Source: Nanobdellota archaeon
GTDB lineage: Archaea; Nanobdellota; Nanobdellia; Pacearchaeales; JAHJTO01
NCBI GenBank assembly: GCA_018829845.1
Contig: JAHJTO010000007.1
Coordinates: 1-33,117, forward strand
Reading direction: 5' to 3'
DNA length: 33,117 bases
The notes beneath the pieces are model-generated. The model was not told where the DNA came from and made no database searches. It worked only from the letters and a program-made list of their open reading frames with translations. Within the stretch, counting starts at the first letter, position 1. The number at the start of each line of letters is the position of its first letter. The translations under genes were made by a program, and so were the position numbers. This document shows positions 1 through 33,117 of this stretch, piece after piece.

Positions 1-1
1 A

Positions 2-145
2 ACAACATTTGATGAAAATGATTATCATTTGGAGTTTACTGGCAGTTTAAATAAATTAAATTCATCTCTGGGAATCTCCCCCTTGGAAAAAATATATCTT
101 TCAACAAGAATGAGTTTTGAAGATGGAAAGCTTAAGATTGATTAA
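2..145 (+). CDS. C-terminal fragment of an unknown protein truncated by the window edge (TTFDENDYHLEFTGSLNKLNSSLGISPLEKIYLSTRMSFEDGKLKID*)
   Basis: Open frame 2 from the window start to TAA at 143-145; convergent with the next gene; plausible amino acid composition. Confidence 0.45.
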   Translation, partial: TTFDENDYHLEFTGSLNKLNSSLGISPLEKIYLSTRMSFEDGKLKID

Positions 146-149
146 ACTA

Positions 150-755
150 TTAACATTGCTTAAACTTTAATGACTGGCAGAATGCACTTTCGAATTGTGC
201 CTTGTCTGTACAATCTTTCTTTGTATCCTGTAATACTCCTATTTCAAAGATATCATCAAAAATGAATAATGCTCCATTGATATTATAGAATGCAGGCCTT
301 CCAGTTGCTCCATTTTCACCATTTATGAAATATTCGCTATTTGTGAAGTTTATTTCCATTTTTTCATTAACTAATTGATTAAGGAAGATATCTTTTTCTA
401 TGATCTCCTCTTCCCTATTAGGGACATTTTTCCACATAAATGTTATTTTTGATTTTCCTTTTTGATATGGCTCGATTATTATTTTTTGTTGGTCATCAAA
501 GGGGAATGGGAATCCATTAGTTTTTCCACAAAAGCAATTTGATTTTGTAGAGCAATTCTTTAAAAACATTACCAGATCATTCATTGAAGTCTGAACCTTT
601 CCCTGTTCAGACAATGAAAGGTCATCCCATTCCAGCCCCCCTAAAGAAGTTATTTTTTTGTATCCGGCAGAAAATCCCCATATTACTATTACAAGAACTA
701 TGAGTCCTATGATGACCTTGACCATTGTCTCCATGGACATCTCTGCCCTGCTCAT
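150..755 (-). CDS. Secreted/membrane pilin-like protein, N-terminal class III-signal-like segment (RAEMSMETMVKVIIGLIVLVIVIWGF) and Cys-rich ectodomain
   Basis: ORF; short charged N-terminus, Glu about 5 residues after a candidate cleavage site, one hydrophobic helix; at least six Cys in the soluble part; ATGA overlap with the upstream small ORF. Confidence 0.6.
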   Translation of the reverse strand: MSRAEMSMETMVKVIIGLIVLVIVIWGFSAGYKKITSLGGLEWDDLSLSEQGKVQTSMNDLVMFLKNCSTKSNCFCGKTNGFPFPFDDQQKIIIEPYQKGKSKITFMWKNVPNREEEIIEKDIFLNQLVNEKMEINFTNSEYFINGENGATGRPAFYNINGALFIFDDIFEIGVLQDTKKDCTDKAQFESAFCQSLKFKQC

Positions 756-904
756 CTGAACCTCAATATCTCTGAAAATCTCGCAATCACTGAAAGAATC
801 TTATCTTTCTGAAATGCAATTGCAACAATAACGATTATGAGAACAGCCAGGGCAATGAACCATTTAACAAGAGTTTCAAATGCTATCCCCTTTTTGCTTT
901 TCAT
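752..904 (-). CDS. 50-aa pilin-like single-TM protein MKSKKGIAFETLVKWFIALAVLIIVIVAIAFQKDKILSVIARFSEILRFR
   Basis: Manual translation; too short for the supplied ORF track; stop overlaps the next start (ATGA); KKGIAFE + hydrophobic helix resembles archaeal class III (preflagellin peptidase) signals. Confidence 0.6.
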   Translation of the reverse strand: MKSKKGIAFETLVKWFIALAVLIIVIVAIAFQKDKILSVIARFSEILRFR

Positions 905-934
905 AAATTTGTAGATCATTTTGTGTTTATTAAA

Positions 935-1008
935 TGTTTAAAAACAAAGAGTGTAAATAAACATTTCTCTTTGTTTTTGACACCCAAAAATTTTGAGATT
1001 TTTGAGGG
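935..1008. repeat. Twin-hairpin intergenic element, locus D
   Basis: AAAAACAAAGAG(940-951)/CTCTTTGTTTTT(967-978), then CCC-AAAAAT(983-991)/ATTTTT-GA-GGG(998-1008). Confidence 0.55.
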
Positions 1009-1022
1009 TTTATCGAGTCTCA

Positions 1023-3179
1023 TCATGTCATTCCGCCTATTGCAACCCCTGCAAGAGCAGATAATGAAACTATTGAAATGAAGGCTGCAAGCAAATACAT
1101 TAATATTCCCCTTTTCATGTTCTGGGCAATCTCATACTTCTCTCCCAACTCATCATATCCTGATTCGACTGTTACAAGAGTTATGCTTAGGATATAAATT
1201 ATTTCAACAACATATATTCCAACAATGAGCTGGATGTAATATGGTGGAATCATGCTTGAAATATTAAATAGATCAACCATCTGTCCCATTGTTCCAAATC
1301 CCTCTATTGCCTGTCCTCCTTGAGCATCCATTGCAAAAGTTAATTTATTGAGGATGATTGTGATCATTGCAGATAATCCCACAACTATTCCTGCAAGCAA
1401 TGGAGCAAGGAAAGAAATGTTGCTTTTCATACTGCTTATCACATCTGCAAGAAGATCTCTCAGCCTTTCCTCTATTTTTTGAATATTCTTTACATATTGA
1501 GAAATGCTCATCAATGCATTTGCGGCAACAGTCAATCCCTTCTTTACAGATTCTATGAGAATTTCCATGCTTGTCTTTATCAAGGCCGAAGGATAGTAGA
1601 TTATTGCTCCCCTCTGTCTGTTGAATATTGCTTCCCTAACCGACATTCCAAGCTGCGTGATGTTGGCATTCACAGTTTTGAAAAAACTTTCTGTAGGCGT
1701 CCCCCTCAAAGATTCTGCAACTCTTCCAAATGCCATCTCTGCAGGGATTCCATCCCCTAGTCTGTTTCCTAATTGGAATAATGATGAGGCAAATTCTGAT
1801 TCAAGCTTCTTTGTCTGGTCTCTGGTTTCCAAAAGCTTCTTGCTCTTTGAATTATAGCTGAGATAAAAGAACAATGCCACTCCAAGGGGGATTAACAATC
1901 CCAACAGAAGCGCAATTAGGCCAAATGGCCCAGTAGTCACATCACCAACATTTTTGAAATCAAAGATATAAAATTCACCCATTCCCGGAAATGGAATTCC
2001 TGCAGACAGGAAGGTATAATCTTTCTGCAAACCAATCAAACCGGGAAGAGGAGTATACTGAAACAGAAGAGGAATCATTCCAAGGAGTATTAAAGGTATT
2101 GCAATTGCGAGAGCATTGTAATAATGTTTCTTGCTTTTATAATATCCGTAATCAGGATTCATTTCAAGCAGATCAGATTCCCCATATCCTCCCGGCCGGT
2201 TATTCAGAATATTGCCCGCATAGTAAAATACCAGGAATGGAACAATGATATTGAAGAATAATGCAACATACCACCATCTAACTAAATCAGCAACAAGAGT
2301 TGATGCAAGAGGAAGCAAAGCAATTGCAAGTGTTGGAAGAACGATCCCAAGCATGTAAAGATTTGTCAAAGGAGATTGTATACTGTGGGTGTATTTCAAC
2401 ATCTTGTCATAAACCCCATCAAGTATGACTGACAGAGATTTTTCAAGAATTTCAAGTCTTCTTGATTCGCTTGATTCATACAAGCTGCTTTCAATTAAAT
2501 GGAATGCCTCTACAAATTCTATGCTTGATGATTTCCATTTTTCAAGATAGGCATCCAGAGCAGATTTGATTGTCCTATGTTTTCCAGTTTCAACATCCCA
2601 AAATAATTTTTTCAAATCAAGAGAAAGGGGGGGAGGAAGATGTTCTGATGCAAATTTTATTGCCAATTCAAGATTGCTTGTATGTCTCATGTAAACTACA
2701 ATATAAAGGATACATGGAACCATCTGACTTGAAGCTTTTAATCTCCATTTTTGTGCAAGACTTTTCGGAAGAGTGTTAGTATAATAGTAAACAAATCCGG
2801 CAATCATCAAAAAAAGAACTATGACTTCAATTGGAATAGTTGTTCCGGCAAGATAAAATCCTGCAAATAGCAAAGAGGCAAATAACGCTATTGAAACAAA
2901 TGCGGCAAGGGAAAATGCCGCAGCATCCTGTGGGGTAATTTCCAGATTTGCATCGTCAATATAAGTTTGAAGCCTATCTTCATCTTGCTTTTTCAATTTG
3001 AATTTTATTGTTTTTCCCACACCCCTTGCAAGCCGTTCATACAAGCTGAGAACAGGGACAATTTCTTTTTTGAATTGTAAATATTCTTTGGAATATTTTG
3101 AAGAAGTTTCAGAAGACATCGCCTTCTCTATCTGTCCCCCATATTTCTTTAGAACCTCATTTACCTTATTATCAACCAT
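1023..3179 (-). CDS. FlaJ/TadC-like type II secretion system F family membrane protein with two T2SSF-like regions
   Basis: 718-aa ORF, polytopic; two repeated T2SSF-type modules (around 'HTSNLELAIKFASEHLP' and 'RLGDGIPAEMAFGRVAESL'); adjacent to a FlaI-like ATPase. Confidence 0.8.
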   Translation of the reverse strand: MVDNKVNEVLKKYGGQIEKAMSSETSSKYSKEYLQFKKEIVPVLSLYERLARGVGKTIKFKLKKQDEDRLQTYIDDANLEITPQDAAAFSLAAFVSIALFASLLFAGFYLAGTTIPIEVIVLFLMIAGFVYYYTNTLPKSLAQKWRLKASSQMVPCILYIVVYMRHTSNLELAIKFASEHLPPPLSLDLKKLFWDVETGKHRTIKSALDAYLEKWKSSSIEFVEAFHLIESSLYESSESRRLEILEKSLSVILDGVYDKMLKYTHSIQSPLTNLYMLGIVLPTLAIALLPLASTLVADLVRWWYVALFFNIIVPFLVFYYAGNILNNRPGGYGESDLLEMNPDYGYYKSKKHYYNALAIAIPLILLGMIPLLFQYTPLPGLIGLQKDYTFLSAGIPFPGMGEFYIFDFKNVGDVTTGPFGLIALLLGLLIPLGVALFFYLSYNSKSKKLLETRDQTKKLESEFASSLFQLGNRLGDGIPAEMAFGRVAESLRGTPTESFFKTVNANITQLGMSVREAIFNRQRGAIIYYPSALIKTSMEILIESVKKGLTVAANALMSISQYVKNIQKIEERLRDLLADVISSMKSNISFLAPLLAGIVVGLSAMITIILNKLTFAMDAQGGQAIEGFGTMGQMVDLFNISSMIPPYYIQLIVGIYVVEIIYILSITLVTVESGYDELGEKYEIAQNMKRGILMYLLAAFISIVSLSALAGVAIGGMT

Positions 3180-3196
3180 GCAACCATCCTTTTTTT

Positions 3197-3250
3197 ATGT
3201 TCGAAAAGCTTTGCTTTTCGACATGCCTGGAAGCAATTTGCTTCTAAGCA
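3197..3250. repeat. Twin-hairpin intergenic element, locus C
   Basis: ATG(T)TCGAAAAGC-TTT-GCTTTTCGACAT (3197-3224) then CATGCC..GAAGC-AATTT-GCTTC-TA-AGCA (3222-3250). Confidence 0.6.
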
Positions 3251-3343
3251 CTACTCAAAACAAGGAAAAAATGGGTTAAATACTTTATTCATGGTAAAAA
3301 ACATCCGCTGATTGTTTTTGCCATGCCCAATATCAAAAAAGAA

Positions 3344-6300
3344 TCAGATTTTGGCCTTTTTGATCTCATTCTTGAACCAATCATTCCAATCCCTAAAAAC
3401 TCTTCTTCCTTCAGGCAATCCCACTTCCTTCGAAACCTTATCAGAAAATTGATGGAAAGCATTATTGCTCTTAACCACAAATGGGGCCTCTATGAGCTGT
3501 GGCATTGAATGTTGTATGGATTGGTTCACAAGTTCTTCTTTTATCCTTGCCCTGAGCGTTATATTGTCCCATATTGCATCCCAGTTTCCTGCCCAGCCTT
3601 TAACACTCCCAGCTATTGATTTTATGATCTCACTTTCCCCATTTATCAAATCAGCAGTAGGTTCTAATTCATCCTTATGAACATTGTATTTCATGAGATC
3701 TGTAAATCCTTTTTCTTCCAAAGGATCTTTTGTCCAATTTTTTCCAACTTCTGTCAAAGAAACAACTCTTTTTTTGCTATGCAATCCATCTGGAGTTTTT
3801 ATTGGATTTGCAACAAGAATAATATCTGTCGCTTTAAAGCTTGTTATTGGAACTCCGAGATCATTAACTACTCTGTCAAATATTGCATAGGGTGATGCTC
3901 CATGTATTGTTCCTGCAACTACATTTGCGAGAGCTCCGATTCTCATTGCTTCATAAAGTGCTTTGGCCTCAACGCTTCTTACTTCTCCAACTATCAAACT
4001 TGAATCTCCAAGTCTTAAACTCGTTCTGATCCCTTCATCAGCAGGCATCTCAGCAGTTTCTTTCAACAAAGCAGAACGGACCTTCATCCTAAGAATATTA
4101 TATCCAATTTTTCTCATCGAATCAACTGGCATTTCCAGAGTGTTATGCGCGACAATATTCTCACAGATAAAATTCTCATTTCCATGAACAGAAATATCAT
4201 AAACATATCCTTCTTCACTGACTTTTTTAGCACTTTTTACCTTATCCCAAAATATTTCCGCTTTAACAACACCTCTTAAACAGTCTATTGGATTTGTATA
4301 GACTCCTTTTGGAATAACTTCCAACATTTTTGTCAAATGAGCCCTCCCTAAATTGTTCTCTCGAATGATATAATCATGTTTGTTAAACTTCTCCCCAAGG
4401 ATCTCACTTAGCTCCTCCTTTACTTCTAAAGAAAGAGGAATAACATCTGAGATGTCATGTGTCTGCAGCCTAGCACATAACTTATCTAACCTTTCTTGTT
4501 TAAAATCTGTTAAAAATCCTATATTTTCTTTGAACTTATTTATCATTATTGTAGAACCAATTCGGCAAGAGAGGGCATTATCTTTTCCATAAGGGGTATT
4601 TTTTGGCTCTAAAGGTACGGCAGATTTTCTTAATATAATGCCAAACCTTAATAATAAACTTGTAATACCTTCAACTAATTCTTTTGAGCAAGAAGAAAAT
4701 GTAACTTCTTTATCAGAGGCACATCCATCTCCGCTGAAGAATCCTTTTAACAGCGCTCCCGCTTGCTTGTCTGACAAGTTATAAGCCCACTCTGGGAGCC
4801 CTTTGGTATATGAATTGCCATTTAATCCCAGCAACTTCTGCATGATCTCTTTCAATAAAGAAGAATTTATCATTGAAGAAAACTTATCAGAATGAATTTT
4901 CACACTAAAACCCAGCCTATCTGCTATTTTCTTTACGACTTCTTTATTTTCCTTTTCCTCAACTGAAATGATAACGCTTCCTTGATCATAACAGCCATCA
5001 GCCAGCCATAATCCGATAAAATTCAAAAACATTTCATCAAGTTCGATGATTATGGGGATCTTCCCAGACGCCCCGTCACCCTTCAAATACAAGTCTTCAT
5101 TGTTTATTTTTTCTTTTATTTTTTCAAAAATTCCCAAAGGTAAAATTTTCTTGATTGTCCAATTCTGAATTGTAGATTTTTTATATCCTAAAGAATAACC
5201 CAAATTAAACAACTCTTTTCTATTTTCTTTAACATAAATCTCAATACCTTTTCCTAAAACAAACAAATTTTTATTGATTTTCTTTAGTGTATCTATATCT
5301 TCAAGTAAATTAATGTTTTCTAAAGAATTCGTAAAAGGTAGTCTTGAGGGAATTGCTATAAAATCTCCTTCCTTTAACTCTTTGGATTTTATGGCCCTCA
5401 AAATCTTTTTTTCATCTAAGGTAAACAAAGAATGGTCTTCTGTAACCTTGACTTTCTTTCCAGAGGTAGTTCTGATTTCATAAATTGGTTTATTGACCTT
5501 ATGTCTGATAAATTTGCTTGCTTTGGACAAAACAACCTTGCCCTTACCATTCACAGAAAAAATTTCTACATTATCAACATTTATCTCCTTCTCTCTTCCA
5601 TCAATATCAAGAAAACCATTCTTCTCTATTTTCTCGTCTATAAGCTTGCCTATTGTTGTCTTTCTAAACCGGCCATTCTCTTTAACAATCATCCCAGCAT
5701 CTCCCGTAACACTGTCTTCAATAACTATTACTCTCGTTCTTGGCATTATCTCAAGCATTAACGATCCAAGCAAAGATGTATTATGAGCAAAAAACCCATT
5801 TGCTACAAAATTCTGATATGGCTCAACCGTAAAGTCATAAACCCACTTTTCTTTTGAGTCCACTTTTTCAACACTCTTAACCCTATCCCAGAAAACGTCA
5901 GAATTTGCGAGGTTAAAAGAGTTATTTAAAATATCTTTTGATCCCTTCGAAATAATTTTTTTATGAATCTCCTTTATCTTCTCTGAAATGAGTTTTTTTG
6001 TTTTTATCCTGGGTTTATAGACATTATTAAAAAAGTTGGAAATTGTACCAATAGACAGGTCTCCAGTCAAGTTAGAATTTTGGATGTTTAGAATCTGTCT
6101 AAACTTTTTAAATAAGCCCATATCAGAATTCTCATCCAGGTGAGATATTTCATTATTTAATTTTTCAATCTCATTAAATCTCTTCTGATAAAACTCGACT
6201 AAAATTTTAAACCATTTCCTTGTAGCATTATACTGGTTGTTTTCATGTGCCCAATAATCCCTGGTAGTTAATTTTCTTACGCCCAGGGGGTTAACTCTTA

Positions 6301-8815
6301 GATTTTTCCTCAATTCTTTCAGTAAAAAATTTCCGCCAGGGATGATGTCCATATTGGTATTATCTATCCAAGAACGCATAGTCAGGTTCTCACTTCTTTT
6401 TTTCTTGCTAGGATGATTAAACCCTATTTTTTTGATAAATTCACTAACAAATTGTCCCCTGATGAATATTTTATAATAATCTCTTCCTTTAATTTCTCTT
6501 TTTTTTAAAAAAGAAATTACTTCAAATCTCAATAAGGTCATTTGTAATTGCTTAGCCATTATCTTGCTGGCTGTCGCCAGTTCTATCTCTCTTTTATCAC
6601 CATAAATAGAACCATCGCAGTCAAAATATGCTCTTAAAAATGCCGCTAATATTTTATTGTTGCTTTTGAGAATTTTAGATGGGATTTGTACAATACTTGC
6701 TTTGTTTCCCATAGGAATTTCAAAAATTCTACTTAATGCCCTGTTTAATATTCTAGAAGTTATCTGAATGTTGTAAGTATTTCTGCTCTTTATTTCCCTT
6801 GTTCTAACTGAAAAAAGTTTTTTAGATAATTCTGCAAATCTCATCCTAAGAATAATGTCAGAATTAGTAAATTCTATTTTATATTCATCAATGTGCCCAT
6901 CTCCAATTAAATAACCCAAAAATTCTGCCAACATCTCATTAACTTTTTCTGGAAAACTGATTTTTGTGGCATTTGTCCTTATTTGAGAAATTATTTCAGC
7001 TGCCTCTGGAATTAAAACTGTCTCTGTTTTTACATCAATCTTTCTGGGAGAAGCAATTAATTCTCCAGCTTTCAAATCTCCAGCATTGGTAGATTTCAAA
7101 TTGTTATCAAAAGTAAAATATGGATGCTCTGGAGTTGTAATTATTTCCTTTCCAGAATTAGTAGTTATTTTAACCAAAGTTTTGGGAGCTTCTCTTCTCC
7201 AAAAGGCATTCACTGTTTTGTTGTCAGATTTATAGTTCTTATTGTTTAAGCTAAGAACATTTATTTTAGGATTTGGATAAAAAAGATAACCGTCTGAAAT
7301 TTTTTCTTGTTTTCCGTGCTCTAATTCTTTTATAGCCTTAATGTCGCCATTTGATAATTGGATTAAACTGTCTCCTGAAACACACTTTCCAGCACTTCTT
7401 GTTCCCGCAACAAGTATTGTTCTCCCGCCATCAACTAAAAAACTCATCAGACCTGCAGAAAGAGGATTCATCATTTTATTTTTTATAAAAAGTGGAAGTG
7501 TCCAGGGCATTTCCCTGTGTCTTCTGAATGCATATGCTAGCCCATCCGGACTCAGAGGTTGCTGGATTATTGCTATTCTTGCCCTCATGTTTTCAATTTC
7601 AAGATCAGTATCAAGAACAGGGTTTGCCTCATCAAGAGGTCTTCCGCTCAACATCCTGAATCTTGCTGCAAATGCATCCGCATCTTCTATTGAAGGGATT
7701 ATATTCGTTGAACATTCATCAAACTTTTGATGCCTTACAAATGCTGGAACTTGCCCTATTGGAGAATTAAGAACAATATCCTGGAGATTCTCATCCTGCA
7801 AAAGAACTTCAATTAGTCCGAATCCGATTGTATGTCTTACGAGAATTGTTGCAAGCTTGTTCAATTGCCTGTAATTCAGAGAAATTTTTTTGGTTTCTGC
7901 GAGTTCCTGCAGAAGATCCCTTGAAATATTGAAGAATATCTGCCTTGTTCTTTGAGGATCAGTAAATTCCTCCGCCTTGGGCCTATGTTCTACAAGAACA
8001 TTTCTTGCCAAGTCAATTAAACTATAAAATTCTTCTTCAAGGGCAAACTCTGGGGGATTTAGATGGTAGATTGGTTGATTGACGTTGGGCATCTTCAGAA
8101 TTGAAACAGTGCTTTTATCATATCCCTTCTCAATAGTATATTCATCCAGCAATTCCGCTCCGTGTGGAATGGAAGACATGAGCCTTGTGAATGTAAAATT
8201 TGGAACCACATCCGGCCTAAAGAATCTTTTGTAAATTTCTCTATTTCCAACATGGAATGCGGTCAGATATTCTTCCGAATCTGTTACTAACCTTGTTTTT
8301 TCAAGCAATTCCATCATCTTGCTAAGAATCTTTATAAAATTATTCTGACAATGCCTGCATTCAGCCGGCAATTTCTCCAAATTTATTTTTTCTTCCCTCA
8401 GTATTCTTTTTGTTTCAACATAACATCCTATCGGATCCTGCTTAAGAAGAGTGAGAACAAGCCACCTTATGGAATTATAATGGTCTGGAAGACATTTTGT
8501 GCATGATTGAAATGGTGCTAGCTTTTTAGATGAAAGAATCTTTTCCTGTTTTACAAGATAATTGTAAAGATTAGAGATTTCCAATAGTAATGATATTTGG
8601 GAGAAAGTATAAACATAATTTTTTTGTTGCACAAAAACTATCTTGCTTACCCTTGGACTTTCAATCAAACTGTCAACAGTCCTTGCCATTACAAGGCTTG
8701 AATCCGCAAGAGATGGAACCTTTGGAAAGCCCACATAATTGATGTACATCACATCCTGTCCAGACTCTCTCTGAACCTCATAATCATATAATTTTGTACC
8801 TTGTTTGAATAGCAT
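3344..8815 (-). CDS. FlaI/VirB11/GspE-like secretion ATPase precursor containing two inteins (mature exteins 477 + 22 + 265 aa)
   Basis: Walker A split as GTRSAGK|T; 'VIVIED|TLEMPVDSMRKIGYN..MKVRSAL', 'LIVGEVRSVEAKALYEAMRIGALANVVAGTIHG' typical of FlaI-like ATPases; CxxC...CxxC in the N-extein. Confidence 0.9.
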   Translation of the reverse strand: MLFKQGTKLYDYEVQRESGQDVMYINYVGFPKVPSLADSSLVMARTVDSLIESPRVSKIVFVQQKNYVYTFSQISLLLEISNLYNYLVKQEKILSSKKLAPFQSCTKCLPDHYNSIRWLVLTLLKQDPIGCYVETKRILREEKINLEKLPAECRHCQNNFIKILSKMMELLEKTRLVTDSEEYLTAFHVGNREIYKRFFRPDVVPNFTFTRLMSSIPHGAELLDEYTIEKGYDKSTVSILKMPNVNQPIYHLNPPEFALEEEFYSLIDLARNVLVEHRPKAEEFTDPQRTRQIFFNISRDLLQELAETKKISLNYRQLNKLATILVRHTIGFGLIEVLLQDENLQDIVLNSPIGQVPAFVRHQKFDECSTNIIPSIEDADAFAARFRMLSGRPLDEANPVLDTDLEIENMRARIAIIQQPLSPDGLAYAFRRHREMPWTLPLFIKNKMMNPLSAGLMSFLVDGGRTILVAGTRSAGKCVSGDSLIQLSNGDIKAIKELEHGKQEKISDGYLFYPNPKINVLSLNNKNYKSDNKTVNAFWRREAPKTLVKITTNSGKEIITTPEHPYFTFDNNLKSTNAGDLKAGELIASPRKIDVKTETVLIPEAAEIISQIRTNATKISFPEKVNEMLAEFLGYLIGDGHIDEYKIEFTNSDIILRMRFAELSKKLFSVRTREIKSRNTYNIQITSRILNRALSRIFEIPMGNKASIVQIPSKILKSNNKILAAFLRAYFDCDGSIYGDKREIELATASKIMAKQLQMTLLRFEVISFLKKREIKGRDYYKIFIRGQFVSEFIKKIGFNHPSKKKRSENLTMRSWIDNTNMDIIPGGNFLLKELRKNLRVNPLGVRKLTTRDYWAHENNQYNATRKWFKILVEFYQKRFNEIEKLNNEISHLDENSDMGLFKKFRQILNIQNSNLTGDLSIGTISNFFNNVYKPRIKTKKLISEKIKEIHKKIISKGSKDILNNSFNLANSDVFWDRVKSVEKVDSKEKWVYDFTVEPYQNFVANGFFAHNTSLLGSLMLEIMPRTRVIVIEDSVTGDAGMIVKENGRFRKTTIGKLIDEKIEKNGFLDIDGREKEINVDNVEIFSVNGKGKVVLSKASKFIRHKVNKPIYEIRTTSGKKVKVTEDHSLFTLDEKKILRAIKSKELKEGDFIAIPSRLPFTNSLENINLLEDIDTLKKINKNLFVLGKGIEIYVKENRKELFNLGYSLGYKKSTIQNWTIKKILPLGIFEKIKEKINNEDLYLKGDGASGKIPIIIELDEMFLNFIGLWLADGCYDQGSVIISVEEKENKEVVKKIADRLGFSVKIHSDKFSSMINSSLLKEIMQKLLGLNGNSYTKGLPEWAYNLSDKQAGALLKGFFSGDGCASDKEVTFSSCSKELVEGITSLLLRFGIILRKSAVPLEPKNTPYGKDNALSCRIGSTIMINKFKENIGFLTDFKQERLDKLCARLQTHDISDVIPLSLEVKEELSEILGEKFNKHDYIIRENNLGRAHLTKMLEVIPKGVYTNPIDCLRGVVKAEIFWDKVKSAKKVSEEGYVYDISVHGNENFICENIVAHNTLEMPVDSMRKIGYNILRMKVRSALLKETAEMPADEGIRTSLRLGDSSLIVGEVRSVEAKALYEAMRIGALANVVAGTIHGASPYAIFDRVVNDLGVPITSFKATDIILVANPIKTPDGLHSKKRVVSLTEVGKNWTKDPLEEKGFTDLMKYNVHKDELEPTADLINGESEIIKSIAGSVKGWAGNWDAIWDNITLRARIKEELVNQSIQHSMPQLIEAPFVVKSNNAFHQFSDKVSKEVGLPEGRRVFRDWNDWFKNEIKKAKI
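4142..5713 (-). mobile_element. Intein 2 (524 aa, Ser1 ... HN/T+1) with LAGLIDADG homing endonuclease, inserted after VIVIED
   Basis: Starts SVTGDAGMIVKENG, block B-like VTEDHSLFT, 'FIGLWLADGCYD' and 'LLKGFFSGDGCAS', ends YVYDISVHGNENFICENIVAHN|T. Confidence 0.93.
5780..7384 (-). mobile_element. Intein 1 (535 aa, Cys1 ... HN/T+1) with LAGLIDADG homing endonuclease, inserted in Walker A between GK and T
   Basis: Starts CVSGDSLIQLSNG, block B-like TTPEHPYF, LAGLIDADG-like 'FLGYLIGDGHI' and 'FLRAYFDCDGSI', ends VYDFTVEPYQNFVANGFFAHN|T. Confidence 0.93.
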
Positions 8816-8907
8816 TCTCTCTCCTCTTTTTTCTTCTTATGATCCAACAAGGTTTAAATAATTCAAATACCTTTCGCTGTTTGAGAAGAGGTATTAAAAA
8901 GAGAGAT

Positions 8908-9270
8908 ATGGCAATAGAAGAAAACAATAGTGCGGTGGAGATACTAACAGATCTGAACACTAAACTGAAAGATCTTGATGAAAAAAATTCTCTTTTGAAT
9001 GAGAAAACCCTTCTTTTGGGTCAATCATTTCTAAAACAGGAGGAACGCATTATGAAAGAGATGGCAATCCTCAAGGATGGACTGAGAGAATTGAGAAATG
9101 ATTTTGATAGGCTCAAGGAAGGGGTGAATCACATAATTCATGAATCTTCCAATTTTGCAAGAAAAGAAGAATTGAAAGTTCTAGATCGATATATGAAGAT
9201 CTGGGAACCACTCAAATTTGTAAAAGAAGATGAAGTAAAAAAGATGATTTCTGAAGCAATCAAAAAATGA
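8908..9270 (+). CDS. Coiled-coil protein (120 aa from the internal Met), possible FlaC/D-like or scaffold role
   Basis: Heptad-rich sequence from MAIEENNSAVEIL; TATA-like GTTTAAATAA near 8847-8856 falls inside the longer 8839 ORF call, so the start is probably 8908. Confidence 0.6.
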   Translation: MAIEENNSAVEILTDLNTKLKDLDEKNSLLNEKTLLLGQSFLKQEERIMKEMAILKDGLRELRNDFDRLKEGVNHIIHESSNFARKEELKVLDRYMKIWEPLKFVKEDEVKKMISEAIKK

Positions 9271-9334
9271 TAGGGCTCATCGATAAAACAAAACATTTTA
9301 AATATCCATTTTCTGTAGTATATTAATAAAAACC

Positions 9335-10123
9335 ATGGTGGATGAGACTCCCGTAGAAGATGTTCTGAAGATGACGAATGCAGGAATGAATGATGCAGAG
9401 ATAATCAGAAGACTGACAGATGAGGGATTTTCTCCTGTTCAAATATCTGATGCACTCAATCAAGCTAAGATAAAACAAGAGATTGCTCCTGCTGGAATTC
9501 AACAACCCCCACAAAATCAGCAACCCGTAGTTCAACAGCCAATGGCTCCTCTGCCTCCTCCAATGCCTCCTGTTCAAGCCCAAAGTCAAATCCCCCGACC
9601 ATCTGCACAAATTCCAAGGCCAACAGCAGTTCCTCCTCAAATGTCTTCTCAAACAAAACCTGCCAGTTTAGAAGAGCAGGCATATCCTTATCCCTACACT
9701 TATCCCTCATATCCCACCTACCCTCAATCAGATGTTGCTCCACAAAAAATAGATACTGAAGCCATTGAAGAGATAGCAGAAGAGATTGTAAATGAAAAAT
9801 GGCTTGAGATAAAAGGTAAAATCTCTGATGTAATTGAATGGAAAAATTATGCTGAAAAAAGAATTGATAGTATTGATGAAAGATTGAAAAGGCTTGAAGT
9901 GTCATTTGACAGGCTTCAGGCTGCCCTGCTTTCAAAGGTCCAGGAATATGGAAGAGATATCAAAGATCTTGGATCTGAAATTGGTTCTCTAGAAAATGCT
10001 TTTGGAAAAATCTTGAATCCTCTTGTTGAAAATGTCAAGGCCCTTTCAAAAATAACCGAAGAGATAAAAAGAAAAACTCCTGCTTCTGCCGCTGTTGCAA
10101 AAAAAATTGTCAAGAAAGCTTGA
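9335..10123 (+). CDS. Protein with N-terminal helical domain, Pro/Gln-rich linker and C-terminal coiled coil
   Basis: 262-aa ORF; PP-rich low-complexity linker; coiled-coil tail 'RIDSIDERLKRLEVSFDRLQ'; TATA-like 'cattttaaatat' upstream. Confidence 0.7.
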   Translation: MVDETPVEDVLKMTNAGMNDAEIIRRLTDEGFSPVQISDALNQAKIKQEIAPAGIQQPPQNQQPVVQQPMAPLPPPMPPVQAQSQIPRPSAQIPRPTAVPPQMSSQTKPASLEEQAYPYPYTYPSYPTYPQSDVAPQKIDTEAIEEIAEEIVNEKWLEIKGKISDVIEWKNYAEKRIDSIDERLKRLEVSFDRLQAALLSKVQEYGRDIKDLGSEIGSLENAFGKILNPLVENVKALSKITEEIKRKTPASAAVAKKIVKKA

Positions 10124-10142
10124 TCCCATAAATTTAGAAAAT

Positions 10143-10631
10143 CTATTTCTTAGTAACTGTCCATGACACTATTCCTGCAATTATCAAAAGAACCACCAAC
10201 CCATAGAATTGGGGGTTTGTGAAGAAATCAAAAGCTGCTTGTCCTTCTGTTGAGAAATATCCTTGGCTGACAAGGGGCCCGAATACATTTATTGCAGAGA
10301 TTATGAATATGATTAAAATTATGATTGAAATGATTATTGCAATCAATGGGCTTTTTACAATATCATCTATCTTTCCCCTTACAAATGTAATTGTTAAAAG
10401 TATGAAAAAAACCATGAATATGAATATCGCCACCCATGGAATTGTGAGGGCTGTGAACTTTGTTGCCATTGGGCTAAGAATGAATATTACAGCAACAACA
10501 ATGCTCAGGGTGAAATGGACATATTTATTGTCTCCCAAAACCCTTGTCTTTGCAAGAAGAGCATAAACTAATGTGAATATGAAAAGATATGCCAGAAGGG
10601 GCATGACATATGCTAAAACAAGATTTGCCAT
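10143..10631 (-). CDS. Polytopic membrane protein, paralog 1 of a tandem trio
   Basis: 162-aa ORF with hydrophobic segments; shares 'PLLxxLFIFTLVYALLAKTRVLGDNK' with the two neighbours. Confidence 0.8.
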   Translation of the reverse strand: MANLVLAYVMPLLAYLFIFTLVYALLAKTRVLGDNKYVHFTLSIVVAVIFILSPMATKFTALTIPWVAIFIFMVFFILLTITFVRGKIDDIVKSPLIAIIISIIILIIFIISAINVFGPLVSQGYFSTEGQAAFDFFTNPQFYGLVVLLIIAGIVSWTVTKK

Positions 10632-10672
10632 TGATATATGAACATAAGAGCGCTTTTAAATTTTATTAGAAT

Positions 10673-11245
10673 CTACTTAATTTCCTCTTCAGTGAAATAT
10701 TTTGAGAATGGAAGATGGATCCTTTTTGCATGTTCTGCTTCATCTGCAGCAGGAGTTGAAGTTACTGCCCCTATAACTATCAAAATGAAAATGATCGGAA
10801 TAAGCCAGTAAGAATTGTTATACCACCAGGTGCTTGAGAAAATCATGTTATATCCTGCAAAATAATCTGCGGCTCTAGACATCACCCAAAGGAAAATGAT
10901 TATTCCGCCCCAAAGGGTTATGCTTTGAAAACTCTTCCCAGGTCTTCCCGAAACTAGCCCCACGATTAAAAGGAAAGCAACGAGGATCGCAATCCCCAAC
11001 CCCACATTTGAAAATAAAGGAAGGAAGAATGCAGAAACTTCTGGATTGCCTATTGTAAAGAAGCTGATTATCAAGGCAGCAATTGCATCAATTTCTTTTT
11101 TTCCAGTAAGAACTTTTGTTCTTTGAAGAACAGAATATATTATAATGAATATAAGAAGCATTGGAAGAATCATATCAAACATGCCTATGCTGGACCATTG
11201 CATAGCCATGGTCCTAAAATCCATCATTCCACCAAAGTATGCCAT
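10673..11245 (-). CDS. Polytopic membrane protein, paralog 2 of a tandem trio
   Basis: 190-aa ORF; 'LPMLLIFIIIYSVLQRTKVLTGKKEIDAIAALIISFFTIGNP'. Confidence 0.8.
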   Translation of the reverse strand: MAYFGGMMDFRTMAMQWSSIGMFDMILPMLLIFIIIYSVLQRTKVLTGKKEIDAIAALIISFFTIGNPEVSAFFLPLFSNVGLGIAILVAFLLIVGLVSGRPGKSFQSITLWGGIIIFLWVMSRAADYFAGYNMIFSSTWWYNNSYWLIPIIFILIVIGAVTSTPAADEAEHAKRIHLPFSKYFTEEEIK

Positions 11246-11268
11246 TGTTTCTTTTTCTCCTTATTTTA

Positions 11269-11787
11269 TTATTTATCTTTATGTCCTGGTTTCTCTTCAC
11301 CGCCGCCAGAAACGGCAATTGCAATTATGGCCACTATTGCTCCAACGAACAAAATCATCTGAGTTATTTGAGCAGAGAGTACTTGATCTAGATTTATTTT
11401 ATCGAGTATTCCTGTTGAAGAGGTTACAGCCCATACTGCTGTTGCAAGAAGTACTACCCCCAAGAATATCATAAAGAATTTTTTCAGACCTTCAGACCAT
11501 TTTGCTTCCACACTTTTTCCAGCAAATCCGAATACAAGCATCCAGGCAAAGAGTATTATTAATACAACTGCAATAAGAGGAATGAAGCTTTGTAAAGTTC
11601 CTACGGCTGCTGGGACACCCACTGCAATAAGTGAAATAACTAATGCAACTATTGCATGTATGTCTTTCTTTTCTCCAAGGACCTTAACCTTTTCCAGAAT
11701 CGCAAACACAACTGTGAAAACCAAGATGAATGGCAGAATTACATTTGTGAAGAACTCATTTCCTAATAGGCCAATTTCAAGTGCCAT
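11269..11787 (-). CDS. Polytopic membrane protein, paralog 3 of a tandem trio
   Basis: 172-aa ORF; 'LPFILVFTVVFAILEKVKVLGEKKDIHAIVALVISLIAVGVP'. Confidence 0.8.
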   Translation of the reverse strand: MALEIGLLGNEFFTNVILPFILVFTVVFAILEKVKVLGEKKDIHAIVALVISLIAVGVPAAVGTLQSFIPLIAVVLIILFAWMLVFGFAGKSVEAKWSEGLKKFFMIFLGVVLLATAVWAVTSSTGILDKINLDQVLSAQITQMILFVGAIVAIIAIAVSGGGEEKPGHKDK

Positions 11788-11854
11788 TTTACTCCTTTTT
11801 AGTTATGCTTAAAATTCCTCATGGAATTGATGGTATGAAAGAAATTAATTCCCT

Positions 11855-12157
11855 TCATTCCATTGAAACAGAGCTTGATGCAGGTCCTTCAGCCATATCA
11901 TCTTCTTCTTTGGATGGAACGGCTGCCTTGCTTACCACAACAACATCTCCCATTGCTTTGACGAATTGGTGTGGGATTATAAGGCCTTTTGCCCCTCCCA
12001 AGAAAGGTGCCAAGTTTGAATCTCTTGCAACTCTGACTCTCCAGCCATCAACCTTATTATTCATAAGATTAACTTCTTCTATTTCTCCAAAATAGTCGCC
12101 GGCATCAGTAAAAACCTTTGCTCCGATTGTTCCTTTAAGTCTTCTTATCTTTAACAT
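11855..12157 (-). CDS. PRC-barrel domain protein
   Basis: 'IGAKVFTDAGDYFGEIEEVNLMNNKVDGWRV...LIIPHQFVKAMGDVVVV' typical PRC-barrel. Confidence 0.8.
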   Translation of the reverse strand: MLKIRRLKGTIGAKVFTDAGDYFGEIEEVNLMNNKVDGWRVRVARDSNLAPFLGGAKGLIIPHQFVKAMGDVVVVSKAAVPSKEEDDMAEGPASSSVSME

Positions 12158-12203
12158 TTTTTTACCTTCTTTTGTAAGATAATATAATATTCCCTAAATC
12201 TCC

Positions 12204-12213
12204 TTTATATACT
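12204..12213 (-). promoter_or_regulatory. TATA box for the PRC-barrel gene (AGTATATAAA on the minus strand)
   Basis: Archaeal TATA with purine-rich BRE-like GAGAAA upstream, about 50 bp before the ATG. Confidence 0.6.
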
Positions 12214-12243
12214 TTTCTCCTCAGAAAAGCAATAATTGGAAAA

Positions 12244-12273
12244 CATTCCAGAAAGTTCCACCTTCTGAGAATG
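12244..12273. repeat. Single hairpin of the CATNC-C / GA-GNATG type, locus E
   Basis: CATTC-C-AGAA...TTCT-GA-GAATG. Confidence 0.5.
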
Positions 12274-12329
12274 GTTAAAATCAAAGATTTCAAAGCATTT
12301 TTAAAAACGAATAAACTTCAAAAGGTAGA

Positions 12330-13016
12330 ATGATAACAAAAAAAGAGGTTCTATCAATATTCCTTGCAGCAATAATTTTAGGTTACATCGAATCATTCAC
12401 AAAATTCACATGGATTAACTGGCTCATTTTTTCTGGAATGGGTCTTGCAATAGTCGGAGTGCATGTTTTGGGACAGAAAATCTGCGCGACGGTTTTTGAT
12501 TCGGATACTGAAACTTCAATTTGGAAGATGGAAAGATTCTGGTTTCCTCAAAGCAGATATTTCAAAACCCCTATTCCCACGGGGCTTCTAATTCCACTCT
12601 CAGCACTGTTCATATCTTTTGGATATTTCAAATTTATGACACTCATAACATTCGAAGCATCCCCGCTTCCACATAAAATAAAACCCTTCTCAAAAATCAC
12701 AGAATATCAATTAGCAATAATTGCTCTGAGCGGATCAATTGCAAATATGGTAATTGCATTTTTTTCATTCCTTTTTGGATTCAATGAATTTGCAATGCTA
12801 AATATTTACTTTGCATTCTTCAGCCTTATTCCATTCTCAACCCTTGATGGAACAAAAGTATTTTTTGGGTCAAGGCTTCTTTGGCTGTTTTCATTCTCAT
12901 TTGTGCTTGCACTTATAATATTATTTGAAGTTGCAGGGCTTTGGCCAACAATAATTTCAGCAGTGATTATTGCCCTTGCCATAATGGTCGCTTACTTTTT
13001 CTCATTTGAAGCCTAA
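12330..13016 (+). CDS. M50 (site-2 protease)-like membrane protein with degenerate HExxH motif
   Basis: 'VGVHVLGQKICA' in place of HExxH; 'NIYFAFFSLIPFSTLDGTKVFFG' resembles the NPDG-type M50 motif; polytopic. Confidence 0.55.
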   Translation: MITKKEVLSIFLAAIILGYIESFTKFTWINWLIFSGMGLAIVGVHVLGQKICATVFDSDTETSIWKMERFWFPQSRYFKTPIPTGLLIPLSALFISFGYFKFMTLITFEASPLPHKIKPFSKITEYQLAIIALSGSIANMVIAFFSFLFGFNEFAMLNIYFAFFSLIPFSTLDGTKVFFGSRLLWLFSFSFVLALIILFEVAGLWPTIISAVIIALAIMVAYFFSFEA

Positions 13017-13049
13017 TTCTGTTCATTAGAAATCTCGGTTTTCCTACAT

Positions 13050-13319
13050 TCAGAAGAAACTAAAGATCCCCTTTTGAATTAGCAATATTGCGGCTATCCA
13101 AAATAGGATTGGGGGAATTGAAAAGAAAAGCCCCATAATGAGCATTGCTCCCGCAAATATATCCAAAATACTTGCCAGAGATTTCATGAAAATCAGTCCC
13201 TTTATTAAGAGGATTATCCCAAAAATAATTATGAGTGTCTTTAAGATAATATGAAAAAACATCAATCCGAGAAGCACTGCAGAAAATACATCAATCAAAC
13301 CAAGCAATAAGAGTATCAT
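13050..13319 (-). CDS. Small polytopic membrane protein
   Basis: 89-aa hydrophobic ORF. Confidence 0.6.
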   Translation of the reverse strand: MILLLLGLIDVFSAVLLGLMFFHIILKTLIIIFGIILLIKGLIFMKSLASILDIFAGAMLIMGLFFSIPPILFWIAAILLIQKGIFSFF

Positions 13320-13337
13320 AGTTTTTTAAAAGGCCCC

Positions 13338-14912
13338 ATGTTTAAAATAGTTACTATGGAAGCCGTCCCCCGAGATTATCAAGAGAAGATCTTTGAGACT
13401 GCAAAGGATTTTAACACCCTTGTAGTTCTTCCAACGGGAACAGGAAAAACCCTTATTGCATTTCTCCTTACAAAACAAAGGATAGAAAGTTTTCCTGGAA
13501 GTAAAATTCTTTTCCTTGCTCCGACAAAGCCCCTGGTTGAACAACATTTTGATTATTTTAAAGAACATCTCCCAGAGCTATATGCTGAAATTCAAATGTT
13601 TACCGGAAAGATGAATGCTGCCAAAAGAAAAAAGATGTGGCCAAAAGCAGACATTATATTCTCAACCCCCCAATGCATTGCCAATGATCTCAAAAAAAGA
13701 AGAATAGATCTTTCCGAAGTTTCTCTCCTTGTTGAGGATGAGGCCCACAGATGCACAAAGAATTATGACTATGTCTATATCGCAAAAGAGTATATTAAAA
13801 CTTCAAAGAATCCAAGGATCATAGGGATGACTGCCTCTCCCGGAAGTGACCATCAATCCATAAAGAATATTTGTGATAGCCTGGGTATTGAAAAAATTGA
13901 ATCAAGGGACCGGGAAAGCCCCGATGTTCAACCCCATCTTCAAGAATTGAAGGTGGAAATGATTGAAATTGATTTTCCTCCAGAACTTCAAACAATAAGA
14001 ACTCTTTTGAATGAGCTGTATGAACAGAAAATTCAAGAATTGAAAAATAGACGATTGTTATATGGGCCATCTTCCAAAAAGAATCTTCTGATGCTTCAAT
14101 TCAAACTCGGAAGAATGGCATCCGCTGGAAATGCCCATTTTAATACGTTAAAAGGCCTGTCTATCTGTGCCCAAGCAATAAAACTGAGTCATGCACTTGA
14201 ATTGGTTGAAACCCAGGGCATAACTCCTCTAAAAAAATATTTTCAGAATCTTTTTGAACAAGCAAATAACAATCAAAGCAATGCGGTAAAACAAATAGTG
14301 AAGAATCCTCTTTTTGGAAAGGCATACACTGAGACCATAAATCTTGGTGGGAAGATGGAACACCCTAAATTTGCAAAACTCAGAGAGATAATGCAATCTG
14401 AGATTTTATCAAATCCAAAATCTAGATTCATAATCTTCAGCCACTATAGAAACATGGCCTCCCTCATAAGCAATGAAATAAATAAAATTACGGGATTGAA
14501 AGCCAGCCTATTTGTGGGTCAATTAAAAAAGGACAATATCGGATTGAGCCAAAAAGAACAAAGACAAATAATTGAAAATTTTAAAAACGGAGAAATTAAT
14601 GTTCTGACTTCAACAAGCATTGGAGAAGAGGGTCTTGACCTCCCAGAAGTAAATGTTGTTATTTTCTATGAACCTATTCCATCGGCAATAAGAAAAATAC
14701 AAAGAGCAGGAAGAACTGCAAGACTTAAGCCGGGAAAGTTGATAACTCTGATGACAAAGGGCACAAGGGATGAAACATACCATTGGGCCGCCCATAGCAA
14801 AGAAAAGAAAATGAAAAAAGTTATCAAAGATATTCAAAATGATTTTGATAATGCTGAGAAAAAGCAAAAGAGTTTAAGGGATTTCAATATCCGTCAGTCA
14901 ATAGTTCCTTAA
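13338..14912 (+). CDS. Hef-like SF2 DEAH helicase (FANCM family) without a fused nuclease domain
   Basis: PTGTGKT, 'LVEDEAHRC', 'GMTASPGS', 'TSIGEEGLDLPEVNVVIFYEPIPSAIRKIQRAGRTAR'; ends without ERCC4/HhH. Confidence 0.88.
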   Translation: MFKIVTMEAVPRDYQEKIFETAKDFNTLVVLPTGTGKTLIAFLLTKQRIESFPGSKILFLAPTKPLVEQHFDYFKEHLPELYAEIQMFTGKMNAAKRKKMWPKADIIFSTPQCIANDLKKRRIDLSEVSLLVEDEAHRCTKNYDYVYIAKEYIKTSKNPRIIGMTASPGSDHQSIKNICDSLGIEKIESRDRESPDVQPHLQELKVEMIEIDFPPELQTIRTLLNELYEQKIQELKNRRLLYGPSSKKNLLMLQFKLGRMASAGNAHFNTLKGLSICAQAIKLSHALELVETQGITPLKKYFQNLFEQANNNQSNAVKQIVKNPLFGKAYTETINLGGKMEHPKFAKLREIMQSEILSNPKSRFIIFSHYRNMASLISNEINKITGLKASLFVGQLKKDNIGLSQKEQRQIIENFKNGEINVLTSTSIGEEGLDLPEVNVVIFYEPIPSAIRKIQRAGRTARLKPGKLITLMTKGTRDETYHWAAHSKEKKMKKVIKDIQNDFDNAEKKQKSLRDFNIRQSIVP

Positions 14913-15381
14913 ATGGGTCTTTTTTGTTTCCTTCTATCCACTTTTCAACATCATGAAGAATTATTTTATTTCCATCTGAAGTAAAAACTTTTTTTATCCC
15001 GGCATTTATTATCATTCTTCTGCAGAGTTTGCATGGTCTTGGTTTTACATCTGAAGGTTGAGATTGAGAAACAAACATTGCCCCCCCCATGATTGCATTT
15101 CCGCTCCTTGCTGCATTTACTATGGCATTCATTTCTGCATGCACTGATCTGCAAAGCTCATAATTTTTTCCAGAAGGTATATTCTGTTCCTGTCTAAAAC
15201 ATTTTTTTAAATCCAAACAATTTGGAGTGCCCCTTGGGGCCCCGGTATATCCGGTACTTACAATTGAATCATCCTTTACAATTATTGCCCCATAATTTCT
15301 TCTTAGGCATGTTCCTCTTTGAGCAACCTCCTTGGCAATATTAAGATAATATCCTAATTTTGATGGCCTTTTTGACTCCAT
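14884..15381 (-). CDS. dCMP deaminase family protein (cytidine/deoxycytidylate deaminase fold)
   Basis: 'VHAEMNAIVNAARSG' and 'PCKLCRRMIINAGIKKV' zinc-binding motifs; 3' end overlaps the helicase gene. Confidence 0.88.
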   Translation of the reverse strand: MESKRPSKLGYYLNIAKEVAQRGTCLRRNYGAIIVKDDSIVSTGYTGAPRGTPNCLDLKKCFRQEQNIPSGKNYELCRSVHAEMNAIVNAARSGNAIMGGAMFVSQSQPSDVKPRPCKLCRRMIINAGIKKVFTSDGNKIILHDVEKWIEGNKKDPFKELLTDGY

Positions 15382-15500
15382 GATGAAAAATATCCCGAAA
15401 TTTGATTTAAATAGATAATGCTGTTTTATTAGAGATATGCATGCTCCTATGAATATTCATAGTTCATAAACATTAAAAGTGAGGTATCCCTAGAACACCC

Positions 15501-16148
15501 ATGAAAATAATTATCGACCATAGGGAAAAGAACTCCCTTGTTGCTTCAGAGTTGGTAAGTCTTGGAGTAGAGATAGAATTCAGACAGCTTCTTCTGGCAG
15601 ATTATATCATAAGTGAAGAAATTGCTGTTGAACGAAAGACCATAGGTGATTTTGTATCCAGCATGTTAAACAAACGCCTTATTTTCCAGTTAGATGATTT
15701 GAAAAAGAACTTCAAAAAGCCTCTTTTGCTAATTGAGGGAACTGAAGAACAGGACATCTACAAACCCCTTGGGCACCCAAATCTAAATGAGAATGCAATT
15801 AAGGGAATGCTTCTTTCCATAACCACATATTTTCAAATCCCCATAATATTTTCAAAAGATTATCAAGACTCAGCATCCTATCTCTATCTTCTTGCAAAAA
15901 AAGAAGAGAAAGGGAAAAAGGAATTTTCATTTAAAATAAAAAGAAGAGCATTCAATATGAAAGAACAGCAACAGATGATAATTGAAGGATTCCCGGGAAT
16001 AGGGCCCTCTACTGCAAAGAATATCCTGAAACATTTCAAAACCATCTCTGCATTTGTCAATGCCTCGATTAAGGAATTAGAGGAAGTTGAAAAGCTCGGG
16101 AAGAAGAAAGCTGCAAATGTCAAAGCATTATTAGACAAGAAATATTAA
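15501..16148 (+). CDS. ERCC4/XPF-type nuclease with C-terminal HhH2 domain
   Basis: 'IIIDHREK', 'VERKTIGDFVSSM' nuclease motif; 'IEGFPGIGPSTAKNILKHFKTI...EKLGKKKAANVKALL' HhH. Confidence 0.9.
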   Translation: MKIIIDHREKNSLVASELVSLGVEIEFRQLLLADYIISEEIAVERKTIGDFVSSMLNKRLIFQLDDLKKNFKKPLLLIEGTEEQDIYKPLGHPNLNENAIKGMLLSITTYFQIPIIFSKDYQDSASYLYLLAKKEEKGKKEFSFKIKRRAFNMKEQQQMIIEGFPGIGPSTAKNILKHFKTISAFVNASIKELEEVEKLGKKKAANVKALLDKKY

Positions 16149-16669
16149 GTTAATTTTATTTTGAGAATATCGGAATATATTGGGCCATTTGGAGTGAGAT
16201 TAGATTCTTTAAAATGAATTTCATTTACTTCAAATTCTAAGGGTTTCACGTTTATCTTTTTCATACAATTAATAAACAATTTTTTATCTCTTATTGATTT
16301 GACTCTGCCAATTGTAAGATGACTCATGAATCTCTTTTCTTTTTTGAATAAATCTTTAAGAGAATTGTCAATTTCTTTTTGTAATTCATCGCAATTTTCA
16401 AGTTTGATCCACAAAATCCTGATAAAGGATTCGCAAAAAAGCCCTAAATCTCCAAGTTTTGCTCTGAATTTTTTAAATTTGAATTTTTTTAATGTTTTTT
16501 TTACTTCTATCAATTTTTCATCAGAAATTTCTCCAAAAAATTTTAATGTTAAGTGCAGGTTTTCCTTTTCGGTCAATTTTCCCTTGAACTCTGGCAATTG
16601 TTTTTGAATTTTTATTATCTCTTTTTTGATTTCTTCTGGAAAAGCTATTGCTATGAAACATCTTGCCAT
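16145..16669 (-). CDS. thpR: RNA 2',3'-cyclic phosphodiesterase (2'-5' RNA ligase fold)
   Basis: Two HxTx motifs: 'HLTLKFFGE' and 'HLTIGRVKS'; N-terminal 'RCFIAIAFPEEIK'. Confidence 0.88.
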   Translation of the reverse strand: MARCFIAIAFPEEIKKEIIKIQKQLPEFKGKLTEKENLHLTLKFFGEISDEKLIEVKKTLKKFKFKKFRAKLGDLGLFCESFIRILWIKLENCDELQKEIDNSLKDLFKKEKRFMSHLTIGRVKSIRDKKLFINCMKKINVKPLEFEVNEIHFKESNLTPNGPIYSDILKIKLT

Positions 16670-16675
16670 TTTTTG

Positions 16676-17308
16676 TTATTTCATTTTTTCTTTTGTAACT
16701 TTGAAAAGCACAAGCATTCCAAGAATTGCGAGTAATCCGCTTATCAAGAACACTGGCTTAAACCCCCATATTCCCACTAACCCTCCGCCAAGATATGCTG
16801 CAAGGCCCATCCCAATCCCAATGATGGTAGAGTATAATGCCCATTCAAATCCGGCTGTCTTTTTGTTTACATTCAGAATAAACAAGGACATCCATGCAGG
16901 AGCAGCCAATCCGGCCCCCAGCCCATGTATCACTTGAGCTAAGAACAATGTCTGAATATTTGTTGAAAATGCATAGATAAAGGGAGTAAGGACAATTAAA
17001 ACTGCTCCCCCAAGAATCATTTTTATCCTATCTTCTGGATTAAATATTCTAGAAAATACTAGCTGTGAAACAGATCTGATTATCAGAAAGAATGTTGCAG
17101 CAAGGCCTGCCATTGCAATGGTGCTATTTAATCCGTCTTTTATGAAAACTGCCAAGATTGGAGATGTTAATCCCACCCCGAAATAAATTAAAAAATCTGA
17201 GAAAATAAGTAGCTTTATTCCTTTTTTTATTTTAATATTTCTTACCTTCTTCTGTTTTGTTACAAGTGGTCCGGAGACAGCAACCATCTGTGGGGCGGTA
17301 CTTTTCAT
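16676..17308 (-). CDS. Half-size MFS-like membrane protein (about 6 TM)
   Basis: 210-aa ORF, MFS-like 'FIKDGLNSTIAMAGLAATFFLIIRSVSQLVFSRIFNPEDRIKMILGG'; ATG overlaps the upstream stop (17305-17308). Confidence 0.65.
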   Translation of the reverse strand: MKSTAPQMVAVSGPLVTKQKKVRNIKIKKGIKLLIFSDFLIYFGVGLTSPILAVFIKDGLNSTIAMAGLAATFFLIIRSVSQLVFSRIFNPEDRIKMILGGAVLIVLTPFIYAFSTNIQTLFLAQVIHGLGAGLAAPAWMSLFILNVNKKTAGFEWALYSTIIGIGMGLAAYLGGGLVGIWGFKPVFLISGLLAILGMLVLFKVTKEKMK

Positions 17309-18522
17309 TCTGGCACCACCGCAACATATCCATAATGTTTTATCTTTGCAAGCTTCCGGACATCAGCAAGTTTCACTGAAGAAATTCTTTCAGGATATTT
17401 GTAATACTCTTCTGCACCGCCAGTCAGTTCCTCATACATTAAATTTTGAGCAGTCTTCATGCTGTTTTCCATATCAAGATAATATCGGCCTATGAGCTGT
17501 TCCTTTGTTTCTTCAAAATCTCTTTTTTGGAGATTAGAAAGTTTTTTTATTTCTCTCAGAATTATTTCTTTTACATCATTGACAGCATCCTTTCTTATTC
17601 CTGCATAAACATAACAGTATCCAAAATTATTTCCTTGATCCAGATCACTTTTTACAGAATATGCAAGCCCTCTTTTTTCCCTTATCTCTTGAACAAGGGG
17701 AGAAGACATTCCAACACCCAGTGAAGCATTCAGGATTTCAGAAGAATATCTTCCCTTTTCAGTTCTTGATGGAATAATAAATCCCATAGCAAGATGAGCC
17801 TGATCAAGATTTTTTCTTTTTTCAACAACATTATTTGTAGAATTTAATGGAATTATTTTAAATGGGACATCAAATTTATTCTGTGGAGATTTCTTTTGAA
17901 AATACTTCTTAGCAAGATCTTTCACTTCTTCAAATTCTGCCTTTCCAGAAACCGAGAGAACCATATTTGACGGAGTGTAATATTTATTATGATAATCCGC
18001 CAGGGTCTGCTTTGGAACTGTTGATATGATCTTTTCTGTACCAATTATTGGAATTGCAAATGGTTTTTGATAAAGTGTATCCTTCAACCGATCAAGAACA
18101 TGATAATTTGGAAGATCATGATACATTTTTATTTCCTGAAGAATTATGCCTTTTTCTTTTTTGAAATTCTTATCTGTAAATGCGGGATGAAACATAATAT
18201 CAGAGATTATATCCATAGAAAGGTCAAAATGTTTTGAATCCATTTTCACCCAGAAAGCAGTTTCCTCTTCAGAAGTAAATGCATTCCACTCTCCGCCTTT
18301 CTTTTCTATCTCGAGATTTATTTCCTTGGATGTTCTTTTTGTAGTTTCAAAAACAGAATGTTCTATGAAATGCGCGATTCCTTTAATTTTATCTGATTCA
18401 TATGCCCCGCCAAATCTGGTTGCGGCAATTGTAGAGATTATTGGCACATTTCTTCTTTCAAATAGGAGAGTCATGCCATTTGGTAAGACTGTTTTATAGA
18501 ACTTGCCCCCCCCTTTTGCCAT
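17305..18522 (-). CDS. M16 family zinc peptidase (processing protease-like)
   Basis: HFIEH (HxxEH) zinc motif, 'KKGGEWNAFTSEEETAFW', 'GLAYSVKSDLDQG'. Confidence 0.9.
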   Translation of the reverse strand: MAKGGGKFYKTVLPNGMTLLFERRNVPIISTIAATRFGGAYESDKIKGIAHFIEHSVFETTKRTSKEINLEIEKKGGEWNAFTSEEETAFWVKMDSKHFDLSMDIISDIMFHPAFTDKNFKKEKGIILQEIKMYHDLPNYHVLDRLKDTLYQKPFAIPIIGTEKIISTVPKQTLADYHNKYYTPSNMVLSVSGKAEFEEVKDLAKKYFQKKSPQNKFDVPFKIIPLNSTNNVVEKRKNLDQAHLAMGFIIPSRTEKGRYSSEILNASLGVGMSSPLVQEIREKRGLAYSVKSDLDQGNNFGYCYVYAGIRKDAVNDVKEIILREIKKLSNLQKRDFEETKEQLIGRYYLDMENSMKTAQNLMYEELTGGAEEYYKYPERISSVKLADVRKLAKIKHYGYVAVVPE

Positions 18523-18578
18523 GATTCGTGAAATGATCGGGCATTTATAACATTTTGCCCGGGCCCTTTTAAAGAAGA

Positions 18579-18592
18579 TTTATATACTTAAA
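18579..18592 (+). promoter_or_regulatory. TATA box for the gene at 18663
   Basis: AAAGAAGATTTATATACTTAAA, BRE-like purine stretch plus TATA. Confidence 0.6.
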
Positions 18593-18604
18593 ATCATTAC
18601 AAAT

Positions 18605-18630
18605 ATTATTATTCAGTGACAAATAATAAT
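18605..18630 (+). promoter_or_regulatory. Predicted hairpin at or near the 5' end of the 18663 transcript
   Basis: ATTATTATT-CAGTGACA-AATAATAAT, 9-bp stem, starting about 20-25 nt downstream of the TATA box. Confidence 0.4.
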
Positions 18631-18662
18631 TTATGTGCCACTAGAAATAAAGCAAGTAAAAA

Positions 18663-19352
18663 ATGAGAGATTTGATTGAATTTGATTCATATGATCGAAT
18701 AAAAATTCCTGTAGGCCAAGGGGACATAAAAGGAGAGGTCAGAAGTTTTATCAATAATAAAAGGAACAATTCTCAAATAAAAATTTATGTTGGGGGATTA
18801 CAAGATTTGATAAATGAGCAAAAATGGCTTGATTCGGTTATTGCTAATGGAGATATAGGGCCTGCAAGGGCTATTGCAAATTCTATGGAGTATGGACATC
18901 ATCAAAGATTTTTGGAACAAATTGTAGAAAAAAGTGGATTAACATTAAGGGGGGTTGAAAAGACCCTGGAGGTCCAAGAAGGAAATAATATTTACCACAT
19001 CCTTCCAAAAGATAGAGATTCTTTGAATGATTTCAAATGCATCGAGCAAAGAGGACTAGTCATATTCCATTTGTATAACAAATTTCAAGAGTCTGGGAAT
19101 TATGACAAGCAGGAAGCATATAGATGGTTGACAGGAAATTGTGGCAGATTCAGAAAGATGCTAGAAGGTTGTGAACCTAAAGAAGGAGAAGAGTTATTTG
19201 GGTATTCCAATTGCAACATTTTCAAGAATTTATGTAAAAGGACTTTTGAAGAATTCAAGATGAATATCGAATTAATAGACAAAGTAGATACAAGGGGTGC
19301 ATTTGCTGCTTATGCAAATGCGGAAAGAAGATTTGCAGCGGTTGTTGCTTAA
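18663..19352 (+). CDS. Hypothetical protein (229 aa), no recognised domain
   Basis: ORF with promoter; no family recognised by eye. Confidence 0.7.
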   Translation: MRDLIEFDSYDRIKIPVGQGDIKGEVRSFINNKRNNSQIKIYVGGLQDLINEQKWLDSVIANGDIGPARAIANSMEYGHHQRFLEQIVEKSGLTLRGVEKTLEVQEGNNIYHILPKDRDSLNDFKCIEQRGLVIFHLYNKFQESGNYDKQEAYRWLTGNCGRFRKMLEGCEPKEGEELFGYSNCNIFKNLCKRTFEEFKMNIELIDKVDTRGAFAAYANAERRFAAVVA

Positions 19353-19389
19353 GGTAAAAGTTTAAATTTGAATTATTTCTATATGGATT

Positions 19390-20292
19390 ATGCCAATCAA
19401 TGCAGATTTTTTTTATCAAAAAGCTGAAGAGGATTTTCTTAATGCAAAAACCACTGAAGATAAGATAGAGAAACTTCAGAAAATGATTTCTGCATCCCCC
19501 AAGCATAAAGGAAGTGAGAATCTTCGTGCAGAATTGAATAAAAGACTTGTCAAGCTAAAAAGAGAGTCTGAAAAGGAAAAGGCAAAGAAAAAGGGAAAAT
19601 CAGTGGGTGTAAAGAAAGAGGGAGATGCCCAGGTTACATTATTTGGTTTTCCGCAGTCTGGAAAAAGCACCCTTCTTTCAAAATTGACAAATGCAAAACC
19701 ACGAATTTCTGAAATCCCATATACTACAAATCAGCCAGAGATAGGAACGCTTGATCTTGAAGGATTGAAGGTCCAAGTAGTGGATCTTCCTGCAAGAATT
19801 GATGATAAAGAGGTACTTGGTATTGCAAGAGCTTCAGACTTTATAGTGGTTGTAGTGACTTCTCTTGATCAGCTCATCACTCTAAATAATTTTTTCAAAA
19901 AAGAAAATATGATGACTGGGAAAACATTCATATTAAATAAGATAGATTCCATCTCTCAAGAAGAACTCAAGAAATTTGAAAAACTCCCTGTAATAAAGGT
20001 CTCTTCCAAGACCGGACAAGGGTTGGATATTTTGAAACAGAAAATATTTGAAAGCATCCAGCTTATAAGAGTGTATACTAAAGAGCCGGGGAAAAAACCT
20101 TCTGAACGCCCCATGATTGTAAGAAAGGATTCAACTATAAAAAAAATGGCTGAAAAAATAAGAAAAGATTATTCTGAAAGATTTCTTAAGGCGAAGATTT
20201 GGGGAAACTCTGCCAAGTTTAATGGGCAGATTGTGGGAATTTCACATATTCTTAAGGATAAAGACATTGTAGAGCTTTATCTTAAATGGTAG
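19390..20292 (+). CDS. DRG/Obg-like GTPase with C-terminal TGS domain
   Basis: GFPQSGKST P-loop, NKID, C-terminal TGS-like 'RPMIVRKDSTIKKMAEKIRKDYSERFLKAKIWGNSAKFNGQIVGISHILKDKDIVELYLKW'. Confidence 0.85.
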   Translation: MPINADFFYQKAEEDFLNAKTTEDKIEKLQKMISASPKHKGSENLRAELNKRLVKLKRESEKEKAKKKGKSVGVKKEGDAQVTLFGFPQSGKSTLLSKLTNAKPRISEIPYTTNQPEIGTLDLEGLKVQVVDLPARIDDKEVLGIARASDFIVVVVTSLDQLITLNNFFKKENMMTGKTFILNKIDSISQEELKKFEKLPVIKVSSKTGQGLDILKQKIFESIQLIRVYTKEPGKKPSERPMIVRKDSTIKKMAEKIRKDYSERFLKAKIWGNSAKFNGQIVGISHILKDKDIVELYLKW

Positions 20293-20360
20293 TTAGAAAA
20301 GAAGATTATAGCGGCAATTTAGCAAAAAGAATTTAAAGCAAATTTTTCTTTTTAGTTTAT

Positions 20361-20386
20361 GATTAGAAACTTTTTATGTTTCTATC
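20361..20386 (+). promoter_or_regulatory. Leader hairpin upstream of the Zn-ribbon gene
   Basis: GAT(T)AGAAAC-TTTTTAT-GTTTCTATC. Confidence 0.35.
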
Positions 20387-20406
20387 AAAAAGAGGTTTAA
20401 GGTTAA

Positions 20407-20838
20407 ATGACATTTACATCAGGTGGATGCAGAGATTTAAGAAAATATCAGGAGAATGATCAGGTAGTAGATGCTTTCTCAAGGCTTGTATCTGGTGGAA
20501 AAATGGGGTACAGAGCAATTATTGAAAAGAAGGTTGAAGAGAAAAGATGCACTGGATGCCATAATAAACTAGAAGGGATTGAAAAATTCTGTCCAAATTG
20601 TGGAACAAAAACAGAATGGCAGCTAGCTGCAGAAAAACCGATAGTTCTTTTAACATGTGAAGAATTAGAACAGAAATTCAAGAAAGGAGAAGAAACAGAA
20701 TCAGAAATCCTTGCTTATATGAGAGATATGCTTAAGATTCCAGACTTCACAGCATTTGAGTTGATAAATAACTGGAGAAAGGAAATGAATGCTCCAAAAG
20801 AAATTCCAAAAATAGATCTTAATCAATTCAGGGGATAG
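20407..20838 (+). CDS. Zinc-ribbon hypothetical protein
   Basis: 143-aa ORF; CTGCHNKLEGIEKFCPNCGTKTE. Confidence 0.65.
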   Translation: MTFTSGGCRDLRKYQENDQVVDAFSRLVSGGKMGYRAIIEKKVEEKRCTGCHNKLEGIEKFCPNCGTKTEWQLAAEKPIVLLTCEELEQKFKKGEETESEILAYMRDMLKIPDFTAFELINNWRKEMNAPKEIPKIDLNQFRG

Positions 20839-20935
20839 TTCTTCACTTTTTGAGTAGTTAATGGAAAATAGCCATAAAGGGAGAAGGTTTATATTCTTCC
20901 CAGAACAAGTATTATTAACATCTAAAAACTGTTTG

Positions 20936-20944
20936 AAAGGAGGT
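20936..20944 (+). promoter_or_regulatory. Strong Shine-Dalgarno AAAGGAGGT
   Basis: 4 nt before the ATG at 20949; TATA-like TTTATATT at 20888-20895 upstream. Confidence 0.65.
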
Positions 20945-20948
20945 TTAA

Positions 20949-21110
20949 ATGGCAAAGTTAACCGCTTGGCTCGTAACTATAATCGGTTTGCTAATGGTGC
21001 TTGCTCAGTTTAAGTTATTCGCATTAACTGATGCATGGGTAATGTGGATCATCTCATTAGCAGTCTTAGCAGTAGGTATAGGCAAGCTTATGAGAAATTA
21101 TAAAAAGTAA
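20949..21110 (+). CDS. 53-aa membrane miniprotein MAKLTAWLVTIIGLLMVLAQFKLFALTDAWVMWIISLAVLAVGIGKLMRNYKK
   Basis: Manual translation; below the ORF-track cutoff; own TATA, canonical SD and downstream terminator; two hydrophobic segments. Confidence 0.75.
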   Translation: MAKLTAWLVTIIGLLMVLAQFKLFALTDAWVMWIISLAVLAVGIGKLMRNYKK

Positions 21111-21140
21111 TTCCTTAAAAATTAATTTATCTTTTATTTA

Positions 21141-21184
21141 ATGCCCAGAAAAATGGGCATCCTATTTCTTTTTTTATTTTTTTT
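21141..21184 (+). terminator. Stem-loop plus T-rich tract terminator
   Basis: ATGCCC-agaaaaat-GGGCAT followed by a T-rich run; lies between convergent genes. Confidence 0.55.
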
Positions 21185-21207
21185 AGAAGAAAGATACAAA
21201 GTAGAGA

Positions 21208-22182
21208 CTATTTCCAATTCTCTCTTATTGGAACGATAATCTCCTCAAGATATCCTGTGACTGCATTTTTCAGATCTAATGGATGGAGTTTGCTTTCAGA
21301 GTATATTCGTTCGAGTTCTTCGTAGGTAGCTATTGAGATATTTCCACCAAATTTATCTGGGCGTTTTATTTCAAAGGTTTTTATTCTTGGAAAGATTATT
21401 AGCTTGGCAATTTGCAGAACTGGGTTGTCTTGCACAAATTTCTCTGGACAGTATGCTCCGTTTATTGTCTTTTTAATTTCATCATAGGAGTCTGTGACTG
21501 AAATTCCGGATCCAGGGAGAGATTTTGACATTTTCTCTCCCGGCCCTTTAAGAGAAGTTATCAGGGGGGTATGAACTGCAATAAAGTTGTAATCCAAAAC
21601 ATCTTTCATATCTTTTCCAATCATATGCACCTTTCTCTGTTCCAATCCTCCTTCAGCCACATCCACACCTAGATGCTTTATGTCTGCTACCTGCATAAGA
21701 GGATACCATAATTGAGATATTGTCGCATGCTCCACATCTCTAGCGATTTCCTGCATGCTTCTTAATCCGCGATTTATTGTGGAATTCTGAGAAAGACGCA
21801 TAACATCCATTTGATACTCTTCCTTGAATTGAAAATCTGATCCCAGAACAACTTTTGCCCTGAATCCTATGGCTTTGATTGTTTTTCTCCAGTTCTCCAC
21901 CTCTTTTTTTATCACCTCTTCATTTCCCTTTCGATTTAGCATTGCATGCACATCTGCAAGAAGAATCTTTACATCAAAACCGGCCTTTTCAAAATCCATT
22001 AGCTTTGTGATAGTTACAAAATGACCCAGATGCATCGGTCCAGAAGGCTCGTAGCCACAGTAGACTGATGGCTTCTTCTTTGTTTTCAAGACAGTAATCA
22101 GATCTTCTTCTGAGATTATTTCTGCAACATTTCTCTTTATCAGCTCAAGCCTTTCTTCAACAGACATCTCTTTCTTAACCAT
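21208..22182 (-). CDS. tyrS: Tyrosyl-tRNA synthetase
   Basis: 'YCGYEPSGPMHLGHF' (HIGH-like), 'MSKSLPGSGISV' (KMSKS), archaeal-type length 324 aa. Confidence 0.93.
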   Translation of the reverse strand: MVKKEMSVEERLELIKRNVAEIISEEDLITVLKTKKKPSVYCGYEPSGPMHLGHFVTITKLMDFEKAGFDVKILLADVHAMLNRKGNEEVIKKEVENWRKTIKAIGFRAKVVLGSDFQFKEEYQMDVMRLSQNSTINRGLRSMQEIARDVEHATISQLWYPLMQVADIKHLGVDVAEGGLEQRKVHMIGKDMKDVLDYNFIAVHTPLITSLKGPGEKMSKSLPGSGISVTDSYDEIKKTINGAYCPEKFVQDNPVLQIAKLIIFPRIKTFEIKRPDKFGGNISIATYEELERIYSESKLHPLDLKNAVTGYLEEIIVPIRENWK

Positions 22183-22216
22183 AAATATAGAGGATAGAAC
22201 ACCAATTTAAACCTTT

Positions 22217-23326
22217 TTATGGAATTATCTCTGCCCCATTATACTTTTCATAGAAAAAATCTTTCTCTCGAACAATTCCATTTGCAATTAACTCTTTTAT
22301 CTCTGGAAGCTTCTCTCTTATTGTTTCGATAAGATTCCTTACTGTCCCGCATATGAGGTTTTGTCCTTCCTCTGGCCAAAGCCGTGCCTTGTTTGCATAA
22401 AGGCACCTTCCACCACATAAATCAAGAATATCACAGTTTTCGCAGAATCCATCAACATATGTTTGCCTTAGCTCATCCGGATTATTTTTGATTATATCCC
22501 CCAAATAGAAAAATGAAGCATTATACATTATTGGACAAACAGAAATTTTCCCATTTGTAGTAATAGTATAATTAGCATATCCACTCCCACATCTTAGATT
22601 CTCTTTCTTATTATAATATAGAGACTCAAAAATCCCCAGGAAAGGATAAATCTTTAGGACTTTTCCGGCTTTTATGTTTTCGATCCAAAGATCTGCCAGT
22701 TTTTTTATTTCTTGATTATATTGCTCAGAAAACTTCTTGAAATCTCTTTTTTCATAATCACTGCAATAGAACCCTGCATCAATCTGCCAATGCACTGAGT
22801 TGAATCCTATTGATAAAAGATGTTTGATATTCTCCACAAGGTTTACAGAAGTTTCATCAACAACCATTCTTGCAATAAGTTCATTTTTGAATCCATTTTT
22901 TCTTATATGTTGAATATTTGACAGGACCTTATCATACGTTCCCGCGCCCCTATTAGCATCAGTTATTTCTTTTGGTCCATCTATTGAAACAAGTATGACT
23001 TCAAATTTATTTGTATATCTGCTATCTAGCTTGTCCAAAAGCTTTCCATTTGTCTGAATCATAAATCTGGCATCAACATTATCCATAACCCTCTTCATCC
23101 ATTCAATATTTAGAAGAGGCTCACCACCATAGAAAGTCAGAGTATGTCTTTCTTTTGATCTATTCAAAAATTTTTTAAGTTGGTCAACAGAATATGAGGC
23201 TTTTTCTGGAACCATCTCAAACTTGAATCTATCATTAAGATCATTCCCAAAATCGTCCATGCTTTTCTTATAGCAATATCTGCATTCAGAGTTACAGTTA
23301 ATGGTATTTATGAGATGAAAGTACAT
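22217..23326 (-). CDS. Radical SAM/SPASM domain protein, peptide-modifying-type
   Basis: CNSECRYCYKK (CxxxCxxC), 'FYGGEPLL', C-terminal SPASM cysteines 'CENCDILDLCGGRC'. Confidence 0.85.
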   Translation of the reverse strand: MYFHLINTINCNSECRYCYKKSMDDFGNDLNDRFKFEMVPEKASYSVDQLKKFLNRSKERHTLTFYGGEPLLNIEWMKRVMDNVDARFMIQTNGKLLDKLDSRYTNKFEVILVSIDGPKEITDANRGAGTYDKVLSNIQHIRKNGFKNELIARMVVDETSVNLVENIKHLLSIGFNSVHWQIDAGFYCSDYEKRDFKKFSEQYNQEIKKLADLWIENIKAGKVLKIYPFLGIFESLYYNKKENLRCGSGYANYTITTNGKISVCPIMYNASFFYLGDIIKNNPDELRQTYVDGFCENCDILDLCGGRCLYANKARLWPEEGQNLICGTVRNLIETIREKLPEIKELIANGIVREKDFFYEKYNGAEIIP

Positions 23327-23370
23327 AATGAGGCGACATATGGTGGATTTATAAAACTAACCCAAAATTA

Positions 23371-23784
23371 TTAGAAATTTTTTCTCAGAGGCCGGATCTT
23401 CTTTTTATTTTCAACCCATTCACAGAAAGTCATAATTTGATCAACAAATCTTTTTCTTACTGCATCTGAACTTCTTAGAAGAATAATTATTTGATTATTT
23501 GTAAAAACTACATCAATTTCACAGACCTTTCCTTTGAATGTATCAACAAAATTGTTGAGTTTTTTTATTGGGAATTCCTTATTAAATGCGGGATCATAAT
23601 GCCAAGAGTCTATATCGGAAAATCCAAGGGTCTTTAGAACCTCTCTAAATTGTTTGTAGAATGACTGTCTTTTTTCTATCTTAAATATAGATTTATCATT
23701 GACCTTTCTAACAGAGTATAATCGGAGTTTTGAAGATATCTGTTTTTTAGATTTTCTTCCAAACAAAAATGAGACTATTGACAT
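23371..23784 (-). CDS. Hypothetical protein (137 aa)
   Basis: ORF with TATA-like AATATAAAAACG on the minus strand upstream. Confidence 0.6.
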   Translation of the reverse strand: MSIVSFLFGRKSKKQISSKLRLYSVRKVNDKSIFKIEKRQSFYKQFREVLKTLGFSDIDSWHYDPAFNKEFPIKKLNNFVDTFKGKVCEIDVVFTNNQIIILLRSSDAVRKRFVDQIMTFCEWVENKKKIRPLRKNF

Positions 23785-23834
23785 CCTTTTATCTTGATAA
23801 AAGCGTTTTTATATTTGATTATAATTTAAAACAT

Positions 23835-23889
23835 ATGTCTAGAAATCAAAGATTTCGGAACATGCCAAAAACGGGAGTTTTTTAGCATG
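23835..23889. repeat. Twin-hairpin intergenic element, locus B
   Basis: ATGT..GAAATC-AAA-GATTTC..ACAT then CATGC-C-AAAAAC-GGGA-GTTTTT-TA-GCATG; last ATG is the start codon of the OB-fold ORF. Confidence 0.6.
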
Positions 23890-24219
23890 TCGCGTTTACA
23901 ATCCATTGCAATCATAACTGCCATAATAGGGATAATTGCAATAATTTTCCTTTCAAGTAATCTTGAACCAAAAGAAATGATGATTGTGGAGATAGACCGT
24001 GGAATGGTGGGGGAATATGTAAAGGTGATAGGGAATATTTCCAATATTAAACATTCAAAGATCACTTCATTCACAATAAAAGACGATTCTTCAGATATTT
24101 ACGCATTTAGCTATGAAAACCTTGATTTAGATAAAGGGAGATATGAAATCATTGGAAAGGTTAATGAATACTACGGAAGTTTAGAAATTGAGATAAACAA
24201 AATGGAGAACATAATATAA
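23887..24219 (+). CDS. Membrane-anchored OB-fold-like protein
   Basis: N-terminal TM plus 'GEYVKVIGNISNIKHSKITSFTIKDDSSDIYAFSYENLDLDKGRYEIIGKVNEY' OB-fold pattern; TAATG overlap with the next gene. Confidence 0.6.
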   Translation: MSRLQSIAIITAIIGIIAIIFLSSNLEPKEMMIVEIDRGMVGEYVKVIGNISNIKHSKITSFTIKDDSSDIYAFSYENLDLDKGRYEIIGKVNEYYGSLEIEINKMENII

Positions 24220-25247
24220 TGGGGATGTATTTTTCGACCTTCATCTCAGGAATTCAGGAGTTTATTCCAGGAGTTTTAAGAAAGAACATAAGAGATGTTA
24301 AAATAACTCGTCTTCTAGATGGTGCAATTTTATATCAAACCTCTGCAAATATCGAATCTATAAAGAATATCAGATTTTTTAATAATTCATTTGAGGTTAT
24401 CAAAACATTTGAAGATCCAAGGGATATTGATGATATGATTAAAGAGTGTATTGAAGATCGAAGCATTGGGAATGAGATTTCTGCGACCATTGGAAAATCA
24501 AATCAAGGAAAAACGTTTAGAATAATTACTTCCAAAGAAAACCGGCTCATCTCAGCGGACAAAAAATTTATTGATAAATTAGAAAGTAAGATTATGAGGA
24601 ACGGAGTTCAAGTAGATAGAAGCGGCCCGGATATAGAATTTTGGTTTTTGCAGAGAAGAGAAAATATTGGAATTTTTATGATGAGGCTCACAAAACATCG
24701 GGCCTATGAAAAAGTCTTACAAAAAGGGGAGCTAAGGCCGGAAATTTCAAGTATAATGTGCCTTCTTTCTGAACCCGGTAGGGCAGATATCGTGATAGAT
24801 CCCTTCTGTGGCTATGGCTCAATTATAATTGAAAGATCAAAGATACCCCATCATAAAATTATTGGGATAGACAGCGATCGAAAAAAGATATTTGACCTTA
24901 AACGCAAGACCAAGGGGAAAGGCATCGAAATTTATCCATCAAACTCTCTTGATCTTTCAAGAATCAAATCTGATTCGATTGATAAGATTATCACCGATCC
25001 CCCCTGGGGGATATATGAAAAAATAAACTCTAAAGAATTTTATGAAAGGATGCTCAAGGAGTTCCTCCGGGTGCTTAGGCCGGGGGGGATATGTGTAATC
25101 CTTACCTCACAAAAGGAACTCACTCCTGAATTGGCAAAAAAGCTTAAGATTAAAATTGAAGGAAGATTTGATATTCTTGTTTCTGGAAAGAAAGCGGCAT
25201 TATTTAAGATGAGGAAGCCTCAAACAAAAGATTTAAGAGTTAACTGA
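24219..25247 (+). CDS. RNA methyltransferase-like protein (Trm11/Trm14/UPF0020-type Rossmann MTase)
   Basis: 'VIDPFCGYGSIIIE', 'DPPWGIYEK' catalytic motif, N-terminal THUMP-like region. Confidence 0.8.
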   Translation: MGMYFSTFISGIQEFIPGVLRKNIRDVKITRLLDGAILYQTSANIESIKNIRFFNNSFEVIKTFEDPRDIDDMIKECIEDRSIGNEISATIGKSNQGKTFRIITSKENRLISADKKFIDKLESKIMRNGVQVDRSGPDIEFWFLQRRENIGIFMMRLTKHRAYEKVLQKGELRPEISSIMCLLSEPGRADIVIDPFCGYGSIIIERSKIPHHKIIGIDSDRKKIFDLKRKTKGKGIEIYPSNSLDLSRIKSDSIDKIITDPPWGIYEKINSKEFYERMLKEFLRVLRPGGICVILTSQKELTPELAKKLKIKIEGRFDILVSGKKAALFKMRKPQTKDLRVN

Positions 25248-25261
25248 GGATTTCTTAAAAT

Positions 25262-25320
25262 ATGGCAAAAATCACAAATGTTTTTGGCATGCCAGAAATC
25301 TCGAAGGATTTCTGAGCATG
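25262..25320. repeat. Twin-hairpin intergenic element, locus A
   Basis: ATGGCAAAAA-TCACAAATG-TTTTTGGCAT then CATGC-C-AGAAATC-TCGAAG-GATTTCT-GA-GCATG; last ATG is the start codon of the sulfatase ORF. Confidence 0.6.
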
Positions 25321-27078
25321 GCTGAAAATCAATTTTTTACATTACAACACTATCCCTATAAGCTCCTACTTTTTTCAGGGATATTTCTAGTAATATTAAA
25401 ACTGTTTTTTTCTGGAAATTATCTGGCCATAATCCTCAATTCAATGTTGGAGTTTACAATCTTGCTCTTTTTGTATTCCCTCCTTTTTATTGGAGAAAAA
25501 AAGATAATCGAAAGGAAAGAGTCTTTCCGGATAGGGATATATCTCACATTTTATGCACTATTTTTTATGAACCTATTCATCTTTTCAGTGAACTCTTTCT
25601 TCTTTGATGATTCTCTTATCATGAAATATTCTCTTTCTAATTTTAATATGGGGATTGTAGGGTTTTTCTTCAAAAGCATGATACCAATAAAATATCTGCT
25701 TCTAGCCCCATCGATTATTGTATTGCTTCTTGCAGTTTCTTTTATTGATTTGAATAAACTTGCCAAAATAGAACCCCATTTGAAAAAAGTTTTTATTATA
25801 ATTGTTATTCTTTCAATAACTCTCTTTTTATTTAGATTTGATTCTATTTCAAACATTTATGCCAATACTGTCCATGAACGAGTTTTAGAAGATCCAAGAA
25901 TGAAAATCTCATTAGATAAAGCAACCATCTCCCAAACAAAATACTCTTCAGGGGATTTTGATAAACAGATAATGAACTATTCAGAATATTCTCTTCCCAG
26001 GGGACAAAGGGTTTTGATGTTTGTAGTGGAACAGACCTCATATAATACTTTTTTAGAAGAGATGAATGAAATCCCAGTAGAAAGGAATTTTTTTGAAATA
26101 GTAAAGCCAAATACTCATATTTTCACAAATCACTACACTAATAACCAAGATAGCATGACTGCTATTTGGACAATGCTTAATTCTAACTTCATCCCCTTTG
26201 AGTGTTATATGACTGATTGGAATAAATATTATGGTTTTGTTTTAGGAACGAATAACCTTATTGATTTATTCAATAATCAAGGATATGAAACACATACTGT
26301 CGCATCAGTTTACGCCTCTGGATTGATAATGGGGATATATAATTGGACAAATGTAACCTATATTCAACCTGGAACAGATTCTGCCGGTTTTTTCTGCCCA
26401 GAAGATTTTGAGTATGAGAAAGGTTGTGAGGATAACATTATTCTAGAAGATGTAAAAAATGTAATCGATAATTCTAATCCTAATGGGTTATTCATGGTTC
26501 AAGAATTTATATATGGGCATGGAACCTCCTATGAAGAGCAGTTTCATAAAACGCGAACAGAGTATTACAATGAGTATCTGTTAAATCTTTATGATTATAT
26601 GAAACAAAATAATCTTTTGGAGGATACAACAATTGTGATACTGGCAGACCATGGAGAGAAAGGATATATGGATAAATCACTTTGGAATTATCAAACTCCT
26701 TTAATGATTATAAATAGCAATTTAAAATACCAAGAGATTGATGGGCTCTATTCCACAATCGATTTTAAGGATATTCTTTTATCTTATCTTCAAAAAACAG
26801 AATTGAAACAAGAAAGCCATTATGTTTACTTCGTTGGACAAACCCAGGGTTCTGAAATGGGATATATTGAAAATAATGGAGATTATTTTATCGCAAAGAG
26901 TTCCGGAGAGGATTCATTTAAAATTCGAGATGTTAATGGTCTGAATGATTCCGAAATTGAAGAAAAATTGAAGGTATTTGTAAAATATCAAGAGGGAGCA
27001 ATTGTAAAAAGCAGCGTAAAGAATTATTGGTGTCAATTGTGTGATCAGAATGCCAGAAAAGCAGGAATATATAATTAA
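25318..27078 (+). CDS. LtaS/phosphoglycerol transferase-like membrane sulfatase
   Basis: N-terminal multi-TM region; 'RVLMFVVEQTSYNTF', 'TTIVILADHGEKGYMDKSLWNYQTPLMI'. Confidence 0.78.
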   Translation: MAENQFFTLQHYPYKLLLFSGIFLVILKLFFSGNYLAIILNSMLEFTILLFLYSLLFIGEKKIIERKESFRIGIYLTFYALFFMNLFIFSVNSFFFDDSLIMKYSLSNFNMGIVGFFFKSMIPIKYLLLAPSIIVLLLAVSFIDLNKLAKIEPHLKKVFIIIVILSITLFLFRFDSISNIYANTVHERVLEDPRMKISLDKATISQTKYSSGDFDKQIMNYSEYSLPRGQRVLMFVVEQTSYNTFLEEMNEIPVERNFFEIVKPNTHIFTNHYTNNQDSMTAIWTMLNSNFIPFECYMTDWNKYYGFVLGTNNLIDLFNNQGYETHTVASVYASGLIMGIYNWTNVTYIQPGTDSAGFFCPEDFEYEKGCEDNIILEDVKNVIDNSNPNGLFMVQEFIYGHGTSYEEQFHKTRTEYYNEYLLNLYDYMKQNNLLEDTTIVILADHGEKGYMDKSLWNYQTPLMIINSNLKYQEIDGLYSTIDFKDILLSYLQKTELKQESHYVYFVGQTQGSEMGYIENNGDYFIAKSSGEDSFKIRDVNGLNDSEIEEKLKVFVKYQEGAIVKSSVKNYWCQLCDQNARKAGIYN

Positions 27079-27099
27079 GGACTGATAAGCTAGGATAAT

Positions 27100-27180
27100 A
27101 TGCTTTTAGAGATATTCATTGCGATGGCAGGGGGCATCCTATGTGGCGTTTGTACAGGCAAAGAGCCGTTAAGTTTGTGA
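27100..27180 (+). pseudogene. Candidate remnant of a DUF112/TctA-like permease N-terminus: MLLEIFIAMAGGILCGVCTGKEPLSL*
   Basis: Manual translation; resembles the conserved DUF112 start (G.L.G..TG.PGI) and is then truncated. Confidence 0.4.
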
Positions 27181-27347
27181 AAAAATAAGCTGATTCTTAC
27201 ATTTGAGTTATGAATGAGTTACAATCAATATAAAGAAAAGGAAATTAAAATTCTTGGACCTGAAATAAACAAGAATACTAGGCCAAGAAGGAGAAAGGCA
27301 CCCCCATAATCAAGATAACTAACTTCTTTATTTGTTCAACTTCAGAT

Positions 27348-27995
27348 TTAATGGATAACTTCATTTTTTCTTTTTGTTGAAGAGTTTCTTTTTTGTTTTA
27401 CCCACAAAATAAACCATGTTACTCCTGCCCCCAATGATCCTAAAAGAATATCTTTTTGAGCATCCCATTGATCTCCCTGCATCCCAAGATAATGGGTCCC
27501 AATAATATCGCTTCGAGTTACTAAAACCCATAAAAATTCAATTACTTCAAATATGCTTTTTGAAGCAATTATAAACAAAAATGCCGAAAAATACCCCCAA
27601 AAATATTTTACTTTTAATCTCTTAGAGATAAATTCATATGCCGGAATGAATAATAGTGCTCCAAATAAAAAATGCACTACCCTGTCATAATGATTCCTGC
27701 TCAAATCAAAGACCTGCGCAAGCCAATCAAATAAAGGCATTTCGGAATAAGAATAATGGCCTCCAATCGTATGTAAAATCATAAAGATGAAGATTAATGT
27801 ATAACTTAAATTAGAAAATTTGAATTTTTTATAAGTCACGACTAAAAAGGTAATAACAATTGCTGAAAGGAAATTCTCTATGGCCCATACTCCAAGATAT
27901 TTTGGAGATATTGCTAAAGCTAACCAAAAAAGCAAAAAGATGCTTAATAGAACCTGTGGATATCTCCCCTTAAATTCCATAACTTCATTTAGCAT
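27348..27995 (-). CDS. DUF2238 (YjdF-like) membrane protein
   Basis: 'LHTIGGHYSYSEMPLFDWL...NHYDRVVHFLFGAL...EFLWV...GTHYLGMQGDQWDAQKDILLGSLGA'. Confidence 0.85.
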   Translation of the reverse strand: MLNEVMEFKGRYPQVLLSIFLLFWLALAISPKYLGVWAIENFLSAIVITFLVVTYKKFKFSNLSYTLIFIFMILHTIGGHYSYSEMPLFDWLAQVFDLSRNHYDRVVHFLFGALLFIPAYEFISKRLKVKYFWGYFSAFLFIIASKSIFEVIEFLWVLVTRSDIIGTHYLGMQGDQWDAQKDILLGSLGAGVTWFILWVKQKRNSSTKRKNEVIH

Positions 27996-28038
27996 TAAAA
28001 GGATATAAAGTTATTGGATCATAAAAATATAAATTAAA

Positions 28039-28122
28039 ATGTTAATTGAAATTTTTCTTGTTTTGTTTCTCGGTCTTCTCGCCGGGACTTTCACAGGCCT
28101 GTTTCCTGGAATCGCAAAATGA
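28039..28122 (+). pseudogene. Second DUF112/TctA-like N-terminal fragment: MLIEIFLVLFLGLLAGTFTGLFPGIAK*
   Basis: Manual translation; GLLAGTFTGLFPGI matches the DUF112/TctA N-terminal motif, then a stop. Confidence 0.5.
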
Positions 28123-28238
28123 GAAATCTAGAAACACTACTTCTAATCTGAGACTATGCAAATATGGAGAAATCTGCAGGGATTGAAATCTCCGTCAGTT
28201 TCCAGCCTCGCAAGATGATTTGGGTAAATAAAATTTCC

Positions 28239-31200
28239 TTATATAGAACAGAATCTTTCTGGGCCGAGAGTCTTTAGCAATGCTAACTGCAGTTTCTCCC
28301 TGTTCACCTCCCCATTCAAGCTGAATAGATCTTGAATCCTTGTATCTTTGCCCGTAAGATTTTTTATTGGTTCAGTGAACGCTTGGCTCATAGAGCTCAC
28401 CATGCAGGATTCTGGCGCCACATTGAGGAAAAGATCTACACCTTCTTCAGCCCTTGCAATCGCTTCCCCAATATAAGGCAGCAGCTCACCATGCGGCTTT
28501 AAATAATAATTAAGCTTTCTCGCTTTTTCAAGTATCTTGGCAGTATCATGGGGGGCTTCAATTTTTGCTGCTGAATAAAGAGGATTGATAAAAATCTTGC
28601 GAAGTATTTTTTTCAGGAATGTTAAAAGAAAGATTTTTTTCTTTCTATCTTTAATTTGTCCAGTTAAATTATCTTTTTCTTTTTTGTCATTACAGCCATC
28701 AAGTAACTCCTTTGATAGAATTATATCCTCCTCCATGTTAAGACGGCCAAGCTCAAGAAGAAGTTCAAGATAGCACCAAATAGGGGAATATGTCAGTTCA
28801 AATGAGCCAAAGCCAAGAGAATCTATAATCTCTTTGAATATCTCCTCAGCCTGAGCAGCGCGCATATACGCTTCCCCTTCTATATGTATGCTGATTTTAG
28901 GCTTATGTTTTTGCTTTTCTGCATTGAGCCATTTCAATGAGAAATTTTTCAGAAGCTTTCTATAGCCATTATTATTATATAAGCCATAACAGAAATACTT
29001 AGCAGCGGTGGCTGCAATCTTTGATTTTCCTAGACTATTAGTTATATTTAACATTAATGGGTCTGGTTTGATAGATTCTTCCATTATCTTAAAAATATTT
29101 TTCTTCAGGCCCATATAATCTGACATGAATTCTTCATACTCTTTACAAGAACGGCATACATGGCCTGCTTTCAAAAGAATCGAGTGTAATATGCCTTGTA
29201 GAATTAAGCCCTGAAAAGACTGTATTAAAACCCATTCTTCAATCCCCACATTATAGCCTTTATTTTCATGTGCTACCATAAGTTTGATAGTTTCTGAATC
29301 TTTCGTCCTGCCAAACTTCTTGTGCAAAAACATCTTATGAAGTTCGCAATATTGGCCTTGTCTGCATGGCCCTGTCCCTTTATTATCAAATATAAGTATT
29401 CGTATCTTGTCTTTTACAAGAGGGTCATTTCTTTTTTTTCTTTCAATAAAATCTTCAACAGCAAGAAGGATGTCTGCATATGCTGCTGCAAAAGGGGCGC
29501 ATACAGAATCTCCTACATGCTTTCTTCCAAGCATCACTTTTTTTCTGAGATCGTAGGATTCATCTTCATAGTTGTCAATAGCCGTTATGCCTGCTCCCCT
29601 AAACACAGAAGTTATTGTTCTGTTTTCATGTAGCGTAGGAAAATAAACTACATCTGTGTCTTTGTTCAGACTTTCACACTCAAAATTATTAATAACACTT
29701 ATTTTGAATTCTTCTTTGGAATATTCTTCATGAAGTTTTTTTTCTATTTGTGTAATAAAGGTATTTACCCTGTTTTCCAAATGCGCCAATTCTTTTATCA
29801 TAGCATCGGATTGTATGAGCAGATTTGGCTTTTTTTTCGCTATCTCTTCTGCCAAAGGCAAAGTCATAGTATCCGGACCGCATCTGAAGGTGGATACTTG
29901 CACAACGTTAATTGATGTGTTTGTCAAATCTTTTTCTATTTTCTCAATGAGCTCTCTCATCTTTTCGTTGATTATTACCTTATGCAGATTTTTGTTTGTT
30001 ATTCCATCTATTTTAGTTGTTATATCATGGGGATTCCTCCAATATAAATGAGAATATTTCTTGTTCAAAGCCGATTCAACAGCATAAGAAGGTATTGCCA
30101 CAATTCCCTTATCCTTAAGCAGTTTTCCCACATGGCTGTCATATATTCCTGGATTCAAGATATATTCCCTTCCGCAGACTATTGCGATATTTTTTGAATT
30201 TTTGATTGCATAATCTATGTACTCTGCTGTCTTCTCGGCCACTTCGGATTTCAATTTCAAATTTTCCTCAATTGCTGCTTTGACCGCGGCGGTAAAATCC
30301 TCCCTACTAACTTTCAGGTTATAAAAATCAAAAAGCTCTTTCAGATAACAATATAATTGCGCAGAGATATGCCCCGCATCAAACTTTTTAAGACTCAGTG
30401 GAAGGACAATAAATTTCGCTTCTGGATGTTTTATTTTTGCATGATGCATCGCTATCAGCACCCCTCCCTGATTGGTAGTGCATGTCCTTCCAAGGCTTGC
30501 ATCGGATGGAAGGAAATCTATCTGGGGGATGAGAATGATGCTGTGGGGCTCGCCCGCAAGCCTTGCATACTGGCCCGTTGCTCCAATGAGGGGTGCGCAC
30601 ACATCCACCGTAAAATTAGACTGCCCGTCCAATATATCTTGCTCTTTGATGTTATCAACATAAACATTTATTCCTAAATTTTCGAATATTTTGCTTAAGA
30701 AATAGGATTGTTCAGATACAGCAAAGCTTCTTGGTATTACAAGCCTGTTTTCTGCATTGCTTCTTGGCAGCTTTGAATCTATAAATTTCCATATTTCCTT
30801 ATAAGAATCAATTTTAAGTGTTTCGTCTCCTTTTTGCATGTTGAGGTTGTTAACTGCAGTGCAACCTCCAAGCATCACAGACATTTTTCCTTCTTTGGTG
30901 TCAAGCGCAAGCATTGTTCTTGCACAACAGGAATTGCTATCTCCGCATGCAGCCCCTCTGCAGAAAAAGATTTTCTTGCTAGACTTTATATTAAGCAAGT
31001 CATCTATTTCAATCTCTGAATTAATTATAGCACTATCTTTTATTGATTTCACAAGCCCGATGCATGCGCGATAACCAGGATATGGCGGAATAATACAATG
31101 CATTTTTGATATTTGTTGTATTCTATGCGTCACTACAAGAGGTAAAGGATCGCTCTGCATTGTCTGGCCATGAAGAAGTACTACCGCATTCTGTGGAAAA

Positions 31201-32930
31201 TCTATTCTGCCCCATAAAGTTCTTGCCATGTTTTCTACTATAGCATAATTACATGAAGCCAAGATTTCCTCTTTAGGATAACCTTCTGCCTGCATTTTTT
31301 TTGCATTTTCCATAAGAAAAACCGCGCAAGTAGCATTTATTTCATATCCTTTCTTTGCAGAAAATGCAAGATTGCATGCTTCCTGAATTGATTTTATGTC
31401 AAAAAGAGATTTTAGTGTATCCATAAGGCTTCCTGTTCCTGCAGAACACTTCAAGTTCATGGCATTATCAAACAGTTCCTCTTTTTTTAGTGCAATGATT
31501 GAAACTTTGGTGTCTTCTCCACCTATATCCACAAGTACGCAAAAATCTTCATTTATCTCTTTAAAATGCTCTTTTAGTTTTTGGATATGCTCTTTTGCAT
31601 ATGAAATGCCTCCATGCACATGTGCATAATTTTCTACTTGTGTGAATATCCTGCCTTCAAGCTTTGGGAACACCTTGCTTAAGACTTTTTGCACCTGGTA
31701 TCTGCCGCTGCCTGTCAAACCTATATGCTGTACATTAAGCATGGTTATCCCTTCGGACTTGAGACCTGAAAAGAGGCGTTTTATTGTTTCTACGGTATCT
31801 CCATGATTATCACATAAACCAAGTTTTAATATATCCTCATTTCTTGCATCGCATATAACTATTTTGGCCATTGTTGAGCCTGCATCGATCCCGATATTTA
31901 CCGGAATTTTTTGGAGTTCTTTGTCTTTTATGTCTATAATATCCCCTTCATCCACCCTATTGAAAAGCATATTCTCCATGTATTTCTTTTTTAATTCGAT
32001 AAAAGAAGGATATTCGGAGAGTATTTCTGGTTTTGCAATTTTTTCCTCTTGTTGCCTCAAATTTGCATAACCTAAACTTTTAACTAATGATTTCATACCT
32101 TCGATATTTGCAAGCTGCTTTTTATCGTAAAATACTTTTTTCACGCCAATACTTTTTAAATAATCTTCTGCGCAATTTCTTACATACTCCCACATAAAAA
32201 CTCTTCCTGTAAGAAGGACAATGTCAGTATGGGGAAGCATTTTTTTGCATGATTTCATAACTTCAGATTTTAGAGTTACGGCAAGAGCATAATCTAAGGG
32301 GATTCCCTGATTTTTATCCGATATTGTAGCAGAGGAGCTGAATACTCCACATCTGTCTGCTCTGATTGTTACTGCTTTTCTCTTTTCTTCCCCTTTGCCT
32401 CCCAAGTAGTCTTTAAGAATTTCATCAACTTTTTCTCGCTTTATATCAAGCTTTTCAAGAATTCTGCTTATATTTATTCCAGAACCGGCTCCACATTTTG
32501 GATTTATAACAAGCAAATCATTCAGAAGATTTCCTTTATCATCTATGCATATGGCGGCATATCCTGACGCAGAAAGTTCGATTATGCCATAAATTTTGGC
32601 TTTGTTTAAATAACTTTTGTTATATTCTTTAAGATATTTTTTTGCAGCTTCCCATAAAGCGGCTGAAGGAGATATAATTTTGCCATTTGAAAGAGTCTTT
32701 CTTATTATATTAGCCATTTTTCCTGTGATCAAAAGCTTCCTGTTTTTGTCTTTTAACTTCTCTAGAATTCCATGCTCAAAAAAAAGTTTCTCTGCTTTAT
32801 CTTTATTATTGATTAAAATTCTTTTTTGAGTGCCTTCTTTTGAGTGAACAACCTGGATGTGTTCGATTCCTGCATCTATAAACCAATATTCCTCTGCTTT
32901 CGCCCTTTTTTTTGAATTTCTATTTTCCAT
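28239..32930 (-). CDS. BadF/BadG/BcrA/D-type acyl-CoA dehydratase activase-like protein with two ASKHA modules plus DUF2229-like C-terminal regions
   Basis: 'NIGIDAGSTMAKIVI', 'LTGSGRYQVQ', 'VDIGGEDTKV', 'KCSAGTGSLMD', 'TCAVFLMENAKK'; N-terminal module with 'KCGAGSG' and 'RCGVFSSSATI'; C-terminal 'VCAPLIGATGQY', 'GDSVCAPFAAAYAD', 'FDNKGTGPCRQGQYCELH'. Confidence 0.85.
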   Translation of the reverse strand: MENRNSKKRAKAEEYWFIDAGIEHIQVVHSKEGTQKRILINNKDKAEKLFFEHGILEKLKDKNRKLLITGKMANIIRKTLSNGKIISPSAALWEAAKKYLKEYNKSYLNKAKIYGIIELSASGYAAICIDDKGNLLNDLLVINPKCGAGSGINISRILEKLDIKREKVDEILKDYLGGKGEEKRKAVTIRADRCGVFSSSATISDKNQGIPLDYALAVTLKSEVMKSCKKMLPHTDIVLLTGRVFMWEYVRNCAEDYLKSIGVKKVFYDKKQLANIEGMKSLVKSLGYANLRQQEEKIAKPEILSEYPSFIELKKKYMENMLFNRVDEGDIIDIKDKELQKIPVNIGIDAGSTMAKIVICDARNEDILKLGLCDNHGDTVETIKRLFSGLKSEGITMLNVQHIGLTGSGRYQVQKVLSKVFPKLEGRIFTQVENYAHVHGGISYAKEHIQKLKEHFKEINEDFCVLVDIGGEDTKVSIIALKKEELFDNAMNLKCSAGTGSLMDTLKSLFDIKSIQEACNLAFSAKKGYEINATCAVFLMENAKKMQAEGYPKEEILASCNYAIVENMARTLWGRIDFPQNAVVLLHGQTMQSDPLPLVVTHRIQQISKMHCIIPPYPGYRACIGLVKSIKDSAIINSEIEIDDLLNIKSSKKIFFCRGAACGDSNSCCARTMLALDTKEGKMSVMLGGCTAVNNLNMQKGDETLKIDSYKEIWKFIDSKLPRSNAENRLVIPRSFAVSEQSYFLSKIFENLGINVYVDNIKEQDILDGQSNFTVDVCAPLIGATGQYARLAGEPHSIILIPQIDFLPSDASLGRTCTTNQGGVLIAMHHAKIKHPEAKFIVLPLSLKKFDAGHISAQLYCYLKELFDFYNLKVSREDFTAAVKAAIEENLKLKSEVAEKTAEYIDYAIKNSKNIAIVCGREYILNPGIYDSHVGKLLKDKGIVAIPSYAVESALNKKYSHLYWRNPHDITTKIDGITNKNLHKVIINEKMRELIEKIEKDLTNTSINVVQVSTFRCGPDTMTLPLAEEIAKKKPNLLIQSDAMIKELAHLENRVNTFITQIEKKLHEEYSKEEFKISVINNFECESLNKDTDVVYFPTLHENRTITSVFRGAGITAIDNYEDESYDLRKKVMLGRKHVGDSVCAPFAAAYADILLAVEDFIERKKRNDPLVKDKIRILIFDNKGTGPCRQGQYCELHKMFLHKKFGRTKDSETIKLMVAHENKGYNVGIEEWVLIQSFQGLILQGILHSILLKAGHVCRSCKEYEEFMSDYMGLKKNIFKIMEESIKPDPLMLNITNSLGKSKIAATAAKYFCYGLYNNNGYRKLLKNFSLKWLNAEKQKHKPKISIHIEGEAYMRAAQAEEIFKEIIDSLGFGSFELTYSPIWCYLELLLELGRLNMEEDIILSKELLDGCNDKKEKDNLTGQIKDRKKKIFLLTFLKKILRKIFINPLYSAAKIEAPHDTAKILEKARKLNYYLKPHGELLPYIGEAIARAEEGVDLFLNVAPESCMVSSMSQAFTEPIKNLTGKDTRIQDLFSLNGEVNREKLQLALLKTLGPERFCSI

Positions 32931-32972
32931 GATTTCCCTTTTAACTAGCCTTTAATTAATGGGCGAAAGTCC

Positions 32973-32985
32973 GTTTATATACTTT
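32973..32985 (-). promoter_or_regulatory. TATA box for the BadF-type gene
   Basis: AAAGTATATAAAC on the minus strand, about 45 bp upstream of the ATG. Confidence 0.6.
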
Positions 32986-33052
32986 ATTCAACAAAAGCTG
33001 TGTTGCATGAATCCTAAAAATTAACATGGCCTTCGCCGATGTTAGGTATCCT

Positions 33053-33096
33053 CTGAACTTTTGCGTTTTTTGAACCTATAATTTGCAAAAGTTTAG
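33053..33096. other. Long inverted repeat / hairpin at the right edge (possible structured RNA or terminator)
   Basis: CTGAACTTTTGC ... GCAAAAGTTTAG, 12-bp stem with one G-U, 20-nt loop; a second hairpin AACAT-GGC-CTTC-GCC-G-ATGTT lies at 33023-33043. Confidence 0.4.
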
Positions 33097-33117
33097 GTCA
33101 AGTAATTCCTTGGAGTA

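Follow-up and report, generated by a model that had tools for sequence, protein, structure and literature searches.

Two putative homing inteins interrupt neighboring nucleotide-binding motifs of a secretion ATPase gene in a DPANN archaeon

A secretion ATPase gene of a DPANN archaeon (Nanobdellota) carries two inteins 22 codons apart. We are confident that these are two independent homing inteins, and that they occupy neighboring conserved sites in a gene that is an intein hotspot. The pair looks like an ordinary mobile-element invasion and not like a conserved on/off switch. The window, that is the whole stretch of DNA analyzed here, is 33,117 nucleotides long and contains the gene as one open reading frame of 1823 codons (8815-3344, minus strand) with no interruption. 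The features are as follows.

3344..8815, minus strand: intein-bearing secretion/pilus ATPase gene (T2SSE superfamily), one continuous ORF, 1823-aa precursor
7385..8815, minus strand: N-extein, 477 aa, ending ...VAGTRSAGK, which is Walker A through its Lys
5780..7384, minus strand: intein 1 at site a, between the Walker A Lys and Thr; 535 aa, first residue Cys
7121..7138, minus strand: intein 1 block B (TTPEHP)
6890..6919, minus strand: intein 1 first LAGLIDADG motif (LGYLIGDGHI)
6605..6637, minus strand: intein 1 second LAGLIDADG motif (LRAYFDCDGSI)
5714..5779, minus strand: middle extein, 22 aa, TSLLGSLMLEIMPRTRVIVIED
4142..5713, minus strand: intein 2 at site b, between IED and T of the Asp box; 524 aa, first residue Ser
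5429..5446, minus strand: intein 2 block B (VTEDHS)
4988..5017, minus strand: intein 2 first LAGLIDADG motif (IGLWLADGCY)
4718..4750, minus strand: intein 2 second LAGLIDADG motif (LKGFFSGDGCA)
3347..4141, minus strand: C-extein, 265 aa, with Walker B (LIVGEVRS), site c (unoccupied) and the region of the His box
1023..3179, minus strand: multi-span membrane protein, 718 aa, adjoining the ATPase gene

Intein 1 comprises precursor residues 478-1012, between GTRSAGK and TSLLG, and intein 2 residues 1035-1558, between VIVIED and TLEMP. These boundaries, the lengths and first residues of the two inteins, the 22-codon spacing, and the terminal HN, +1 Thr and two LAGLIDADG motifs of each agree with the original prediction, as do the totals of 1059 aa of intein and 764 aa of predicted mature ATPase (spliced in silico). 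Both inteins have the splice residues of class 1: Cys1, block B TTPEH, the end ...FFAHN and +1 Thr in intein 1, and Ser1, block B VTEDH, the end ...NIVAHN and +1 Thr in intein 2. Pfam reports three Intein_splicing stretches (PF14890, 2e-65) and three LAGLIDADG_3 stretches on the precursor. The PF14890 match points to a Hint splicing fold, and the AlphaFold models (mean pLDDT 83.1 for intein 1 and 88.7 for intein 2) resemble full-length and mini-intein structures. The top Foldseek matches are full-length intein endonucleases, TliVMA for intein 1, and for intein 2 PI-PkoII, TliVMA and PI-PfuI. Both inteins look complete in the models, with a splicing-plus-LAGLIDADG architecture, and each of their LAGLIDADG motifs has its catalytic acid. 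Their DNA has a G+C content of 31 and 33%, versus ~38% in the exteins.

The host belongs to the secretion ATPase superfamily, taken here as GspE/PilT/FlaI/CpaF/VirB11 (PF00437): an orthologue of the gene (L218) matches PF00437 (T2SSE) above the cut-off (2.7e-14), and Walker A, the Asp box and Walker B are all present in the T2SSE domain. The best solved relatives of the orthologue are A. fulgidus GspE2 (2OAP), CpaF and FlaI. The original prediction had called the protein a secretion ATPase and had spoken of FlaI sites. The first term stands and the FlaI part does not, as an intein-free orthologue scores 123 bits against the FlaI equivalog NF058587, whose curated cut-off is 550 bits, and the match to the NCBIfam TadA model also falls far under its cut-off. 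Because of these scores, we regard "FlaI" as too specific and describe the host as a secretion ATPase of FlaI/TadA-like type, whose N-terminal region is long. Alignment to 2OAP and CpaF places site b in the Asp box as defined for the T2SSE/FlaI/CpaF superfamily, which sharpens the earlier description of a disrupted conserved acidic motif and supports the reading that both inteins interrupt nucleotide-binding motifs. At site a the +1 Thr is the Walker A Thr itself. The P-loop Thr is a magnesium ligand, so the residue would act first as a splicing nucleophile and later as a magnesium ligand.

The adjoining 718-aa membrane protein matched no family above cut-off; judging from its position and character, it is presumably the FlaJ/TadC-like platform partner of the ATPase. 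Near the ATPase gene, three consecutive small multi-span membrane proteins (10143-11787, minus strand) had no Pfam or NCBIfam match. The window also encodes a 1563-aa fusion of an acyl-CoA dehydratase activase/BcrAD-BadFG protein with DUF2229 (28239-32930, minus strand), an unusual protein to find in a DPANN genome of small size.

Comparison with intein-free orthologues supports precise excisability. The in-silico spliced 764-aa protein aligns with them end to end at 60-69% identity, and in 48 distinct orthologue sequences covering both sites, gaps or insertions at junction a or b are almost absent, while the Walker A GK and the Asp-box Glu are invariant. The in-frame insertions thus correspond to precise empty sites at both junctions, as expected of class 1 inteins, and they are not chance insertions because the intein-free orthologues run colinear through both. 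In 9 of the 48 sequences, including L003 and L219, the Asp-box Asp before site b is Gly (EG then T), and another orthologue (L224) has Val at +1 of site b; these are possibly intein-resistant alleles.

The gene is widespread and the inteins are rare. An orthologue was detected in 364 of 377 relatives in a phylum sample, and the ATPase has a match in each of the 55 order relatives, almost always in an intein-free frame of ~750-800 aa. Among the 364 orthologue-bearing genomes, 24 have any detected intein (~7%, leaving >90% without), with site a occupied in 3, site b in 18, a third site c in 7 and two sites in 4; these counts are lower bounds, as distant inteins and contig breaks hide some. Site c lies directly after Walker B (GEVRS), and all three sites fall inside ~80 codons. 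Every pairwise combination was found: a+c in G066, b+c in G261, G384, L131 and L161, and a+b again in L142 (a MAG labeled Nanohalarchaeota) and L169 (a MAG labeled Micrarchaeota). Site c is occupied alone in G331, G150 and G068. Split matches among the orthologues, checked for hidden inteins, mostly came down to a contig end or a gene divided between contigs, and a partial site-c case (G339) was the sole addition. We rejected an assembly chimera as the source of the pair in the window, given the continuous ORF, the normal extein identity to orthologues and the same a+b pair in two unrelated MAGs.

We also rejected the 22-codon spacing as exceptional. For instance, a CDC48-like gene (L092, G074:C39:37000-46000) has several inteins, two of them just 17 aa apart (TTMDGLKSRGKVVVIGA), and an MCM gene (L085, G105:C4:55000-64264) has three full-length inteins in a 2187-codon frame, with a 27-aa extein between the first two. 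The window's own genome, 0.85 Mb and fragmented, has inteins in at least 10 other genes, including SRP54, MCM, PolB, GyrA, GyrB, RNR, RadA, RtcB, a Lhr-type helicase and a HerA-like protein.

Site-a inteins were found in the orthologues G066 (693 aa), L142 (702 aa) and L169 (536 aa), and a degenerate site-a version of 326 aa, its endonuclease largely lost, in G334 (L097). Relatives of intein 1 also occur in other NTPases (MCM, SMC, SRP54, V-ATPase A and GTPases), and in 25 of the 26 loci with a readable start the intein immediately follows the Walker A lysine. Site-b inteins are far commoner, with relatives in dozens of named MAGs labeled Pacearchaeota, Woesearchaeota, Aenigmatarchaeota, Diapherotrites, Micrarchaeota and Nanohalarchaeota; the closest named ones are labeled Candidatus Pacearchaeota or Nanoarchaeota. 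A family of paralogous ATPases, with an extein identity of only ~25-30%, carries relatives of intein 2 at this Asp-box position as well, and degenerate alleles occur there too (G050, L077). One paralogous pilus/secretion ATPase (L082, G333:C15:1-9500, frame from ~2389) has three inteins in a 2046-codon frame, located before SRVNATY, in the Asp box and, in the His-box region, before SGHPGMATMH. Contigs labeled Parcubacteria and Dojkabacteria (L181 and L194) also carry a site-b-type intein; they are probably mis-binned archaeal DNA, because the L181 intein is identical to that of the archaeal L180.

The history of intein 2 combines inheritance and transfer. The distances among intein-2 sequences follow those among their exteins (Mantel rho 0.54), so part of the signal is vertical. 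Of 30 well-supported intein splits, 11 are contradicted by well-supported extein splits. The intein 2 of the window is sister to the L123 intein (69% identity with flanks), and the L123 extein, from a single-intein gene, groups with L124, L125 and L129. Because the host gene of the sister allele belongs elsewhere on the extein tree, the phylogenies show that intein 2 moved horizontally. Comparing the window with L123, we saw no rise in flanking identity around site b that would mark a co-conversion tract, so the transfer was not recent. Both catalytic acids are kept in 79 of 79 intein-2 relatives (nearly all at site b), although part of the first LAGLIDADG motif was built into the search pattern, so that conservation there was partly selected for. 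In three closer intein-2 pairs (85-97% identical) the endonuclease dN/dS is 0.11-0.34, and these low values suggest purifying selection on the endonuclease region.

These observations can be read as follows. Two canonical class 1 inteins would have entered the gene of a FlaI/TadA-like hexameric secretion (pilus) ATPase in separate events. Each brings a LAGLIDADG endonuclease, which would cut an empty allele at the DNA encoding its own motif (Walker A for intein 1, the Asp box for intein 2); repair of the cut would copy the intein into that allele. After translation, Cys1 or Ser1, the block B His, the C-terminal His-Asn and Thr+1 would drive excision, and the rejoined exteins would form the active 764-aa ATPase. 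Doubles probably arise by sequential invasion, since neighboring inteins of haloarchaeal MCM (CDC21; inteins a-d) hinder each other's homing into empty alleles (PMC10643990). Inteins would sit in nucleotide-binding motifs not as a switch, but because these are the most conserved DNA targets and imprecise loss there would be lethal.

Double occupancy in the phylum sample exceeds independence (4 observed versus 0.54 expected among the 364 genomes, P ~0.001, with relatedness ignored). Besides host susceptibility, a benefit of some kind or co-homing could account for this excess. A broader reading, which we consider improbable, is that DPANN secretion ATPases form a multi-site hotspot in which almost every signature motif of the nucleotide-binding core (Walker A, the Asp box, after Walker B and, in a paralogue, the His box) has a homing intein family of its own and doubles are favored beyond chance, perhaps through mutual persistence or through co-option that delays ATPase activation.

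The excess of doubles is also what cooperative co-homing would give, with the inteins traveling as one unit and their close spacing selected. The recurrence of a+b in L142 and L169 fits this, as does the finding that the nearest site-a relative of intein 1 is the allele of the double-intein L142 gene (46% identity). However, the nearest relative of intein 2 sits in the single-intein L123 gene and not in L142, the a+c and b+c pairings exist too, and the haloarchaeal MCM neighbors interfere with each other's homing (PMC10643990). We therefore consider co-homing unlikely.

The original prediction had proposed that splicing could act as a two-step switch, which we would now state as redox-, temperature- or substrate-responsive splicing of one or both inteins gating assembly of the active pilus ATPase. 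Both interruptions do fall in nucleotide-binding motifs, and by analogy it is plausible that the unspliced or half-spliced ATPase is inactive; the P-loop intein of P. horikoshii RadA is a precedent for an inactive precursor (cited in PMC6195587). Conditional splicing is known for that RadA (PMC5790916) and for the P-loop intein of the two-intein M. smegmatis DnaB (PMC6195587). Only intein 1 starts with Cys. Its one other Cys (position 256) lies inside the second LAGLIDADG motif, and we found no conserved partner cysteine among site-a inteins, so a redox switch through the cysteines of intein 1 is possible on paper but unsupported. The conditional DnaBi1 and RadA inteins have no endonuclease domain, whereas both inteins here look complete. 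A switch would also need selective retention of the pair, yet the pair is absent from nearly all orthologues, a+b is scattered across phyla, every other pairing of a, b and c occurs, and intein 2 moved horizontally. The kept catalytic acids, the rarity of the pair, the recombined pairings and the horizontal transfer argue for homing parasites, and we give the switch very little credence.

Least probable of all is degeneration of one intein or both, which would leave a pseudogene or a source of cleavage products only. Decayed alleles are known at site a (G334, L097) and at the paralogue site b (G050, L077), but here nothing breaks the ORF of 1823 codons, no splice-block residue and neither endonuclease acid is missing, and conservation of the extein is good.

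We return to two independent homing inteins and compare them with known systems. As in haloarchaeal MCM a-d, several inteins occupy neighboring conserved sites of one ATPase, including one after the Walker A Lys, with patchy occupancy, horizontal transfer and doubles above chance; MCM double inteins are likewise commoner than expected (PMC10643990). The difference is that the host here is a DPANN secretion/pilus ATPase and that the sites are Walker A, the Asp box and after Walker B. The same survey covered two DPANN genomes, with no multi-intein gene in them, and notes that the VMA-b inteins of archaea are likewise positioned at the Walker A Lys (PMC10643990). M. smegmatis DnaB also has two inteins (DnaBi1 and DnaBi2), one of them in the P-loop, and the P-loop Ser/Thr doubles as the +1 nucleophile of DnaBi1. 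Unlike the inteins here, which look class 1 with apparently complete endonucleases, DnaBi1 is a redox-sensitive class 3 mini-intein with no endonuclease (PMC6195587). The Thermococcales inteins TliVMA and PhoVMA (7qss, 7qst, 7qsu) are the closest solved structures to intein 1; they are also full-length LAGLIDADG inteins, in another host protein and at ~20% identity. The M. jannaschii KlbA intein (2jmz) resides in a secretion-type ATPase homologue. It is a class 2 intein with Ala1 (PMC7765530), in contrast to the class 1-type inteins described here. Searches of the open-licence literature turned up no account of inteins in pilus ATPases of this kind, which is weak evidence of absence.

A hotspot with several intein sites in the secretion ATPases of DPANN is a modest novelty: it adds a pilus/secretion ATPase, with hosts across the DPANN archaea, to the multi-intein hotspots known from MCM and DnaB. 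The natural 22-aa middle extein may be of use for peptide-insertion chemistry. The natural alleles, which are empty, singly occupied at a, b or c, or paired as a+b, a+c and b+c, offer a ready-made set for asking whether neighboring inteins compete or cooperate.

Follow-up and report, generated by a model that had tools for sequence, protein, structure and literature searches.

The window, the whole 33,117-nucleotide stretch of archaeal DNA analysed here, carries hairpin loci A to E and one weak additional copy, which adjoin genes and small open reading frames (ORFs) as follows.

25262..25320, + strand: locus A, a twin hairpin at a gene start (folding z-score -3.9; covariance-model E 1.9e-10), with hairpin 1 at 25262-25290 and hairpin 2 at 25288-25320
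25262..25315, + strand: locus A linker ORF, encoding MAKITNVFGMPEISKDF and ending in a TGA stop 2 nt ahead of the gene ATG
25304..25308, + strand: Shine-Dalgarno-like AAGGA in the loop of locus A hairpin 2, read from the sequence
25318..27078, + strand: 586-aa gene with a Sulfatase domain (PF00884); locus A ends on its start codon
23835..23889, + strand: locus B, a twin hairpin at a gene start (covariance-model E 4.2e-8; also folded), with hairpin 1 at 23835-23863 and hairpin 2 at 23861-23889
23835..23885, + strand: locus B linker ORF, encoding MSRNQRFRNMPKTGVF and ending in a TAG stop 1 nt ahead of the gene ATG
23806..23813, + strand: TATA-like TTTTTATA, centred ~25 nt upstream of the locus B linker ATG
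23887..24219, + strand: 110-aa OB-fold gene; locus B ends on its start codon
3197..3250, + strand: locus C, an orphan copy on the strand opposite to the flanking genes, with no gene at its end
3197-3247, + strand: 16-codon ORF of locus C
3290..3369, - strand: weak extra copy upstream of gene 1023-3179 (covariance model, 31.6 bits)
916..1026, - strand: 36-codon linker ORF of locus D, enclosing two divergent hairpins (935-1008)
12244..12273, + strand: locus E hairpin, CATTCC..GAATG
12271..12333, + strand: locus E linker ORF, encoding MVKIKDFKAFLKTNKLQKVE, whose TGA stop overlaps the ATG of gene 12330-13016 as ATGA

A small ORF lies in or next to each of loci A, B, D and E, its stop overlapping or touching the start codon of the next gene. 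The locus D ORF begins in the ATGATGA that ends gene 1023-3179 and itself ends as ATGA on the start of gene 919-752. At locus B, the position of the TATA-like box suggests that the linker ORF is leaderless. Elsewhere on the minus strand, at 150-919, small membrane genes with pilin-like N-termini (KSKKGIAFETLVKW) are joined by ATGA overlaps (a 55-aa gene at 919-752, then 755-150).

For loci A, B and C, we recovered exactly the coordinates and the architecture given by the first-pass annotation, in which hairpin 1 closes with ATG/CAT and that same CAT opens hairpin 2. Loci D (935-1008) and E (12244-12273), which it had added to the group, are real but looser versions, with D lying on the minus strand. 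Its restriction of the internal loop to GA or TA opposite an invariant C did not hold, as the structural scan found C facing N-A, where N can be any of the four bases. Hairpins 1 and 2 run in opposite polarity, which makes the whole element a palindrome around GGCATGCC; symmetric copies read ATGCTTAGAAATC..GATTTCTGGCATGCCAGAAAC..GTTTCTAAGCAT. The pivot varies with compensation (CACGC/GCGTG, CATCC/GGATG, CACAC/GTGTG, CGTAC/GTATG), and the first three of these compensated pivots recur in longer copies, which are chains of up to four hairpins. Elements measure ~51-57 bp, or ~120 bp with four hairpins, and individual copies reach folding z-scores as low as -4.5. In two multi-hairpin copies (L115:7313-7419 and L118:4069-4151), CATGC/GCATG pairs around CATCC/GGATG, and this nesting makes a cloverleaf-like fold possible.

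Arms rich in A:T pair easily, and hairpins of this kind could in principle be chance products of AT-rich DNA. The pattern CATGCC N{4,30} NAGCATG, of which the inner stem is not a part, nevertheless matches 26 sites in the 848-kb window genome (G000) and none in the reversed control. The inner arms of one copy pair over a mean of 5.15 consecutive bp, against 1.62 when arms are swapped between copies, and 0 of 20000 swaps did as well; the variable stems therefore stay complementary copy by copy, which bears out the claim that complementarity is kept although stem sequences differ. A structural-only scan found 135 units versus 22 in shuffled sequence, and a covariance model built from 19 copies, partly gene-start copies, located 107 distinct non-overlapping sites in 450 kb of the window genome, the portion of its 848 kb that our copy statistics cover. 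With the reversed, shuffled and arm-swap controls and the relatedness of copies bounded by the element ends (below) all against it, chance is refuted and retains a negligible probability. Rfam gave no match above the gathering score in the window.

All-versus-all comparison yielded many copy pairs that are 85-93% identical, with ends coinciding with those of the element. Three pairs in the window genome are 88-91% alike inside, whereas their flanks are just 25-37% alike. In G008, a genome of the same order, identical 58-nt copies precede two different genes, and the identity stops 4 and 3 nt outside the element. Two orphan copies of that genome (L248, L251) share identity for 54 nt upstream of the element, and so both belong to a larger repeat. 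The covariance model matched at least once, at E 0.05, in 132 of 371 genomes of the phylum; relaxed filters gave 91 matches in G008 and 6-15 in each of seven other carriers. Most named pattern matches belong to genomes of Pacearchaeota, Woesearchaeota and other Nanoarchaeota, those in bacteria are without the twin-hairpin architecture, and the strict pattern had no match in viral contigs. The window itself comes from a Pacearchaeota-related nanoarchaeon. Judged by sequence comparison, the twin hairpins are a dispersed repeat family whose copies are related by descent and which also occurs in other Nanoarchaeia.

The family is strongly associated with gene starts. With genes taken from simple ORF calls, a gene ATG lies at, or at most 13 nt from, the last three bases of the element at 47 of 107 sites (44%). 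The first ATG of the element begins a linker ORF that stays open across both hairpins and spans ~15-24 codons in two-hairpin copies and ~33-38 in four-hairpin copies. Its stop falls at -3 to +7 of the gene ATG in 31 of 38 gene-start copies versus 7 of 43 others (p=2.5e-9), counts that are not independent because the copies are mutually related, and to which the element's own end (TAAGCATG or TAGCATG) contributes by holding a stop, with the non-gene copies as control. Because gene-start copies were among those used to train the covariance model, we repeated the tests with the training copies removed and obtained 21/26 (p=1.4e-7). In other genomes the stop is so placed in 24/31 versus 7/42 (p=2.3e-7), or in 17/24 once training copies are removed (p=1.7e-5); two control frames have a stop at that place in 0/31 and 6/31. 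The stop takes the form TAAGCATG, TGAGCATG, TAGCATG or an ATGA overlap. Copies that have no stop immediately ahead of the ATG mostly precede genes beginning with ATGA, the TGA of which serves as their stop (18/40 versus 6/36, p=0.013).

A second signal lies in the loop of the last hairpin, where a Shine-Dalgarno motif ~9 nt ahead of the gene ATG is present in 39 of 47 gene-start copies versus 7 of 60 others (p=3e-14), an enrichment replicated in other genomes (31/38 versus 14/61). At the upstream end, the linker ATG overlaps the preceding stop as ATGA in 14 of 47 copies and lies within -2 to +4 of it in ~20. Several copies that have no close upstream gene carry a TATA-like box ~25 nt before the first ATG, which suggests leaderless linker ORFs. 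The linker peptide itself is not conserved: depending on the copy, the pivot encodes MP, CQ/CR or HA, with all three frames in use. Exceptions are three gene-start copies that have no good linker ORF (C64:6190, C28:7496, C1:867) and two that continue into the gene in frame (C90:3637, C56:18989). The description "REP-like" fits loosely, for a dispersed, structured palindromic repeat in both orientations, but it missed the start codon and linker ORF. The argument from varied orientation to a DNA-level role fails, because gene-start copies are strand-specific in their Shine-Dalgarno motif, ORF and stop, whereas orphan copies have none of these.

Relatives supply the corresponding empty sites. At the S17-L14 junction, the two genes overlap as ATGA (-4) in 11 of 29 relatives and lie at most 12 nt apart in 11 more, and none of the 29 has a copy; in the window genome, two ATGAs enclose 49 nt of element. 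The L14 query, approximate in its C-terminal half, served just to locate the L14 loci. At S5-L30, the window genome and G183 each have a copy, and most others have none, with the genes overlapping or touching. In G009 the same junction (L165) shows ATGATAATTGTA duplicated around a spacer, possibly an insertion remnant. Synteny at NusG-L11 was too poorly conserved for such a comparison.

Thirteen further copies lie inside ORFs of at least 100 codons, and their length is divisible by 3 in 10 of the 13 versus 28 of 94 copies elsewhere (p=0.0015). In Bud32, the KEOPS kinase (L047:15801-16532), a 120-nt four-hairpin copy supplies 40 residues in the catalytic core; TTSNMIY precedes the insert and KKLYFIDFGLG follows it, and the PDB homologue 8unk_B is uninterrupted there. 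For a dihydrouridine synthase, an N6AMT1-like methyltransferase and an RNA uracil methyltransferase, alignments stop or split near the element peptide, and those of a thioredoxin-reductase-like protein and a CCA-adding enzyme are gapped at it. In an FtsY homologue (L047:4849-6057), the charged N-terminal region contains a copy in frame (MLGSKASGIAKNHQDSSA).

We favor, at a probability of roughly 75%, the reading that the element is a high-copy, non-autonomous palindromic repeat of Nanoarchaeia, built of hairpins in series, whose persistence rests on its being translatable. After completing the upstream gene, or on initiating at a leaderless transcript, a ribosome would translate the linker ORF and in doing so open hairpin 2, which hides the gene AUG, with the Shine-Dalgarno motif exposed; it would then terminate at the gene AUG and reinitiate there. 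We infer this chain of unwinding, termination and reinitiation from the coupling established in archaea (PMC6728339). Termination and reinitiation at the AUG would make insertion at a start codon nearly neutral. Selection would keep frame, stop and Shine-Dalgarno motif in gene-start copies and leave orphan copies free of such constraint. The repeats appear to be harmless because ribosomes can read through them.

The same features could instead describe a regulatory 5' leader, an attenuator or translational switch in which the CAUG pivot pairs with either the linker AUG or the gene AUG, placing hairpins 1 and 2 in competition and leaving the choice of start to a signal. The pivot is indeed complementary to both ATGs, a loop holds the Shine-Dalgarno motif and a stem the AUG, and in the L037 fold stem 1 can alternatively pair with 2'. 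The downstream genes are nonetheless unrelated housekeeping genes, which we take from their N-termini to be L11, L14, L30, SecY, Rad50-like, RNA polymerase B-like and aspartyl-tRNA synthetase-like, and so form no regulon for one signal; a riboswitch-like regulon was ruled out on this ground. Relatives have the same junctions without copies, and many copies are found away from gene starts or within ORFs. We consider a regulatory leader unlikely. Similarly improbable are bidirectional transcription terminators or mRNA-processing or stabilising hairpins, although many orphan copies are intergenic, symmetric and match on both strands. Gene-start copies occupy operon-internal starts, where termination would harm, and carry a Shine-Dalgarno motif and ORF, and most intragenic copies preserve frame.

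Two bacterial repeat families offer the closest parallels to this translatable repeat, and by analogy the archaeal element would work like both. Mycobacterial interspersed repetitive units (MIRUs) are described as mobile, insert at start codons and have an internal ORF coupled at -4 (ATGA) spacing, with little effect (PMC12548453). The archaeal repeat resembles them in being dispersed, in lying at start codons (47/107), in carrying an internal ORF that is coupled to the gene (stop 31/38), and in its insertion at stop/start overlap sites, as at the S17-L14 junctions that are empty in relatives. It differs in being archaeal, in forming a palindrome of two to four hairpins with compensated stems, in having the Shine-Dalgarno motif in a hairpin loop, in stops that may also sit 1-3 nt before the ATG, and in its intragenic and orphan copies. 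Rickettsia palindromic elements (RPEs) are in-frame palindromic inserts in unrelated protein genes of a reduced genome (PMC10969869). Like them, the archaeal element is a palindromic hairpin repeat found in frame inside conserved genes (10/13; Bud32), but RPEs are ~150 bp long versus ~51-57 bp (~120 bp with four hairpins), and most archaeal copies are not intragenic, 44% being at start codons. RPEs also keep one conserved peptide frame and the archaeal element does not, and the likeness to both families is one of features, not of alignment, so we file it under neither. ATGA and TAATG-type stop/start overlaps serve coupling in archaea and bacteria (PMC6728339, PMC10666635). The archaeal element shares the ATGA-type overlaps and differs from ordinary termination-reinitiation in that a repeat-borne mini-ORF bridges two genes and can couple at both ends.

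Translatable repeats of the MIRU and RPE type were already known from bacteria; as far as the open-access literature searched shows, this is the first such family described in archaea. One element unites two harmless modes, the start-codon-coupled linker and the in-frame gene insert, and its copies abound in an archaeal lineage that is among the most reduced. With this element, the adaptation of selfish repeats to dense operons becomes testable, and dozens of evolved reinitiation sites are available as natural replicates. Repeat-derived stretches, which annotation can misread, are present at many nanoarchaeal gene starts and in some proteins (Bud32, FtsY).

How the copies move leads to a further alternative. 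REP, BIME and REPIN elements likewise form inverted pairs of irregular hairpins in high copy number, often between genes, and a REP/REPIN element moved in trans, by a RAYT or an IS200/IS605 Y1 transposase acting on single-stranded hairpins, would fit the inverted pairs and irregular stem seen here. A Y1 transposase (PF01797) was detected in G000 and G008, the two genomes with the most copies, as well as in G282, G436 and G265. Against this, PF01797 is missing at search sensitivity from 18 of 22 other sampled genomes, carriers included (G001, G002, G183, G192, G215 and G219). The TnpA of the window genome is short and IS200-like, its nearest model match is ~800 nt off, and the flanks of the IS605-type genes there differ from the element ends (MITE comparison). 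The archaeal stems, in contrast to REP/REPIN stems, vary with compensation and are strongly associated with start codons, and a RAYT-like partner is missing from most carriers sampled. We regard such mobilization as doubtful, and rejected RAYT as the mobiliser because PF01797 is absent from most carriers, keeping a low-probability link since the two copy-richest genomes have it.

Searches of the sampled genomes for Y1 transposases, reverse transcriptases and TnpB found no mobiliser: of 12 genomes sampled, 6 have reverse transcriptase (PF00078), which does not clearly track copy number, and TnpB is above the cut-off in G000, G008 and G007 only. Tentatively, the translatable repeat may represent a new class of mobile element, mobilized by a hairpin-acting, start-codon-preferring machinery and bringing its own translation unit (start, stop and loop Shine-Dalgarno motif), which could colonise reduced archaeal operons with little harm; the cell may in turn use the CAUG pivot as tunable gene coupling. 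The window genome has a single IS200-like TnpA at L132 (C35), and a TnpB gene is located at L047:3559-4752. Among the sampled genomes, TnpA presence tends to accompany high element copy number.
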